In this document: piece by piece, positions 1-64,000 of the stretch
Layout of the letters: each line of letters starts with the position of its first letter
How positions within the stretch are numbered: the stretch's first letter is position 1
Origin: Rubricella aquisinus
GTDB taxonomy: Bacteria; Pseudomonadota; Alphaproteobacteria; Rhodobacterales; Rhodobacteraceae
Direction: 5' to 3'
Assembly (NCBI RefSeq): GCF_014199445.1
Contig: NZ_JACIJS010000001.1
Coordinates: 186,001-250,000, forward strand
Length of the DNA: 64,000 nucleotides
Program-made: the position numbers and the translations under genes
The notes under the pieces: model-generated
Told to the model about the DNA's origin: nothing
Database searches by the model: none
What the model saw: only the letters and a program-made list of their open reading frames with translations

Positions 1-1592
1 GCGCCACCCACGGGCCACATCACCGGTGCCATCATGTCATAGTCCACATGCGCGAGCGGGGTGAGGTCCAGCTTTTTGCCAAAGGACACGGACAGTGCTG
101 TCATCGCGGCATATTCGGCGAAAATCTCTGCCGGGGAGGACCAGTTGAACGCGTCTGCCCAGCCCATCCGCTTGCCGACCTCCGCCATATGCCACCAGTC
201 GGCACGAGCCGCACCGGGGGCAGGCAAAAAGGCGCGCTGGCGGGAGATGCGGCGCTCAGAATTCGTGACAGTGCCGTCCTTCTCCCCCCATCCCAGCGCG
301 GGCAAAAGGACATGGGCCAGCCGGGTCGTGTCGGTCTCTGCCTCGATATCGGAGACAGCCACGAAGGGCACATTGGCAATGGCCGCGCGCACCGCGTCGG
401 CCTTTGGCAGGGACACCGCGGGATTGGTGCACATGATCCACAGCGCCTTGATCCGGCCATCGGCGCAGGCGTCAAACAGATCAACGGCCTTCAGCCCCGG
501 TTTGTCCGCGATGGTGGGGCTGGCCCAATAGGATTGCACGGCGGCGCGATGCGCGGGGTTTTCCAGATCAAGATGGGCGGCCAGCATATTGGCCAAGCCG
601 CCGACCTCCCGCCCGCCCATCGCGTTGGGCTGACCGGTCACCGAAAACGGCCCCGCGCCGGGTATGCCGATCCGCCCCGTGGCAAGGTGGCAATCAAGGA
701 TCGCGTTCACCCGGTCAGAGCCATCGGTGGCCTGATTGACCCCTTGGCTATAAATCGTGACGACACGCTTGGTCGCGGCCCAAAGCGCGTAGGTCTCCGC
801 AATCTGAGTGCTGGACAAGCCGGTGCCAGCGGCGACCTCGGGTATGGTGGGATAGGGCATGGCGGGATCGAGCCCATCGACATGACCCGCGAAATCCGCG
901 TTCCAATGCCCATGCGCGCGCAGATAACCCATCAGCCCGGACCAGAACAGAACGTCCGAGCCGGGCTTGAGCGGCAGATGCAGATCAGCACTGTCCGCCG
1001 TCACCGTGCTCCGGGGGTCAAGCGCGATGACCTTCGCCCCGCCTGCGAGAATCCGCTGGTGCAACACCGGATGGCACCACGCAAGGTTCGATCCGGTGAG
1101 CACGATCAGATCGGCCTCCTCCAGATCGGCATAGGTGCCGGGGACCACATCCTCCCCAAAGGCGCGTTTGTGACCGGCGACAGAGGACGCCATGCACAGG
1201 CGCGAATTGGTGTCGATATTGGCCGAGCCGATAAAGCCCTTCATCAGCTTGTTGGCGACGTAGTAATCTTCGGTCAGCAACTGGCCCGAGACGTAGAAAG
1301 CGACGCTATCGGGCCCATGCTCCGCAATCGCTTGACTGAATGCGGTGGCGACCCGGTCAAGGGCCGTATCCCAATCAGCCTCCACCCCATCAACGATGGG
1401 TGCAAGCAAGCGCCCCTCAAGCCCCAGTGTTTCACCAAGAGCGGCCCCTTTCGAGCAGAGCCGCCCGAAATTCGCGGGATGGTCCTCATCCCCACGGGCG
1501 GAAAATCCGCCCGCGCCATCGGGGGTCATCACGACGCCACAGCCGACCCCGCAATAGGCACAGGTCGTGCGGATGCCCCCCGCCCCGGTCAT
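1..1592 (-). CDS. nasA: Assimilatory nitrate reductase catalytic subunit NasA, N-terminal part (3' end beyond window)
   Basis: Molybdopterin enzyme that reduces nitrate to nitrite in the cytoplasm. The N-terminus carries the TCAYCGVGCGV cysteine cluster (about residues 10-20), followed by an LCSKG cysteine, which together hold the [4Fe-4S] cluster of the NasA/NapA/FdhF family. The text NSRLCMASSVAGHKRAFG further in is typical of molybdopterin oxidoreductases. The frame stays open for about 530 codons to the window edge, so 60-65% of a usual 850-900 residue NasA is present. It starts with ATG at 1592, overlapping the nirD stop (ATGA), so the two are translationally coupled. The C-terminal domain, and any NasB-like electron donor, lie outside the window. 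Confidence 0.95.
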   Translation of the reverse strand, partial: MTGAGGIRTTCAYCGVGCGVVMTPDGAGGFSARGDEDHPANFGRLCSKGAALGETLGLEGRLLAPIVDGVEADWDTALDRVATAFSQAIAEHGPDSVAFYVSGQLLTEDYYVANKLMKGFIGSANIDTNSRLCMASSVAGHKRAFGEDVVPGTYADLEEADLIVLTGSNLAWCHPVLHQRILAGGAKVIALDPRSTVTADSADLHLPLKPGSDVLFWSGLMGYLRAHGHWNADFAGHVDGLDPAMPYPTIPEVAAGTGLSSTQIAETYALWAATKRVVTIYSQGVNQATDGSDRVNAILDCHLATGRIGIPGAGPFSVTGQPNAMGGREVGGLANMLAAHLDLENPAHRAAVQSYWASPTIADKPGLKAVDLFDACADGRIKALWIMCTNPAVSLPKADAVRAAIANVPFVAVSDIEAETDTTRLAHVLLPALGWGEKDGTVTNSERRISRQRAFLPAPGAARADWWHMAEVGKRMGWADAFNWSSPAEIFAEYAAMTALSVSFGKKLDLTPLAHVDYDMMAPVMWPVGG

Positions 1593-1927
1593 TCGGCAGC
1601 CATCGCCTGATCGAGTCGTGCCACATCCATCAGGATGCGGCCCCCACGAACCTCGACGGGCCAAGTGGCCACCTGCCCCTCATCCATGCCCTCGACCATC
1701 CCGCTTTCCAGCGAGATGACCCAATTGTGCAGCGGACAAGTCACGCTGCGGCCATGCTGGATGCCGTTGGACAATGGCCCGCCCTTATGCGGGCAGCGGT
1801 CATCAATCGCGAAGACCTCATCCTGCGCGGTGCGGAACACGGCCACGCATCCAAGCGGTGTTTTGACGACCCGCGCCCCTTCGGTGGGGATGTCGTCCAA
1901 ATGTCCAATGTCGATAAAGCGGGTCAT
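1589..1927 (-). CDS. nirD: Nitrite reductase [NAD(P)H] small subunit NirD (Rieske-type)
   Basis: Small subunit of the cytoplasmic assimilatory nitrite reductase, which reduces nitrite to ammonium. The 112-residue protein has Rieske-like text: CPHKGGPLSNG followed by CPLHNWVISLESG, i.e. two C-x-H pairs able to hold a [2Fe-2S] centre. It starts at ATG 1927, overlapping the nirB stop by a few bases. It ends in an ATGA overlap with nasA, so nirB, nirD and nasA form one translationally coupled unit. Confidence 0.95.
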   Translation of the reverse strand: MTRFIDIGHLDDIPTEGARVVKTPLGCVAVFRTAQDEVFAIDDRCPHKGGPLSNGIQHGRSVTCPLHNWVISLESGMVEGMDEGQVATWPVEVRGGRILMDVARLDQAMAAE

Positions 1928-4362
1928 TCTGCGGCCACCTGTGTCAGATCGGCAAGCGGGGTGAATTCGTGGGCGTCCTTGCCCCCGGCCCGTTCTGCCC
2001 ATGGATCGGTCTGGAAATATTTTTGGGAGTGGAAGAACCGGGCGGCGAGGGCCGTGCGGCTGTCTGCGTCCTCCACCACCTTTTCGATGATGTGATCAAG
2101 GCCGACGCGGTCAATCCATTTCCATGGCCGGTCGAGATAGCGCGCCCCTTCGCGGTAGAGTTGGTAGAAGGCGGCGCAATACTCGATTGCTTCTTCTTCG
2201 GTGGCGACGGTGCACATGAGTTGGGTGGCTTTCACCTCCATCCCCGCAGCCCCGCCGACATGAAGCTGATAGCCCTCCGCGACGCACACGACGCCGAAAT
2301 CCTTGCATGTCGCCTCCGCACAGTTGCGGGGGCAGCCGGAGACGGCGAGCTTGAATTTATGCGGGGACCATGCGCCCCAGAGCGCCTTTTCGATCTTGAT
2401 GCCAAGGCCGGTGCTGTCTTGCGTGCCAAAGCGGCAATGATCGGTGCCGACGCAGGTTTTCACCGTGCGCAGCCCCTTGGCATAGGCGTGGCCCGACACC
2501 ATCCCGGCGGCATTGAGATCGGCCCACATCGAAGGCAGATCCTCTTTCTTGACGCCCAGAAGGTCGATCCGCTGGCCGCCTGTGACCTTGACCGTCGGGA
2601 CATTGTATTTGTCGGCGGCATTGGCAATCGCGCGCAGCTCATCAGGCGTCGTGATCCCGCCCCACATGCGCGGCACGACGGAATAGGTGCCGTCCTTTTG
2701 GATATTCGCGTGCACCCGCTCGTTGATGAAGCGGCTTTGCGCGTGGTCGGCATACTCCTCGGGCCATGCGCATAGGAGGTAGTAATTCAGCGCGGGGCGG
2801 CATTTAGCGCAGCCGCCCGATGAGGTCCAGTGCAGTTTCTGCATCACTTCGGGAATGGATTTCATGCCATCCGCGACGATCAGGCGGCGCACGTCCTCAT
2901 GGCTGTGATCGGTACAGCCGCACATGCCCGCCTCTGCCGGGATCACGAAATCATCGCCAAGGCCAAGGGCGACGACCTGCGCCGTCAGCCCCGCGCAGGA
3001 GCCGCAGGAGGTGCTGGCCTTCGTCTTTGCCGTCACCTCGGCAAGGCTGCCCGCGCCACCCGCAATCGCGGCAAGGATGATCGCTTTGGAGACGCCGTTG
3101 CAGCCGCAAATCTCTGCCTCATCCGGCAAGGCTGCAACGGCCGCCATAGGGTCCAGCGGGGCACCTCCGGCGTAGTTCTGACCAAAGATGAGCGTATCGC
3201 GCCCCTCCGAGATATCCTCGCCATCCTTCAGCTTTTGCAGGAACCAAGGGCCATCGGCAGTGTCGCCATACATGACGATCCCGATGATCCGGTCCTGCGC
3301 GAGAATGAGACGTTTATAGACCCCGCGCGCGGCGTCGCGGAACACGATCTCTTCGCGATCATCGCCATCGGCGAAATCCCCGGCGGAAAACAGATCAACG
3401 CCCGTCACCTTCAACTTCGTGGAGACCATGGGAGGCGTGAACGCCGCCTCCTCCCCCATCAGGGTTTTCGCGGCGACCTTCGCCTGATCATAGAGCGGGG
3501 CGACAAGGCCGAAAATTTGGCCCTGATGCTGCACGCATTCGCCAATGGCGAGGATATCCGGGTCCACCGTGCGCATCTGGTCATCCACGATGATGCCCCG
3601 CTCACAAGCGATACCGCAGGCGGTGCCAAGCGCGGTTGCGGGACGGATGCCAACGGCCATGCAGACCATATCGGCCTCAATCACGCGGCCATCTTTCAAC
3701 AACACCGCCTCGACATGGTCCGTGCCGCGCAATTCGGCAGTGTTGGCCTCCAGCAGCACCTTGATCCCGCGCAGTTCCAGTTCGCGCTTGAGAAGGTATC
3801 CCGCCGCCGGGTCAAGCTGCCGTTCCATCAGGTGACCGGCAAGGTGGATGACGGTCACGTCCATGCCCTGCGCCTTCAGCCCCGCTGCGGCCTCAAGACC
3901 CAAAAGACCACCGCCGATGACGACGGCCTTGGCACCCGGCTTGGCGGCATAGGATTTCATCCGCTCCACGTCATCAAGATCGCGGTAGGCCATGACACCC
4001 GGCAAATCCTTGCCCGGCACCGGGATGATGAACGGATCGGAGCCCGTGGCGATGACGAGCTTGTCGTAGGACAAGGGCCCTTGGCCCGTGGCCACCGTTT
4101 TGGCGACCGGATCGACGGCGGTGATATGCTCCCCAAACCGGGTCGTCACGCCATGGGCAGCGTACCAATCGGAGTCATGGGTGACGATCTCCTCAAAGGT
4201 TTTCTCGCCCGACAAAACGGGGGAGAGCATGATGCGGTTATAGTTCCCGCGCGGCTCCGCCCCGAAAAGCGTGACGTGCACATCCGCGCCCGCGTCAAAC
4301 AGGTGCTCCAGCATCCGGCCAGACGCCATGCCAGCCCCGATCACAACGATATGTTGGGTCAT
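1924..4362 (-). CDS. nirB: Nitrite reductase [NAD(P)H] large subunit NirB
   Basis: Large subunit of assimilatory nitrite reductase (812 residues). In order it shows an N-terminal FAD-binding motif (VVIGAG), an NAD(P)H-binding motif (VIGGGLLGLEAA), a BFD-like [2Fe-2S] domain (CGCNGV ... CGSCAGL, about residues 415-460), a second Cys-rich segment (CGCTDHSHEDVRR ... GCAKCRP), ferredoxin-like repeats, and the siroheme/[4Fe-4S] motifs CVGTDHCRFG and CPRNCAEATCKD. I chose ATG 4362 because GGAG lies 8 bases upstream. A GTG at 4371 overlapping the upstream stop is the alternative. Full-length, with no sign of decay. Electrons flow NAD(P)H to FAD to Fe-S to siroheme. Confidence 0.96.
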   Translation of the reverse strand: MTQHIVVIGAGMASGRMLEHLFDAGADVHVTLFGAEPRGNYNRIMLSPVLSGEKTFEEIVTHDSDWYAAHGVTTRFGEHITAVDPVAKTVATGQGPLSYDKLVIATGSDPFIIPVPGKDLPGVMAYRDLDDVERMKSYAAKPGAKAVVIGGGLLGLEAAAGLKAQGMDVTVIHLAGHLMERQLDPAAGYLLKRELELRGIKVLLEANTAELRGTDHVEAVLLKDGRVIEADMVCMAVGIRPATALGTACGIACERGIIVDDQMRTVDPDILAIGECVQHQGQIFGLVAPLYDQAKVAAKTLMGEEAAFTPPMVSTKLKVTGVDLFSAGDFADGDDREEIVFRDAARGVYKRLILAQDRIIGIVMYGDTADGPWFLQKLKDGEDISEGRDTLIFGQNYAGGAPLDPMAAVAALPDEAEICGCNGVSKAIILAAIAGGAGSLAEVTAKTKASTSCGSCAGLTAQVVALGLGDDFVIPAEAGMCGCTDHSHEDVRRLIVADGMKSIPEVMQKLHWTSSGGCAKCRPALNYYLLCAWPEEYADHAQSRFINERVHANIQKDGTYSVVPRMWGGITTPDELRAIANAADKYNVPTVKVTGGQRIDLLGVKKEDLPSMWADLNAAGMVSGHAYAKGLRTVKTCVGTDHCRFGTQDSTGLGIKIEKALWGAWSPHKFKLAVSGCPRNCAEATCKDFGVVCVAEGYQLHVGGAAGMEVKATQLMCTVATEEEAIEYCAAFYQLYREGARYLDRPWKWIDRVGLDHIIEKVVEDADSRTALAARFFHSQKYFQTDPWAERAGGKDAHEFTPLADLTQVAAE

Positions 4363-4367
4363 GTCTT

Positions 4368-6050
4368 TCACTCCGCCGCGACGCTCGACGCTTGTGTCGG
4401 CTTGGGTTTGGGGGTGTGGCCGTGCTCGTAATCCTCAAGGAATTGAAGCACTTCGCCGCGATACCGATAATAATCGGGGTGATCCAACAGCGCCTTGCGG
4501 GTGCGCGGGCGCGGCAGGTTCACATCCATGATCTTGCCGATGGTGGCGCGGGGACCATTGGTCATCATCACCACGCGGTCAGACAGCAGAACCGCCTCAT
4601 CCACGTCATGGGTGACACAAATCGTGGTGACTTGGGTGCGGGACCACACCTCCATCAGCACTTCCTGCAATTCCCAGCGGGTAAGGCTATCGAGCATCCC
4701 GAATGGCTCATCCAGAAGCAGGAGTTTCGGGGAGAGGGCAAAGGCCCGCGCGATCCCGACCCGCTGTTTCATCCCGTTCGACAGGTCAGCGGCGGGCTTG
4801 TCCATCGCATCGGCAAGGCCGACGCGCTCCAGATAGTATTCCACGACCTCCTGCCGCTCGGCCTGCGTCGCCTTGGGATAAACGCGGTCCGCGCCGATCG
4901 CGACGTTCTCTTTCGCGGTCAGCCATGGAAAGAGGGAGGGTGCCTGAAACACCACCGCGCGCTCCGGGTCCGCGCCCTCTACATGGGTGCCGTCAAGGAT
5001 GATGCCCCCTTTGGAAATCTCGTTGAGGCCCGCCGCCATGGTCAGCGCCGTGGACTTGCCGCAGCCAGAATGCCCGATGATGGAGATGAACTCCCCCTTG
5101 CGCAGCGTCAGGTCGAAATCCTCCACCACCGTGAGCGGGCCTTTGGGCGTGGGATAGACCTTATGCACCTTAGAGAATTGCAGATACCGCGCGTCGTTCT
5201 TGACCACCGGCTCGGCTGCTTCGCGATAGACTTTCGGGGTCATGTGATGGACGGCTGTCACATCGGGCAGGTTGCGGGTGCCTTCGGCCTTGGCCGCGAT
5301 GCCCACATCCATGAGGTATTGCGTGACCTTGCCGCGCAGCGCCTTGAACACCGGATCGTCATTCATCGCGGTGCGGTCGCGGGGGCGGGGGATGGTGACG
5401 GTGAACGCCTCCCCAAAGGTGCCATCGGGATTGAGCGGGATGATCCGATCCGCGAGCAGGATCGCCTCGTCCACGTCATTGGTGATGAGGACGATGGTTT
5501 TCTTTTCGATCTGGCTGATGACCTCGATCTCATCCTGCAAATTCGCGCGGGTGAGGGCATCAAGCGCCGATAGCGGCTCATCCAACAGCAGCACATCCGG
5601 GCGCATCGCCAGCGCACGGGCGACGGCCACGCGCTGGCGCATCCCGCCTGACAGCTCCGCCGGGCGGCGGTCCACCGCGTGGGACAGGCCCACCATGGTG
5701 GTGTAGTGATCGACGATCTCCGCCCGCTCAGCCTTGGACTTGTCGGCATGGACGGCATCCACGGCGAGCGCCACATTGCCGGTCACGGTCAGCCACGGCA
5801 TCAGGGAGTAGGACTGGAACACCAGCCCCCGTTCGGGGGAGGGGCCGGTGACCGGCTCGCCTCGGAAGGTGACGCTGCCCTGATCGGGCAATTCCAACCC
5901 CGCAAGCAAGCTCATCAGCGTGGTTTTGCCCGTGCCGGAGAAGCCCAGCACCGCGACAAACTCGCCTTCGGCCACATCGAGGCTCACATCCTTCAGGATC
6001 GGCCCAGCGCCATATCCTTTATAGACATTCTTAAGGGACAGGATGCTCAT
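4368..6050 (-). CDS. Nitrate ABC transporter ATP-binding protein with two ATPase domains in one chain (NrtC/NrtD-like)
   Basis: Energises nitrate uptake together with NrtA and NrtB. The 560-residue chain has two complete ABC cassettes. Domain 1 has Walker A GFSGTGKTT (36-44), signature LSGGM (133-137), Walker B LLLDEP (154-159) and D-loop SALD. Domain 2 has Walker A GHSGCGKST (326-334), signature LSNGM (423-427), Walker B LLLDEP and D-loop GMLD. The switch histidine of domain 2 is present (THDVDEA, His481), but domain 1 has TNDVDEA with Asn191 in its place, so one ATP site may be degenerate. Cyanobacteria use separate NrtC and NrtD subunits. Here a fusion or duplication supplies both. ATG 6050 lies 5 bases after the nrtB stop. 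Confidence 0.92.
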   Translation of the reverse strand: MSILSLKNVYKGYGAGPILKDVSLDVAEGEFVAVLGFSGTGKTTLMSLLAGLELPDQGSVTFRGEPVTGPSPERGLVFQSYSLMPWLTVTGNVALAVDAVHADKSKAERAEIVDHYTTMVGLSHAVDRRPAELSGGMRQRVAVARALAMRPDVLLLDEPLSALDALTRANLQDEIEVISQIEKKTIVLITNDVDEAILLADRIIPLNPDGTFGEAFTVTIPRPRDRTAMNDDPVFKALRGKVTQYLMDVGIAAKAEGTRNLPDVTAVHHMTPKVYREAAEPVVKNDARYLQFSKVHKVYPTPKGPLTVVEDFDLTLRKGEFISIIGHSGCGKSTALTMAAGLNEISKGGIILDGTHVEGADPERAVVFQAPSLFPWLTAKENVAIGADRVYPKATQAERQEVVEYYLERVGLADAMDKPAADLSNGMKQRVGIARAFALSPKLLLLDEPFGMLDSLTRWELQEVLMEVWSRTQVTTICVTHDVDEAVLLSDRVVMMTNGPRATIGKIMDVNLPRPRTRKALLDHPDYYRYRGEVLQFLEDYEHGHTPKPKPTQASSVAAE

Positions 6051-6055
6051 ACCGA

Positions 6056-7135
6056 TCACCGCTGGCTTGAGAAGGTGAACATGGACTGGATCGCGAACAT
6101 CAACCGGTCCAGAAGATAGCCGATGATGCCGATGGTCAGGACGGCCACCATGATCCGGGCCAGACTGTCGGATGAGCCGTTCTGGAACTCGTCCCAGACG
6201 AATTTGCCAAGACCGGGGTTCTGCGCCAGCATTTCCGCCGCGATCAGCACCATCCAGCCCACACCGAGGCTCAGCCGCAGCCCGGTGAAAATGAGCGGCA
6301 GCGCCGAGGGCAGCACCAGCTTGAGGATGCGCGTCTTGGTGTCGAGTTTCAGCACCCGGCCCACATTGACGAGGTCCTTGTCGATGCTCGCCACACCCAG
6401 CGCGGTGTTGATCAGCGTCGGCCAGAGAGAGCACAGCGTGACCGTAATGGCGGAGGTCAGAAACGCCTTCTCGAACCAGCCATCCTGCGTGGTGTAGACG
6501 GCAGAGACGACCATGGTGACAATCGGCAACCATGCAAGCGGTGAGACCGGCTTGAAAATCTGGATGATCGGGTTCATCGCGGCGTTGAACGTGGCACTCA
6601 GACCACAGGCGATCCCGATGGGCACCGCGACGGCGGTCGCGATCAGAAAGCCGAAGAACACGGTCTGGAGCGACGTCCAAATCTGGCTGTAATAGGTGGG
6701 GGCGCCAGTATAGGCGCGCTCGCGGATGCGGTCCTCATGGCCTGCCTCACGCAGGGCCTGATTGCGGGCTTCCTGCCGTTCGAAAAATTCGGCCTCTTTG
6801 GCCCATTCGCGCTCTGCCTCGCCATGGAGCACCTCGACCTGCTCCCAGACTTGCGCAGGACCGGGGATCGCACCGAGCGACGTTTGCACCCGCGGGGCCA
6901 GCGTGCCCCAAGCCATCAGAAACACCGCAATCGCCAAGAGCGGCACACCCAAAAGGCGCCAGATATCGGCCAGATTGCTGCGCGGATTGTCACCCGCGAT
7001 GATTTTCAGCAGCGGCGTGATCCAGCTCAGACCCAGCACCTTGAACGTGCCGTCGGCCTTGTTGATGCGGGTGAAGTTGCGTTCGCGCCGGGCGTCACGC
7101 GCGGCATTGAGTTCGGGATCGGTCAGGGCGGTCAT
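6056..7135 (-). CDS. nrtB: Nitrate ABC transporter permease NrtB
   Basis: Inner-membrane permease of the NrtB/SsuC type (359 residues). After one N-terminal membrane segment (about residues 50-70) there is a long charged stretch rich in Glu and Arg (about residues 90-145), then the usual block of hydrophobic helices. The region [19 protein letters not shown] coupling text is seen as [15 protein letters not shown], where the ATPase docks. It is longer than cyanobacterial NrtB (about 280) because of the N-terminal extension and charged insert. ATG 7135 is preceded by GGAG at good spacing. It lies 74 bases after nrtA, with a strong stem-loop between them. Confidence 0.93.
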
Positions 7136-7169
7136 GGGTCGCTCCGGCTCAAAGGACTGGGGAAAAGGG

Positions 7170-7202
7170 GCTGACCGGGCGCAGGGACACCGCCCGGTCA
7201 GC
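7170..7202 (-). promoter_or_regulatory. 12-bp stem-loop between nrtA and nrtB
   Basis: Perfect inverted repeat: GCTGACCGGGCG (7170-7181) pairs with CGCCCGGTCAGC (7191-7202) around a 9-base loop. On the transcribed strand it follows the nrtA stop, and CCCCTTTTCCCC comes next, so a T-run is short or weak. Inference: it protects the nrtA 3' end or partly stops transcription, giving more binding protein than permease. Confidence 0.7.
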
Positions 7203-7209
7203 GAGGGCC

Positions 7210-8577
7210 TTACTGGGCCGCGAGGGAGGACACCGTCTCAACGCCCGACAGGCCAATGGTCAGGCTGTTGATATAGGCGTTGGGCTGGGTGCCATCATAG
7301 GTCACGCCATCGAGGAAGGCATTCGTCGGCTCCTTGAAGCCATTGGTGCCAAAGGGGAAATCCTCAGCGGAGGCATAGCCCGCGTCGATCACCATCTGTG
7401 CGGCCTGCATGTAGATATCGGGGCGATACACCTTTTCCGCGACATCGAAATACCACTGGTCGTCCTTGGCCTCGGGGATCTGACCCCAGCGGCGCATCTG
7501 CGTCAGATACCAGATCGCGTCGGAATAGAACGGGTAGGTCGCGTAGTGGCGGAAGAACACGTTGAAATCAGGGATGTCGCGCACGTCCCCCTTTTCAAAC
7601 TCGAACGTCCCGGTCATGGAAGCCGCGATCACATCCGCATCCGCGCCGACATAGTTGGGGCGGGACAGGATCTCCACCGCTTCGGGGCGGTTGGCGTTGT
7701 CATTCTCGTCAAGCCAGATCGCGGCACGGATCAGCGCCTTGGTCACCAGAAGCGCGGTGTTGGGGTTTTCCTCAACAAACTCGGCGGTCATGCCGAACAC
7801 TTTTTCGGGGTTGTTCTTCCAGATTTGGTAATCGGTGATGACCGGCACTCCGATCCCCTTGAACACCGCCTGCTGGTTCCATGGCTCACCCACGCAATAG
7901 CCGTGGATCGTGCCTGCCTCCATCGTGGCTGGCATCTGCGGCGGCGGGGTGACGGACAGAAGCACATCGGCGTCAATCTGGCCGGTGGTGTTCTCGGGCG
8001 AGTAAAGGCCGGGGTGCAAGCCACCTGCGGCAAGCCAGTAGCGCAATTCGTAATTGTGCGTGGAGACAGGGAACACCATGCCCATGCGGAACGATTCGCC
8101 CTGATTGTTGAATTCCTCGACAACCGGCACCAATGCCTCGGCAGAGATTGGATGGATCGGTTTGCCATCCGCGTCATGGGGGATATGCGGCTTCATCATG
8201 TCCCACACTTCGTTGGAAACCGTGATGCCGTTTCCATTCAGGTCCATGGAGAAGGGGGTGACGATATGCGCCTCCGTCCCGTAGCCGATCGTGGCGGCAA
8301 GCGGCTGACCGGCGAGCATATGCGCGCCGTGCAGGTTGCCGTCGATCACGCCGTCAAGCAGCACTTTCCAGTTCGCCTGCGGCTCAAGCGTGACATAGAG
8401 CCCCTCATCCTCGAAATAGCCAAGCTCATAGGCCACGGCGAGCGGGGCCATATCCGTCAGCTTGATAAAGCCGAAGGTCAGCTCGTCGATTTCGGGAAAG
8501 ATCATCTCACCTTGGGCAAAGGCGGATGTGCTCATAAAGAGCGACGCGACAATCGCGATGGGTTTCTTGAAGGTCAT
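7210..8577 (-). CDS. nrtA: Periplasmic nitrate-binding protein NrtA
   Basis: Solute-binding component of the nitrate ABC transporter (455 residues). It has a Sec-type signal peptide ([14 protein letters not shown]...AFAQG, cleavage near residue 22) and no lipobox cysteine, so the mature protein should be soluble in the periplasm. The text [21 protein letters not shown] is typical of the NrtA/CmpA/SsuA family, and the protein resembles its neighbour NasS, which lacks a signal peptide. ATG 8577 has a GAGGAG ribosome site. It is the first structural gene of the operon, behind a leader with terminator and ANTAR-type hairpins. Confidence 0.95.
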
Positions 8578-8597
8578 ATCCAGTCTCCTCAGACCGT

Positions 8598-8660
8598 AAA
8601 AAACAAAAAAGCCGTCCATTCACGCGCTGGCCCGATGGGTTCAGCGTGGAATGAGCGGCT
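8598..8660 (-). terminator. Leader (conditional) intrinsic terminator upstream of nrtA
   Basis: On the minus strand a long imperfect hairpin runs from AGCCG (8660-8656) to CGGCT (8614-8610). It has inner paired segments TCATTC/GAATGG and CACG/CGTG, and is followed directly by TTTTTTG then TTTTTT. It lies between the promoter and the nrtA ribosome site with no gene before it. This is the arrangement of an attenuator controlled by NasT. Confidence 0.85.
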
Positions 8661-8674
8661 TTGCTCGGTTGGGT

Positions 8675-8712
8675 GACCCCATCTACGAGGTCGCAGGCGG
8701 ACATCGTTGTCC
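8675..8712 (-). ncRNA. Tandem-hairpin ANTAR-type leader RNA element (predicted NasT target)
   Basis: Two adjacent hairpins lie just upstream of the leader terminator in the transcript. The first is GGAC-AACGAT-GTCC (8712-8699), with a six-base loop carrying A1 and G4. The second is GACCTC-GTAGAT-GGGGTC (8692-8675), also a hexaloop with G4 but G instead of A at position 1, and one G-U pair. Two short stems with hexanucleotide loops are the known target of ANTAR proteins. NasT, encoded upstream, has such a domain. Confidence 0.75.
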
Positions 8713-8721
8713 TATGCCCTA

Positions 8722-8750
8722 ATCCTGCGAATCCGGGGATTTTTCGTCAA
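8722..8750 (-). promoter_or_regulatory. Candidate sigma-70 promoter of the nrtA-nasA operon
   Basis: Minus-strand TTGACG (8750-8745) is followed after 17 bases by CAGGAT (8727-8722), or after 18 bases by AGGATT. Transcription would begin near 8715, just before the tandem hairpins. The -35 is good. The -10 is weak, which fits an activated or inefficient promoter. Confidence 0.5.
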
Positions 8751-8788
8751 GTGGGATGTTGCATTTGCGAGCAGTTTTTGTGTTGCAG

Positions 8789-8812
8789 TGCAAAATTTGG
8801 CCAAAATTCGCA
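8789..8812. promoter_or_regulatory. 24-bp near-perfect palindrome upstream of the nrt promoter
   Basis: The two 12-base halves, read outward from the centre TTTGGCCAAA, match at 10 of 12 positions, with ends TGC and GCA. It lies about 85 bases upstream of the predicted start site and after the nasS stop. Inference: an operator for a nitrogen regulator. It does not fit the NtrC consensus. Flanking small palindromes (TTGCAGTGCAA at 8783-8793, GCATCTGATGC at 8810-8820) add to the structure. Confidence 0.5.
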
Positions 8813-8832
8813 TCTGATGCACAAAAAATAGT

Positions 8833-9999
8833 CTAGGTCTGCGGGTGAAATTCGCTTCGGTCAAAGAAGCCGCTGCGCCCGACGCGCACCGGGCCGGATG
8901 TTCCGGGCACGGAAACACCGAGTTCCGTTCGCCCCTCGATTCGCGCGTGCGCCATCGGGACGGAGACATGCAGCGGGCCAAGCGCGCGGTGCATCAGATC
9001 GGGGCGGAAGGTTTCAAGTGCGGCGGCCTGCGCCCTGATCGGGCTGATCCCCCAGGCAGGGGCCGCGCGCTCCGCGATGAAGGCCGCTGCACTTTGCCAT
9101 GGATAGAGCGCGCCCAGACCAGACAGGCGGATCACGTCGGGGGCGTCCACCGTCGCCCCGCTGTGGCGCAATTGCAATCGCCCCAAGAGCGCGCGCTCAA
9201 TCGTCATGGGCGACGCGTCGAGGTAATGCGGCAGCGCCAGAATTTCAGCCGCGACACCCAGATTGCCGCTGACCGTCAGCCACATGCTCGCGCGGTAGAG
9301 CGCACGCACAAGCGCATCCATCGTGTCGGGATGCGCCATGGCCCAGTCAGCCTGAAGTGCGAGCACCTTTTCGGGCGAGGCCGTCCAGATATCCGCGCCC
9401 GAGAGCAGGATTTCGCCCGCGCCGCGCTCAACAGCGACGCTGCCCCATGGCTCACCGACCATGAACACATCAACCTCTCCCGCCTTGAGCACTTCGGGCA
9501 GCACCTTGGGCGGGGCAGTGAGGAACGTCACCTTAGACACATCCCCGCCGGATCGTTCGACCAGCAGGCGGACAAGTTCCTGATGCATCGAATGGGGAAA
9601 CGGCACACCGACGCGCAACCCGCCGGGATCAGCACATTTCACCAGCGCTCGCCCCGTCGCCATCGCATCCCCAAACCGCGCGCCATGCTCGACAAGCCGG
9701 TCGGCAAAATCGGGCCGCGCGGTCAGCGTATCGCCATTGGTGCCCAGCAGCATCGGTGCGACCAGCCCGGCGCGCATCGGCCCCACCCCGGCGGACATGG
9801 CAATCGCGAGGGGCGCCAGCATATGCGCCGCTGGATAGACCCCCAGCGCGATCTTGTCCCGGATCGTGGACCAACTGGTTTCGCGCACCAGCGTGAGGGC
9901 CACGCCTTCCTCCGCCGCGAAGCCCATCTCAAGCGCGATGATCGGCAGGGCCGCGTCGGTGAGCGGAATAAACCCGAGGGAGACATCCGCGCCGATCAT
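8833..9999 (-). CDS. nasS: Nitrate/nitrite sensor protein NasS
   Basis: NrtA-family ligand-binding protein (388 residues) without a signal peptide, hence cytoplasmic. The start VSLGFIPLTDAALPIIALEMGF parallels [20 protein letters not shown] of NrtA. In characterised systems NasS binds NasT and holds it inactive, and nitrate or nitrite releases it. It starts at ATG 9999, overlapping the nasT stop (ATGA), which matches their 1:1 partnership. It lies directly upstream of the regulated nrt leader on the same strand. Confidence 0.93.
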   Translation of the reverse strand: MIGADVSLGFIPLTDAALPIIALEMGFAAEEGVALTLVRETSWSTIRDKIALGVYPAAHMLAPLAIAMSAGVGPMRAGLVAPMLLGTNGDTLTARPDFADRLVEHGARFGDAMATGRALVKCADPGGLRVGVPFPHSMHQELVRLLVERSGGDVSKVTFLTAPPKVLPEVLKAGEVDVFMVGEPWGSVAVERGAGEILLSGADIWTASPEKVLALQADWAMAHPDTMDALVRALYRASMWLTVSGNLGVAAEILALPHYLDASPMTIERALLGRLQLRHSGATVDAPDVIRLSGLGALYPWQSAAAFIAERAAPAWGISPIRAQAAALETFRPDLMHRALGPLHVSVPMAHARIEGRTELGVSVPGTSGPVRVGRSGFFDRSEFHPQT

Positions 10000-10580
10000 T
10001 GCAGCAACTCCGCCGCTGAGATCAGCGCCTCTGCCACGTCGGACACACGCTTTCCCTTGTCCATCGCGGTTTTGCGCAACAGGGCGTAGGCCTCTTCTTC
10101 GCTGAGGCCACGGGCGGACATCAACAGCCCCTTTGCGCGGTCGATGGTCTTACGCTCCGACAGCGCGGTCTGGGTGGCGCGCAGCTCCTTGCGCAACCGG
10201 TCCACCTCATGAAACCGGGCGATGGCCATATCAAGCACCGGGCGTACCCGTTCTGCCCGCAAGCCATCGACGACATAGGCCGACACCCCCGCCGCCACCG
10301 CCGCCTGCATCAGCGCCTTGCCCGAGCGGTCAACGAACATCGCGACGGGCCGGTCCAGCGGGGCGGTCGCCACGGTCAGCGCGTCGATCGTGTCGCGGTT
10401 GGGATGCTCCATGTCGATGAGCACAAGATCGGGGGCAATCTCCTCCAGATCGCGGACAAGCCCGCCCGCGCCACGGCGCAGCACCACGGTCACAGTGTCA
10501 TCTTGTGACAAGGCCGCGACGATCTCTTCTCCACGATCCGTGTTGAGATCAATCACCAAAATCTTCAGCGTGTTGACCAA
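9996..10580 (-). CDS. nasT: ANTAR-domain antiterminator NasT
   Basis: RNA-binding antiterminator for the nitrate operon (194 residues from the chosen start). An N-terminal receiver-like domain (KILVIDLNTDRGEE; LVLIDMEHPN) is followed by a coiled-coil linker (about residues 115-140) and a C-terminal ANTAR domain (ERKTIDRAKGLLMSARGLSEEEAY...). No ATG or GTG lies in frame upstream. The start must be TTG: 10580 has GAGG 8 bases before it, while 10613 would add 11 residues without a ribosome site. Known role: bind tandem hairpins in the leader RNA and prevent termination. Confidence 0.92.
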   Translation of the reverse strand: MVNTLKILVIDLNTDRGEEIVAALSQDDTVTVVLRRGAGGLVRDLEEIAPDLVLIDMEHPNRDTIDALTVATAPLDRPVAMFVDRSGKALMQAAVAAGVSAYVVDGLRAERVRPVLDMAIARFHEVDRLRKELRATQTALSERKTIDRAKGLLMSARGLSEEEAYALLRKTAMDKGKRVSDVAEALISAAELLQ

Positions 10581-10744
10581 CTGGGGAGCCTCGAACAAAG
10601 GGGTCAGGTTCAACTCGAATGCCCGATTGATCAGGCACGCGCGACGGAGTGGTCAACGATCATCGCCTCACAGGGGGCAGGCGAGCGTATGATTTTTGAG
10701 AAGCTGGCGGTTTATTGGGCAATTGAGATGGAAATGGGCAAAGA

Positions 10745-11611
10745 TTACTTGGCTGCCGAGGGCAACACATCCTGCAAGAGCGTGTTGGGAAAGCGGCGCG
10801 ACAGGGTCACGGCGGAGAACGCCTCCTGCACCCCGTCGAGCGCGAGCGCCTCAACGAGTTTACCACTTTTCAGTTCGTCCTGCACGACGATGGGCGGCAC
10901 CAGCGCGATGCCGATATCCTGCCGCGCGAGCAGGCGGAGCATGGCCATGTCATCCGCCTCCGCCACCACATTGGGGCGCAGTTTGTGCTGATCGACCAGC
11001 CGGTCAAATCCCATGCGGATGCCACTTTCGACGGACGGAAGGATGAGCGGCTGATCCAACAGCGCGGCGAGGGTTTTGGCCTCTCCAATCCGTTCGGGCG
11101 TGCCGACAAGGCTCACTGATTGCGTGTCAATCGGATGCACCACCCATGGCGTTGCCGCGTCGCGCGGCGGCACGGTCGTCAGCAGCACCACATCAAGCCG
11201 GTGCGCCTCCAACGCGGCCAGAAGATCGGCCATCCCGCCGGAGCGCAGCACCACCTCCACCCCCGGTTTGCCAAGGATGGGCGCCAGAAACTCAAGCTGG
11301 AAGTTCCGCGACAGGGTCGCGAGTGCCCCCACCCGCAGGATCTGCCGGGGGCCGGATTGGCTGGCGAGCGTGGCGGTCAGCTCCTCCGCGGTGGCAAAGA
11401 TCACATCGGCATGGTCAAGCGCGATGCGCCCTGCCTCCGTCAGGTGCAGCCCGCGCCCGCGCCGCTCAAACAGCGCCTGCCCCATCCTCTGTTCCAGCGC
11501 CTGTATCTGGGTCGAAAGGGCCGATTGCGCGACGTTGAGCCGCCCGGCGGCGCGGGTCAGCGATCCTTCATGCGCCACGGCCCAAAAGGCCCGCAAATGT
11601 GTGTAATTCAT
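10745..11611 (-). CDS. LysR-family regulator, NhaR-like
   Basis: A 288-residue LysR protein. The N-terminal winged helix (MNYTHLRAFWAVAHEGSLTRAAGRLNVAQSALSTQIQALEQRMG) is close in wording to NhaR (NYxHLxxFWxVxxEGS). The C-terminal effector domain starts near residue 95. It sits between the nitrate island and paaX, 76 bases downstream of paaX on the same strand, and no antiporter gene lies beside it. Its target is unknown. The name NhaR-like refers only to sequence type. Confidence 0.85.
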   Translation of the reverse strand: MNYTHLRAFWAVAHEGSLTRAAGRLNVAQSALSTQIQALEQRMGQALFERRGRGLHLTEAGRIALDHADVIFATAEELTATLASQSGPRQILRVGALATLSRNFQLEFLAPILGKPGVEVVLRSGGMADLLAALEAHRLDVVLLTTVPPRDAATPWVVHPIDTQSVSLVGTPERIGEAKTLAALLDQPLILPSVESGIRMGFDRLVDQHKLRPNVVAEADDMAMLRLLARQDIGIALVPPIVVQDELKSGKLVEALALDGVQEAFSAVTLSRRFPNTLLQDVLPSAAK

Positions 11612-11687
11612 CGCCCAACCATTCTGTAATTGAGAACGGTTCGATTAAATCGTCATATCTGAGGAAAGGCAATCGGGCGCATCCCCG

Positions 11688-12431
11688 TCACGCAGAGCCC
11701 GCGCGCGGGATCAGCGCCAGAAGGTGCTGCACCTCCGCCCGGCAGATCGCGCCGGGCCAAGCCCCACCGATGGCCGCATCGGGCACATCGGGGTGCCGCA
11801 GCACCAGACGCCGCCATTGGTGCAGGACCAGAATGCGGATCGCGTCCTGCATGCCCGGCTCTGCCTGCGCCACGGTCCGGCGGATCATCCGCACCACAAT
11901 GGCCAGCCGCTCATAACCCTGCCAGACATCCGGCTCGACAATGCGCGCAACCGCCCAGCCCGGCAGCGGCCATGTCGCCTTGGCGGTCAGATTGGCGCCG
12001 CAGGGCGGCAGGTTCGGCACCAGAAACACATCGGGCGTGAGCCGCGCGGCACCCGGCCTTGCGCTGAACATTTCCTGCTGCTCGGCCGTGTCGGCAACGA
12101 TCATCACCCAATCATCCCGCGCAGGCGCGGCGGCATAGATCCGGTGTGCTGCACGGCGACTGATCGAAATCCCCTTGGTGGAGAGGGCATATTCGCTGGT
12201 TCGGCCCACGCGACGGCTGACCACCCAATCGTCCCGGCGCAACCGGTGGAGCGACACGCGCAGCGCGTCGGGCTTGACCCCAATCGGCTCCAGCACCGCC
12301 GCGATCTGCGCGGACGGGATGAACCGCCCGTCAAGCGCGCGATCCCCCAACACCGTGACGATCAGCGACCAGACCTTGATATCGCCAAGGGCCGTGAGAG
12401 TCTCAATCGCCTGTGTTGCGTCCTGTGTCAT
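11688..12431 (-). CDS. paaX: Phenylacetic acid degradation repressor PaaX
   Basis: Transcriptional repressor of phenylacetate catabolism (247 residues) that in known systems senses phenylacetyl-CoA. It has the PaaX layout: an N-terminal winged helix (DIKVWSLIVTVLGDRA ... LRVSLHRLRRDDWVVSRRVGRTSEYALS), a central domain, and a C-terminal PaaX domain (YERLAIVVRMIRRTV ... LVLHQWRRLVLRHPDVPDA). It lies 33 bases after paaZ on the same strand, so it is probably cotranscribed with it. Confidence 0.93.
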   Translation of the reverse strand: MTQDATQAIETLTALGDIKVWSLIVTVLGDRALDGRFIPSAQIAAVLEPIGVKPDALRVSLHRLRRDDWVVSRRVGRTSEYALSTKGISISRRAAHRIYAAAPARDDWVMIVADTAEQQEMFSARPGAARLTPDVFLVPNLPPCGANLTAKATWPLPGWAVARIVEPDVWQGYERLAIVVRMIRRTVAQAEPGMQDAIRILVLHQWRRLVLRHPDVPDAAIGGAWPGAICRAEVQHLLALIPRAGSA

Positions 12432-12464
12432 GGTCCCCGTGATGCGCGCGGCGGGTGCGAGGCG

Positions 12465-14465
12465 TCAATAGGCGTTCATCGTCAAAAGCTCATATTCCGC
12501 CACCTGATCGCTATCCTGATTGAACAGGGTGACATGCCAGCGGACTTCCCCATAGGTATCGGTGCGGCGGGTTTTTCGCCGGACAGTCAGGCGCACATGG
12601 ATCGCATCGCCGGGGCTGACGGGTTTTTGAAAGCGCAACGTGTTGAGCCCCGTATTGGCCAGCACCGGCCCCACATTCGGTTCCACAAACAGACCCGCCG
12701 CGAAGGACAGCAGAAGGTATCCATGCGCCACCCGACCGGGGAAGAACGGGTTTGCGGCGGCGGCCGCGTCGTCCATATGGGCATAGAACGTATCGCCCGT
12801 GAACGTCGCGAAATGCTCGATATCGTCCAGCGTCACGGTGCGCGGATCGGTGATAAGCGTCTCCCCAATCTGCAAATCGGTAAAGCTGCGGGTGAAGGGG
12901 TGGGCTGGGGCGGTCTGCTCTGCCGCACCCGGCACCCATTGCCCGGTGATCGCGGTGAGCATATCGGGGCTGGCCTGCACCGCCGTGCGCTGCATGTAAT
13001 GCATCACGCCACGGATACCGCCCAACTCCTCCCCACCGCCCGCGCGGCCCGGCCCGCCATGGACCATATGCGGCAAGGGGGAGCCGTGGCCCGTCGCCTC
13101 CGCCATGCTGGTACGGTCATTGATATAGAGCCGCCCGTGATAGCTGCCGATGCCCAGCGCCACGTCGCGGGCGACACCCGTATCATGGGTGATGAGAGAG
13201 GTCACAAGGCTCCCCTCCCCCCGATTGGCGAGCGTGATGGCATGGGGCAGATCGCGGTAGCCCATTACGGTCGCGACCGGGCCAAAAGCCTCGGTCTTAT
13301 GAATGGTTTGCGCGGCATCGGGATCGGCGCAGTGGAACAACATCGGCGCCATGAAGGCGCCATCCTCCGGCACCGCGTCAGCGGAATAGACGCATTCGGC
13401 CTCCGCCCCGATGAGGGCCGCCTTCGCCAGCACATCGTCGCGCTGATCGGTGGAGATGAGCGCGCCCATCTGGGTGGTTTTCTCGCGCGGATCGCCAATG
13501 GTGATTGCGGCGAGGTTGGTTTTCAGCGCGTCAAGCACCGCTTCGGTCGCATCCTGTGGCACGATCATGCGGCGGATGGCAGTGCATTTCTGCCCGGCTT
13601 TCGCGGTCATCTCCGCCGTTGCCTCCCGGATGAAAAGGTCAAACTCCGGGGTGCCGGGCAGCGCGTCCGGCCCAAGGATCGAGGCATTAAGGCTGTCCTG
13701 CTCTGCCAAAAACCGGGCACCCTGCCCCATAACCCCGCCGCGCAGCATGTCGGCGGTGGCCGCAGACCCGGTGAAGCTGATCACATCCTGCATTCCCAGA
13801 TGATCCAGCAGCCCGCCCGCAGACCCGGAGACAAGCTGCACAGCCCCCTCCGGCAAAAGGCCGCTATCCATCATCATCTCCACCGCGCGGGCGGCGACAT
13901 AACCGCTGGTCGTGGCGGGTTTCACGATGGCGGGCATCCCGGCCAGAAGGGTCGGCGCGAGCTTTTCCAGCATCCCCCAGATAGGGAAATTGAACGCGTT
14001 GATATGGATCGCAACCCCCTGCAATGGCGTGCAAATATGCTGGCCAAGGAAGGTGCCGTTGCGCGACAGTTGCTCCACCCCGCCATCGAGATAGACATGC
14101 CCCTCCGGCATTTCGCGCCGCCCTTTGGACGCGATGACCAGCATCGTGCCGATCCCGCCATCCACGTCGGTCCGGTGATCGGCCATGGTGCCGCCGGTAT
14201 GAAATGACAGGTCATAGAGGGGCTGACGCCGCTCCCGCAGGTAAAGCGCCAAGGCCTTCAGCATCTTGGCCCGGTCGTGGAAGGTCATTGCGCGCAGCGC
14301 GGGGCCACCTTTTTCGGTGGCGAAGGCAATCATCGCGGCCGGGTCCAGTGGCCCCCCGGCCTCTGCGATGACCTCCCCTGTGATGGCGGAGCGGATGGGC
14401 CGTGCGCCCGCGCCGGGGACGATCCACTGGCCAGCGGCGAAACTTTGCACCTGTTGGACGGTCAT
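12465..14465 (-). CDS. paaZ: Bifunctional oxepin-CoA hydrolase / 3-oxo-5,6-dehydrosuberyl-CoA semialdehyde dehydrogenase PaaZ
   Basis: Ring-opening enzyme of the phenylacetate pathway (666 residues). The N-terminal aldehyde dehydrogenase domain (about 1-510) shows [24 protein letters not shown] and the catalytic cysteine in GQKCTAIRR. The C-terminal MaoC-like hydratase domain (about 535-666) shows [36 protein letters not shown]. Length and domain order match the family. It is divergent from paaI across 87 bases that contain a perfect 12-bp palindrome. Confidence 0.96.
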
Positions 14466-14501
14466 GTCTGCATCTCCATCTTGGGGTCAGGAATTTATTG
14501 A

Positions 14502-14513
14502 CCGACCGGTCGG
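14502..14513. promoter_or_regulatory. TetR-type operator palindrome between paaZ and paaI
   Basis: CCGACCGGTCGG is a perfect 12-bp palindrome in the 87-bp divergent spacer, 37 bases from the paaZ start and 40 bases from the chosen paaI start. It overlaps a possible plus-strand -35 (TTGACC, 14498-14503). The form is typical of TetR-family operators and of reported PaaR sites, and a TetR gene lies in the same cluster at 16297. Confidence 0.65.
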
Positions 14514-14552
14514 CTTATGCAAACGTTTTCGCAAAAGCATGGGGAGGATCGC

Positions 14553-14987
14553 ATGACGGGGGACGAGCGCGCCAGACGCTGCGCCGATGCCATGTGGGCA
14601 CGGGATGACGCGTCGAAATGGGCCGGATTGTCGCTGGACGCGGTCGGAGAGGGGCGCGCGGTGATGTCCCTCACCGTCGCACAGCACCACACGAACGGGC
14701 ATGACACCTGCCATGGCGGCGTGACGTTTTTGCTTGCTGACAGCGCCTTTGCCTTTGCCTGTAACAGCCGCAATCAGATCGCGGTCGCACAAGCCAATTC
14801 GATCACTTACACAGCCCCCGCGCGGGCGGGTGATCGGCTGACCGCGACCGCGCGGGAGGTCAGCCTTGTCGGACGCAATGGCATCTATGACGTGACCGTA
14901 ACCCGGCAGGACGGCACCGAAATCGCTCATTTCCGGGGCGGCTCCCGCATCATTGGCGGCACCCATTTCGAGGAGGGCACCGCATGA
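14553..14987 (+). CDS. paaI: Hydroxyphenylacetyl-CoA thioesterase PaaI
   Basis: Hotdog-fold thioesterase (144 residues) that rescues CoA from dead-end phenylacetate intermediates. The motif HTNGHDTCHGGVTFLLADSAFAFACN is the PaaI signature, including the catalytic Asp in the helix. I chose ATG 14553, preceded by GGGGAGGATCGC. A start at 14517 would run through the promoter region. It ends in an ATGA overlap with paaK. Confidence 0.93.
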   Translation: MTGDERARRCADAMWARDDASKWAGLSLDAVGEGRAVMSLTVAQHHTNGHDTCHGGVTFLLADSAFAFACNSRNQIAVAQANSITYTAPARAGDRLTATAREVSLVGRNGIYDVTVTRQDGTEIAHFRGGSRIIGGTHFEEGTA

Positions 14988-16294
14988 AAGACCTCTCGCC
15001 CAAACCCGGCGATCTGGACCCGATCGAAACCGCGTCGCGCGACGAAATCACCGCCCTGCAACTGGAACGGATGCGCTGGTCGCTGCGCCATGCCTATGAC
15101 AATGTGCCGATGTATCGCGCGCGGTTTGACGCGGCGGGGGTGCACCCGGATGATCTGCAAGCTCTTGCAGATATTGCGAAATTCCCGTTCACGGTGAAGC
15201 AGGACTTGCGCGATCATTATCCGTTCGGCCTGTTTGCGGTGCCGCGGGAGCGGATTGCGCGGCTTCATGCGTCCTCCGGCACGACGGGCAAACCGACGGT
15301 CGTGGGCTACACCGCGCATGACCTGTCAAACTGGGCCGATCTGATGGCCCGCTCCCTACGGGCAAGTGGCACACGCGCGGGCGATGTGGCGCATATCGCC
15401 TATGGGTACGGGTTGTTCACCGGGGGCCTTGGCGCGCATGGCGGGGCGGAGCGGCTGGGCTGCACGGTGGTGCCCGTATCAGGCGGGATGACCGCGCGGC
15501 AGGTGACGCTCATTCAGGATTTCAAACCGACCACGATCCTCGTCACACCCTCTTACATGCTCAACATTCTGGATGCGTTTCGGGAGCAGGGCATTGACCC
15601 GCGCGACACCTCCCTTGAGGTGGGCGTGTTCGGGGCGGAGCCATGGACCAACGCGATGCGGCGGGAGGTTGAGGACGCGTTCGACATGCATGCCGTCGAT
15701 ATCTATGGCCTGTCGGAAATCATGGGGCCGGGTGTCGCCAATGAATGCGTGGAGACAAAGGACGGATTGCACTTTTGGGAGGATCATTTCTACCCCGAAA
15801 TCATCAACCCCGAGACCGGAGAGCCAGTGGCGGAGGGCGAGCGTGGGGAGCTTGTGATCACAACACTCACGAAAGAGGCGTTGCCGATGATCCGCTACCG
15901 CACCCGCGATCTGACCCGGCTGTTGCCCGGCACCGCGCGCACCATGCGGCGGATGGAAAAGATCACCGGGCGATCTGACGATATGATCAATCTGCGTGGC
16001 GTGAACGTGTTTCCGACCCAGATTGAGGAAGTGTTGCTCGCCACTCCCGGCCTCAGCCCGCATTTCCAGTTGGAGCTTTATCGCGATGGGCGGCTTGATG
16101 CGTTGCGTGTGCATGTGGAGGCCCTGCCCGAGCAGGCGGATGACGCGGCCCGCGCGGGTGCGGCGCGCGCCTTGTCCCATCAGATCAAGAGCATCATTGG
16201 CGTGACCTGTGACATCGCCGTCGCCACCCCCGGTGGCGTCCCCCGGTCCGAGGGCAAAGCGCAGCGCCTGCGTGACAGCCGCCCCAAGGATTAA
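14984..16294 (+). CDS. paaK: Phenylacetate-CoA ligase PaaK
   Basis: First step of the pathway: phenylacetate + ATP + CoA to phenylacetyl-CoA. The 436-residue protein has the AMP-binding P-loop SSGTTGKPTVVGY (about residue 92), a mid-domain YGLSEIMGPG, and the C-terminal ligase segment with GRSDDMINLRGVNVFPTQIE. Length fits the 430-440 residue PaaK class. Translationally coupled to paaI (ATGA) and followed after 2 bases by the TetR gene. Confidence 0.96.
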   Translation: MKDLSPKPGDLDPIETASRDEITALQLERMRWSLRHAYDNVPMYRARFDAAGVHPDDLQALADIAKFPFTVKQDLRDHYPFGLFAVPRERIARLHASSGTTGKPTVVGYTAHDLSNWADLMARSLRASGTRAGDVAHIAYGYGLFTGGLGAHGGAERLGCTVVPVSGGMTARQVTLIQDFKPTTILVTPSYMLNILDAFREQGIDPRDTSLEVGVFGAEPWTNAMRREVEDAFDMHAVDIYGLSEIMGPGVANECVETKDGLHFWEDHFYPEIINPETGEPVAEGERGELVITTLTKEALPMIRYRTRDLTRLLPGTARTMRRMEKITGRSDDMINLRGVNVFPTQIEEVLLATPGLSPHFQLELYRDGRLDALRVHVEALPEQADDAARAGAARALSHQIKSIIGVTCDIAVATPGGVPRSEGKAQRLRDSRPKD

Positions 16295-16296
16295 CC

Positions 16297-16890
16297 ATGC
16301 CCCGCCCCCGCGCCAAGGATCACGACGCCAAACGCCACCGCCTGTTGCGGGAGGCCGCGCGCCTGTTTGCCGAACAGGGCGTCGATGGCGCGTCGATGAG
16401 CCAGCTTGCGCAGGCCTGTGGCGTGTCGAAAGCGGCGATTTACCACTATTACCCGGGCAAGGATGCGCTGCTGTTCGACGTGCTCGACAGCTATTTGCAT
16501 GGGTTGCGGGATCAGGTTGTCGCCGTCCCGCTGGACGGAGCGCCGGATGCAGATTTGCACGCGCTGATCGCGGCGATCCTGCGCGCTTATGCGGGATCCG
16601 ACAATGAACACCGGGTGCAACAGACGGGCCTTTCTGCCCTCCCGGATGCGCAACAGGCAGTGTTGCGTGGTTATCAGCGCGATCTGGTGATGCACATGTC
16701 CCGCGCGCTGACCCGGACGGCCCCCGATGCATTTGCCGGAGACGCGCGCAAATTGCGGGAGGCGACGATGGCCGTGTTCGGCATGCTCAACTGGTTTTAC
16801 ATGTGGAACCGGGATGAGACGGAGGACGCGCGCGCCTCATATGCGCGCACCGTGGCCGATATGGTTCTGGGCGGTGTGCCCCGGATTTAA
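16297..16890 (+). CDS. paaR: TetR-family regulator of phenylacetate genes (PaaR-like)
   Basis: A 197-residue TetR protein with an N-terminal HTH (LLREAARLFAEQGVDGASMSQLAQACGVSKAAIYHYYPGKDALL) and a C-terminal TetR ligand domain. Its position directly behind paaK, and the CCGACCGGTCGG palindrome upstream of paaI, suggest it controls this cluster, as PaaR does in betaproteobacteria. The function is inference from context. Its stop overlaps the paaE stop, so the two genes converge. Confidence 0.82.
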   Translation: MPRPRAKDHDAKRHRLLREAARLFAEQGVDGASMSQLAQACGVSKAAIYHYYPGKDALLFDVLDSYLHGLRDQVVAVPLDGAPDADLHALIAAILRAYAGSDNEHRVQQTGLSALPDAQQAVLRGYQRDLVMHMSRALTRTAPDAFAGDARKLREATMAVFGMLNWFYMWNRDETEDARASYARTVADMVLGGVPRI

Positions 16891-17939
16891 TGGTCGTAGA
16901 CAAGCCGGATCACCGGGCTGCGCGGCAGGCATTGGCAGGTCAGCACATATCCTTGCGCGACTTCGTAATCCTCTAATGCGTGGTTCGCGATCATCTCAGT
17001 CTCGCCTTCGGTCACGCGCGCACGGCAGGTGGAACACACCCCAGCCCGGCAGGAAAACGGCGCATCAAGATCGGCGGCGAGTGCGGCATCGAGCACCGTA
17101 TCCCCCGGCGCGATGGTGATTTCGCGGGCGGCGCCGTCGAGGGTGATCGTCGCCTGCGCGCCGGTTTGGGCGATGGTGGCAGAGGCTGCCGGGCGCTTAG
17201 CCCGCCCCGGCTGGCCCGATGCGAACAATTCGAAACGAATTTGGTCCTTGGCTAAACCATTTTGCTGGAGCGCCTCTGAAATCGTCAGCATCATCGGCTC
17301 CGGCCCGCAGATAAATGCCGTATCCATGCGCTCAAGATCAATCCAATGGGTGAACAGAGCCGCGCATTTCTCGGCATCCACGCGACCGGTGAACAGGTCG
17401 ATATCCTGCGCATCACTCTCAAGAATATGGATCAGGGTGAAGCGGCCCAGATGGGTGTTTTTCAACTCCTCCAGGTCCTCCCGGAACATGATCGTGTTGA
17501 TCGCCCGATTGGCATAAACCAGCGTACAATCTGCGTCCGGATCATCGCGCAATGTGGTGCGCAGGATCGACAGGATCGGCGTGATCCCGGAGCCACCGGC
17601 GAAGAACAGCAGGCGTTTCCCGTGGTTAACGCCCGCGTGAAACTTGCCCATCGGCGGCATCGCCTCGATCACGTCACCGACCCGCAATTCGGTATTGGCC
17701 CATGTGGAGAAGGTGCCCCCTTCCACCCGCTTGATCCCCACTTGCAGGGCATCTCCTTCGGCGGCGCAAACGGAGTACGAGCGGCGGAGTTCCGCGCCGT
17801 CGAATTGACGGCGAAAGGTCAGGTATTGCCCTTGGGTGAAGCTGAAATCTGCATCTGCCGGCGGGGCGAGTGTGACCGCGACGGCATCGCGGATGGTGCG
17901 GTGAATGGCGGTCACGGTGAGGGGATGAAAACGGGCCAT
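16887..17939 (-). CDS. paaE: Phenylacetyl-CoA epoxidase reductase subunit PaaE
   Basis: Passes electrons from NADPH to the PaaABC oxygenase (350 residues). The N-terminal FAD/NAD(P)-binding reductase part shows RRSYSVCA and FFAGGSGITPILSILRT. The C-terminal plant-type ferredoxin domain has CRAGVCSTCRARVTEGE with a distal cysteine in VLTCQC, giving the [2Fe-2S] ligands. ATG 17939 was chosen because it opens the conserved MARFHPLTV start. It is the last gene of paaABCDE. Confidence 0.95.
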   Translation of the reverse strand: MARFHPLTVTAIHRTIRDAVAVTLAPPADADFSFTQGQYLTFRRQFDGAELRRSYSVCAAEGDALQVGIKRVEGGTFSTWANTELRVGDVIEAMPPMGKFHAGVNHGKRLLFFAGGSGITPILSILRTTLRDDPDADCTLVYANRAINTIMFREDLEELKNTHLGRFTLIHILESDAQDIDLFTGRVDAEKCAALFTHWIDLERMDTAFICGPEPMMLTISEALQQNGLAKDQIRFELFASGQPGRAKRPAASATIAQTGAQATITLDGAAREITIAPGDTVLDAALAADLDAPFSCRAGVCSTCRARVTEGETEMIANHALEDYEVAQGYVLTCQCLPRSPVIRLVYDH

Positions 17940-17949
17940 GACGCGCCTT

Positions 17950-18408
17950 TCAGATACATTTGAAATAGTCGAAGGGTTCAAGGCAGGTCTGGCACCGCCA
18001 TTGCGCCTTACACGGGGTGGAGCCGAATTGACTAATCCGTTCAACGGCTTGCGATTTGCAAAGCGGACAATGGGCAGGACCACCAGCTGGCTGAGGCGGG
18101 GCGATCCCGTAGGCTTCAAGCTTAGCGCGCCCGGCATCGCTTATCCAATCGGTCGTCCATGGCGGGGCAAGCTGTGTTTCAAGTTTCAGGTTTTGGACAC
18201 CATGATCGCGCAGCGCAACCTCCACATCCATCGCGATCACGCGGGTCGCCGGGCAGCCGGAATAAGTCGGCGTTAGCGTCACCGTGAGCAGATCATTCTG
18301 CCACTCAACAGCGCGGATCACACCCAGATCAACGAGGGAGATTGCCGGGATTTCCGGGTCCGGCACGGTCGCAAGCACGGCCCAAACCTCTGCCGCGGTG
18401 GCTACCAT
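17950..18408 (-). CDS. paaD: Phenylacetyl-CoA epoxidase-associated protein PaaD
   Basis: Likely matures iron-sulphur or diiron centres of the epoxidase. The 152-residue protein has a MIP18/DUF59 domain (VWAVLATVPDPEIPAISLVDLGVIRAVE) and a C-terminal zinc-ribbon-like tail (CPLCKSQ ... CQTCLEPFDYFKC). ATG 18408 starts inside the last codons of paaC (7-base overlap) with GGGGG upstream. Confidence 0.93.
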   Translation of the reverse strand: MVATAAEVWAVLATVPDPEIPAISLVDLGVIRAVEWQNDLLTVTLTPTYSGCPATRVIAMDVEVALRDHGVQNLKLETQLAPPWTTDWISDAGRAKLEAYGIAPPQPAGGPAHCPLCKSQAVERISQFGSTPCKAQWRCQTCLEPFDYFKCI

Positions 18409-19151
18409 GTCGCCCCCGGATAGGCGCGCTGGAGCCATTGCATCGTGGTTAACAGATGGCCCAGATGCTCGGTGTGCTTGCCCGATTTGCCACCCTGATG
18501 GGCGAAAGCGCTGTCCGGTTTGTGAAGGGTCGCGCTGGCGAAAATCTCATTAATCCGCGCATCCCATGGGGCACGCAGGCTTGCGAGATCTGGGAACACG
18601 CCATCGCGCGCCAGCTCCGTATCGACAGGATCGGCCGTGAACATCTCCCCCACATAGGGCCAGAACGCGTCGAGCGCGGATTGCATCCTCGCGTGGCTTT
18701 CCTTTGTCCCGTCGCCCAGCGCGATGACCAGATCGGCGGAGCGCTCAGTGTGATACGCGGCCTCTTTCGCGGCTTTCTGTGCGATGGCGGCGATGCGGTC
18801 ATCCGTCGAACCACTCAAATGGTTTAACATCAAACCATTCCATTGATCGAACAGACATTGCCGCATGATCGTGTGGCCGAAATCCACATTCGGGCGTTCG
18901 ACCAGCAGGAAATTGCGAAATTCCCACACGTCCCGCAGATAGGCCAGATCATCGGCAGAGCGGCCCGCCCCCTCCACCTCCGCCGCAAGGCCAAGCCACA
19001 TCTGCGCCTGCCCGATCAGGTCAAGCGCGGTGTTGGCAAGTGCGATATCCTCCTCCAGTGCAGGCGCGTGCCCGCACCATTCGGACACCCGGTGGCTCAG
19101 GATCAGAGTGGTGTCGCCAAGCCGCAATAACCCCTCAAACAGCGCCGTCAC
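18402..19151 (-). CDS. paaC: Phenylacetyl-CoA epoxidase structural subunit PaaC
   Basis: Ferritin-like structural partner of PaaA (249 residues). The text LSHRVSEWCGHAPALEEDIALANTALDLIGQAQ is typical of PaaC. The start is GTG 19151, overlapping the paaB stop. The nearest ATG at 19153 is immediately followed by a stop in its frame, so GTG is required. Confidence 0.94.
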   Translation of the reverse strand: MTALFEGLLRLGDTTLILSHRVSEWCGHAPALEEDIALANTALDLIGQAQMWLGLAAEVEGAGRSADDLAYLRDVWEFRNFLLVERPNVDFGHTIMRQCLFDQWNGLMLNHLSGSTDDRIAAIAQKAAKEAAYHTERSADLVIALGDGTKESHARMQSALDAFWPYVGEMFTADPVDTELARDGVFPDLASLRAPWDARINEIFASATLHKPDSAFAHQGGKSGKHTEHLGHLLTTMQWLQRAYPGATW

Positions 19152-19441
19152 ATCGGCCCCACGTCGTCGGGAATGTCGAAGAAATCGGGGTGGCGATAAA
19201 CCTTGTCATTCGATGGCTCAAACATCGGCCCCTTGTCGCCCGGCGCACTTGCCGTGATCGCAGCGGCGGGCACGACCCAGAGGCTGACGCCCTCGTTCCG
19301 GCGGGTGTAGACGTCGCGCGCATGGTGCATCGCCATTTTCGCATCCGCCGCGTGCAGACTGCCGACATGACGATGCGACAGGCCGTGTTGACCGCGGATA
19401 AAGACCTCCCAGAGCGGCCATTCGCTGCGTGTTTCGGTCAT
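19148..19441 (-). CDS. paaB: Phenylacetyl-CoA epoxidase subunit PaaB
   Basis: Small subunit (97 residues) bridging the PaaAC heterodimers. The text [51 protein letters not shown] is characteristic. ATG 19441 overlaps the paaA stop (ATGA), and its own stop overlaps the paaC start, giving tight coupling. Confidence 0.95.
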
Positions 19442-20427
19442 TCTGCGGCCATCTGTGCGGATTTTTTGGCCGCGTGCGCCATCAGCCCATCGCGGACCCA
19501 TGCGCCATCCTCCCACGCCTTTCGCCGGGCTTGCATCCGGTCCGCGTTGCAGGGGCCATTGCCGCGCAGCACATCGAAAAACTCTGACCAGTCCGGCTCT
19601 GAAAAGTCATAGCCGCCCTTGTCCGCGTTCCATGCGATATCCGGGTCGGGGCAGGTCAGGCCAAGGTAGTCGATCTGCGGCATCGTCTGATCGACGAATT
19701 TCTGGCGCAGTTCATCATTGGTGTTCATCTTGATCCGCCACGCCATGCTTTGCGCGGAATGCACGCTGTCCTTATCGGATGGGCCAAACATCATCAGGGC
19801 CGGGAACCAGAACCGGTCAAGCGCATTTTGCGCCATTTTGCGCTGCGCCTCCGTCCCCTTGGCCATCTTCATCATGATGTCGAAGCCCTGCCGCTGGTGG
19901 AACGATTCCTCCTTGCAGATGCGCACCATCGCGCGGGCATAGGGGCCGTAGGAGGTGCGCTGCAACGGCACCTGATTCATGATCGCCGCCCCATCGACGA
20001 GCCAGCCAACCGCGCCCATATCGGCCCATGTCAGCGTCGGATAATTGAAGATGGAGGAGTATTTCATCCGTCCCTCCAGCAGTGCCATGGTCAACTCATC
20101 CCGGCTGACGCCAAGGGTTTCCGCCGCGCAATACAGGTACAGACCATGGCCCGCCTCATCCTGCACTTTCGCGAGCAGAATGGCCTTACGCTCCAGCGTC
20201 GGGGCGCGGGTGATCCAATTGCCTTCGGGGAGTTGGCCGACAATCTCGGAATGGGCATGCTGCCCGATCTGGCGGATCAGGGTCTTGCGATAGCCGTCGG
20301 GCATCCAATCCTTCGGCTCAATCTTCTCACCACGGTCGATGCGTTCCTGAAAGGCACGCTCTTGGGGTGACATTTCATCGAGCGGTTTGACCCCGCTGCC
20401 GGTGGATTTGACCATCTGCGCGTACAT
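19438..20427 (-). CDS. paaA: Phenylacetyl-CoA epoxidase catalytic subunit PaaA
   Basis: Diiron oxygenase subunit that forms the 1,2-epoxide of phenylacetyl-CoA (329 residues). The iron-ligand helices are visible ([29 protein letters not shown]), with [17 protein letters not shown] upstream. ATG 20427 has GGAGG 5 bases before it. A GTG at 20433 would add two residues. First gene of paaABCDE, with a candidate regulator repeat in its upstream region. Confidence 0.96.
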
Positions 20428-20485
20428 CGGCACCTCCCCTGTTAGAGCAACAGGGTAAGGGGGATTCGGGCGTGGTGCAATATTT

Positions 20486-20526
20486 ATGTTACGCTATCAG
20501 CCGCAGAAGGCATTTGATGTAACGCT
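20486..20526. promoter_or_regulatory. Two near-identical 10-mers 31 bp apart upstream of paaA
   Basis: ATGTTACGCT (20486-20495) and ATGTAACGCT (20517-20526) differ at one base and are spaced three helical turns apart. The second touches the stop of the next gene. Same-face spacing suggests a dimeric repressor such as PaaX, which is known elsewhere to bind spaced repeats. The sequence itself does not match the E. coli PaaX site. Confidence 0.4.
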
Positions 20527-22049
20527 TAGACCATCTGCGGCGGAATGAACGGCAGATGCCAGCCAAATCGCCGCGCCGGGCGCCTGTCATAGGGCACGAT
20601 GAAGCCATCGCGGTCCTCGGGTGGCCGCGCCGCGTTCGCAACGGCAGCATCGGCCATCACGCGCGCGGCAGCGGCAGGGGCCATTTCGGCGGCGGTCAAC
20701 TCCTGCCCGAACCAGTGCCGGTAGGCCCGCGCGGAGAGCCGCTCCACATCGTCGCGGCGGGTGAGGCACACACCGGCTTCCGTATCCCATTCCATGCTGC
20801 GGCCATTCAGATTGCCGGAGGACACAATCGCGCGCGCATTGTCGAATATCGACAGCTTCGCATGGACGTAGATGAGCGGCGCGCCCTCTGCCGTGTCCCG
20901 CGCGTCGCTGTCTTTCCGCCGGGGCTGCACCGGGCTGCCGATCAGCGCGCGGGGGCCAAAGGCGCGGCGCACCACCTCCACCGCTTTGGCCTGAAGGTGC
21001 TCACCATAGCGGGCATCCGGCCCTTCGGAGCCGTGAAAGGCCACATCCTCCGGCGCGGCAGGCAGGATCAGGACAAGCGACAGATCAGGCTTGGCCCGCG
21101 CGGCCTCCGCCAGTGCGCGCGCCAGCCGCTGATCCCGGAAAAACTGCGTCTCCAGATAAATCAGATGGTCGGCGCGCGCGATTTCCGCGAGCGTCGCCTG
21201 ATAGAGCGTATCCACCACCGGGCGCGGGGACAGGCCACGCGGGCTGCCGGGCTGCGCCTGTGACAGGGTGGTCAAAAGGTGCTGGTGGGAGGGCGGCGGC
21301 CGCTCCCCCCGCGACACAGCGACGAAAGTGTCGAGATGGGCGCAGGCCTCCGCCACGACTGGGCCTTCGACGATCACCGCCACATCGTGCCAAGTGGATT
21401 TGGCCGCGCGCGCGTGGTCAAGCGTGTCATAGCGGCGATTGTTCACGTCAATCCCGCCGATGAACAGGCGGCTGCGGTCCATCACGGCGAGTTTCTGGTG
21501 ATGTGTCGCCGGATGCAAAGGCGGCAGGATCGTCGGGCGCGACAGCACGCCGCTCTCAAGCCACGGGCGCAGGCCGGGCATGTCGCGGATCGCGGTGTCC
21601 CGCTCCTTTTGCGGCAGGGCAGCAAGGCGCCGCCGCTCCTTTCGCAAATAGGACTGGATCACTGGCAACAGCAGCATCCGGGAGCCAAGCCCCACCCGCG
21701 CGGGATGGAGCGCCGCCCTTATGTCCAGCAGATCAGGCTGACCCGACGCTTCGGCGGCCGCTCGCCATTGGCGCACCGCGCACCATGCCATGCGGTGTAA
21801 CGCGGGGGCCGCAATCGGGTCGAAATCCGCCAAAACCATCCGGATACGCACGCCACGCGCCAGCGTATGTGCGATGAGGTCAAACCACGTCTCCCCCACA
21901 TCGCTGGCATGGCGCAGCTTTGTATCTGGGTCGAAGATGCGAAAGCCGCCGCTGATCTCATCCTGCGCGTCCAGAAACATCCGCTCCAGCGCCGGAAACG
22001 CCTCCTCGGCAGTCAGCAGGAACTCTGGATCGGGGGAAATGCCAGTCAT
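20526..22049 (-). CDS. Phospholipase D-like protein (two HKD motifs)
   Basis: A 507-residue phospholipase-D superfamily protein. Both catalytic motifs are complete: [17 protein letters not shown] (about residue 170) and [23 protein letters not shown] (about residue 405). There is no clear signal peptide or membrane segment, so it may be cytoplasmic or peripheral. Possible substrates are phosphatidyl lipids or phosphodiesters, and the sequence alone does not decide. ATG 22049 is the first good start. It is divergent from hmgA across 141 bases. Confidence 0.88.
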
Positions 22050-22126
22050 AAAAGGAATACGCGCCGCCTGCTGGTTTTGTTCCGCATGGTGGTGGCAGGT
22101 GGCGCTGATCAGGTCCAGACAAAAAC

Positions 22127-22144
22127 TTGTTGCACATGCAACAA
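22127..22144. promoter_or_regulatory. 18-bp operator-like palindrome upstream of hmgA
   Basis: TTGTTGCA and TGCAACAA form perfect 8-bp arms around CA. The element overlaps a candidate hmgA -35 (TTGCAC, 22130-22135) with TATCAC 18 bases downstream. Its centre is about 55 bases before the hmgA ATG. The size suits a MarR- or IclR-type repressor. No such regulator gene lies nearby. Confidence 0.55.
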
Positions 22145-22190
22145 TTGGTTCCGTATCACTTTGCCAACGACGGATCAGGGGAGACACCGC

Positions 22191-23507
22191 ATGTCCAAGA
22201 ACACGCTCGCCTACATGCCCGGCTTCGGCAATGATTTCGAGACGGAGGCCCTGCCCGGCGCGCTGCCACAGGGGATGAACAGCCCGCAAAAATGCAACTA
22301 TGGCCTTTATGGGGAGCAGTTGAGCGGCACGCCCTTCACCGCCCCCAGCCACCAGAATGAGCGGACATGGTGCTACCGCATCCGCCCATCGGTGAAGCAT
22401 ACCGGGCGGTTCCGGCGCACCCACCTGCCCTACTGGAAATCAGCCCCGCATGTGGTCGAAGATGTCACCAGCCTTGGCCAATATCGCTGGGATCCGGTGC
22501 CGCATACGGACGCGCCGCTGACATGGCTGACAGGTATGCGCACCATGACCACAGCAGGCGATGTGAACACGCAGGTCGGCATGGCGAGCCATATCTATCT
22601 GGTCACCGAAAGCATGAAGGACGCGTATTTCTACTCCGCCGACAGCGAAATGCTGGTCGTGCCGCAAGAGGGGCGGTTGCGATTCTGCACCGAGCTTGGC
22701 GTGATTGAGGTTGAGCCGCAGGAAATCGCGATCATCCCGCGCGGGCTGGTCTATCGCGTGGAGGTGATCGAGGGGCCGTGTCGCGGCTTTGTCTGTGAAA
22801 ACTACGGCATGAAATTCGAGCTGCCGGGCCGTGGCCCGATTGGCGCGAATTGCATGGCCAACCGACGCGATTTCAAAACTCCGGTTGCGCATTTTGAGGA
22901 CCATGAGGCCCCCAGCACCGTGACCGTGAAATGGTGCGGCCAGTTTCATGAAACGCACATCGGGCACAGCCCGCTTGATGTGGTCGCGTGGCATGGCAAT
23001 TACGCGCCCTGCAAATACGACCTGCGCACCTATTGCCCCGTCGGCGCGGTGCTGTTTGACCACCCTGACCCGTCGATCTTCACGGTGCTGACCGCCCCGA
23101 GCGGGGTGGAGGGCACAGCCAATATCGACTTTGTCCTGTTCCGCGACCGCTGGATGGTGGCAGAGGATACATTCCGCCCGCCATGGTATCACAAGAACAT
23201 CATGTCCGAATTGATGGGCAACATCTTCGGCATTTATGACGCGAAGCCCAAAGGGTTCATCCCCGGCGGGATGTCCTTGCACAACATGATGCTGCCCCAT
23301 GGCCCTGATGGCCCGGCCTTTGAGGGCGCGTCGAATGCCGATCTCAAACCGGAAAAGCTGGAAAACACCATGTCGTTTATGTTTGAGACCCGGTTTCCGC
23401 AGCATCTGACACGCTTTGCCGCGGATGAGGCACCGTTGCAGGATGACTATATCGACTGCTGGGACGGGCTGGATAAGAAATTCGACGGCACACCGGGACT
23501 GAAATAG
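22191..23507 (+). CDS. hmgA: Homogentisate 1,2-dioxygenase
   Basis: Opens the homogentisate ring to maleylacetoacetate (438 residues, normal length). The start [19 protein letters not shown] and the metal-binding region [14 protein letters not shown], with [16 protein letters not shown] and FPPRWxV-like [16 protein letters not shown], are classic. ATG 22191 follows AGGGGAGACACCGC. It is the first gene of a six-gene cluster on the plus strand. Confidence 0.97.
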
Positions 23508-23518
23508 GGGAGGGCCGC

Positions 23519-24469
23519 ATGGCCAAGGCATTTGCCAGTCAGGGCGACCTGACGGAAAAGAAGACGAGTTTCACGCAAGTGGGCGAAGGGCTTTACGCTT
23601 TCACGGCGGAGGGCGATCCGAATTCCGGCGTCATTATCGGGGATGACAGCGTGATGGTGGTGGAGGCGCAGGCGACCCCGCGCCTTGCCGCGAAGGTCAT
23701 CGAGTGTATCCGCTCCGTCACCGACAAACCGATCACCCATCTGGCGCTGACCCATTATCACGCCGTGCGCGTGCTGGGGGCATCCGCCTATGGCGCGCGC
23801 GAAATCCTGATGTCCGACACCGCGCGCAGCATGGTGGTGGAGCGGGGGCAGGAGGATTGGGACAGCGAATTTCAACGCTTCCCCCGCCTGTTTCAGGGGC
23901 ATGAAAGCATCCCCGGCCTGACTTGGCCCACTACCACATTCAGCGACAGCATGACCGTCTACCTTGGCAATCGCCGGGTCGATCTGATGCATCTGGGCCG
24001 GGCGCATACGGCAGGGGATATCGTGATCCATGTGCCGGATCAGAACGTCATGTTCACGGGCGATATCGTTGAGTATCACTCCGCCTGTTATTGCGGCGAC
24101 GGGCATTTCGCCGATTGGGGCGATACGCTCGACGCGATCAAATGGTTCGATGTGGACGCCATCGCACCGGGGCGCGGCGACGCGCTTGTGGGCAAGGATA
24201 TGGTGAACGCCGCGATTGAAAACACCCGCGATTTCGTGGACAGCACCTACCGCCCCGCGGCCCGCGTCGCCGCGCGAGGTGGCAGCCTCAAGGAAGCATG
24301 GGACGCCGTGCGCGCCGAATGCGACCCGAAATTCAGCGATTACGCGATCTATGAGCATTGCCTGCCCTTCAACGTTGCCCGCGCCTATGACGAGGCACGC
24401 GGCCTTGACCACCCGCGCATCTGGACCGCGCAGCGCGATATCGAGATGTGGGAAGGCCTACAGGCATGA
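23519..24469 (+). CDS. MBL-fold metallo-hydrolase-like protein of the hmgA cluster
   Basis: A 316-residue metallo-beta-lactamase-fold protein. The usual HxHxDH motif reads HYHAVR (79-84): the two first histidines remain, but Asp and His are replaced by Val83 and Arg84. Later ligands look present (GRAHTAGD with His163; FTGD with Asp181). It may bind one metal. The same wording seems conserved in relatives, so this is probably a subfamily trait rather than damage. It lies 11 bases after hmgA. A role in hydrolysis of a pathway intermediate is possible but unproven. Confidence 0.85.
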   Translation: MAKAFASQGDLTEKKTSFTQVGEGLYAFTAEGDPNSGVIIGDDSVMVVEAQATPRLAAKVIECIRSVTDKPITHLALTHYHAVRVLGASAYGAREILMSDTARSMVVERGQEDWDSEFQRFPRLFQGHESIPGLTWPTTTFSDSMTVYLGNRRVDLMHLGRAHTAGDIVIHVPDQNVMFTGDIVEYHSACYCGDGHFADWGDTLDAIKWFDVDAIAPGRGDALVGKDMVNAAIENTRDFVDSTYRPAARVAARGGSLKEAWDAVRAECDPKFSDYAIYEHCLPFNVARAYDEARGLDHPRIWTAQRDIEMWEGLQA

Positions 24470-24657
24470 CCGGGCCGTCACGGGGGGAGCATTGGTTCTA
24501 CCTTTGCCTCAGCGTGGCAGGCTTTGCCGTGATCGGATGGCTTTTGCTGACCCGGGGCTGGATGGGCCCCGCCGCGATTGAGATCGTGGTGATCGGCGGC
24601 GGGTTCTTTGCGTGGTCCCTGTGGCGCGCGATCCGGGGGCTGCGCAATGGCCTATGA
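24466..24657 (+). CDS. Small membrane protein (63 residues, two membrane segments)
   Basis: Hypothetical protein with two hydrophobic helices (about residues 10-28 and 36-55) and a basic C-terminus (LWRAIRGLRNGL). It starts by ATGA overlap with the MBL gene and overlaps the next gene by 11 bases, so coupling on both sides argues that it is real. No known family is recognised. It could anchor or assist a transporter or a monooxygenase. Confidence 0.7.
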   Translation: MTGPSRGEHWFYLCLSVAGFAVIGWLLLTRGWMGPAAIEIVVIGGGFFAWSLWRAIRGLRNGL

Positions 24658-26188
24658 CTACCGCCCGTTTCCCTATGCCCCGCCACCGGGCCTGACCGCG
24701 CCAGAGCCGCGTCACCCTGTGCTGATCGTCGGCGCGGGGCCGATTGGGCTGGCGATGGCGCTTGAGTTGGCCAATCACGGGGTGCGCTCTGTCGTGGTGG
24801 ATGACAATGACGTGGTGTCCGTCGGCTCCCGCGCGATCTGCTGGTCCAAGCGCAGCCTTGAGATTTTCGCCCGGCTCGGCATCGCGGAACGCTGCCTTGA
24901 GAAGGGCGTGACATGGAAGGTCGGCCGCACATTCCACCGGGACCGCGAAGTGTTCAATTTCGACCTGCTGCCGGAGGACGGGCACCGGATGCCCGCCTTC
25001 ATCAACCTTCAGCAATATTATGTGGAACAGTATCTGGCCGAGGCTGCGATTGCGCATCCGCTGATTGACCTGCGGTTCAAAAACCGGGTCACAGCCCTCA
25101 GCCAATCGGACCATGTGCGGGCCGAAATCGGCACACCCGATGGCCCCTACAGGCTGGAGGCGGAGTATCTGCTGGCCTGCGATGGCGCGCGCTCTCCGAT
25201 CCGCGGCCTGATGGGATTGGATTTCAAGGGCGAGTTGTTTGAGGAGCGTTTCCTCATCGCGGACATCGAGATGGAGGCCGATTTCCCGCCCGAGCGGCAT
25301 TTCTGGTTCGAGCCGACCTTTCATCCCGGTCAATCGGCGCTCCTCCACAAACAGCCCGACAATATCTACCGCATCGACCTGCAACTGGGCTGGGACGCGG
25401 ACCCGGAGGCGGAGCGTCAGCCCGACCGCGTCATCCCCCGGATCGAGCGGGTCGTGGGACATAGCGATTTCCGGCTCGATTGGGTGAGCGTTTATACCTT
25501 TCAATGCCGCCGGTTGGATCAGTTTGTCCATGATCGGGTGATTTTTGTCGGTGACAGCGCGCATGTCGTCTCCCCCTTCGGGGCGCGCGGCGGGAATGGC
25601 GGAATGCAGGATGTGGACAATCTGGGCTGGAAACTGGCCGCCGTGTTGGCAGGTGGGCCTGAGACCCTGCTGGAAAGCTATGACCGCGAACGCCAGCACG
25701 GCGCGGATGAAAACATCGCCAACTCGACCCGCGCGACTCGGTTCATGACCCCCGAGGATGGGGCGGAGCGGGTGTTTCGCGATGCGGTGCTGCGACTGGC
25801 CGGGAAGGCCGCGTTTGCGCGCGCTTGGGTCAATTCCGGGCGCTTATCCCGGCCCTGCACCTATCCCGGCCTTGGGCCGGACGCGGACCTGCCTGTGGGT
25901 GCTGCGCCGGGCATGGTTGCACCGGATGCGCCCGTCGCCGAGGGCTGGTTGCAGGATCAATTGCGCGGCTGGACGCTGCTGGCGTTCAACCACGATGCCC
26001 CCGATGTCGGGCTGCCGGTTTTGCACCCCACGGGCGACAACGCCCGCGCCCGGTATCAGGGCGATGCGGCAAACGCGCTCTATCTCATTCGCCCGGATCA
26101 GGTGGTGGCGGCACGCTGGATCACCGCCACTGCAGCCGAGGTCACGACAGCACTCAGCCACCACAAGGAGGGGCGGCCATGGCCCTGA
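24647..26188 (+). CDS. FAD-dependent aromatic hydroxylase (MhpA/PheA-type), 513 residues
   Basis: Flavoprotein monooxygenase with N-terminal GAGPIGLAMALELANHGV (Rossmann, about residue 28), the mid DG motif CDGARSPIR, and the GD motif VGDSAHVVSPFGARGGNGGMQD. A C-terminal thioredoxin-like region (about 400-513) is as in MhpA-type enzymes, which hydroxylate phenols or hydroxyphenyl acids using NAD(P)H. The substrate is not evident. The place next to hmgA suggests formation of homogentisate or another para-diphenol. ATG 24647 overlaps the previous gene. Confidence 0.88.
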   Translation: MAYDYRPFPYAPPPGLTAPEPRHPVLIVGAGPIGLAMALELANHGVRSVVVDDNDVVSVGSRAICWSKRSLEIFARLGIAERCLEKGVTWKVGRTFHRDREVFNFDLLPEDGHRMPAFINLQQYYVEQYLAEAAIAHPLIDLRFKNRVTALSQSDHVRAEIGTPDGPYRLEAEYLLACDGARSPIRGLMGLDFKGELFEERFLIADIEMEADFPPERHFWFEPTFHPGQSALLHKQPDNIYRIDLQLGWDADPEAERQPDRVIPRIERVVGHSDFRLDWVSVYTFQCRRLDQFVHDRVIFVGDSAHVVSPFGARGGNGGMQDVDNLGWKLAAVLAGGPETLLESYDRERQHGADENIANSTRATRFMTPEDGAERVFRDAVLRLAGKAAFARAWVNSGRLSRPCTYPGLGPDADLPVGAAPGMVAPDAPVAEGWLQDQLRGWTLLAFNHDAPDVGLPVLHPTGDNARARYQGDAANALYLIRPDQVVAARWITATAAEVTTALSHHKEGRPWP

Positions 26189-26367
26189 ACACCCTACCCA
26201 ACCTGCCCGACCATGACGGGTTTTACGCAGCCCTTTTGGCCGCGCATAAGGGCCTCACGGCAGAGGAGAGTGCCGCGCTCAACGCCGAACTGATCCTCAT
26301 CCTTGCCAACCATATCGGGGATCGCGCGGTGCTTGACGCCGCTTTGACGCTGGCGGGCCAGCGATGA
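26179..26367 (+). CDS. DUF2783 family small protein
   Basis: A 62-residue protein of unknown function. The text LPDHDGFYAALLAAHKGLTAEESAALNAELILILANHIGD matches my memory of DUF2783, which tends to occur beside aromatic monooxygenases in alphaproteobacteria. It begins within the end of the preceding hydroxylase gene (10-base overlap) and ends in an ATGA overlap with the next hydroxylase. This position suggests an accessory subunit to one of the two enzymes. Confidence 0.8.
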   Translation: MALNTLPNLPDHDGFYAALLAAHKGLTAEESAALNAELILILANHIGDRAVLDAALTLAGQR

Positions 26368-27587
26368 TCCTGATTGCGGGTGCCGGGATTGCGGGGCTGA
26401 CGCTGGGCCTGACCTTGCACCAGATCGGCGTGCCATTTCGCATTTATGAGGCCGTGCGCGACATCCGCCCGCTTGGCGTCGGGATCAACATTCAGCCCAA
26501 CGCGGTGCGGGAACTCTACGATCTGGGGCTGGAGGCGGATTTGGCCGCGATTGGCGTCGCGACGGAGGAATACGGCTTTTACACCAAAACGGGGCGTCCG
26601 ATCTGGATTGAGCCGCGCGGGCGGGCGGCGGGCTATGCGTGGCCGCAATACTCGGTCCATCGCGGGCGGCTTCAGATGATGCTCCATGATGCGTTGATCG
26701 CGCGCGCAGGGGCGGAGTGCATCGTGACGGGCGCGCGCGCGACGGGCTTTGCGCCGGAGGGGCGGCTTTTGTTTGACGGGGACGCGGTAGAGGGATCATT
26801 GGTCATCGCGGCCGATGGCATCCATTCCGCGATCCGCGCGCAAATGGTGCCGGAGGAGGGCGCGCCGCATTGGGGTGGCGCGATCCTCTGGCGCGGAACG
26901 ACGCGGGCGACACCATTTCGCGGCGGCGCGGCCATGGCGCTGTGCGGGCACGCGACACAGCGTGTCGTGGCCTATCCGATCAGCGGGGTGGGGGCGGACG
27001 GCTTGCAAACGATCAACTGGATTGCGGAACTGACCGTGGACCCAAGCAGCGGCTGGCGGCGGGAGGATTGGAACCGCGCGGCTGATCTGGAGGATTTTCT
27101 GCCCGCGTTCGAGGAATGGGATTTCGGCTGGCTCGATGTGCCGGGCCTGATCCGGGGCGCAGAGGCCGTTTATGAATACCCAATGGTGGATCGCGATCCG
27201 ATTGACCGCTGGACCCATGGCGCCGTTACCCTGATGGGGGACGCCGCGCACCCGACCTATCCCGTTGGCTCAAACGGGGCGACCACCGCGATCATCGACG
27301 CGCGCAAGATCGGCGCGGTGATCCGCGCCCATGGCGTGACCCCCGATGCCCTACATGCCTATGAGGCGGAGATGCGCCCCCGGACCGCTGCTGTGACGCT
27401 GGCCAATCGCGGCTCTGGCCCGGATGCCGTGATGCAGATGGTGGAGGACGCGTGCGGCGGCGTGTTTGACCGGATAGAGGACGTGATTGACCCGCAAATC
27501 CTCGCAGATCATGCAGCCAAATATAAGGCACTGGCGGGCTATGGCATCGCGGAGATCAACGCGGCCCCGCCGATCCTGCCGCGTTAA
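26364..27587 (+). CDS. FAD-dependent monooxygenase (salicylate/3-hydroxybenzoate hydroxylase-like), 407 residues
   Basis: Group A flavin hydroxylase: GAGIAGLTLGLTLHQIGV at the N-terminus, IAADGIHSAIR in the middle, and LMGDAAHPTYPVGSNGATTAIIDA near residue 295. It lacks the C-terminal extension of its 513-residue neighbour, so it is a different subfamily. The likely reaction is ring hydroxylation of a benzoate- or phenylacetate-type acid, and the substrate is unknown. Last gene of the six-gene cluster. Its stop lies within a TTAACCTT element. Confidence 0.87.
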   Translation: MILIAGAGIAGLTLGLTLHQIGVPFRIYEAVRDIRPLGVGINIQPNAVRELYDLGLEADLAAIGVATEEYGFYTKTGRPIWIEPRGRAAGYAWPQYSVHRGRLQMMLHDALIARAGAECIVTGARATGFAPEGRLLFDGDAVEGSLVIAADGIHSAIRAQMVPEEGAPHWGGAILWRGTTRATPFRGGAAMALCGHATQRVVAYPISGVGADGLQTINWIAELTVDPSSGWRREDWNRAADLEDFLPAFEEWDFGWLDVPGLIRGAEAVYEYPMVDRDPIDRWTHGAVTLMGDAAHPTYPVGSNGATTAIIDARKIGAVIRAHGVTPDALHAYEAEMRPRTAAVTLANRGSGPDAVMQMVEDACGGVFDRIEDVIDPQILADHAAKYKALAGYGIAEINAAPPILPR

Positions 27588-27655
27588 CCTTCCGCCTGCG
27601 TCTCATGCGTTAACCTTTTGGTAGGCATAACCGCCCTACCCTGCCCTGTGGTTAA
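27584..27655. promoter_or_regulatory. Cluster of CtrA-like half-sites upstream of the comM-like gene
   Basis: TTAACCTT occurs at 27584-27591 and 27610-27617, each inside GCGTTAACCTT and 26 bases apart. A reverse-strand TTAACC lies at 27655-27650. Known CtrA half-sites read TTAACCAT, so these are near matches. In Rhodobacter, comM belongs to the CtrA-controlled DNA-uptake genes. Confidence 0.4.
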
Positions 27656-27672
27656 ATGAGGGTTCACGGGTC

Positions 27673-29175
27673 ATGGTCGCGCGCGCATATACGGTTGCGT
27701 TTCAGGGGGTTGAGGCCCGCCCGGTGGAGCTGCAATGCGCGCTCGCGCCCGGATTGCCCGCCTTCACCCTCGTTGGCCTGCCGGATAAGGCCGTGTCGGA
27801 GGCGAAAGAGCGGGTGCGCGCCGCGCTCACCGCGCTTGGCCTCGCGCTGCCGTCCAAACGGATCACGATCAACCTGTCGCCTGCCGACCTGCCCAAGGAA
27901 GGCTCCCATTTCGATCTGCCCATTGCCCTTGCGCTTTTGGCCGCGATGGACGTGATCCCGGCGGAGGAAGTGGCGCAGAACATCGCCCTTGGCGAATTGT
28001 CCCTCGACGGATCGCTGGTGCCGGTGATCGGCGCACTGCCCGCAGCCCTGCGCGCGGCGGAGGAGGATTGCGGCCTGATCTGCCCTGCCGCCTGTGGGGC
28101 GGAGGCCGCTTGGGTCGGCGCGGTGGAGGTGCTCGCCGCGCCCAGCCTCTTGGCCATCGTCAACCATTTCAACGGGCGCATGACCCTGCCCCACGCGAAA
28201 CCTGGCACCGTCAACGAGCCGGCCGATCTGCCCGATATGCGCGATGTGAAAGGGCAGGAGCGGGCCAAACGCGCGCTTGAGGTTGCCGCCGCCGGGCGGC
28301 ACCATATCCTGATGGTCGGCTCCCCCGGGTCCGGCAAATCCATGTTGGCGGAACGTATCCCGTCCCTGATGCCGCCTCTGACGCCGGAGGAGGCACTCGA
28401 AACCTCCATGATCCATTCGCTTGCCGGGCTGTTGAGCGAAGGGGGCATTGACCGCGCGCGACCCTATCGCGCGCCGCATCACACCTCGTCCATGGCCGCG
28501 ATTGTCGGCGGCGGGCGGCGGGCTGGCCCGGGGGAGATCAGCCTTGCCCATAACGGTGTGCTCTTCATGGATGAGTTGCCGGAGTTTCCGCGCACCGTGC
28601 TGGAAACGCTCCGCCAACCGATCGAGACGGGGCATGTCACGGTCGCGCGGGCGAATGCGCATGTGAAATATCCCAGCAAATTCATGCTGGTTGCCGCCGC
28701 GAACCCGTGCAAATGCGGCTACCTGACAGAGCCGGAGCGCGCCTGCGCAAAGGTGCCGCTTTGCGGTCAGGATTACCTTGGCCGTATCTCCGGCCCGATG
28801 CTTGACCGGTTCGATATCCGGCTGGACGTGCCGCCCGTGTCGATGGCCGATCTGTCCCTGCCCAACCCTGCCGAAGGCTCGGCGGAGATCGCAGGCCGGG
28901 TGGCGCGTGCGCGGGCGATACAGGAGGAGCGGTACAAGGGTCACGCATCGGCGCGGGTCAATGCGGATGCGGAGGGCGATCTGTTGGATCGTGTGGCAAC
29001 GCCGGATCAGGCCGGGCAGGATTTATTGTCACAGGTGGCGGAGCGGCACCGGATGACCGCACGTGGCTATCACCGGGTGTTGCGCGTCGCGCGCACGATT
29101 GCCGATCTGGCCGGGGCAGATGGCGTGGGTCGCAGCCATGTGGCGGAAGCGCTGGCCTACCGCCTGCCGCAATAA
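27673..29175 (+). CDS. comM: YifB/ComM-like Mg-chelatase-fold AAA+ ATPase
   Basis: A 500-residue hexameric helicase-type ATPase that in other bacteria extends heteroduplex during natural transformation. The N-terminal Lon-like domain is VARAYTVAFQGVEARPVEL. Then come Walker A GSPGSGKSMLAERIPSLMPPL (about residue 216) and Walker B GVLFMDELPEF. A Cys-rich finger, NPCKCGYLTEPERACAKVPLCGQDY, follows, and sensor residues come in the C-terminal third. ATG 27673. CtrA-like half-sites lie upstream. Confidence 0.92.
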   Translation: MVARAYTVAFQGVEARPVELQCALAPGLPAFTLVGLPDKAVSEAKERVRAALTALGLALPSKRITINLSPADLPKEGSHFDLPIALALLAAMDVIPAEEVAQNIALGELSLDGSLVPVIGALPAALRAAEEDCGLICPAACGAEAAWVGAVEVLAAPSLLAIVNHFNGRMTLPHAKPGTVNEPADLPDMRDVKGQERAKRALEVAAAGRHHILMVGSPGSGKSMLAERIPSLMPPLTPEEALETSMIHSLAGLLSEGGIDRARPYRAPHHTSSMAAIVGGGRRAGPGEISLAHNGVLFMDELPEFPRTVLETLRQPIETGHVTVARANAHVKYPSKFMLVAAANPCKCGYLTEPERACAKVPLCGQDYLGRISGPMLDRFDIRLDVPPVSMADLSLPNPAEGSAEIAGRVARARAIQEERYKGHASARVNADAEGDLLDRVATPDQAGQDLLSQVAERHRMTARGYHRVLRVARTIADLAGADGVGRSHVAEALAYRLPQ

Positions 29176-29176
29176 C

Positions 29177-29884
29177 TCACATACAGCTTGCCAGCGCCCG
29201 AAGGCCCGCCAAGTCGGTCATCAGGCCGAAATCCGTTTGCACCGGTCCATCAGGGGAAAGGTGGGTGCCGATCACGCGCCGCCAGCGCGCATCCGCCATC
29301 AGCACGCTCACGCGCCCATCGCAATCGCGCACGGCGCTGGTAATGAAGTCCTCCCCGATCCGGTGGTTCGTCACTCCGCCAGTTGCGGCGATTTGGGTCA
29401 AATCGCCATTGCGGAGGGTCCAGAACCGCAGGGTTTTGCCTAAGTGCGGGGTTTCGACATAGGCGATGTCATTTTGCCCATCCCCGTCGAAATCCGCGAT
29501 CCCGGCAGGCGCGAGCCAGCGGAAGGAGCGGCCGATAAACGGGGTTTCTGCGATCTTGCCGCGGGCGCTGTAGATGGCGAGTTGCGCGCCCTGCCGCGCA
29601 TCCGATTCGACCGTCACCACCTCAGGCAGTCCATCGCCGTCGAGATCGGCAAGCCGTGGGGCAAGATCCTCAAACACCCGGTTCTGGGGCAATGTGTGCG
29701 TCACCTCCCGCGCCGCGCACGCGGCGCAATCCCGCACTTCCAACACCAGCGCGCCATATTCCACGTCATCGCCCAGCACCGCATGGGCGTAACGCGTGGT
29801 AGGCGCGTCATAGCGGGCGCTGACGATTTCCGCCGCCGTCGCGGGCAAGGTGACAAGGCTCAAGGCAAGGATAAGGCCGCGCAT
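29177..29884 (-). CDS. Secreted FG-GAP/VCBS repeat protein
   Basis: A 235-residue protein with a signal peptide (MRGLILALSLVTLPATAA) and repeats that hold Ca-binding-like motifs: LADLDGDGLPEVVTVES and IADFDGDGQNDIAYVET. Two cysteine pairs (CAAC near residue 60; distal CD and CM) suggest disulphides in the periplasm. Function unknown. It converges with comM (1 base between stops) and lies downstream of the clpA terminator. Confidence 0.82.
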   Translation of the reverse strand: MRGLILALSLVTLPATAAEIVSARYDAPTTRYAHAVLGDDVEYGALVLEVRDCAACAAREVTHTLPQNRVFEDLAPRLADLDGDGLPEVVTVESDARQGAQLAIYSARGKIAETPFIGRSFRWLAPAGIADFDGDGQNDIAYVETPHLGKTLRFWTLRNGDLTQIAATGGVTNHRIGEDFITSAVRDCDGRVSVLMADARWRRVIGTHLSPDGPVQTDFGLMTDLAGLRALASCM

Positions 29885-29900
29885 GGCTCCCCCAAAACTG

Positions 29901-29926
29901 AAAAGGCCGGGCGATGTGCCCGGCCT
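29901..29926 (-). terminator. Intrinsic terminator after clpA
   Basis: AGGCCGGGC and GCCCGGCCT form a perfect 9-bp stem around a 5-base loop (29904-29926), followed on the minus strand by TTTT. It sits 8 bases after the clpA stop and before the next start at 29884. Confidence 0.85.
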
Positions 29927-29933
29927 GATCCGA

Positions 29934-32258
<2,325 letters not shown>

Positions 32259-32493
32259 GACGCAATCATCCTTTCATATTCCGGGAGGCATATCCCGGCG
32301 CGCAAATCGCGCTTCCTTACTTATATCATTTCGGCTTGTGCGGGTCGGGATCAAGGGCAATTCCCGAAATTTCCGCAAAACGTGAGGGTATCTGCTCCGG
32401 TTGGAAGGATTTGCGCAGACCCAGCATCGCATGATGAGTATAAATGGGGCATTAACGGCGTGGTTCAACCACCCCCGAGCAGTCAGGAAATCC

Positions 32494-33270
32494 ATGCCCG
32501 AGACCGAAAGCGAATATCTGACCCAATTGCGCACCAAACTCGCGCATCTGGAACAGCGCGTGGCCAAGGTCACGCGCCAGATCATGATTCAGGAGCATGA
32601 GGAAAACGGGTTTATCACCTCATTCGACTATGACGGGACGCCGGTTCAGTTCTATCTGCCATTGGGGATGAGCGACATCATCCAGCAAATCATCCTGTCC
32701 CAGCAGACATTCTACGAATCCACCGTTCTGTCCCAGATCAAGGATCGGTTCAGCGGCATTCGCTCCGTCGTCGATGTCGGGTCCAATATCGGCAATCACG
32801 CGGTGTTTTTCGGGGCCGTGATGGGGGTCGAGAAACTCGTTTGTTTCGAGCCGCAGGACAGCGTGCGCGCGACATTGGAGCGGAACCTCCACCTCAATGG
32901 TCTCAGCAAGGCCAAGGTCAAGCCAACCCTGCTGGGTGCGGAACGCAGCCACGCCCGGATGATCCGTCATCAAAAGCGCAATCAGGGGGCGACCGCCTTC
33001 ACCCCCGATCCAGAGGGCGATTTTGAGGTCAGCACATTGGATCATGAAATCCGTGGCAAAGTGGACCTGATCAAGATTGACGTTGAAGGGATGGAGGAGC
33101 AGGTGCTCGCCGGGGCGCAAAAGCTGATCGCCCGTGAACGTCCCGCCGTGGTGATGGAGATTTGGCGCAACAAAAAGGCGCGGTATGATCGGATCAGCCG
33201 CAGCTTTGCGCAATTGGGGTATGAACAGGTCTTTCTCTCGGAATTCGACGTGTTGTTCACCCCGGTCTAA
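32494..33270 (+). CDS. FkbM-family methyltransferase
   Basis: SAM-dependent methyltransferase (258 residues) with the FkbM core: VVDVGSNIGNHAVFFGAV (SAM motif I), KLVCFEPQDSVRATLERNLHLNG and VDLIKIDVEGMEEQVLAGA. A predicted coiled coil (residues 5-35, LRTKLAHLEQRVAKVTRQIM) precedes it. I chose ATG 32494 for its AGGA 6 bases upstream. Starts at 32431 or TTG 32401 would add 21 or 31 residues. The substrate, often a sugar or a polyketide, is not evident. Confidence 0.85.
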   Translation: MPETESEYLTQLRTKLAHLEQRVAKVTRQIMIQEHEENGFITSFDYDGTPVQFYLPLGMSDIIQQIILSQQTFYESTVLSQIKDRFSGIRSVVDVGSNIGNHAVFFGAVMGVEKLVCFEPQDSVRATLERNLHLNGLSKAKVKPTLLGAERSHARMIRHQKRNQGATAFTPDPEGDFEVSTLDHEIRGKVDLIKIDVEGMEEQVLAGAQKLIARERPAVVMEIWRNKKARYDRISRSFAQLGYEQVFLSEFDVLFTPV

Positions 33271-33271
33271 T

Positions 33272-33293
33272 TCCCCCGGCTGTGGCCGGGGGA
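33272..33293. terminator. Bidirectional terminator-like hairpin between the FkbM gene and pyc
   Basis: TCCCCCGGC and GCCGGGGGA make a perfect 9-bp stem with a TGTG loop between two convergent gene ends. There is no T-run on either side, so termination may be weak or Rho-assisted. Confidence 0.5.
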
Positions 33294-33303
33294 GGGTGTC
33301 GGA

Positions 33304-36300
33304 TCAGGCTTCGAGTTCGATGAGGAGGTCTTTGGCGTCGACTTGGCTTCCTGCGGGGGCGTGGACGGTTTTGATTGTGCCGTCGCGGTCGGCGTGGATT
33401 GCGGTTTCCATTTTCATCGCCTCGATGGTCAAGAGCATGTCGCCCGCTTTCACCTTTTGCCCGGGCGTGACCGCGACCGACGCGATGACGCCCGGCATCG
33501 GGGCGGCGATATGGGCGTCATTCGTCGGGTCAGCCTTCGGGGTGCGCGCCGCCGTGGCCGCCGCCTTGCGGTTCGGGACGCGGATGTTGCGCGGCTGGCC
33601 GTTCAGCTCGAAGAACACCTTGACCTCACCCTCTTCATTCGTCTCCCCGATGGCGGAGAGGCGGATGTTGAGGGTCTTGCCCGGAGCAAGGCTCACTTCG
33701 ATCTCGTCGCCATGCTCCATGCCGTAAAAATACACATGGGTCGGCAGGATGCGCACCGGGCCATATTCCAGATGCCGCGTCATGTAATCGGTGAACACTT
33801 TGGGATACATCAGATAGCCGCACAGATCCTCGTCATCGATCTCCATGCCATCAAGCTTGGCCGACACTTCGGCGCGCACGGCTTCCAGATCGACCGGGGG
33901 CAGGCTCGCGCCGGGGCGTTCGGTGTTGGGCTTGTCGCCCTTGAGCACCTTTTTGACCAGCGCCTTGGGAAAGCCGCCCGGCGGCTGGCCAAGATTGCCG
34001 CGCATCATGTCGATGACCGAGTCGGGGAAGGACACGTCGGTCTTTGGATCTTCAACCTCGGCGCGGGTCAGCCCTTGGGTCACCATCATCAGCGCCATGT
34101 CGCCCACGACCTTGGAGCTGGGCGTGACCTTCACGATATCGCCGAACATCTGGTTCACCTCGGCATAGGATTTCGCGACCTCGTGCCAGCGCTCCTCCAG
34201 CCCCAGGGACCGGGCCTGGGCCTTGAGATTGGTGAACTGCCCGCCCGGCATCTCGTGAAGATACACCTCCGATGCCGGCGCCTTGAGTGAGGATTCAAAC
34301 GCGGCATATTGCTCGCGCACCCCTTCCCAATAGTTGGAGATCGCGCGGATCGCCTCGATATCGAGCCCGGTCGCGCGGTCGGTATTCTCCAGCGCCTCAA
34401 CGATGGAGCCGAGCGTGGGCTGCGATGTGCCGCCAGAGAACGCGTCCATCGCCGCATCCGCCGCATCCACGCCCGCCTCTGCCGCCGCCAGCACGGTCGC
34501 GGCAGAGATGCCGCTCGTGTCATGGGTGTGGAAATGGATCGGCAGGCCGACCTCTTCCTTCAGCGCCTTGATCAGCACCCGGGCGGAGGCGGGTTTCAAC
34601 AGGCCCGCCATGTCCTTGAGACCCAGCACATGCGCGCCCGCGGCCTTCAGATCCTTGCCCATATCGACATAGTATTTCAGGTCGTATTTCGCGCGATCCG
34701 CGTCCAGAATGTCGCCGGTGTAGCAGATCGTGCCTTCGCAGACCTTGTTCGCCTCGATCACCGCGTCCATCGCGACGCGCATATTCTCCACCCAGTTGAG
34801 GCTGTCGAACACGCGGAACACATCAACACCGCTTTCCGCGGCCTGCGCCACGAATTTCTCAACCACATTGTCAGGATAGTTGGTGTAGCCGACCCCGTTT
34901 GAGGCGCGCAGCAGCATCTGCGTCATCACATTGGGCATCCGCTCACGCAGATCGACAAGCCGCTTCCACGGGCATTCCTGCAAGAAACGATAGGCCACAT
35001 CAAACGTCGCCCCGCCCCAGCATTCAACGCTGAACAGTTGCGGCAGGTTATGGGCATAGGCATCCGCGACATTGAGCATATCAATCGTGCGCATCCGCGT
35101 GGCCAATAGCGACTGGTGCCCGTCCCGCATCGTGGTGTCGGTCAGCAAAAGCTGCTTTTGCGCCAGCATCCAGTCCGCGACGGCCTGCGGGCCTTCACGG
35201 TCCAGCAATTGCTTGGTGCCATCGGCGGGCGCTGCGGCGCGCAGATCGGGGGATTTGGGCAGTTTCGCGCCCTCCGCCGGGCGCGGACGACCGGCCACAT
35301 CCGGGTGCCCGTTGACGGAGATATCCGCGATATAGCGCAGGATTTTCGTCGCCCGATCCTTGCGCCGTTTGAAGTCGAACAGCTCCGGCGTGGTGTCGAT
35401 GAACTGGGTGGAATAGGTGTTATCAAGGAAACTGGGATGCTTCAGCAGGTTCTCCACGAAAGCGATATTGGTGGCCACGCCCCGGATGCGGAATTCGCGC
35501 AGCGCCCGGTCCATCCGTGCAATCGCGGCCTCTGGCGTGGGCGCCCATGCCGTCACCTTCTCCAGAAGGCTGTCATAGAAGCGGGTGATCACCGCCCCGG
35601 AATAGGCCGTGCCCCCGTCCAGACGGATGCCCATGCCAGTCGCCCCGCGATAGGCGGTGATCCGGCCATAATCGGGGATAAAGTTGTTGAGCGGATCCTC
35701 GGTCGTCACCCGGCATTGCAGCGCGTGGCCCGACAGTTCCACATCATATTGCGATGCGGTGCCCGTCGCCTCGACCAGCGGTTTGCCTTCCGCGATCAGG
35801 ATCTGCGCGCGCACGATGTCGATGCCGGTGACTTCTTCGGTCACGGTATGCTCGACCTGCACGCGAGGGTTCACTTCGATGAAGTAGAAATCCCCCGTTT
35901 CCATATCCATCAGAAACTCGATCGTGCCCGCGCATTCATAGCCCACATGCTCCGCGATCTTCTTGCCCAGATTGCAGATGCGTTCGCGCTGTGCCGGCGA
36001 AAGGTAGGGCGCAGGCGCGCGCTCCACGACCTTCTGGTTGCGCCGCTGGACCGAGCAGTCCCGCTCATAAAGGTGGTAGATATTGCCCTGCTTGTCGCCC
36101 AGGATCTGCACTTCCACATGGCGCGCGCGGGTGACCATCTTCTCCAGATAGCCCTCGCCATTGCCGAACGCGGCCTCGGCCTCCCGCCGGCCTTCAAGCA
36201 CCTTGTCGCGCAACTCATCCTTGGAATGGATCGGGCGCATCCCGCGCCCGCCGCCGCCCCAGGACGCCTTGAGCATCAGGGGATAGCCGATCTCATCGGC

Positions 36301-36750
36301 CATCCGCGCCACTTCGTCCATATCATCGCCCAAAACCTCGGTGGCCGGGACCACGGGCACGCCTGCCTCGATCGCCACGCGGCGCGCCGACGCCTTGTCG
36401 CCCAACTGGCGCATCGTCTCCGCTTTCGGCCCGATAAAGGTGATGCCCGCCTCGGTGCACGCATCCACGAAATCCGGGTTCTCCGACAACAGGCCATAGC
36501 CCGGATGGATCGCATCCGCGCCAGACATCTTGGCAACCCGAATGATCTCCTCAATGCTCAGATAGGCCTGCACGGGGCCAAGCCCCTCCCCGATCTTGTA
36601 GGCCTCATCCGCCTTGAACCGGTGCAGCCCCAGCTTGTCCTCCTCCGCATAAACCGCAACGGTCCGTTTCCCAAGCTCGTTCGCCGCCCGCATCACACGG
36701 ATCGCAATCTCGCCCCGGTTCGCTATTAGGATCTTCTGGAAGTCTGCCAT
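33304..36750 (-). CDS. pyc: Pyruvate carboxylase
   Basis: Anaplerotic enzyme (1148 residues): pyruvate + bicarbonate + ATP to oxaloacetate. In order: biotin carboxylase (1-450; ANRGEIAIRVMRAANELG, ATP-grasp GGGGRGMRPI), carboxyltransferase (about 535-810; LLTDTTMRDGHQSLLATR), the conserved domain, and a biotinyl domain with the lysine in EAMKMETAI. Single-chain alpha4-type length. The gene is intact, with a 141-base gap to aqpS. Confidence 0.97.
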   Translation of the reverse strand: MADFQKILIANRGEIAIRVMRAANELGKRTVAVYAEEDKLGLHRFKADEAYKIGEGLGPVQAYLSIEEIIRVAKMSGADAIHPGYGLLSENPDFVDACTEAGITFIGPKAETMRQLGDKASARRVAIEAGVPVVPATEVLGDDMDEVARMADEIGYPLMLKASWGGGGRGMRPIHSKDELRDKVLEGRREAEAAFGNGEGYLEKMVTRARHVEVQILGDKQGNIYHLYERDCSVQRRNQKVVERAPAPYLSPAQRERICNLGKKIAEHVGYECAGTIEFLMDMETGDFYFIEVNPRVQVEHTVTEEVTGIDIVRAQILIAEGKPLVEATGTASQYDVELSGHALQCRVTTEDPLNNFIPDYGRITAYRGATGMGIRLDGGTAYSGAVITRFYDSLLEKVTAWAPTPEAAIARMDRALREFRIRGVATNIAFVENLLKHPSFLDNTYSTQFIDTTPELFDFKRRKDRATKILRYIADISVNGHPDVAGRPRPAEGAKLPKSPDLRAAAPADGTKQLLDREGPQAVADWMLAQKQLLLTDTTMRDGHQSLLATRMRTIDMLNVADAYAHNLPQLFSVECWGGATFDVAYRFLQECPWKRLVDLRERMPNVMTQMLLRASNGVGYTNYPDNVVEKFVAQAAESGVDVFRVFDSLNWVENMRVAMDAVIEANKVCEGTICYTGDILDADRAKYDLKYYVDMGKDLKAAGAHVLGLKDMAGLLKPASARVLIKALKEEVGLPIHFHTHDTSGISAATVLAAAEAGVDAADAAMDAFSGGTSQPTLGSIVEALENTDRATGLDIEAIRAISNYWEGVREQYAAFESSLKAPASEVYLHEMPGGQFTNLKAQARSLGLEERWHEVAKSYAEVNQMFGDIVKVTPSSKVVGDMALMMVTQGLTRAEVEDPKTDVSFPDSVIDMMRGNLGQPPGGFPKALVKKVLKGDKPNTERPGASLPPVDLEAVRAEVSAKLDGMEIDDEDLCGYLMYPKVFTDYMTRHLEYGPVRILPTHVYFYGMEHGDEIEVSLAPGKTLNIRLSAIGETNEEGEVKVFFELNGQPRNIRVPNRKAAATAARTPKADPTNDAHIAAPMPGVIASVAVTPGQKVKAGDMLLTIEAMKMETAIHADRDGTIKTVHAPAGSQVDAKDLLIELEA

Positions 36751-36891
36751 GGCAAAACCCTTTCCATGGGGTGGAAGTCACGCGAGTCGTACCCCACGGC
36801 TATGCTGCACTGCAAGACGGGTTATTGGGTATGTGACAGTTTGATTTCACAGCCGGGCTGCATTGCGCCGAATTTGGAAAGGCCACGGGGC

Positions 36892-37545
36892 CTAGCGGGG
36901 CTGTTTATCCGCAAACAACCAGCGGCAAAACAGGGCCGCGATTATCGCTGCCACGCATTGCATCACCACAAACATCGGCACGTCCAGGGGACGAATGCCG
37001 GAAAACGTATCCGTGAATCCGCGCGCAATCGCCACCGCCGGATTGGCAAAGGAGGTGGACGCGGTGAACCAGTAGGCCGCCGTGATATAAAGGCCGACCA
37101 GCCACGGCACCGCAGCAGGGGCCGACCGCAACCCGCCGAAAATCACGAAGACAAGGCCAAAGGTCGCCACCAGCTCTGCCCACCATTGGCTGAGACCCGT
37201 GCGCATCGTGGTGGAGGCCGCGAAGGGTGCGAGGTCGAACATCAGATGCGCCACGATGGTGCCCGCGATGCCGCCCGCGACCTGTGCCGCGATATATTTG
37301 ACCGCCAGCCCGCCCGCGATCTGCCCGCGCACCAGAAACGCCAAGGTCACCGCCGGATTGAAATGCGCCCCCGACAGGGGCCCCAGCACGGTGATCAGGA
37401 CCACGAGGATCGCACCCGTGGGCAGCGTGTTGCCCAAGAGGGCAAGGGCCGTGTCATCGGTCAACCGCTCCGCCATGATGCCGGAGCCGACCACCGTGGC
37501 GACCAGCAGCAGGGTGCCCAGCGCCTCTGCCACCAATTCTCTCAT
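36892..37545 (-). CDS. aqpS: Aquaglyceroporin AqpS-like (arsenite channel)
   Basis: Six-helix MIP channel (217 residues) with two NPA boxes: HFNPAVTLAF and FANPAVAIARG. In Sinorhizobium meliloti aqpS replaces an arsenite pump, letting arsenite made by ArsC leave the cell down its gradient. ATGA overlap with arsC (37542-37545) supports the same role here. Neither an arsB/acr3 pump nor an arsR regulator is next to it. Confidence 0.88.
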   Translation of the reverse strand: MRELVAEALGTLLLVATVVGSGIMAERLTDDTALALLGNTLPTGAILVVLITVLGPLSGAHFNPAVTLAFLVRGQIAGGLAVKYIAAQVAGGIAGTIVAHLMFDLAPFAASTTMRTGLSQWWAELVATFGLVFVIFGGLRSAPAAVPWLVGLYITAAYWFTASTSFANPAVAIARGFTDTFSGIRPLDVPMFVVMQCVAAIIAALFCRWLFADKQPR

Positions 37546-38021
37546 GCGAATTCCGCCGCGATCCGTTTCAGGGTGGGGGCGAGCGTGGCGGCAGTGGGTT
37601 TGGCCGCGATCAACGCGTCGATCCGTGCAGCGAGCGCCTGATGCGTGCTGGCATAGGCTGCGCGCTGCACATCGCGCTGCCCGGTCACGGCAGCAGGATC
37701 GGGCAGGCCCCAATGGGCGGTGGACGGATTGCCAAGCCAAAGCGGGCATGCCTCGCCCGCGGCATTGTCACAGACGGTGATGATCCCATCCATCCGCACG
37801 GCGTCGGGGCCGCTGAATTCATCCCAGCTTTTTGAGCGATAGCCTGTCGCGGGGTATCCCTGCGCCTTGATCACCTCCAGCGCGAAGGGTTGCACGGCCC
37901 CGGTCGGCATACTGCCCGCCGAATAGCCGCGAAACGCCGCCCCGCCGCGCCCGTTCAGCGTGGCTTCGGCAAGAATTGAGCGCGCGGAGTTGCCCGTGCA
38001 CAGGAAAAGGATACGCAACAT
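37542..38021 (-). CDS. arsC: Arsenate reductase (low-molecular-weight phosphatase type)
   Basis: Reduces arsenate to arsenite (159 residues). The P-loop CTGNSARS (Cys8-x5-Arg14) begins the LMW-PTP fold, and VCDNAAGEACPLWLGNPSTAHWGLPDPA is characteristic of thioredoxin-coupled ArsC. ATG 38021 is preceded by AAGG. Paired with aqpS by translational coupling. Confidence 0.92.
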   Translation of the reverse strand: MLRILFLCTGNSARSILAEATLNGRGGAAFRGYSAGSMPTGAVQPFALEVIKAQGYPATGYRSKSWDEFSGPDAVRMDGIITVCDNAAGEACPLWLGNPSTAHWGLPDPAAVTGQRDVQRAAYASTHQALAARIDALIAAKPTAATLAPTLKRIAAEFA

Positions 38022-38036
38022 AAGAGGCCTTCAATT

Positions 38037-38057
38037 CGCTATCGCAGCCGGATAGCG
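38037..38057. other. 7-bp stem-loop between rimI and arsC
   Basis: CGCTATC and GATAGCG pair perfectly around 7 bases in the 46-base gap. No T-run follows. It could be a weak terminator of the upstream operon or an operator for the ars pair. Confidence 0.35.
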
Positions 38058-38067
38058 CGGGCATATG

Positions 38068-38499
38068 TCAGTTCCGTGACAGTTCCGCGTCGGTCAGCGA
38101 TTTCGCCATCACGACCGCATCATCCTGCGCGCCACCCTGCCCCCGGTAATAGCCACGCCGCGCGCCCACAGGCGCATATCCATGGGAAAGGTAGAGCGCT
38201 TGTGCGGGCGCATTCCGCGCCGCGACCTCAAGGAACACGCGCGTCGCCCCCGCCTCCTGTGCCGCCAACTCGAACCGCGTCAAAAGCCGTGCGCCCCGCC
38301 CCGCGCGGCGCGCCTCGGGGGCGACGGCGATGGTCAGCAGTTCCGCCTCATCCATCACCACCCGGCCAAGGGCAAATCCCTGCGCCTCCTCAATCAGGAT
38401 CGCGCCGGGGCTGGCGGCCACATCGGCAAGCTCTGTCGCCGACCATGGGCGCGGCATGTCGGTGAAGGATTGCGCGTGGATCGCTGCCAGATGCTCCAT
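38068..38499 (-). CDS. rimI: Ribosomal-protein-alanine N-acetyltransferase RimI
   Basis: GNAT acetyltransferase (143 residues). The acetyl-CoA-binding text TIAVAPEARRAGRGARLLTRFELAAQEAGATRVFLEVAARNAPAQALYLSHGYAPVGARRGYYR is typical of RimI. It begins 3 bases after tsaB, a pairing common in proteobacteria. Confidence 0.92.
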   Translation of the reverse strand: MEHLAAIHAQSFTDMPRPWSATELADVAASPGAILIEEAQGFALGRVVMDEAELLTIAVAPEARRAGRGARLLTRFELAAQEAGATRVFLEVAARNAPAQALYLSHGYAPVGARRGYYRGQGGAQDDAVVMAKSLTDAELSRN

Positions 38500-38502
38500 C
38501 GG

Positions 38503-39120
38503 TCAGTCGAGCATCCGGGGCGGGGCCTCACTCGGCAGCGCGGCGTCAGCGGGGCGGATATAGAGCGGGGCGGGGCGCGGGATGGGCGCGCCGTCGGCAA
38601 TCCGCGTCGCGGCGATCCGGGCAAACACATCCGTCGGGGCGATGGTGACGCGCGGGCCATCGGGGGCCGCGAAGCCCAACACGGTGACGCCGGGACTTAG
38701 ATCAAGGCTGTCCTGATCGGTCAATTCGGGCGCGGCCACGGCGACTCCATCCCGGAACCCTTGCGCATAGATCGCGCCGCGCCGCGCGTCGAGGGTCACA
38801 AGCACCTCCCCCGGCACGTTATGGGCCAGCGCCTCCAGCATACTCACGCCCGCGACCGGAACGCCCAGCGCCATCCCCAGCCCGCGCGCCGCTGCGACGG
38901 AGATGCGAATGCCCGTGAAATTCCCCGGTCCGGTACAGACAGCGAGTGCTGTCAGATCGGAATACGCGACCCCGCCTGCCGCCAGTACCTCGTCGAGCAT
39001 GGGCAACAGATGCTCTGCCTGCCCGCGCGCCATGTCGTCATGGCGATGGGCGCGCACCTCATCCCCCGCGAGGAGTGCCGCCGCGCAATAGGGGCCGGAT
39101 GTATCAAAGGCGAGGATCAT
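38503..39120 (-). CDS. tsaB: tRNA threonylcarbamoyladenosine biosynthesis protein TsaB
   Basis: Partner of TsaD in making t6A37 in tRNAs (205 residues). The ASKHA-fold start ILAFDTSGPYCAAALLAGD and the motif TGPGNFTGIRISVAAARGLGMAL identify it. ATG 39120 overlaps the previous stop (ATGA). Confidence 0.94.
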   Translation of the reverse strand: MILAFDTSGPYCAAALLAGDEVRAHRHDDMARGQAEHLLPMLDEVLAAGGVAYSDLTALAVCTGPGNFTGIRISVAAARGLGMALGVPVAGVSMLEALAHNVPGEVLVTLDARRGAIYAQGFRDGVAVAAPELTDQDSLDLSPGVTVLGFAAPDGPRVTIAPTDVFARIAATRIADGAPIPRPAPLYIRPADAALPSEAPPRMLD

Positions 39121-39545
39121 GAGTGCAGCACCTCCCGCGCACTGCCCATCACGCGCGGCAGATCATCCGCGATATGCAACCACGGCAGCGCGCTGTCGGC
39201 ATGGCAATGGACCGTGGGCGCAAGACTGCCCGCCGCGTCCAGCACACCGAGGGGGACATAGATTTGATCAGGCAAATAGCTGAACCATGAGGCAAGGGCT
39301 GACCCGCAGCGCCCGCAATGCCAGCGCTCCACATCGTCAGACATCTTGAGATGGGTCGCCGCATCCAGATACGTCACATCCGCTGCCGCGAAAGCAGCAA
39401 AGGCGGCCACCGGTGCCCCGGTCAGCCGCCTGCAATCGGTGCAATGGCAATAGGCAGCCGTTTGCGGAGCCGCGTCGATCTCAAACCCGATCGCCCCGCA
39501 ATAACAACGCCCTGTCAGTGGCCCGGTGTGCGGCTTAGACGCCAA
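39117..39545 (-). CDS. GFA-family (glutathione-dependent formaldehyde-activating-like) zinc protein
   Basis: Small zinc protein (142 residues) with three cysteine pairs: RCYCGAIGFE, CHCTDCRR and WHCGRCGS. The family fold binds zinc, and despite its name most members have no shown activity on formaldehyde. The start is TTG 39545, inside the end of nfuA, and no in-frame ATG or GTG replaces it before the first cysteine pair. Coupled to nfuA and tsaB. Confidence 0.85.
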   Translation of the reverse strand: MASKPHTGPLTGRCYCGAIGFEIDAAPQTAAYCHCTDCRRLTGAPVAAFAAFAAADVTYLDAATHLKMSDDVERWHCGRCGSALASWFSYLPDQIYVPLGVLDAAGSLAPTVHCHADSALPWLHIADDLPRVMGSAREVLHS

Positions 39546-40095
39546 CCGGGCGGACTTCGGTCACTTCCGGGATGTAATGGCGGAGCAGGTTCTCGATCCC
39601 CATCTTGAGCGTCATCGTAGAGGACGGGCACCCCGCGCAAGCGCCTTGCATGTGCAGATAGACAACGCCGCGATCAAACCCGTGGAAGGTGATGTCGCCA
39701 CCATCCTGCGCCACGGCGGGGCGCACGCGGGTGTCGAGCAGGGTCTTGATCTGCCCCACGATCTCTCCATCCGGGCCATCATGCTCGGCATGGCCAACGG
39801 CGCCTGCATCGCCTTCGATGATCGGTGCGCCGGACTGGTAATGCTCCATGATCGCGGCAAGGATCGCGGGCTTGATATGCGCCCAATCGACCGCGTCGGT
39901 TTTGGTGACGGTCACGAAATCGGGGCCAAAGAACACACCAGAGACGCCCTCCACCCCAAAGATACGACCCGCAAGCGGGGAGGCCGCAGCCGCCTCAATG
40001 CTCGGGAAATCTGCCGAGCCGCTCTCCATCACCGTTTGACCGGGGAGGAATTTCAGCGTCGCGGGGTTCGGAGTGGCTTCGGTTTGAATAAACAT
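39535..40095 (-). CDS. nfuA: Fe-S cluster carrier NfuA (NifU-like)
   Basis: Iron-sulphur scaffold/carrier (186 residues). The N-terminal Nfu domain (MFIQTEATPNPATLKFLPGQTV) is followed by the NifU domain with GACAGCPSSTMTLKMGIENLL, whose CxxC ligates a bridging cluster. A candidate Irr box lies 65 bases upstream of the ATG, fitting iron control of Fe-S genes. Confidence 0.94.
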   Translation of the reverse strand: MFIQTEATPNPATLKFLPGQTVMESGSADFPSIEAAAASPLAGRIFGVEGVSGVFFGPDFVTVTKTDAVDWAHIKPAILAAIMEHYQSGAPIIEGDAGAVGHAEHDGPDGEIVGQIKTLLDTRVRPAVAQDGGDITFHGFDRGVVYLHMQGACAGCPSSTMTLKMGIENLLRHYIPEVTEVRPVGV

Positions 40096-40160
40096 CTGGC
40101 AGACCTCTATCTAAGTTGTCCCATATTTGGCCCTGCTGCGCGCCGGAATCAAGCACCCTC

Positions 40161-40177
40161 TTTAGAATTGTTCTAAA
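40161..40177. promoter_or_regulatory. Irr-type iron control element between nfuA and a CDF exporter
   Basis: TTTAGAA-TTG-TTCTAAA is a perfect 7+3+7 inverted repeat. It matches the alphaproteobacterial iron control element bound by Irr, as I remember it. It is placed 55 bases before the plus-strand CDF gene and 65 bases before nfuA, so it could control both. Confidence 0.75.
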
Positions 40178-40232
40178 AGTGATCGGTGCTGCGTGATTGC
40201 AGCCCTCCGCCTGCCGCTTTACGACTAGGGCC

Positions 40233-41138
40233 ATGCAACACCGCAGTCAAAAGATCACGCGCACGGCTCAGATCAGCATCCTGATCGGGGTCGCTGTTCT
40301 GTGCATCAAGCTGTCGGCCTATGTCGCGACCGGCAGTGTCGCGGTGCTGTCGGATGCGCTGGAGAGTGTGGTCAACGTGCTTGCCGCACTCTTGGCGCTG
40401 TTTGCGGTACGCGTCGCACAGCGCCCGGCGGACGCCAACCATCCCCATGGGCATGAGAAGGCCGAATACCTCGCCGCGATTGTCGAGGGGGCGCTGGTGT
40501 TGGCCGCGGCCATTCTGATTCTGCGTGAGGCGATTGTCGCCCTGCTCAATCCCGCGCCAGTGAGCCTGCCGCCCATCGGCATGGCGGCCCTTGTGCTGGC
40601 CACGATCCTCAACCTTGTCTGGGCGCGGGTGCTGATCCGGCGCGGCACCACGCTCCGCTCCCCCGCGCTGAAAGCCGATGGTCACCACCTCAACACCGAC
40701 GTGATCACGACAATCGGCGTGGTGGCGGGGCTTGGGCTTGCCATTGCGACAGGCTGGTATTGGATTGATCCGGTGCTGGCGATCGCGGTCAGCATTCATG
40801 TGCTGGCATCGGGCTACCGGATGGTGCGCAGCTCCCTCGCCGGGTTGATGGATGAAACGGTGGATGCGGGCTCTCTGGAGGAGATCGAGCAGGTGGTGGC
40901 ACAGCACCTTGGCCCCGCGCTGGAGGCACATGACCTCAAGGTCCGCCCCCTTGGCCGGGGCCTTGCCGTTGAGATGCACCTCGTGGTGCCGGGCCGGATG
41001 AGCGTGCAGGACGCGCATGTGATCTGCGACCGGATCGAGGACGCGCTGGCCCCGCTCGTCCATGGCGGGGATGTGCTGATCCATATTGAGCCAGCACCCC
41101 ACGCGAAGGGCGCGGATACGATGCTGTTTCAGGGATAG
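40233..41138 (+). CDS. Cation diffusion facilitator (FieF-like) metal exporter
   Basis: Inner-membrane divalent metal/proton antiporter (301 residues), with about six helices in the first 210 residues and a cytoplasmic ferredoxin-like C-terminal domain. Metal residues are seen in SDALESVVN (helix 2) and DGHHLNTDVITT (helix 5, HxxxD), with HPHGHEKAEY between. The Irr box just upstream suggests iron or manganese as cargo. ATG 40233 begins the conserved region. Confidence 0.9.
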   Translation: MQHRSQKITRTAQISILIGVAVLCIKLSAYVATGSVAVLSDALESVVNVLAALLALFAVRVAQRPADANHPHGHEKAEYLAAIVEGALVLAAAILILREAIVALLNPAPVSLPPIGMAALVLATILNLVWARVLIRRGTTLRSPALKADGHHLNTDVITTIGVVAGLGLAIATGWYWIDPVLAIAVSIHVLASGYRMVRSSLAGLMDETVDAGSLEEIEQVVAQHLGPALEAHDLKVRPLGRGLAVEMHLVVPGRMSVQDAHVICDRIEDALAPLVHGGDVLIHIEPAPHAKGADTMLFQG

Positions 41139-41143
41139 GCCGG

Positions 41144-41638
41144 TCAGCCGTTCGGACAGGTCGCCTCAAAAAAACACTGCCCCTGCCGGGTCATCACGCC
41201 CGTGACCGAAGTTCCGTCCCGGCATTGGCGCACGCATGTGCCGTCATCAAAATTGCCATCGCCCCCGGTGCCGGAGGAACGGTTCTGCTGGCGTTGCAAC
41301 TCGATCATCGTTGGGGCAAGCACGTTTAACCCGCGTAATTCCCCTTCAGCCGCCTGCGCGTCATTCGCAGCCGCCAGACTGCGATTGGTAAAAACACGCA
41401 GCGCGGGTTTCAGGCTCTCCGCCCGCTCACGGTAGCTCGCGGCGAGCGTATCGCACCCATCGCGCCGCAACTGAAAATAGGCTGCCATGTCGCTGATAAT
41501 CTGCGCGCGTAAGCCAAGCCGATCACCAGACAGGCTGGACACCGCGTTCATATTCGCAGGAGGCGCATCCGACGTGCAGGCCATCGATGCCCCCGAACTG
41601 GCCAATACCACAACACATGCCAAAAGGAGACATCGCAT
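41144..41638 (-). CDS. Secreted cysteine-rich hypothetical protein
   Basis: A 164-residue unrecognised protein with a signal peptide (MRCLLLACVVVLASSGASMA). A helical middle (about 40-115) is followed by a Gly/Asn-rich linker and a C-terminal cysteine cluster (CVRQCRDGTSVTGVMTRQG then CFFEATC). Probably periplasmic with disulphides. It overlaps the lipoprotein gene's stop (ATGA) and converges with the CDF gene. Confidence 0.7.
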   Translation of the reverse strand: MRCLLLACVVVLASSGASMACTSDAPPANMNAVSSLSGDRLGLRAQIISDMAAYFQLRRDGCDTLAASYRERAESLKPALRVFTNRSLAAANDAQAAEGELRGLNVLAPTMIELQRQQNRSSGTGGDGNFDDGTCVRQCRDGTSVTGVMTRQGQCFFEATCPNG

Positions 41639-42009
41639 CAGCACCTCGCAAAGATCGGAGCATTGAAATTGCGCAGGGCCGACTCTGCGAGCGGCAGTCC
41701 GATCCCATCGGTGGTGTGGTTGGAGCCATAGACGACCGCGCTCACCTCCCCATCGGTAAAGACAAGCTCCGTTACCCCGATATAGTCCTTGTCGTAATAC
41801 CCCCGCTCAAATGCGCGGTATTCATAGACCCATATTTCGTCCGCGCCTAAGGCACGCGTTGCCCGTGGCGCGCCAGCGCAGGCGGATATCTGATTTGGGG
41901 AAAACCCGAGAAGCAGCGCCTCAAAATCGCCAGCCGCATCCGCACGATCAAAGTCGCCGCTGCATCCGGCAACAATCAGGGAACTGGCAAGGAGAAGTAC
42001 TGTCCTCAT
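41638..42009 (-). CDS. Small lipoprotein
   Basis: A 123-residue protein with a lipoprotein signal (MRTVLLLASSLIVAGC; lipobox cysteine at 16). The mature part has ISACAGAPRATRALGADEIWVYEY and later a beta-rich stretch, which recalls outer-membrane SmpA/BamE-like small lipoproteins without clear homology. The frame is open well upstream to 42306, but the signal peptide fixes the start at 42009. Coupled to the secreted protein downstream. Confidence 0.72.
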   Translation of the reverse strand: MRTVLLLASSLIVAGCSGDFDRADAAGDFEALLLGFSPNQISACAGAPRATRALGADEIWVYEYRAFERGYYDKDYIGVTELVFTDGEVSAVVYGSNHTTDGIGLPLAESALRNFNAPIFARC

Positions 42010-42372
42010 AGCTGAACTCACGACGTGTGCGAGGCATGAGACGAAATCTTGGCCCGATTTAATTTTCAGATCAAGTCCTGCGCCGCTTGACTTTGAAGCC
42101 CTCGAAGCCGATATGCGGGTCATCGTATCCCGGCCGCCGCGTGAGCGGCCTGCGCCCTTGGCCCCGCGAGTGGCCCTATTTGCGCACAGGACGATAAACT
42201 TCACCGGTTCCCATTTCACGCGGGGTTCTGTCGCCCCATCGGCATCATTGGCATCCGGCCAGATGCGAGCATCGGGGTGAGAACGATACGCGACTGACCC
42301 TGCCATTGGCGGGGCAGATCATTCGGGTCATGCCGCGAAACACGCGCGCTTGCCCCCTGAAAGGCATGTGCT
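42010..42372. other. 363-base interval without a supported gene; likely helicase leader
   Basis: No convincing coding region is seen. A candidate plus-strand promoter, TTGACT (42087-42092) with GATATG (42110-42115) after 17 bases, would give the helicase gene a leader of about 250 bases. A hairpin GGCCGC/GCGGCC lies in that leader at about 42133-42151. A minus-strand open frame crossing the region is probably a GC-rich accident. Confidence 0.4.
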
Positions 42373-43629
42373 TTGACACAATTTTCCGATTTGGGGCTGT
42401 CCCCCAATCTTCTCAAGACCATTGAACAACAGGGCTTCACCACGCCCACCCCGATCCAGATGCAGGCGATCCCGCATGTGCTGGAAGGCCGCGACGTGAT
42501 GGGCCTTGCCCAGACGGGCACCGGCAAAACGGCAGCATTCGGCCTGCCGATGGTGCATCACCTGACGAAACTCCATGGCAAACCCGCGCCCAAAACGGTG
42601 CGCGGGCTGGTGCTGGCCCCGACCCGCGAATTGGTAAACCAGATCGCGGAAAACCTGCGCGCCTATGTAAAGAACTCTCACTTGCGGGTGAATGTCGTGG
42701 TCGGTGGCGCGTCCATCGGCAAACAGATTGGCGTGCTGTCCAAGGGCACTGATATTCTGGTGGCAACGCCCGGTCGCCTGCTTGATCTGGTGGACCGGCG
42801 CGCGGTGCAACTGAACACCGCGACCTTCCTCGTGTTGGATGAAGCGGACCAGATGCTTGACCTTGGGTTCATCCACGCGCTGCGCAAAATCGCGAAGCTG
42901 TTGGGAGAGCCGCGCCAGACCCTGCTGTTTTCGGCGACCATGCCGAAAAACATGGCGGAACTGGCACAAAGCTACCTCAAAGACCCGGTGCGAGTGGAAG
43001 TCGCGCGCCCCGGTCTGGCTGCGGACAAGGTGCGCCAATCGGTGCATTTCGTGGGGCAGAAAGAGAAATCCACCCTGCTGAAGAAACTGCTGGCAGAAAG
43101 CCCCGATGGCCTGTCGCTGGTCTTCTCCCGCACGAAACATGGCGCGGAGAAGCTGAAAAAGCATCTGGTGGAGCAAGGTTTCGCGGCGGACTCGATCCAT
43201 GGCAACAAAAGTCAGGGCCAGCGGGAACGCGCGATCCGCAGCTTCAAATCGGGTGAGACGAAGGTGCTCGTTGCCACGGATGTCGCCGCGCGCGGGATCG
43301 ACATTCCGGGGGTGAGCCATGTCTACAATTTCGACCTGCCGGATGTGGCCGAAAATTACGTCCACCGGATCGGGCGCACGGCCCGCGCGGGCCGTGGCGG
43401 AGAGGCGATCGCATTCTGCAATCCGTCCGAACAGAGCCTGCTGCGCGCGGTTGAGAAACTGATGAAAATCAGCATCCGCGTCGAAAGCGGCCAACCCGCA
43501 GCGGTGGAGCCTAGTGCGAAACCACAAAACCGGCGCGGCGGTGGCGGCAAGAAACCGGGCGGTCAACAACACCGCCGGTCAAATGGCCCAAAGGGTGGTC
43601 AGCGCAACCGACGTCCGCGCGCAGCCTGA
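42373..43629 (+). CDS. rhlE: DEAD-box RNA helicase (RhlE-like)
   Basis: ATP-dependent RNA helicase (418 residues). Motifs in order: Q motif (FTTPTPIQMQAIP), AQTGTGKT, PTREL, TPGRLLDLV, VLDEADQML (DEAD), FSATMP, ATDVAARGIDIPGV and HRIGRTARAG. The C-terminal tail (about 370-418) is basic and rich in Gly/Arg/Lys. The start is TTG 42373: the nearby ATG at 42366 is out of frame. The long leader may allow cold or RNA-based control. Confidence 0.93.
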   Translation: MTQFSDLGLSPNLLKTIEQQGFTTPTPIQMQAIPHVLEGRDVMGLAQTGTGKTAAFGLPMVHHLTKLHGKPAPKTVRGLVLAPTRELVNQIAENLRAYVKNSHLRVNVVVGGASIGKQIGVLSKGTDILVATPGRLLDLVDRRAVQLNTATFLVLDEADQMLDLGFIHALRKIAKLLGEPRQTLLFSATMPKNMAELAQSYLKDPVRVEVARPGLAADKVRQSVHFVGQKEKSTLLKKLLAESPDGLSLVFSRTKHGAEKLKKHLVEQGFAADSIHGNKSQGQRERAIRSFKSGETKVLVATDVAARGIDIPGVSHVYNFDLPDVAENYVHRIGRTARAGRGGEAIAFCNPSEQSLLRAVEKLMKISIRVESGQPAAVEPSAKPQNRRGGGGKKPGGQQHRRSNGPKGGQRNRRPRAA

Positions 43630-43920
43630 TCGCGCCTTGCGGCGCGATGCGCTCTGCGCTGGGGATATTTGAAGAAAGTGAATTTGGGGGGCGGTGTAAG
43701 AGCAGCCCCCGCGATTCGGCCGTGGGTCAAGGTCCGAGGAACGAGCGGCCTTGACGCGCGGGCGAATCGTGACACTCACAATTGAGACGGTGATTTGAGG
43801 AACACACCTGTTCCTCAAACACCTCAGCGCAAACTTTCTTTCTCGCGGCGCAGCCGCGCCTTTCCCGGCGCTTCATTCCATTCCGCGCGTTCGGGCGCAA
43901 ACGCTGCCCCGCAGCGTTTG
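43629..43920. repeat. Convergent spacer with four or more strong inverted repeats
   Basis: This gap between the convergent rhlE and dsbA genes holds no supported gene. Perfect stems are ATCGCGCC/GGCGCGAT (43629-43648), TTTGAGGAACA/TGTTCCTCAAA (43794-43819, 11 bp, CACC loop) and CAAACGCTGC/GCAGCGTTTG (43898-43920, 10 bp). A larger nested repeat has outer arms CGATTCG/CGAATCG and inner arms GTCAAGG/CCTTGAC (about 43711-43769). None has a clear T-run. They could be terminators or members of a repeat family. Confidence 0.65.
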
Positions 43921-43986
43921 TCTCTCGGCCTCACCCCCAACGGGAGGCGGGAGCGCCAGCGACTGAACGACGAGCGGGAGAGCCCC

Positions 43987-44607
43987 TTAGCCGTCAAGCT
44001 CGGCGTCAATCGCTTGCGCGAAAGCGGCATAGCCCATGTTGCCATAGGGTGTGCCGTTGATGATGAAAGACGGGGTGCCACGGACATTGTCGCGCTCGGC
44101 ATTCCGCTGGTATTCGTCAACCAGCGCTTGCGCCTTATCCCCATCGCTGAGGCATTGCTCCATCTGTTCTTGGCTCAGGCCCGCCTGCGCGCCCACGCGG
44201 CGCATGGCCTGCACGATCGCTGCAGGATCGCCCGCGCCGCTCCAGTCCTGCTGCTGTTTCAGCAACAGATCGACCACCCCGAAATACCGGCTTTCATCGC
44301 AGCGCGCGAGCATACCGCCCCAAAGTCCGAACCGATCGAAATAGACCTCGCGGAACACGAACCGCACCTTTCCGGTATCAATGTAATTCGCGCGCAGTTG
44401 CGGGAACACATCCGTATGGAAGCGCGCGCAATGCGGGCAGGTGAGCGAGGCGTATTCAATCACCTCAACCGGTGCGTCGGCATCGCCCAGCACCATTTCG
44501 GTGACTTCGATATCTTGTGCCATGGCGGGCAGCCCCGCGCTGGTGGCGAGGGTCGCGGCAGCCACGCCTTTAAGCAGGCTGCGGCGGGTCGGGGTGGCTA
44601 TGGTCAT
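43987..44607 (-). CDS. DsbA-family thiol oxidoreductase
   Basis: Periplasmic disulphide oxidase-like protein (206 residues). The N-terminus TRRSLLKGVAAATLATSAGLPAMA looks like a signal with an RR motif, so Tat or Sec export is possible. The active site is TCPHC in YASLTCPHCARFH. RGTPSFIINGTPYG carries the cis-proline of the thioredoxin fold. ATG 44607 was chosen over TTG 44613. It follows the DUF721 gene with its start near that stop. Confidence 0.9.
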   Translation of the reverse strand: MTIATPTRRSLLKGVAAATLATSAGLPAMAQDIEVTEMVLGDADAPVEVIEYASLTCPHCARFHTDVFPQLRANYIDTGKVRFVFREVYFDRFGLWGGMLARCDESRYFGVVDLLLKQQQDWSGAGDPAAIVQAMRRVGAQAGLSQEQMEQCLSDGDKAQALVDEYQRNAERDNVRGTPSFIINGTPYGNMGYAAFAQAIDAELDG

Positions 44608-44609
44608 CG

Positions 44610-45161
44610 TCAACGATCCTTCTGATTGTGCAAATTCTGATCTAGGAGGGTGAGCGCGTTGCGCAAGCCTTCATCCTCGATACTGTTGATTGTGTCGCGC
44701 AGGCGCGCGCGGTCCTCCGGCGCGATCTGGCGCGGTTTGGGTTCCGGTTTGCGCGGGACAAAGGCAGCGGCGGGCTCAGCCATCCCGACGGCAGCGGCGG
44801 CATGCACGATGCGCAGCTTGGTCACCGCGCGATAGCCATAGCAGGCATTCACCCGCTCCAGGATCGTCGTGCTCATCATCTGCACATCCGTCGCCGCACC
44901 GGGCAGGCAGGATACGTGCAGCGTCGCGCCCATTCCCTGCCTTGCATAGCCCACCTTCTCTGGCCGGGCGAGGCGCGCGACCTCTGGTCCCACAACCTCC
45001 TCCCATTCGGTGAGCAGGCGCATCTGGGCAAAGCCCCGGCTTTCGGCCACCTTGCGGATCTGGGCCGTCACCAGCGATCCGGTCTGAGCAAACCGATAGC
45101 GCCGCCGGGGCGCTGTCCGCCCTGCATTGCCATTCGCCGGTGATGCTCCAGATTTCGCCAT
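44610..45161 (-). CDS. DUF721 protein (DciA-like)
   Basis: A 183-residue DUF721 protein. DciA members help load the replicative helicase, and this one is longer and may differ. The domain (about 20-110) includes IRKVAESRGFAQMRLLTEWEEVVGPEVARLARPEKVGY, and the C-terminal part is polar with Pro/Lys. ATG 45161 follows GGGG. ATG 45173 is an alternative. Divergent from mutY by 78 bases. Confidence 0.82.
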   Translation of the reverse strand: MAKSGASPANGNAGRTAPRRRYRFAQTGSLVTAQIRKVAESRGFAQMRLLTEWEEVVGPEVARLARPEKVGYARQGMGATLHVSCLPGAATDVQMMSTTILERVNACYGYRAVTKLRIVHAAAAVGMAEPAAAFVPRKPEPKPRQIAPEDRARLRDTINSIEDEGLRNALTLLDQNLHNQKDR

Positions 45162-45239
45162 GCTGGCCCCCATGTTGATCAAGTGGTAGCAGGCTCGGCA
45201 GCGGATGCCACCGCAAACGTCGCAAACGAGGTGTCAAAC

Positions 45240-46280
45240 ATGCGTGAAGTCAGCGCGCGCCTGCTCGATTGGTATGATTCCGCCGCGCGGGAGATGCCAT
45301 GGCGCGTCGGGCCAGCGGACAAGGCCGCGGGGCAGCGCCCAGATCCCTACCATGTCTGGCTGTCGGAGATCATGCTGCAACAGACCACAGTTGCCGCTGT
45401 CACGGCCTACTTCCGGCGCTTCGTCAGCCGCTGGCCCACGGTGGGCGCGCTCGCCGCCGAAGCGGATGAGGAGGTGATGAAGGCATGGGCCGGTCTTGGC
45501 TATTATGCCCGCGCGCGCAACCTGCTCAAATGCGCGCGCGTTGTAGTGGCCGAGCATGGCGGGCGGTTTCCCGATACCGAGGCCGCACTTTTGACCCTGC
45601 CCGGCATCGGCCCTTACACGGCGGCGGCAATCGCCTCTATCGCGTTTGATCGGCAGGCCACGGTGCTTGACGGCAATGTCGAGCGGGTGATGGCCCGCCT
45701 TCATGCCGTGGAGGAGCCATTGCCAGACAGCAAGGAAGCGTTGCGCGCCCTTGCCGCCCGGCACACCCCCGTGCTGCGTCCCGGCGATCATGCGCAAGCG
45801 GTCATGGATCTGGGTGCTACGATCTGCACCCCGCGCAATCCGGCCTGCGGGATTTGCCCCATTCTGGCAGACTGCGCAGGCCGGCGCGCGGGCATCGCTG
45901 CAGAGCTTCCGCGCAAACGCCCGAAAAAGGCAAAGCCGACTCGCCATGGGATCGTCTATGTCGCGCGGCGCGGCGATGGGGCGATCCTGCTGGAGACGCG
46001 GCCCGACAAGGGGCTGCTCGGCGGAATGCTCGCGTTGCCCACGACGGATTGGGCGGAAACTCCTGCCGCCGATACGCCGCCCTGTGCGGGCCAATGGCGC
46101 AGCGTGGGGGAGGTGCGGCACACCTTCACCCATTTCCATCTGATCCTTGATGTGCGCGCCGCGTCGGTGGCTGAAGATACGATCCCCGCACGCGGCACGT
46201 TTCGGGACAAGCACAGCATCACGGCCACCGACTTGCCCACGGTTTTTGCGAAAGCATTCCGGCTGGCGGCAAAAGGGTGA
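45240..46280 (+). CDS. mutY: A/G-specific adenine glycosylase MutY
   Basis: Removes adenine opposite 8-oxoguanine (346 residues). SEIMLQQTTV holds the catalytic Glu, the HhH motif is LPGIGPYTAAAIASIAF, DGNVERV has the second catalytic Asp, and the [4Fe-4S] ligands are in CTPRNPACGICPILADC (C-x6-C-x2-C-x5-C). A C-terminal NUDIX-like domain begins near 225. ATG 45240 has GAGGTG 7 bases upstream. Confidence 0.96.
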   Translation: MREVSARLLDWYDSAAREMPWRVGPADKAAGQRPDPYHVWLSEIMLQQTTVAAVTAYFRRFVSRWPTVGALAAEADEEVMKAWAGLGYYARARNLLKCARVVVAEHGGRFPDTEAALLTLPGIGPYTAAAIASIAFDRQATVLDGNVERVMARLHAVEEPLPDSKEALRALAARHTPVLRPGDHAQAVMDLGATICTPRNPACGICPILADCAGRRAGIAAELPRKRPKKAKPTRHGIVYVARRGDGAILLETRPDKGLLGGMLALPTTDWAETPAADTPPCAGQWRSVGEVRHTFTHFHLILDVRAASVAEDTIPARGTFRDKHSITATDLPTVFAKAFRLAAKG

Positions 46281-46360
46281 CGTCGCGTTAGCCACCGCTT
46301 GCTCCCTTGCCGAAACGGATGCTCCATGGGCAAGATTGCGAAACGCAACCGAGGAGCATC

Positions 46361-47461
46361 ATGATCCCGCCTGCCTATCTGTTTCTGACGGCTTTTTCGC
46401 TTGTCCCTGTTGTGGTCGGGCTGGCGCTGCTTGGTGGATGGTGGATGCTTTTGATCCCGGCTTATGCGTGGATCGTGCTGAGCCTGCTTGACGCGGTGGC
46501 GGGAGTGGACACGACCAATCCCGACCCGAACAGCGATGCCGATCTGTTCTGGCACAAGATGCTCACTTGGGTCTGGCCGCCGATGCAATTTGCGCTCGTG
46601 TTCGGCGGCATCGCTTATGCCAGCCGCGTGATGGGGACATGGGAAAGCGTGGGCCTGATGGCCGGGATCGGCATCGTCAGCGGCGCGATCGGGATCAACT
46701 TTGCTCATGAGTTGATGCACCAAAAGAACAAGTGGGAACGGTTGGCCGCCGACCTGTTGATGACCATGGTCGCCTATGGCCATTTCCGGTCAGAGCATCT
46801 TCTGGTCCATCACCGCTATATCGGGACGCCGCGCGATCCGGTCACCGCGCGCTATAATGAAGGCTTCCCCCGCTTTTTCATCCGGGTTCTCTGGCAGTGC
46901 CTGACATCGTCTTGGAAAGCCGAAGCCGCCCTTTTGGCCCGCGCGGGACAGCCATGGTACGCGCGGCGCAATCCGTTTTGGCGGTATCTGGGGTTCAGCC
47001 TTGGATTTGCGCTGCTGGCCTATGCGATTGCGGGCTGGTGGGGGGTCGCGCTATGGGCGTTGCAGGCCTATGTCGCGGTGCTGCATCTGGAATTGGTCAA
47101 TTATGTCGAACATTACGGTTTGGTGCGCAAACACCTTGGTGACGGGAAATATGAACCGGTCCGCCCGCACCATAGCTGGAACGCTGGGCATAAGGTGACG
47201 AACTGGTTCTTGATCAACCTGCAGCGCCATTCCGATCACCATTATAAGCCCGACCGGCGGTTCCCCTTGCTCCAAACCTATGACGAGGCGGAGGCGCCGC
47301 AGCTGCCCTATGGCTATCCGCTGATGGTCGCGCTGGCGAATGTGCCGCCGCTTTACCGCCGGGTGATGAACCCACGGGTCAAGGCATGGCGCGCGCGCTA
47401 CTACCCCGAGATTACCGACTGGACCCCCTATAAGGACGGGACAAACCCGATGCCCCGCTGA
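46361..47461 (+). CDS. alkB: AlkB-type membrane alkane 1-monooxygenase
   Basis: Integral-membrane diiron hydroxylase (366 residues) for terminal oxidation of alkanes or related chains. Histidine boxes are in place: HELMH, EHLLVHHRY, EHYG and LQRHSDHHYKP. Several hydrophobic helices precede and separate them. The start ATG 46361 has GAGGAG. No rubredoxin gene lies beside it, so the electron donor is elsewhere or unusual. Overlaps the next gene by one base (TGATGG). Confidence 0.92.
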   Translation: MIPPAYLFLTAFSLVPVVVGLALLGGWWMLLIPAYAWIVLSLLDAVAGVDTTNPDPNSDADLFWHKMLTWVWPPMQFALVFGGIAYASRVMGTWESVGLMAGIGIVSGAIGINFAHELMHQKNKWERLAADLLMTMVAYGHFRSEHLLVHHRYIGTPRDPVTARYNEGFPRFFIRVLWQCLTSSWKAEAALLARAGQPWYARRNPFWRYLGFSLGFALLAYAIAGWWGVALWALQAYVAVLHLELVNYVEHYGLVRKHLGDGKYEPVRPHHSWNAGHKVTNWFLINLQRHSDHHYKPDRRFPLLQTYDEAEAPQLPYGYPLMVALANVPPLYRRVMNPRVKAWRARYYPEITDWTPYKDGTNPMPR

Positions 47462-49098
47462 TGGATGCTGATGCCTTGATTGTTGGTGCCGGGCTTGCGG
47501 GCCTTGTCGCGGCGTGTGAACTGACCGATGCGGGCAAGCGGGTGATCGTGGTCGATCAGGAACCCGAACAGCATCTGGGCGGGCAGGCGTTCTGGTCGCT
47601 TGGCGGATTGTTCATGATCGACACACCCGAACAGCGCCGCCTTGGTATCAAGGACAGCTACGATCAGGCTCATTCCGACTGGATGCGCACAGCAGGCTTT
47701 GATCGTAACGAAGATGGCTGGCCCCGCCGCTGGGCAGAGGCGTATCTGGACTTCGCCGCCGGGGAAAAGCGCGACTGGCTCAAGGCCCGCGATTTCAAAT
47801 TCTTCCCCATCGTCGGCTGGGCCGAACGGCGCGCGTATGCCGATAAGGGGCCGGGCAATTCCGTGCCGCGATTCCACATCACTTGGGGCACCGGGCCGGG
47901 GGTGATCGAGCCGTTCGTGCTGCGCGCGCGGGAGGCGGAGAAAAAGGGGCTGTTGCGGTTCGCCTTCCGTCACCGGGTGGATGCGCTGATCGTTGAGGGC
48001 GGCGCAGTGAAAGGTGTGTCGGGCCGCGTGCTGGCCCACGACACTGCCGAACGGGGCGGCTCCACCAATCGGGAGGAGACCGGAGATTTCAGCCTAAGGG
48101 CAGAGAATACGCTCGTCTCCTCCGGCGGGATTGGCGGGAATTTCGACCTGGTACGACAGCACTGGCCAGAGCGGTTGGGCACGGCCCCCGATTTCCTCGT
48201 CTCCGGCGTGCCGGATCATGTGGATGGCCGGATGCTGGGCATCTCACAGGCGGCAGGTGCGCATCTGATCAATCAGGACCGGATGTGGCACTATGTGGAA
48301 GGCGTGCAGAACTGGAACCCGATCTGGCCGCATCACGGTATCCGTATCCTGCCGGGGCCAAGCTCGTTGTGGCTGGATGCGGCGGGGGCGCGGCTGAACG
48401 ATCCGAATTGGCCGGGCTTCGATACGCTGGGTGCGCTGCATGAATTGCGCAAACGCGGCTATGAGCATTCGTGGTTCATCCTGACCCAAGGGATCATCAA
48501 GAAGGAGTTTGCGCTGTCCGGCTCCGAACAGAACCCGGACCTGACGGGCAAGAAATGGTCGCTGGTCGCGAAACGCGCCTTTGGCAAAGCCGCGACCGGC
48601 CCTGTTGAGGCGTTCAAGGAGCATGGCGCGGATTTCGTGGTGGCAGACACGCTTGATGAGCTTGTCGCGGGCATGAACAAGATCGGGCAAGTGCCGCTTA
48701 CGGCGGAGACGATCCGGCAGGCAGCGGCGGCCCGCGATGCCTCTGCGGTCGATGCGGCGCAGTCGGATGGGCAGATGGATGCGGTCCGGCAGGCCCGCAC
48801 CTATATCGGGGACAAACTGATCCGCACGGCCAAGCCGCACGCGATCCTTGATCCGGCCAATGGCCCGCTGATCGCGGTCAAGCTCAACATCCTGACGCGC
48901 AAGTCCCTTGGCGGGATCGAGACGGACCTGTCCTCCCGCGCGCTGGATGCGACCGGTCAGCCGATCCCGGGCCTGTTCGCGGCGGGGGAGGCTGCAGGCT
49001 TTGGCGGTGGCGGGGTGCATGGATATCGCAGCCTTGAGGGTACGTTCCTTGGCGGTTGCATCTTCTCAGGGCGGGCTGCGGGCCGCGCGATGGCTTGA
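47461..49098 (+). CDS. FAD-binding dehydrogenase (fumarate-reductase/ketosteroid-dehydrogenase-like flavoprotein)
   Basis: A 545-residue soluble flavoprotein of the FAD_binding_2 class. The Rossmann motif is ALIVGAGLAGLVAACELTDAGKRVIVVDQE, with LVSSGGIGGNFDLVRQHWPE in the middle and PGLFAAGEAAGFGGGGVHGYRSLEGTFLGG near the C-terminus. The substrate is unknown. Coupled to alkB by a 1-base overlap, so a shared hydrophobic substrate or product is likely. Confidence 0.88.
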   Translation: MDADALIVGAGLAGLVAACELTDAGKRVIVVDQEPEQHLGGQAFWSLGGLFMIDTPEQRRLGIKDSYDQAHSDWMRTAGFDRNEDGWPRRWAEAYLDFAAGEKRDWLKARDFKFFPIVGWAERRAYADKGPGNSVPRFHITWGTGPGVIEPFVLRAREAEKKGLLRFAFRHRVDALIVEGGAVKGVSGRVLAHDTAERGGSTNREETGDFSLRAENTLVSSGGIGGNFDLVRQHWPERLGTAPDFLVSGVPDHVDGRMLGISQAAGAHLINQDRMWHYVEGVQNWNPIWPHHGIRILPGPSSLWLDAAGARLNDPNWPGFDTLGALHELRKRGYEHSWFILTQGIIKKEFALSGSEQNPDLTGKKWSLVAKRAFGKAATGPVEAFKEHGADFVVADTLDELVAGMNKIGQVPLTAETIRQAAAARDASAVDAAQSDGQMDAVRQARTYIGDKLIRTAKPHAILDPANGPLIAVKLNILTRKSLGGIETDLSSRALDATGQPIPGLFAAGEAAGFGGGGVHGYRSLEGTFLGGCIFSGRAAGRAMA

Positions 49099-49167
49099 CC
49101 TCAATCAAATCCCTAACCTGAAAGACCGGATATAAGACCGCATTCTAGGGAAAAGGATGCGCTCAAA

Positions 49168-49611
49168 ATGCGACTAACAATCCGAACGAACCAAGCCCTG
49201 CGCGTGCTGATGATTTGCGCGGTCAATCCGGGCAAACTGTTGCGCAGCGCCGATATTGCACAGGCCAGCCACGCGTCGGAGCATCACCTTGCGCAGATCG
49301 TGCACCGGCTGGCGAAGCTGGGATTCCTCGACTCGGTCCGGGGGCGTGCAGGGGGTGTGCGGCTTGCGCGGGCACCAGAACGGATCAATATCGGACAGGT
49401 GGTCAAGGCGATCGAATCCGATTTTCCCTTTGCCGAATGTTTCGAGCCTGAGACCTGCACATGCCCGATTGCCGATGTGTGCATCCTGAAGGGCCATTTT
49501 TCCAAGGCGCTGGATGCGTTTTATGCCGTCCTGTCGGATGTGACGCTGGATCAGCTGGTTGATGGAAACGCACCTTTGAGCGACCGGCTTCAGGTGTTGG
49601 AACCCGCCTGA
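49168..49611 (+). CDS. nsrR: Rrf2-family regulator, NsrR-like
   Basis: A 147-residue Rrf2 protein with HTH text LRSADIAQASHASEHHLAQIVHRLAKLGFLDSVRGRAGGVRLA and cysteines 91, 97, 99 and 105 (CFEPETCTCPIADVC). The pattern fits the [4Fe-4S] ligands of NsrR, the nitric oxide sensor, better than IscR. No nitric-oxide gene is adjacent, so its targets are elsewhere. ATG 49168 has GGA upstream. Confidence 0.82.
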   Translation: MRLTIRTNQALRVLMICAVNPGKLLRSADIAQASHASEHHLAQIVHRLAKLGFLDSVRGRAGGVRLARAPERINIGQVVKAIESDFPFAECFEPETCTCPIADVCILKGHFSKALDAFYAVLSDVTLDQLVDGNAPLSDRLQVLEPA

Positions 49612-49668
49612 GAATCGTTGCCTCTTGGTTAAAATGTTCTTATTTTGTTCTCATTCAGGGAGCAAAGC

Positions 49669-50754
49669 ATGGACGACCTTTTCCCATCGAAAATTCAGCC
49701 CGATGCACGGCGGGGGCGTGGGGCCACCAGCAATAATGCTGGCCGATTTGAACGGCTGAGTACGGCCAAGGTGGATGATGGCTGGAAGGAGGCGGAGGAC
49801 ACGCCCCACCGTACGACCCTCTACATTGATCAGGCGCGCAAGATCATCACCCGCAACCAATCGCCCGACGTGCCGTTTGACCGCTCGATCAATCCGTACA
49901 AAGGCTGTGAGCATGGCTGCATCTATTGCTTTGCCCGGCCCACGCATGAATATCTGGGCCTGTCCGCTGGCTTGGATTTTGAGACGCAGCTTTTCACCAA
50001 GCCCGATGCCGCAAAACTGCTGGAGGCGGAATTGCGCCGCCCCGGATATTCTGTCGCCCCCATAGCGATTGGCACCAACACCGACCCCTACCAACCCGTT
50101 GAGAAAGAGTTGCGGATCATGCGCGGGGTGCTGGAGGTACTGGCAAAGTATCGCCACCCCGTGATGATCACGACCAAGGGCGGCCTGATCACCCGCGATA
50201 TCGACATTCTGAGCCGCATGGCGCGGGACAATCTGGTGCGGGTGCAAATCTCTGTCACGACGCTCGACACCAAGCTGCATCGCGCGATGGAGCCGCGCGC
50301 GTCTGCCCCCACCGTGCGGCTGCGCGCGATTGCGGCTTTGGCCAAGGCGGGCGTTCCGGTGGGTGTGAACCTCGCCCCGGTGATCCCCGCGCTCAACGAT
50401 CATGAGATGGAGGCGATTTTGGCCGCGGGCGCGCGCGCCGGGGCGGAAAGTGCGGGCTACATCACGCTGCGCCTGCCCGGTGCCGTGGCACCCCTGTTCC
50501 GCGACTGGCTGGAAGAGGCGTATCCGAAACGCGCCAAACGCATCATGCGTTATGTGCAGGAATTGCATGGCGGGAAGGATTACTCCGCCGATTGGGGCAA
50601 GCGGATGCGTGGTGAGGGTGTGTATGCCGCAATGATCGCCCGCCGCTTCGCCGTGGCCTGTGGTCGGGAAGGGCTGGCGGCGAAACGGCCTGAACTGGAT
50701 TGCACCGCCTTCCGGGTTCCGGTGCGGCCGGGCGATCAGTTGTCGCTGTTTTGA
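49669..50754 (+). CDS. Radical SAM protein (PA0069 family)
   Basis: A 361-residue radical SAM enzyme with the cluster motif CEHGCIYCFARP (C-x3-C-x2-C). PYKGCEHGCIYCFARPTHEYLG and GTNTDPYQPVE are typical of the PA0069/SPL-like class. The reaction is not established. ATG 49669 has AGGGAG 7 bases upstream. Confidence 0.88.
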   Translation: MDDLFPSKIQPDARRGRGATSNNAGRFERLSTAKVDDGWKEAEDTPHRTTLYIDQARKIITRNQSPDVPFDRSINPYKGCEHGCIYCFARPTHEYLGLSAGLDFETQLFTKPDAAKLLEAELRRPGYSVAPIAIGTNTDPYQPVEKELRIMRGVLEVLAKYRHPVMITTKGGLITRDIDILSRMARDNLVRVQISVTTLDTKLHRAMEPRASAPTVRLRAIAALAKAGVPVGVNLAPVIPALNDHEMEAILAAGARAGAESAGYITLRLPGAVAPLFRDWLEEAYPKRAKRIMRYVQELHGGKDYSADWGKRMRGEGVYAAMIARRFAVACGREGLAAKRPELDCTAFRVPVRPGDQLSLF

Positions 50755-50871
50755 AAACCTTCCTCTGACGGGATCAAACGGAAGGTGCCGCGACAAGCAC
50801 TCCAGGGCGGCCCGAGCATCGGCCTACGTCACAATGCTTGACCACGCGTTTGCGGGGTGCGACGCAAGGTC

Positions 50872-51486
50872 ATGCCTGATCTATCCTTTGAAAGCCTCCA
50901 CCCCTCCCCCGTCTGCGGCATCGACGAAGTTGGTCGTGGGCCATGGGCCGGGCCGGTGATGGCGGCGGCGGTGATCCTTGATCCTGCGCGCATTCCGCCG
51001 GGGTTGAACGACTCCAAAAAACTCACCGCCGCGCGGCGGGAGGCGCTGGTGCCGCAGATCATGGAGGTGGCTCAGGTCGGCATCGGGTCTGCCAGCGTGG
51101 CGGAGATTGACGAGATCAACATCCTGCAAGCCACCTATCTGGCCATGCGCCGCGCGATTGCGGCCCTCCCACACGCGCCGGCCTTTGCCCTGATTGACGG
51201 AAACCGCCTGCCGCCCGATCTGCCCTGCCCCGCGCAGGCGGTGATCAAGGGGGACAGTATCAGCCTGTCGATCGCCGCGGCCTCCATCGTGGCGAAGGTC
51301 ACTCGTGACCGGATCATGGCTGATTTGGCGAAGGCACACCCCGGTTACGGCTGGGAAACCAACGCAGGATACGGCACGGCGGCGCATATCGCGGGGCTAG
51401 AACGGCTCGGCGTGACCCCACATCATAGACGCTCGTTCAAACCCATACACAAGATATTGGGTCAAGAACGGATTGCAGGCCATTGA
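50872..51486 (+). CDS. rnhB: Ribonuclease HII
   Basis: Cleaves RNA in RNA-DNA hybrids and single ribonucleotides (204 residues). The active-site DEVGRG in VCGIDEVGRGPWAGPVMAAAVIL, then LNDSKKL, IDGN and AAASIVAKVTRDR, are all present. ATG 50872 has AAGG. A GTG at 50857 would add 5 residues. Just upstream of ccrM, as in related genomes. Confidence 0.95.
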   Translation: MPDLSFESLHPSPVCGIDEVGRGPWAGPVMAAAVILDPARIPPGLNDSKKLTAARREALVPQIMEVAQVGIGSASVAEIDEINILQATYLAMRRAIAALPHAPAFALIDGNRLPPDLPCPAQAVIKGDSISLSIAAASIVAKVTRDRIMADLAKAHPGYGWETNAGYGTAAHIAGLERLGVTPHHRRSFKPIHKILGQERIAGH

Positions 51487-51528
51487 TTCAATTAAATAAT
51501 TGACAAACGAATCACCGATGACTCATTT
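51485..51528 (+). promoter_or_regulatory. Methylation-sensitive ccrM promoter with three GANTC sites
   Basis: GATTC (51485-51489), GAATC (51509-51513) and GACTC (51520-51524) lie within 40 bases upstream of ccrM. A consensus -35 TTGACA (51500-51505) is present, and the -10 position (about 51523-51528, TCATTT) overlaps the third site. CcrM methylates GANTC, so self-control by methylation state is likely. Confidence 0.7.
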
Positions 51529-51538
51529 AGTGTCATAG

Positions 51539-52666
<1,128 letters not shown>

Positions 52667-52735
52667 AGATGCGGGTGGGGTCCTGCGAGAGGGGTTCCAA
52701 CTGACTGCCCGGTTAGCCTGCGGTTAACCTACCTT

Positions 52736-52765
52736 GGCCCTGCTGTGTTCAGCGGGGCCATTTTT
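52736..52765 (+). terminator. Intrinsic terminator after ccrM
   Basis: GGCCC-T-GCTG pairs with CAGC-G-GGGCC around TGTT, followed by ATTTTT. It lies 70 bases after the ccrM stop and ends at the stop of the convergent ArgO-like gene. Confidence 0.8.
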
Positions 52766-53370
52766 CATGCGCTCACCACCAGCTTTGCCGCGATGGCCCA
52801 CATCACGCAGCCGACGAACACGTCAAGAACGCGCCACGCGCCGGGCTTGGCGAACAGGGGGCGCAGCATCCGCGCGCCATATCCAAGGCTGAAGAAAAAC
52901 ACGAACGACCCGCTGATCGCGCCCAGCGCAAAGGCGAGCTTTTGCCCCTCATATTGCGTCGAGATGGAGCCAAGCAGGATCACCGTATCCAGATAGACAT
53001 GCGGATTGAGCCATGTCAGCGCCAGCGTGGTCAGCAGCACGGGCACAAGTGCGCCGCCCTGCCCCTCTGGCTCCAACGCCGCACCACCGCGCCACGCGGC
53101 CAGAAAACTGCGCGCGCCATAGGCCAGCAGGAACGCCACACCACCATAGAGAAACAGGGGCTGCACCCATGGCGCGCGCTCCATGATCACGCCGAACCCG
53201 GTCACGCCCAGCGTGATCAGGATCGCGTCCGACAGCGCACAGGTCAGGCAGATCGCGAACACATGCTCGCGCCGGATCCCCTGCCGCAGCACAAACGCGT
53301 TTTGCGCCCCGATCGCCGCAATCAGACTGATGGCGAGCAGGAAACCGGGCAAAGCGGCATTGGTGATCAT
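52765..53370 (-). CDS. LysE/ArgO-family amino acid exporter
   Basis: A six-helix exporter (201 residues) for basic amino acids. The start is ALPGFLLAISLIAAIGAQNAFVLRQGIRREH, and the family motif ALTWLNPHVYLDTVILLG is present. ATG 53370 has GGAGGG upstream. It is divergent from an ArgP-like regulator, the usual partner that activates argO. Confidence 0.93.
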   Translation of the reverse strand: MITNAALPGFLLAISLIAAIGAQNAFVLRQGIRREHVFAICLTCALSDAILITLGVTGFGVIMERAPWVQPLFLYGGVAFLLAYGARSFLAAWRGGAALEPEGQGGALVPVLLTTLALTWLNPHVYLDTVILLGSISTQYEGQKLAFALGAISGSFVFFFSLGYGARMLRPLFAKPGAWRVLDVFVGCVMWAIAAKLVVSA

Positions 53371-53461
53371 GATGGCCCTCCAGAATGTGACTTGCAGGAG
53401 GGATAACGGCTGGCGCATGATAAGGCGAATTAATGATTTTTCATGTGATGCAATTTTTCTA

Positions 53462-54346
53462 ATGCTTGATCCTGCGCAGATGTCCGCCCTGACCGAAGTC
53501 ATCCGAACCGGCAGCTTTGAACGCGCGGCGGAGCGGTTATCGGTCACGCCCTCGGCCATTTCCCAGCGGGTCAAGGCATTGGAGGAGCGGATTGGGTCGG
53601 TCCTCATCATGCGTGGTCAGCCCTGTCTGCCGACGCCAACCGGGCAGCGCATCCTGCGCCATGCCGAAGAGGTTGATCTCTTGGAGCAGATGCTGCACCG
53701 CGATCTGGGTGGCGCGGCCCCCGCGCTCAGCACGCTGCGTGTTGCGGTCAATGCCGATAGCCTTGCCACATGGCTGATCCCCGGCATGGCCGCCTGTGAC
53801 GGCATCCTGTTCGATCTGGTGATCGACGATCAGGACCACAGTGCTGCATGGCTGCGGGAAGGGAAGGTCAGCGCCGCGATCACCTCCCACGCGGCACCGG
53901 TGCAAGGATGCGATTCCCATCCGCTTGCCGTGATGCGCTATGTCGCGACCGCCTCGCCCGCTTTCATGGCGCGCTGGTTTCCCGATGGTGTGACAGTGGA
54001 GGCGCTGAAACACGCGCCGATGATGACCTTCGATCCCAAGGACACGTTGCAAACAGACTGGCTGCGCGCCACGTTTGGCCGCCCCCTGCGCCCGCCAAGC
54101 CATTGGATCCCCGCCACACATCCCTTTGTTGAGGCGACGCTTGCAGGAATGGGCTGGGCCATGAACCCGGAAATCCTGATTGCCGATCACTTGGCCACGG
54201 GGCGGCTTGTGCCGCTGATGCCAGAGGCTCCGCTGGACGTGCCGCTACATTGGCAAACCAGCCGCATGGTCGGAAAAGCCATCGCGCCGATCACCCGCGA
54301 AATCCGGCGCGCCGCCAGCGTGTTGCGCCCCTTCGCGGAGCGTTGA
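53462..54346 (+). CDS. argP: LysR-family regulator ArgP (IciA)-like
   Basis: A 294-residue LysR protein. N-terminal HTH: ALTEVIRTGSFERAAERLSVTPSAISQRVKALEERIGSVLIMR. The C-terminal effector domain starts near 90. Divergent from the ArgO-like exporter across 91 bases, where T-rich LysR-type sites may lie. In E. coli ArgP senses arginine and lysine and switches argO on. Confidence 0.9.
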   Translation: MLDPAQMSALTEVIRTGSFERAAERLSVTPSAISQRVKALEERIGSVLIMRGQPCLPTPTGQRILRHAEEVDLLEQMLHRDLGGAAPALSTLRVAVNADSLATWLIPGMAACDGILFDLVIDDQDHSAAWLREGKVSAAITSHAAPVQGCDSHPLAVMRYVATASPAFMARWFPDGVTVEALKHAPMMTFDPKDTLQTDWLRATFGRPLRPPSHWIPATHPFVEATLAGMGWAMNPEILIADHLATGRLVPLMPEAPLDVPLHWQTSRMVGKAIAPITREIRRAASVLRPFAER

Positions 54347-54399
54347 CACCCCTGCCGCAGATTTTTTGATCGAAGGGGCCGCTTGCCGCTCACACCCCG

Positions 54400-54428
54400 T
54401 TGACACCCCCCGCGCGCAAGGATAAACG
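54400..54428 (+). promoter_or_regulatory. tRNA-Leu promoter
   Basis: TTGACA (54400-54405) is followed after 17 bases by TAAACG (54423-54428), or after 16 bases by ATAAAC. The tRNA starts 16-17 bases further on. The -35 lies in a CGTTGACACCCC repeat also found 57 bases upstream (54341-54352). Confidence 0.55.
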
Positions 54429-54444
54429 CCCCTTCACGACACCT

Positions 54445-54531
54445 GCCCAGGTGGCGGAATTGGTAGACGCGCCAGCTTCAGGTGCTGGTATTCGTATGGA
54501 TGTGGAGGTTCGAGTCCTCTCCTGGGCACCA
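54445..54531 (+). tRNA. tRNA-Leu (anticodon CAG)
   Basis: An 87-nt class II tRNA. The acceptor arms GCCCAGG/CCTGGGC pair, the D arm has GGAATTGGTAGAC, the anticodon loop is TTCAGGT between CCAGC and GCTGG stems (anticodon CAG), there is a variable arm, and the T arm has GAGGTTCGAGTCCTC. CCA is encoded (54529-54531). The anticodon reads CUG. Confidence 0.96.
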
Positions 54532-54575
54532 ATCGTCCGGCGCAGATGCGCGGTCGTGTCACTCTCCCCTTATCG

Positions 54576-55304
54576 TCAGATTTCACGGGTCGGATTGCCG
54601 ACCATATCCGTTTCGAATGCGGACCATGGACGCGGGGTGAAGCTCTGTTCCGTGACGGTGGCGCCCTGCATCCGGTCGCAGCGGAAAGTCCGGTTTTGCT
54701 GGCGCAGATGATCCCAACAGACAGCGTACCAGATCGGTGGATTGTGCAGCAGGAAATGCGGCTCAACCTGTCGGCTGGTCATCGCAGCCTGTCCATCCTT
54801 ATAGCGGATCGTGAGGACACGCCCCAGAATGAACGCCTCCTTCAGCGGATCGCTGACCTGCTGTGGTGTGCTGCCCAATGTGCCGACCATCGCGCCTGAT
54901 GCGGTCGGCCCGACCCGGATGCGACGGCGGAGCGCGCCGATCTGACGCTGATCCGCATGAGAGAACGAGGCCAGCAATTTGCGCCGGATCGCATCGGCAT
55001 GGCCCATCTGCATCGTCGCGTGCGCGCTTTCCCCAATTGCCAGCCCGATCAACAGATCGAGCGTTTCGGCACGGGTCAGCCGAACGCGCCCTATCCCCCA
55101 TGAGGACGGCAGGCGCACGCCGCCGCCCCGCCCCCGATCCGCCTCCACCGGGATACCACGGAGCCGCAGCACCTCCAGATCACGATGCACCGTGCGGAGC
55201 GACACGCCCAACTCCCGCGCAGCGTCGTGCAACACCAGCGGCTCATCCGATTTGAGCCAGCTTTCCAGCCGTTCCAACCTGTCGATCCGATCAAGTGTTT
55301 TCAT
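54576..55304 (-). CDS. HTH-WYL transcriptional regulator (YafY-like)
   Basis: A 242-residue regulator with N-terminal HTH (RLERLESWLKSDEPLVLHDAARELGVSLRTVHRDLEVLRLRGIPVEADRGRGGG), a middle region and a C-terminal WYL domain (IRYKDGQ ... HFLLHNPPIWYAVCWDHLRQQNRTFRCDRM). Such proteins often respond to DNA damage or nucleic-acid ligands. Divergent from an ABM protein and an AlkC-like gene, its likely targets. Confidence 0.88.
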   Translation of the reverse strand: MKTLDRIDRLERLESWLKSDEPLVLHDAARELGVSLRTVHRDLEVLRLRGIPVEADRGRGGGVRLPSSWGIGRVRLTRAETLDLLIGLAIGESAHATMQMGHADAIRRKLLASFSHADQRQIGALRRRIRVGPTASGAMVGTLGSTPQQVSDPLKEAFILGRVLTIRYKDGQAAMTSRQVEPHFLLHNPPIWYAVCWDHLRQQNRTFRCDRMQGATVTEQSFTPRPWSAFETDMVGNPTREI

Positions 55305-55391
55305 GTCGTCAGCATCGCAAGATATATGTCATTTTCTGACACTTTATTGCGACAAAACCCGGTCATTGCAATTCGAACCAAAGGACACCGC

Positions 55392-55721
55392 ATGACCGAC
55401 CCTATCCTTGAACTGGCCACCATCACCCTCGCGCCCGGCGTCACCGAACAGGAGCTCGTCACTGCCGCTGCCGCATTCCAGCGCGATTTCCTTGATCATC
55501 AGGATGGGTTCATCCGCCGCGACATGATCCGCCGGGAGGACGGGCGGTTTGTCGACGTGATCCTATGGGAGAGCCGCGTCCAAGCCGACGCCGTGTTTCA
55601 GCGCGCGATGGCATCGCCGGTAGCTGGGCAATATTTCTCGCTCATGCAGATGGACCCTGAGACAGCAGAAACCGGGGTGGAGCACTGCCCGGTTCTGTGC
55701 TCTTTCACCCGAAAGGAGTGA
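55392..55721 (+). CDS. ABM-domain (antibiotic biosynthesis monooxygenase-like) small protein
   Basis: A 109-residue dimeric alpha-beta barrel protein: TLAPGVTEQELVTAAAAFQRDFLDHQDGFIRRDMIRREDGRFVDVILWESRVQADAVFQRAMASP. The family includes monooxygenases and heme-degrading enzymes, and the activity here is unknown. ATG 55392 follows AAGGACACCGC. It lies 3 bases before the repair gene. Confidence 0.78.
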   Translation: MTDPILELATITLAPGVTEQELVTAAAAFQRDFLDHQDGFIRRDMIRREDGRFVDVILWESRVQADAVFQRAMASPVAGQYFSLMQMDPETAETGVEHCPVLCSFTRKE

Positions 55722-55724
55722 CCC

Positions 55725-56852
55725 ATGCCGGAGCCGTTCAAGACCTTCATCTCGCCAAAGCTGGTGGCTCTTACGGCCCGGATTTTGGCGCGGCATGTCA
55801 GCACCGTTGACGCGGACCGCTTTGCCGCGCCGCTGATCTCACAGCTTGATGCGTTGGAGTTGAAACAGCGGGTCGATCTGGTGGCGGAGGCGCTGCACCG
55901 CGCCTTGCCTACCGATCCGACCGCGCGGCAGGCCGTCCTGCTTGCCATGCTGCATCCCGATGAGCAGGACCACGCAACGAAGGAAAGCGATGAGGCGGGC
56001 CTCTGCGGCTGGGGCATCTGGCCGCTTACCACCGTGATCGGGCGCTATGGGCTTGGCACGATGGAGCAGGCCTTGGCCACCTTGCGGGACATGACCAAAC
56101 GCGGAACAGCGGAATTCGACGTGCGCCCCTTCATCGCGCAAGACCCGGAGCACGCGTTACGCATCATGGCCAGTTGGATAGACGATCCGAACCTCCATGT
56201 CCGCCGCCTGATCAGCGAAGGCACACGCCCGCGCCTGCCATGGGGGATGCGGCTGCATGCCCTGATCGAACGGCCAGAGCTGACCCTTCCCTTGCTCACC
56301 CGGCTGCGGGACGATCCGTCGGACTATGTCCGGCGGTCGGTGGCGAACCATCTGAACGACATCGCAAAGGACCACCCCAACCGGATCGCCCGGCTTGCCC
56401 ATGACTGGATGGACGGGGCATCGCCGGACCGGGCGCGGCTCGTGCGGCACGCCTGCCGAACGCTGATCAAACAGGGGCATCCGGGCGCGCTTGCGACATT
56501 CGGTTTTGCGCCGCCACAGATCGCGCCGCCGCATCTGCGCATCGCGACCCCCATTGTGGATTTGGGCGCAGCACTTGAATTCGGCATTCACCTGCGCTCC
56601 ACCAGCGCGCAGGAACAGCAGATCGCGCTGGATTACGTCATCCACCACCGCAAAGCGCATGGGGGCCTGTCACCCAAAGTGTTCAAATGGACGACCCTGA
56701 CCCTCGCTCCCGGCGCCGAGCGCAGGCTTGAGCGGCGCCACCCCATCCGCCCGATCACGACGCGCACCTATTACGCGGGCGAGCATGCCGTGAGCCTGCG
56801 GATCAACGGGCAGGATTTCGGGCGGGAGGCCTTCACGCTCCGTCTGGATTAG
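55725..56852 (+). CDS. DNA alkylation repair protein (AlkC-like)
   Basis: A 375-residue HEAT-like repeat protein (about 1-265; RRSVANHLNDIAKDHPNRIARLAHDW and DPNLHVRRLISEGTRPRLPW are ALK-repeat text) with a C-terminal Ig-like domain (about 275-375), the layout of AlkC. AlkC removes 3-methyladenine/3-methylcytosine. The Ig-like tail supports AlkC over AlkD. Confidence 0.85.
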   Translation: MPEPFKTFISPKLVALTARILARHVSTVDADRFAAPLISQLDALELKQRVDLVAEALHRALPTDPTARQAVLLAMLHPDEQDHATKESDEAGLCGWGIWPLTTVIGRYGLGTMEQALATLRDMTKRGTAEFDVRPFIAQDPEHALRIMASWIDDPNLHVRRLISEGTRPRLPWGMRLHALIERPELTLPLLTRLRDDPSDYVRRSVANHLNDIAKDHPNRIARLAHDWMDGASPDRARLVRHACRTLIKQGHPGALATFGFAPPQIAPPHLRIATPIVDLGAALEFGIHLRSTSAQEQQIALDYVIHHRKAHGGLSPKVFKWTTLTLAPGAERRLERRHPIRPITTRTYYAGEHAVSLRINGQDFGREAFTLRLD

Positions 56853-56853
56853 A

Positions 56854-59286
56854 CTAGGCGCGCAGTCTTGCGCCATCGGGGTCAAACGGGGGTGCGGCCA
56901 GCCGGATGGCCCGGTGGGGCCGCCCGAGGATCGCGATATGAACCCTGTCGCCGGGCTGCACCTGCCCGGCCTTCACATAGCCCAGCGCGAGCGATTTATC
57001 GACGCCATAGCCATAGGCCCCCGAACTGACCTGCCCAACCGGCGTCCCATCGGTGAGGAAAATCGGCTCCCCACCGGTCGCATCGGCCTGACTGGCCGCG
57101 GTGTCGCCCGCATCCACCTCGAAGATCACCAATTCCTCCCGCGCGGCACGCGTCGCAATGGCGGCATAGGCGGACTTGTTGAGGAAATCCTTATCCATCT
57201 TGATCAGGCCCGCCAGCCCGCTTTCCTGTGGCCAGTATTCGGGGGAGTATTCGCGCCCCCATGAGCCGTATCCCTTCTCCAGTCGCAAGGACATGAGCGC
57301 GCGGCTGCCCACCGGCCCCGCACCCACGGATGAGCCGGCCTCCAGCAGGGCGGTGTAGAGCGTGACCTGATCGGCGGCCGCGCAATGCAACTCCCAGCCC
57401 AGATCACCAGTGAAAGAGACCCGCAGCGCGATCACCTCCACCCCCGCAAGCGTGATGCGCTGGGACCGCATGAAGCGGAACTCTTCGGTTTCGAGCGACG
57501 TGTTGGTCAGCCGCTGCAACATCTCCCGCGATTTCGGGCCTGCAACGTTGAAGCCGCACAGTGCCTCCGTCAGGCTTTCGAATGTGGTGCCACGGGGCAG
57601 CGGGATTGCACGGAAAAACCGCTGGTGGAACCGCTCCGCCATGCCGGAGCCGATGATGAGGAATTCCTCCTCCCCCAGCCGTGTTACGGTGAAATCCCCC
57701 GCCACGCCGCCGCGTTTGCCGATCAATGGCGTAAGGCAGGACCGCCCCACGGCGCGCGGCATCCGGTTGGCGAACAGGGCGTTCAGCCAATCCTCTGCCC
57801 CCGGGCCCATCACGCGGTATTTCGCGAAATTGGAGATGTCGATGATGCCCGCATGGTCCCGCAGCATCCGGGCCTCTCGCCCCACCTGAGCCCACCAATT
57901 CTGCCGGGTGAAGCCATGGGATTCGCGGCGCGGCTCACCTTCGCCGGCGAACCACAGGGGATGCTCCCAACCGTAATTGAGGCCAAACACCGCGCCCATA
58001 TCCTGCTGCATCGGGTGTGCGGGGCGGGTGCGGACGGGGCGGCCCGCATCGCGCTCCTCATTGGGGAAGTGTATCTTGAACCGATTGGCGTATTGATCCG
58101 CGACCCGCGCCTTGGTGAAGGCTTTCCCCGCCCACGCGCCGAACCGCGCCATGTCCCAGCCAAACAGATCGAGCGTCGGCTCGCCCTCCACGATCCATTC
58201 GGCGGCGAGTTTGCCCATCCCGCCTGATTGGCTGAACCCCGGAATGATCCCGTTGCAGCAGAAATAGCCGGTCATCTCCGGCACCGGGCCGAACAGAACG
58301 TTGCTATCAGGGGACCAGATCATCGGGCCATTGATGACCCGCTTGATCCCGGCCTCCCCGACGGCGGGCACCCGTTCGATCGCGCGCATAATGTTATCCT
58401 CGATCCGGTCAAGGTCATCAGCGAACAACTCATGACCAAAACCAAGCGGCGTGCCCTCCTCCGCCCAGAACCGCACGTCCTTTTCATACGCCCCCACGAG
58501 AAGGCCCTGACCCTCCTGCCGCAGGTAATACTCCCCATCCCGATCCGCGACGGAAGGAAGGCGGCGATCCATCGTGGCGATCTCTGCGATGGTCTCGGTC
58601 ACGAAATACTGGTGCTCCGTGGGTTGGAGGGGCAGCGTCAGCCCAGCAAGGGCCGCCACCTCGCGCCCCCAGAGACCCGCCGCATTGATGACCCAAGGCG
58701 TGCGGATATCGCCCTTGTCCGTGCGCACGACCCATGTGCCGTCTGGCTGTGCCTCGGTCCCCGTCACGGGGGTGAAGCGGTAAATCTCCGCGCCGCGCTG
58801 GCGTGCGCCGATGGCATAGGCGTTGGTCACACCGGAGGGATCGACATTGCCACCATCCGGCTCGAACATGATGCAGCGCACGCCGTCATAATTGACAAGC
58901 GGATGCAGCCGCTCTGCCTCATCGCGGCTGACTTCATGGAAGTTCATGCCGTATCGGCGGGCCTTGGCCTCTTGCAGGCGGAGCTGGTGCTCCCGCTCCT
59001 CCGTCTGCGCCAGATAGAGCGATCCGGGTTGGAACACGCCGCAGCTTTGCCCCGTTTCCGCTTCCAGATCGTTGTAGAGTTGCATCGTGTAATGCTGGAG
59101 GCGGCTGATATTTGTGCTGTCATGCAGCCCGTGAATATTGGCCGCCGCGTGCCAAGTGGAGCCAGAGGTCAGTTCGTCCCGCTCAATGAGGACAACATCC
59201 GCCCATCCCAGTTTCGTGAGGTGATAGAGGATGGAGCATCCGATCACGCCCCCTCCGATGACAACGGCCTGCGCGTGGGTCTTCAT
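56854..59286 (-). CDS. Dimethylglycine/sarcosine dehydrogenase-like FAD-GcvT fusion protein
   Basis: An 810-residue demethylase. N-terminal DAO domain: AVVIGGGVIGCSILYHL, GSTWHAAANI (with the His that often holds FAD). C-terminal GcvT/folate-binding domain (about 425-800), including GWEHPLWF, FNVAGPKSREML, GLVKMDK-like GLIKMDKDFL and LALGYV. Such enzymes oxidise N-methyl groups and transfer a one-carbon unit to tetrahydrofolate. The exact amine is not clear. ATG 59286; a TTG at 59307 is weaker. Convergent with the alkC-like gene. Confidence 0.9.
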   Translation of the reverse strand: MKTHAQAVVIGGGVIGCSILYHLTKLGWADVVLIERDELTSGSTWHAAANIHGLHDSTNISRLQHYTMQLYNDLEAETGQSCGVFQPGSLYLAQTEEREHQLRLQEAKARRYGMNFHEVSRDEAERLHPLVNYDGVRCIMFEPDGGNVDPSGVTNAYAIGARQRGAEIYRFTPVTGTEAQPDGTWVVRTDKGDIRTPWVINAAGLWGREVAALAGLTLPLQPTEHQYFVTETIAEIATMDRRLPSVADRDGEYYLRQEGQGLLVGAYEKDVRFWAEEGTPLGFGHELFADDLDRIEDNIMRAIERVPAVGEAGIKRVINGPMIWSPDSNVLFGPVPEMTGYFCCNGIIPGFSQSGGMGKLAAEWIVEGEPTLDLFGWDMARFGAWAGKAFTKARVADQYANRFKIHFPNEERDAGRPVRTRPAHPMQQDMGAVFGLNYGWEHPLWFAGEGEPRRESHGFTRQNWWAQVGREARMLRDHAGIIDISNFAKYRVMGPGAEDWLNALFANRMPRAVGRSCLTPLIGKRGGVAGDFTVTRLGEEEFLIIGSGMAERFHQRFFRAIPLPRGTTFESLTEALCGFNVAGPKSREMLQRLTNTSLETEEFRFMRSQRITLAGVEVIALRVSFTGDLGWELHCAAADQVTLYTALLEAGSSVGAGPVGSRALMSLRLEKGYGSWGREYSPEYWPQESGLAGLIKMDKDFLNKSAYAAIATRAAREELVIFEVDAGDTAASQADATGGEPIFLTDGTPVGQVSSGAYGYGVDKSLALGYVKAGQVQPGDRVHIAILGRPHRAIRLAAPPFDPDGARLRA

Positions 59287-59426
59287 GTTTGGTCCTGAAT
59301 GCTGCAACGGGGCATGATCGCTTCAGGAAAAGCGTCGCTGCGGATCACATCTGGCCAACGCCCGACATATCGGGTCGCAAATGGTCCCTTGTGTAGGTTT
59401 GTGATTGTCCGGTGTGCGGCGGATGC

Positions 59427-59446
59427 GGGGCTGCAATGGCAGCCCC
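59427..59446 (-). terminator. Hairpin after dctM
   Basis: GGGGCTGC/GCAGCCCC, an 8-bp stem with a 4-base loop, lies 3 bases after the dctM stop. No T-run follows, so termination may need Rho or be partial. Confidence 0.5.
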
Positions 59447-59448
59447 GA

Positions 59449-60783
59449 TCACAACCCTTCGATCAACGTGATGCCGGGAAACGCCAGCAAAAGGCCAAGT
59501 GCCACTATCTGGAGGCCAATGAACGGCAGGAGAGCGCGGAAAATCTCCCCCAGCGAAATACCTGCCGGGGCCACACTCTTGAGGTAGAACGCCGCTGGCC
59601 CGAAGGGCGGTGACAGGAAGCTGACCTGCATGTTCATCGCGAACACCACCCCGAACCAGACCGGATCATAGCCAAGCGACACCACAATCGGGACAAAAAT
59701 CGGCATCGTCAGCAACGCGATCCCCACCCAATCCAGGAACATGCCCAAGACGAACAAGATCAGCATCATGAACAGGATGATGATGATCGGCTCTTCAGAG
59801 ATACCGGTGATGAGTTGCGAGACAAAGTTGATCCCGCCCATCAGGTTGAACACCCCGACAAGCGCGGTCGCTCCGATCCCGATCCAGACGATCATGCCCA
59901 CCGTCGCCAGCGTCTGACGGGCCGCGCCCAACAGGAGGCCAAAGGAGAACTCGCCGCGAATGACGGTGGACAGCGCAACGCCCAGCACGCCGACAGCGGA
60001 CGCCTCCGTCACACTGGCAATGCCGCCATAAATCGAGCCAAGCACGAAAAACACCACCAGAAACGGCAGAAACAGCCCCTTGAGAAGGCGCAGCTTCTCC
60101 GAGCGGGGGATTTCACCCTGTTCAGGGATCGGGGCGACCTCGGGGTTAAGATAGGCGCGCACGAGTATATAGACGACATACAATCCCGCCAGCATCAAAC
60201 CGGGCACGAAAGAGGCCGTAAACAGATCGCCAATCGACACATTCGCGGTCAGCCCGTAAACGATCAGAACGATGGACGGCGGGATCATGGTGCCAAGCGC
60301 GCCACCCGCACAACAGACCCCAATCGCCAGCCTGCGGTCATATCCGAGCCGCAGCATCTGCGGCAGCGCCAGAAGGCCCAGCAGAACGACCTCCCCCCCA
60401 ATAATGCCCGACATGGCGGCGAGCACCACCGCGACCAAAAGGGTCTGGATCGCAACGCCCCCGCGCAAACGCCCGCCCACCAGACGCATTGCGTCAAACA
60501 GGTCACGCGCGATGCCCGACCGATCCAGGATCGCGGCCATCATCACGAACATCGGGACCGACACAAAGACAAAGGAATTTACGAAGCTGAAAATCCGGCT
60601 GGTGATCAGCGGCACTGCCATCGGGCCAAACCAGCCAAGCGCGAAAATCAGCGCCACCAGCAGCGTGACAAAGGCGAGCGGCATACCGGTCAACAACAGT
60701 GCCAGCAGCGACAGGAACATCGTGAAGGTCGCCCATTCGATGCCCATGGATTTCAGATCGGGGATGAGTGACAGCCACTCCAT
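59449..60783 (-). CDS. TRAP transporter large permease (DctM-type)
   Basis: A 444-residue multi-helix membrane subunit that carries substrate with sodium. The text GMPLAFVTLLVALIFALGWFG, GIIGGEVVLLGLLALPQML and IPPSIVLIVYG is the DctM family. The start ATG 60783 follows the dctQ stop after one base. Part of dctP-dctQ-dctM behind gluconokinase, so gluconate or another aldonate is the likely cargo. Confidence 0.93.
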   Translation of the reverse strand: MEWLSLIPDLKSMGIEWATFTMFLSLLALLLTGMPLAFVTLLVALIFALGWFGPMAVPLITSRIFSFVNSFVFVSVPMFVMMAAILDRSGIARDLFDAMRLVGGRLRGGVAIQTLLVAVVLAAMSGIIGGEVVLLGLLALPQMLRLGYDRRLAIGVCCAGGALGTMIPPSIVLIVYGLTANVSIGDLFTASFVPGLMLAGLYVVYILVRAYLNPEVAPIPEQGEIPRSEKLRLLKGLFLPFLVVFFVLGSIYGGIASVTEASAVGVLGVALSTVIRGEFSFGLLLGAARQTLATVGMIVWIGIGATALVGVFNLMGGINFVSQLITGISEEPIIIILFMMLILFVLGMFLDWVGIALLTMPIFVPIVVSLGYDPVWFGVVFAMNMQVSFLSPPFGPAAFYLKSVAPAGISLGEIFRALLPFIGLQIVALGLLLAFPGITLIEGL

Positions 60784-60784
60784 C

Positions 60785-61333
60785 TCAGGCTCTTTTCTTG
60801 ATGTAGGAGATCGTGAGCACAAGAAACTGCACTGTCATCACGATCAGGATAAACAGAAGGAACACCTTGATCAGACCGGGCGTCGGCGGGTTCCAGGCAG
60901 AGCCGGAGGTTTCCAGCCGAAAATCCCCCGCCGGTGTCCAGATGGACCGCTGCACCCCTTTCCATGCCGCCCACGCAAACATCGCGGAGGACAGGCAGCA
61001 GGTCGCGGAAATGCCAATGTCGAAATAGCGCCGCAGCCGCTTTGGCAGAAAGTCATAGATCAGAACGACGCGGATATGCGCGTTGCGCGCCACAACATAG
61101 AGCCCGCCATACACAAACGCGCTCGCCGTGAGGAAAATGACTGTCTCATGCGCCCAGATGGTCGGGGCATTCAGGACATAGCGCAGGAAAATCTCGATCA
61201 CGAGGATAGCGGCGGACGCCAGCAGCCCGATGGCAAACAGGATGCCGGCGGCGTTGATGATCCGGCCTAGTGCACCCGCATGGACGTCCGCACCCGGATC
61301 TTCATGCAGGCGTTCTACGATATCCTCGGTCAT
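60785..61333 (-). CDS. TRAP transporter small permease (DctQ-type)
   Basis: A 182-residue four-helix membrane protein (helices near 20-45, 60-80, 100-125, 150-175). The HETVIFLTASAFVYGGLYVVARNAHIRVVLIYDFLP text is typical of DctQ. ATG 61333. It is immediately upstream of dctM and follows dctP after a stem-loop. Confidence 0.92.
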   Translation of the reverse strand: MTEDIVERLHEDPGADVHAGALGRIINAAGILFAIGLLASAAILVIEIFLRYVLNAPTIWAHETVIFLTASAFVYGGLYVVARNAHIRVVLIYDFLPKRLRRYFDIGISATCCLSSAMFAWAAWKGVQRSIWTPAGDFRLETSGSAWNPPTPGLIKVFLLFILIVMTVQFLVLTISYIKKRA

Positions 61334-61356
61334 GATCGCTCCCCGTGTTTGAAATG

Positions 61357-61382
61357 GCCCCGCGACAGTGATGCCACGGGGC
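61357..61382 (-). promoter_or_regulatory. Stem-loop between dctP and dctQ
   Basis: GCCCCGCG (61357-61364) pairs with CACGGGGC (61375-61382), 7 of 8 pairs, around 10 bases, 11 bases past the dctP stop. It mirrors the stem-loop after nrtA: a 3' barrier behind a binding-protein gene. Confidence 0.55.
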
Positions 61383-61393
61383 GATTGCTTTTG

Positions 61394-62419
61394 TTATTGG
61401 GAGATCATGCCCTGCTCGACCAGATATCCGGTCAGCACGTCAAACACCTTCTGCGCGTTGGCGGACTGGCTCGCCACCTTGCTCCACTCGCCCTGCGCGA
61501 TGGTGCGGAACTTGGCCCGCTCAGCCGCGGACCAGTTATGCACGGTGATGTTCGGGTCTGCATTCGCCTCGGCCACGGCAAGCGTGTCGCGCGCTGCCAG
61601 CTTTCCGACCATGTTATGCGCGAAATCGCGGACCGACATTTCAAGGATCGCCTGAATGTCAGCGGGCATGGAATCCCATGTCGCCTTGTTCATGGACACT
61701 TCGACGAGCGGCATGGAATGGAAACCGGGATAGACCGGATGCGTCGCCACATCATGCATACCCTGCGCGTGGTTGGTGGAGAACACGGTGTAATCTGCCG
61801 CATCAATCACGCCCTTGTCGAGGGAGGTGAACACTTCCGACCCTGGCAGGTTCACGGGTGCGGCACCGGCTGCTGCAAACACCTGCTGGACCAGCCCTTC
61901 AGGCGCGCGCATCTTGAGCCCCGCGAGGTCATCAACACCCGTCAGCGGCACCTTGGAAATGAAGGCTTCAAGGCCGGGCGTCGTCGCGCCGATGAAATGC
62001 AGGCCATAAGGTGCCAGCAAATCGCGCATCAACTCGTTGCCGCCGCCATATTCAAGGAAGGCGAACATTTCATAGGGCGAGGACCATGCGCCGACCGGGT
62101 TTGCGATCAGGCCGAATGCCGCGTCCTTACCCGTGAAATAGGACGTGTCGGTGATGTGGCCGTCAATAATCCCGGCGGCGACGGCATCTTGTGTTTCGGT
62201 GTGCTGAACGATGGAATTGACCGGCAGCATCTCAATCGAGACGCGGCCATTGGTCAGCGTGTTCACGCTGTCGGCCCATTCGACTTTCAGCTCGAAATTC
62301 GGGTTGCCCGCCGGGTCCGAGGATTGAAAGCGCAAGGAATAATCCTGCGCCGTAACGGCGGCTGTCATGCCGATCGTCGCGGCCGCCGCGAGGGTGAGTG
62401 CCTTAAGGTTGGTGAGCAT
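61394..62419 (-). CDS. TRAP transporter substrate-binding protein (DctP-type)
   Basis: A 341-residue periplasmic binding protein with signal peptide (MLTNLKALTLAAAATIGMTAAVTAQD). The family has a conserved Arg in AGLKMRAPEGLVQQVFAAAG, which binds the substrate carboxylate. ATG 62419 is preceded by GGAGGAAA. First transporter gene, 38 bases after gluconokinase. Confidence 0.92.
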   Translation of the reverse strand: MLTNLKALTLAAAATIGMTAAVTAQDYSLRFQSSDPAGNPNFELKVEWADSVNTLTNGRVSIEMLPVNSIVQHTETQDAVAAGIIDGHITDTSYFTGKDAAFGLIANPVGAWSSPYEMFAFLEYGGGNELMRDLLAPYGLHFIGATTPGLEAFISKVPLTGVDDLAGLKMRAPEGLVQQVFAAAGAAPVNLPGSEVFTSLDKGVIDAADYTVFSTNHAQGMHDVATHPVYPGFHSMPLVEVSMNKATWDSMPADIQAILEMSVRDFAHNMVGKLAARDTLAVAEANADPNITVHNWSAAERAKFRTIAQGEWSKVASQSANAQKVFDVLTGYLVEQGMISQ

Positions 62420-62457
62420 TTGGTCTTTCCTCCAAGTTTATGTGTTGGTTTGGTTGG

Positions 62458-62988
62458 TCAGGTAATCTGGAAAAGCAGGTCGTTGATCCTTTGGGCGACG
62501 ATCCGGTCCACTTCCTCCCGCGACCCTGACACGTCCACGACGATGGCGTGTTCGTCCGCCGTGGGCGCCTCAAGGGTCTGGAGCTGGCTGTCGAGCAGCG
62601 AAGGAGAGATGAAATGATCGCGGCGGTTCCCGAGACGATCCGCGATGATCCCCCGCTCCCCCGTCAGGTGCAGGAATTGCACTTGCCCCATCTTGGCCCG
62701 CAGGACATCACGATAGCTGCGCTTGAGCGCCGAACAGGCCATGACCACATGGCCATGCGCCCGCGCGGCCTCTGCCGCTTCCGCCAGCCGGTTCAGCCAC
62801 GGAAACCGCATTTCATCTGAGAGCGGAATACCATGCGCCATCGCCTCCCGATTTTCGGGGGAGTGAAAGTCATCCGCCTCAATATACCGCGCCTCCAGCG
62901 TACCCGCGAGGACACGCGCGACGGATGTTTTGCCAACACCGCAGACGCCCATGACGACGATTGCCACGTTTTGGTTTTGCTTCGGCAC
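62458..62988 (-). CDS. gntK: Gluconokinase
   Basis: Phosphorylates D-gluconate to 6-phosphogluconate (176 residues). GVCGVGKTSVARVLAGTL is the P-loop, with DFHSPENREAMAHGIPLSDEMRFPWL and ACSALKRSYRDVLR typical of GntK. The chosen start is GTG 62988, with GGGAGG 7 bases upstream. A TTG at 63027 lies inside the operator palindrome and is unlikely. Confidence 0.93.
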   Translation of the reverse strand: MPKQNQNVAIVVMGVCGVGKTSVARVLAGTLEARYIEADDFHSPENREAMAHGIPLSDEMRFPWLNRLAEAAEAARAHGHVVMACSALKRSYRDVLRAKMGQVQFLHLTGERGIIADRLGNRRDHFISPSLLDSQLQTLEAPTADEHAIVVDVSGSREEVDRIVAQRINDLLFQIT

Positions 62989-63015
62989 GCTTTGTCCTCC
63001 CGTGAGATACGCTAA

Positions 63016-63031
63016 ATGATTGCGCAATCAT
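63016..63031. promoter_or_regulatory. Perfect 16-bp LacI-type operator between gntK and its regulator
   Basis: ATGATTGCGCAATCAT is a perfect palindrome with a central CG step, as LacI-family regulators prefer. It lies 28 bases upstream of the gntK GTG and 67 bases upstream of the LacI-family gene. Confidence 0.8.
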
Positions 63032-63098
63032 GTGTCAATCACGATAATTCGGGGAGTTATTTCTTGCCTTAAACCCTTCAAAATCTGATGATTACCCT

Positions 63099-64000
63099 AT
63101 GAAAAGACCAACGCTCATAGATGTCGGGATTGAAGCTGGCGTTAGCGCAATCACCGTATCCCGCGCCCTGCGCGAGCCTGAAAAGGTGTCCGAGTCCCTG
63201 CGCGAACGAATCGCCAAGGCCATCGACAAGCTCGGCTATGTGCCCAATCCGGCGGCCTCGTCGCTGGCGTCCAACCGCTCCTCCATCATTGGGGTTCTGG
63301 TCCCGTCCTTTTCGAACTACGTTTTCGCGGATGTCCTGTCGGGGGCGAATAGCGTGATTGAGAAAACCGGCTATTCGATCCAGATCGGGAATACCGGCTA
63401 CGACCCGTTGACCGAAGAGGCGATGATCCGCAAATTCGTGTCGCTCAGCCCGGTTGGCCTGATCATCGCGGGGGTGGACCAGACGGAGACGTCGCGGAAC
63501 ATGCTTGAAACGGTCGATTGCCCCGTCGTGCAGATTATGGATTCCACAGATGATCCGGTGGATGTGATTGTCGGGTTTTCCAATTTCGAGGCTGCCGCCG
63601 CATCAGCGCAGCACATGGTCGATCAGGGATATCGACGCATCGCCTTTGTCGGGACGCGGATGGACCCGCGGACCCAACAGCGGATGGCCGGATTTGAGAG
63701 CGTGATGCGCCAGCACCAAATCTATGACCCGGCATTGTTTATCACGACACCCCAAAAATCGAGCGTGGAGATCGGGCGCCACCTGCTGGCCGGATTGCTG
63801 GACAAGGTGCCCGATTGCGATGGCGTGTTTTGCAACAATGATGATGTTGCCGTCGGGATCGGGCTGGAATGCCAGCGGCGCAATCTGTCAGTGCCAAAGG
63901 ATTTCGGCATTTGCGGCTTCAACGATCTGGGCACCACATCGCAGATGAACCCCGCGATAACGTCGGTCTATACACCAAGGGTGGAGATCGGGGAGCGCGC
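63099..64000 (+). CDS. gntR: LacI-family regulator (GntR-like), 3' end beyond window
   Basis: N-terminal HTH: TLIDVGIEAGVSAITVSRALREPEKVSESLRERIAKAIDKLGYVPNPAASSLASNRS, followed by a sugar-binding periplasmic-type domain (IIGVLVPSFSNYVFADVLSGANSVIE ...). About 300 of an expected 335-345 residues lie in the window. No stop occurs in frame to 64000. It starts at ATG 63099 with a weak ribosome site. Placed divergent to gntK/TRAP with the palindrome between, it probably represses them in the absence of gluconate. Confidence 0.9.
   Translation, partial: MKRPTLIDVGIEAGVSAITVSRALREPEKVSESLRERIAKAIDKLGYVPNPAASSLASNRSSIIGVLVPSFSNYVFADVLSGANSVIEKTGYSIQIGNTGYDPLTEEAMIRKFVSLSPVGLIIAGVDQTETSRNMLETVDCPVVQIMDSTDDPVDVIVGFSNFEAAAASAQHMVDQGYRRIAFVGTRMDPRTQQRMAGFESVMRQHQIYDPALFITTPQKSSVEIGRHLLAGLLDKVPDCDGVFCNNDDVAVGIGLECQRRNLSVPKDFGICGFNDLGTTSQMNPAITSVYTPRVEIGER

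Follow-up and report, generated by a model that had tools for sequence, protein, structure and literature searches.

The leader region between nasS and nrtA in Rubricella aquisinus (8598-8750) raises the question of how transcription of the nitrate-assimilation genes behind it is controlled, and by which of its RNA structures. It was examined within the window, by which is meant the entire 64,000-nucleotide stretch of DNA that was analysed; the genes and leader elements described below for the window all lie on the minus strand. The statement in the initial annotation that nasT (ANTAR) and nasS stand directly upstream of the leader was borne out by Pfam profile matches. nasT (9996-10613; PF03861, 7.9e-22) encodes an ANTAR RNA-binding antiterminator and, as the only PF03861 (ANTAR) protein detected by a profile search of the genome, NasT is the cognate ANTAR protein available to the leader. 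nasS (8833-9999; PF13379, 5.4e-53) encodes an NrtA-like nitrate sensor, which has no signal peptide as judged from the sequence. The arrangement is that of a NasS-NasT system, in which an NrtA-like sensor lacking a signal peptide adjoins an ANTAR protein beside nitrate-assimilation genes. A gene for a LysR-type regulator (10745-11611) immediately precedes nasT, in the same orientation.

The first of the genes placed under control of the leader is nrtA (7210-8577; PF13379), which encodes a nitrate-type periplasmic binding protein with a signal peptide. Its start, the ATG at 8577, was chosen by the Shine-Dalgarno sequence and the signal peptide, and the ribosome-binding site GAGGAG was read from the sequence at 8590-8585. 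The mechanical open reading frame of nrtA starts at 8619, within the terminator described below (extra stretch 8578-8619), and automatic annotation could misplace the start there. nrtA is followed by nrtB, a nitrate ABC transporter permease (6056-7135; PF00528; best NCBIfam match TIGR01183, at 161.5 bits, below the cut-off of 209), and by an nrtC/nrtD-type double ATPase (4368-6680), in which two stretches match TIGR01184 above cut-off and the true start lies downstream of the mechanical one. Next are nirB, the large subunit of assimilatory nitrite reductase (1924-4371; TIGR02374 above cut-off), a nirD-like Rieske protein (1589-1927) and a nasA-like nitrate reductase running off the low end of the window, the last two read from sequence motifs. 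NasT was also aligned to the RNA-contact residues of EutV (PMC8934654), with the position numbering mapped between the two proteins in this analysis. Lys155, Arg180, Met184 and a basic residue at 189 are kept, and changes occur at 159 (K to R), 185 (N to D) and 187 (R to G).

ANTAR targets are recognized by hexaloops with A at position 1 and G at position 4 (A1 and G4), by a C:G closing pair below the loop, as found in NasR SELEX (PMC7496416), and by short linkers between adjacent hairpins, which measure 5-12 nt in the eut leaders. In the established mechanism, the last hexaloop hairpin has sequence in common with the terminator (PMC3369931; PMC8934654). Three hairpins with C:G closing pairs are present in the leader. 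P1, GGAC-AACGAT-GTCC (8712-8699), and P2, GAGC-AAAGCC-GCTC (8666-8653), both carry A1 and G4 and covary in homologues, and the middle hairpin, GACCTC-GTAGAT-GGGGTC (8692-8675), carries G4 with G at position 1 (G1) and has equivalents in homologues. The linkers are 6 nt from P1 to the middle hairpin (8693-8698) and 8 nt from the middle hairpin to P2 (8667-8674), both within the eut range, and P1 and P2 are separated directly by 32 nt, which is outside it. Counted from loop to loop, the distance is 22 nt between P1 and the middle hairpin and 24 nt between the middle hairpin and P2. An intrinsic terminator hairpin of 49 nt, GCCGCTCATTCCACGCTG...CAGCGCGTGAATGGACGGC (8659-8611; -25.4 kcal/mol folded alone), is followed by the U-tract TTTTTTGTTTTTT (U6-G-U6; 8610-8598), and T-runs occur at the equivalent position in homologues. 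A simple terminator scan missed this hairpin, the stem of which is interrupted and the loop of which is larger than the scan permits. The leader as a whole folds at -62.3 kcal/mol, compared with -45.6 +/- 4.1 kcal/mol for shuffled sequences (z -4.06; 0 of 200 shuffles as low). The TTGACG, the P1 and GTAGAT hairpins, the terminator stem with T-runs and the nrtA ribosome site listed in the initial annotation were all recovered on the minus strand; the third hairpin, P2, was absent from that description.

P2 is the only one of the three hairpins that overlaps the terminator, sharing 7 nt (8653-8659) with its 5' arm. The two structures are thus mutually exclusive, which is not so for the GTAGAT hairpin and the terminator. 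When growing prefixes of the leader were folded, P1 appeared first, then P1 with the middle hairpin, then all three hairpins. The terminator was favoured only once its 3' arm had been made, at -48.4 kcal/mol; enforcing the three hairpins gave -39.4 kcal/mol, a difference of about 9 kcal/mol. In the predicted folding with P2 formed, several unpaired bases lie between the residual upper hairpin and the U-tract. On account of its overlap with the 5' arm, unique to it among the three, P2 is predicted to be the likely antiterminator hairpin.

In the initial annotation, P1 and the GTAGAT hairpin had been taken together as a dual element, with a separate terminator downstream. Both hairpins are real, the 6-nt linker between them fits the published dual motif and G4 is present in both loops. 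However, the GTAGAT hairpin sits between the canonical hexaloops and off the terminator, so binding to it could not prevent termination in the known way. The AAAGCC hairpin of P2, which does overlap the terminator, is also more conserved (95.5% against 68.7% of cells paired in an alignment of 71 leaders that was fitted to the model and hence leans towards the given structure). The dual element is accordingly regarded as very unlikely. The G1 that had been read as a departure in the second ANTAR loop belongs instead to the middle hairpin, and the loop that overlaps the terminator, AAAGCC, keeps A1.

The promoter proposed upstream of P1 stood in part. A -35-like TTGACG (8750-8745) is separated by a 17-nt spacer from a weak CAGGAT (8722-8727), and TTGAC is conserved: of 58 homologous leaders, 17 have it equally far from P1, where about 0.7 would be expected. 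No consensus promoter was found by a promoter scan of the leader, and a good -10 hexamer was not confirmed. The predicted transcription start is at about 8715, just 5' of P1, a position that is uncertain because the -10 box is weak. GCATAGG was considered as the -10 box and rejected, as the start would then fall inside P1.

In the 71 aligned leaders, two-sided compensatory changes were found in 13 of 16 pairs, the closing C:G pairs of P1 and P2 were invariant and 84.1% of cells were paired, a signal that was destroyed (at most 49.2%) by sliding the pairing partners; the lean of this fitted alignment applies to these values also. Two-sided compensatory changes were likewise seen for P1 and P2 in an unfitted MAFFT alignment, and from the raw MAFFT alignment RNAalifold recovered both of these hairpins and not the middle one. 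The register of the middle hairpin shifts among 5-, 6- and 7-nt loops across relatives, and this hairpin was therefore tested by linker shuffling and model-based alignment.

A covariance search for ANTAR RNA had been suggested as a check on the locus. Rfam yielded only a tRNA in the window at the gathering score, and nothing of ANTAR type in the leader even when E values up to 10 were allowed. A purpose-built covariance model (R1), constructed from 51 related leaders with the window left out, matched strongly at 8651-8720 (37.8 bits, E=4e-11), although this score is below that of most homologues (50-72 bits). Over the 3.24-Mb genome the leader was the one convincing match (E=2e-9), the next best having an E of 0.08. 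Weaker matches, of 12.8-15 bits, in both the window and the genome were put down to chance, and no leader context was seen around L157, the one examined. Among 120 sampled family genomes, 37 gave R1 matches below E=1e-6; all 37 encode NasT according to a separate protein search, and none of the genomes without NasT gave such a match. The held-out match, this co-occurrence, the sole ANTAR gene being nasT and the covariation of P1 and P2 uphold the initial reading of the region as an ANTAR/NasT nitrate leader.

A NasT profile retrieved 80 loci, nearly all from Rhodobacteraceae, and in the majority of them nasS is followed by the same leader. The majority loops are AAAGCC for P2 and AANGRN for P1, frequencies that are conditioned rather than fully independent, since P2-type loops guided the choice of relatives and both hairpins were located with A1 and G4 in mind. 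In other alphaproteobacterial families, triple arrays lie beside nasT in L188 (which may be a member of the window's own family), L192, L199, L201 and L204, and dual arrays in L202, L203 and L207. Other Pseudomonadota have dual arrays (e.g. L246, L250 and L251) and triple arrays (L244 and L254). The array scan gave zero matches on first-order Markov sequences. Several relatives also carry a second copy of the leader, with terminator, before siroheme synthase or uroporphyrinogen-III methyltransferase genes (L150, 993-1059; L151, 1026-1091; L152, 5877-5942, minus strand; L073, 4210-4270, minus strand); none was found in the genome of the window. The placement of these copies suggests that in such relatives NasT may also control the supply of cofactor for nitrite reductase.

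These observations bear on whether the hairpin and U-tract could be no more than the end-of-operon terminator of nasTS, with nrtA transcribed from an unregulated promoter of its own. The element is indeed positioned between nasS and nrtA, and additional termination of the nasTS transcript there is plausible. However, the conserved TTGAC upstream of P1 puts transcription through the terminator, the same element occurs before siroheme-synthase genes away from nasS, and compensatory changes, an overlap of P2 with the terminator and co-occurrence with nasT would be unexpected for a plain terminator. A mere nasTS terminator is considered scarcely credible.

The leader is most probably a NasT-controlled, nitrate-induced antitermination element of nrtABCD-nirBD-nasA, a reading to which a probability of roughly 0.87 is given. 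Its basis computed here comprises the anatomy, the exclusivity of P2 and terminator (from sequence and predicted folding), the conservation, the covariation and the co-occurrence with nasT; protein binding, nitrate release and read-through are carried over from published work on NasT, NasR and EutV. By this analogy, transcription would start close to P1, and the P1, middle and P2 hairpins would form in turn as the RNA emerges, at a spacing of about 22-24 nt. When nitrate is absent, NasS would hold NasT, the terminator (8659-8611) would displace P2 and transcription would stop at the U-tract. When nitrate or nitrite is present, NasS would release NasT, and a NasT ANTAR dimer or oligomer may bind P1, pass along the array and hold P2. 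With P2 held, the base of the terminator could not form, and RNA polymerase would read into nrtABCD-nirBD-nasA.

Among the closest known systems is the nasA leader of Paracoccus denitrificans, which is likewise located between nasS and the nas operon and served by NasS-NasT regulators. There, NasT binds the leader RNA, NasS-NasT dissociates on nitrate and free NasT behaves roughly as a hexamer (PMC3795266). The published description has two hairpins (PMC5424462), whereas three hexaloops with a purine at position 1 and G4 (AACGGC, AATGAT and GACGAT; 25 and 23 nt spacing) were found in the sequence, as in the window. Judged from their distances, the hairpins published as HI, at 137 bp upstream, and HII, at 91 bp, correspond to the first and third of three extended hexaloops in that genome (L102), and the second (cgcAATGATgcg) apparently lies outside the published hairpin changes. 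Replacement of HI abolished growth on nitrate, whereas altering HII was of little consequence on nitrate and doubled basal expression in ammonium (PMC5424462). Unlike the window, P. denitrificans has a terminator-like hairpin without a U-tract, and no A1 hexaloop was found overlapping that hairpin. The nasF leader of Klebsiella oxytoca, controlled by NasR, is similar in that an ANTAR protein antiterminates a nitrate-assimilation operon in response to nitrate, and in its A1/G4 hexaloops with C:G closing pairs (PMC7496416), but it has two hairpins, and sensor and ANTAR domain are combined in the one protein, NasR, in place of NasS plus NasT. In the eut leaders of Enterococcus faecalis, the P2 hexaloop overlaps the terminator (PMC3369931; PMC8934654) and the adjacent-hairpin linkers match those of the window. 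In contrast, the eut array is dual, and EutV is controlled through its phosphorylation rather than by being released from a nitrate sensor.

What the middle hairpin does, whether it also binds NasT or serves mainly as a spacer, is the least certain part of the best explanation. This hairpin is less regular than P1 and P2, yet conserved. In statistics that ignore the shared ancestry of the leaders, linker stems scored 7.0 against 5.06 +/- 0.25 in 300 sets of dinucleotide shuffles, and a strict purine-1/G4 hexaloop occurred in 21 of 58 linkers (1.7 +/- 1.3 expected from shuffles), rising to 32 of 58 (2.8 expected) when 7-nt loops were allowed. Homologues usually have spacings of 26-29 nt from P1 to the middle hairpin and 19-21 nt from there to P2, from which the 22 and 24 nt of the window differ. 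In one form of the explanation, held tentatively and at somewhat less than even odds, the NasT leaders of Rhodobacteraceae and some other Pseudomonadota would carry three hexaloops in an array, and a NasT oligomer would be passed down it to the hairpin that overlaps the terminator, the middle hairpin (often G1) being a genuine, weaker third NasT site. If true, this would enlarge the ANTAR motif, which is accepted as a dual hexaloop, and could account for the size of free NasT, which exceeds that of a dimer.

In a variant of the same explanation, differing solely in what the middle hairpin does, NasT would bind P1 and P2 only, and the middle hairpin would fold away the 32-nt linker and bring both sites within reach of one NasT dimer. 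The gap of 32 nt exceeds the 5-12 nt of eut (PMC3369931) and the 2-25 nt range adopted for actinobacteria (PMC8164766), and the insertion of 20 nt abolishes antitermination by EutV (PMC8934654). By eye, an apparent tetraloop hairpin, e.g. CCCG-GAAA-CGGG, stands between P1 and P2 in L245, L247 and L248 (other Pseudomonadota), and in those leaders a spacer role is favoured. On the other side, a middle loop with purine 1 and G4 is far commoner than in shuffles, the middle hairpin of the window is a strict hexaloop with a C:G closing pair, and Paracoccus, like several other alphaproteobacteria, has a middle hexaloop of the canonical A1/G4 type. A spacer role is a reasonable possibility, though not one to be backed outright. 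Since a hairpin recurs between P1 and P2 but has a hexaloop in only some of the leaders, both readings, spacer and third site, stand.

NasT-type ANTAR antitermination is a known kind of switch. No three-hairpin ANTAR targets were found in a literature search of open-licence papers, and no earlier description was found of this variant, in which there are three hairpins and the predicted antiterminator is the last of them. Owing to linkers of 6 and 8 nt, each adjacent hairpin pair has the published dual-motif geometry, which P1 and P2 (32 nt) do not have. ANTAR antitermination has been modelled on a dual-hexaloop target, and a conserved triple version makes the hand-off model directly testable. 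Search practice for such leaders also changes, as pairing only the first two hairpins misses the functional one. The R1 model finds candidate NasT regulons, among them siroheme synthesis, which supplies the cofactor of nitrite reductase.

One further feature was seen in relatives. Of the 58 homologous leaders, 14 (among them L034, L044 and L095) carry CTCCTCCC or CTCCTTCC in the apical loop of the terminator, and neither is present in the leader of the window. Both are complementary to Shine-Dalgarno sequences and resemble the CCUCCUCCC motif that occurs in small RNAs of Rhodobacter and rhizobia. In the relatives with such a loop, the terminated leader might itself act as a small RNA.

Follow-up and report, generated by a model that had tools for sequence, protein, structure and literature searches.

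A perfect palindrome of the Irr type stands between two divergent genes of Rubricella aquisinus, nfuA for Fe-S assembly and a gene for a CDF metal exporter, and the locus raises the question of whether this box governs both genes or only one of them. The initial annotation took it as a box common to the two, through which low iron would shut both. The stretch of DNA analyzed, referred to here as the window, is 64,000 nucleotides long and was compared with genomes of the same family and of the wider class. Our preferred reading, which rests on sequence comparison and to which we give a probability of roughly three in four, is that the palindrome is an ordinary Irr operator of nfuA, and that the exporter is a lineage-specific neighbor with its own promoter. 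The features at the center of this question are listed below.

40161 to 40177, no strand: perfect palindrome of the Irr/ICE type, TTTAGAA-N3-TTCTAAA, known from the sequence read directly and from conservation on the nfuA side.
39535 to 40095, minus strand: nfuA, Fe-S scaffold/carrier, with Nfu_N and NifU domains and a CAGC motif near the C-terminus.
40233 to 41138, plus strand: CDF metal exporter with Cation_efflux and ZT_dimer domains and an EN-HD metal site (probably Mn2+ and/or Fe2+).

The exact letters at 40161-40177 are TTTAGAATTGTTCTAAA, and the perfect TTTAGAA-N3-TTCTAAA reported in the initial annotation is present letter for letter. Its placement midway between divergent genes is also correct: the distance from the palindrome is 65 nt on the nfuA side and 55 nt on the CDF side, measured to the gene start and to the ATG at 40233, respectively. 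With up to three mismatches allowed, two such sites occur in the window, where 100 shuffles predict 0.21, and 40161-40177 is the sole perfect match within it. The whole genome (3.24 Mb in 23 contigs) contains two sites with at most one mismatch, both perfect, one in the nfuA/CDF intergenic region and one before iscR; the reversed-pattern control gave none. The relaxed pattern TTAGAANNNTTCYAA recovers the same two sites, with one control match on one strand. A chance origin of the palindrome at 40161-40177 is ruled out by the window shuffles and the empty genome control. At up to two mismatches the genome has five sites against four in the control, so that counts by themselves lend no significance to the three two-mismatch sites. 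On its letters, the 17-bp palindrome is real and of the Irr type.

Conservation of the box was followed upstream of nfuA in related genomes. The family of the compared genomes, which we take to be Rhodobacteraceae from gene content, has nfuA in 145 of 149 genomes. The window protein resembles known NfuA Fe-S carriers in its Nfu_N and NifU domains and CAGC motif, and differs from the NfuA equivalog TIGR03341 in scoring 41.8 bits against a cut-off of 269.35, with a match that spans the C-terminal part only. An exact pattern of the box, 45-75 nt, and the nfuA start occurs in 99 of the 149 genomes; the reversed control of this pattern matched no genome. Among the best 30 nfuA loci, the window's included, the 130 nt upstream contain the box with three mismatches or fewer in 28 cases (0, 1, 2, 3, 4, and 8 mismatches in 3, 11, 12, 2, 1, and 1 loci, respectively). 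Only three of 3000 shuffled upstream regions reach three mismatches, and none has fewer. A larger set of 52 distinct upstream regions, obtained from 74 loci after removal of identical ones, includes loci fetched for having the box, so that box frequency in it is biased. A same-strand Usp-like open reading frame precedes nfuA in 39 of these 52 regions, one representative of which belongs to PF00582. The box therefore usually lies between two genes that run in the same direction, which argues that it serves nfuA.

Most relatives (loci L058 and L104, for example) have a co-oriented Usp gene, and not an exporter gene, as the immediate upstream neighbor of nfuA; this Usp gene is absent from that place in the window genome.

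Since a strict sigma-70 consensus scan found no promoter on either strand, the promoters of nfuA and of the CDF gene were placed by conservation, the former as given below.

40124 to 40152, minus strand: probable nfuA promoter, TTGATT (40152-40147), 17 nt, CAAATA (40129-40124), by analogy with the TTGAC-N-CATATC of relatives.

In the relatives, the box is followed, mostly after 2-4 nt, by TTGAC and then by CATATC or CATATA, which together form the promoter. Fifty of the distinct upstream regions carry the box with three mismatches or fewer; TTGA begins 2-4 nt after it in 42 and is lacking in two. The box in the window ends 8 nt upstream of the putative -35 element, and the gap is 1-6 nt in the other 47 measurable cases. 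Against the operator reading stands that this gap is the largest among the measurable upstream regions and that the nfuA -35/-10 pair is weak. The shift amounts to about half a helical turn and may reflect a change of use, or equally drift. The reading of the palindrome as an nfuA operator is drawn from its sequence, from the presence of an Irr gene, and from the conservation, across the family, of a box immediately before the nfuA -35 element.

The absence of an Irr gene from the genome had been named in advance as an observation that would refute the initial reading, and such a gene is present. Irr is encoded at L005 1435-1869, next to fabA, and scores 199.5 bits against a cut-off of 150 (NF045678) and 194 bits against a second NCBIfam cut-off of 170; the idea that Irr is missing was rejected on these scores. 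The Fur family has two matches in the genome (L005 and L006), Irr and a Zur-like protein of 130.3 bits that falls below its 167-bit cut-off and is encoded beside zinc-uptake-like genes; no Fur or Mur was found among these Fur-family matches. Across the class, Irr exceeds its cut-off in 154 of 289 genomes, and in all four Rhodobacteraceae members of that sample. The box together with nfuA, scanned for at a fixed form and at a distance of 45-75 nt, occurs in four of the 289 genomes, all four of them Rhodobacteraceae. As Irr (154) and the nfuA start motif (181 of 289) are both far more widespread, the combination is best described as a family trait.

The imperfect match between the occurrence of the box and that of Irr across the class could also mean that the palindrome is recognized by another regulator. 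This would agree with gel shifts in Rhodobacter sphaeroides, in which Irr failed to shift the iscR region in spite of the box predicted there, according to the available sections of PMC3413700 and PMC6956336, so that a box of the Irr type is no proof of binding. However, the sequence is of the described Irr type, the iscS-internal site of R. sphaeroides that Irr does bind in vitro is alike (PMC6956336, in the part available), and the sole other Fur-family protein found is the Zur-like one mentioned above. We regard recognition by a regulator other than Irr as very improbable.

The second perfect box of the genome, at L002 1501-1517 (C2:202101-202117), lies 75 nt upstream of iscR, where it overlaps the presumed -10 element (TTGACA-17-TAGAAA). 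An alpha/beta hydrolase gene is divergent to this box. One of the two-mismatch sites, at L004 1501-1517 (C2:200861-200877), lies inside the nifS/iscS-like gene downstream of iscR. A like two-mismatch site is present about 1.15-1.26 kb downstream of the iscR start in four of ten distinct iscR loci (L004, L049, L066, and L052, the window's own genome included), and a fifth locus, L045, has a less similar one; some of the ten loci may end before that point. The iscS-internal site was retained despite its control-level frequency on two grounds: a similar site is bound by Irr in R. sphaeroides, at the internal promoter that occupies this place in iscS, and similar sites recur among the iscR loci as just described.

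The comparison with R. sphaeroides also bears on the direction of control. As far as the available text of PMC3413700 and PMC6956336 goes, the boxes of R. sphaeroides at mbfA, at ccpA, and within iscS (P3) are palindromes of the same type as that of the window, and those of ccpA and P3 precede the transcription start by about 40-50 nt, as inferred for nfuA in the window. The two genomes share an Irr-like site in iscS, and a box before iscR is present here too. A difference is that the R. sphaeroides sources, as available, do not mention nfuA as a target of Irr; in the present genome it is, together with iscR, the clearest predicted target. In those sources, iron genes of R. sphaeroides, isc-suf among them, are induced by low iron, and more strongly when Irr is absent, so that Irr does no more than damp the induction (PMC3413700, PMC6956336), which makes the earlier expectation that low iron shuts both genes too strong; by this analogy, "damped" fits better than "shut". 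At low iron, loss of Irr raises the expression of ccpA about 2-fold; the box of this gene is located some 40 nt ahead of its start site (PMC3413700, available part). On this analogy, Irr would bind the nfuA box at low iron and lower or limit nfuA transcription. With further boxes at the iscR promoter and probably inside iscS, Irr would tune Fe-S assembly.

The geometry at nfuA also lends itself to the opposite direction, in which Irr, seated beside the -35 element, would be an activator of nfuA at low iron and not a repressor. The box abuts the -35 element on its upstream side in nearly all relatives, and a site so placed is typical of activators. Loss of irr lowers the expression of many R. 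sphaeroides genes (PMC3413700, in the sections available), and a reference title indicates that E. coli nfuA is needed under iron starvation. Yet R. sphaeroides ccpA has a similarly placed, Irr-bound box, and the increase of its expression when Irr is missing at low iron points to repression (PMC3413700, as above). We consider activation of nfuA unlikely.

The exporter side was followed in the CDF group of the window gene. At an E value of 1e-40 or better, 82 of 394 family genomes have a member of this group, the window genome among them. Upstream regions of 48 homologue loci (29 and 19 further) were read. The window protein is 42-53% identical to these homologues, so orthology is approximate. 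None of the 48 has the box with three mismatches or fewer in the 300 nt upstream, the closest being four mismatches in two loci, and none has nfuA within about 1.5 kb on either side. What the homologues share is a TTG-17-TA pair shortly before the start, the counterpart of which in the window is the following.

40197 to 40225, plus strand: probable CDF promoter, TTGCAG (40197-40202), 17 nt, TACGAC (40220-40225), 7 nt before the ATG; its match to consensus is weak.

The pair occurs in 25 of the 48 homologues, against a mean of 0.93 and a maximum of 4 in shuffles, and spacers of 16 and 18 nt in place of 17 occur in two and one of the 48. In a set of 30 CDF loci that includes the window, 19 have the pair, and 18 of these loci are also among the 25. 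The palindrome ends 19 nt before the putative CDF -35 element with no overlap, and its center is at about -63 relative to a putative start site. A shared TTG-17-TA pair with the box outside it argues for an independent CDF promoter, and transcription of the exporter would then proceed from its own promoter, the -35 element of which starts 19 nt beyond the box.

The claim of a box common to nfuA and the exporter gains no support from the homologues, none of which has either the box or a nearby nfuA, and the exporter's own putative promoter speaks against it. Judged from these sequences, the exporter is most likely a lineage-specific neighbor that is not controlled by Irr, or is so only incidentally. 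Because the homologues are of such limited identity and the genus is represented by one genome, the window's own, Irr control of the exporter keeps some share of the probability. In that case, Irr bound between the two promoters would reduce both Fe-S assembly and the export of Mn/Fe when iron is low. The box is only 55 nt from the CDF start and is displaced from the nfuA -35 element (the 8-nt gap) toward a more central position, and the metal site of the exporter belongs to a type linked mainly to Mn and Fe2+ (PMC5703985, available part). The empty upstream regions of all 48 homologues weigh against such joint repression, as does a center near -63 of the putative start site, which is outside the range where a simple repressor blocks polymerase. 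Joint repression of both genes through one operator is, in our estimate, improbable. Another arrangement would have an ancestral Irr operator of nfuA captured by a newly placed Mn/Fe exporter, with Irr near -63 acting as a switch on Fe-S assembly and export, either in concert or in opposite senses. It is suggested mainly by the shift of the box from the nfuA -35 element by about half a helical turn, and we hold it to be distinctly unlikely.

A search for Rfam elements (Mn riboswitch or other known RNA) gave no matches in 20 CDF loci (L010-L029 of L010-L039), and a nearby element of this kind was rejected for those loci. By inspection of the neighbor clusters, no conserved iron or manganese gene stands beside the CDF genes of relatives, and the contig search for CDF relatives of the window gene returned three distant loci only.

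The cargo was approached through the metal site. Glutamate (E) and asparagine (N) in TM2 and histidine (H) and aspartate (D) in TM5 are present in all 32 aligned sequences, the window protein and 31 homologues. The EN-HD clade 6 includes rhizobial EmfA. This clade, that of Cubillas et al. as cited in PMC5703985, has the same E-N/H-D site as the window protein, and its members are linked mainly to Mn and Fe2+ and also to Zn and Cd, in the part of that source available. The best CDF equivalog model is MntE (NF052621), at 339.6 bits against a cut-off of 500, so the window protein is not a member by cut-off. Iron or manganese as the cargo, as the initial annotation had it, is made plausible by the EN-HD site and is likely on that ground, while the box lends the assignment no support.

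Elsewhere in the window, at 36892-38021 on the minus strand, an aquaporin-type channel-like open reading frame lies next to a low-molecular-weight arsenate reductase-like one, as judged by eye. The two are perhaps an arsenic resistance pair.

The locus is a case in which guilt by adjacency is corrected, as the box informs on nfuA and says nothing firm on the exporter. No naming of nfuA as an Irr target was found in the literature searched, as far as its available text extends; Rodionov et al. 2006, the likeliest place for such a prediction, was outside its scope, and no priority is claimed. For the Rhodobacteraceae, nfuA emerges as a candidate family-wide Irr target beside the iscR-suf cluster, and the fixed geometry, with the box abutting the -35 element, frames the question of whether Irr represses or activates nfuA.
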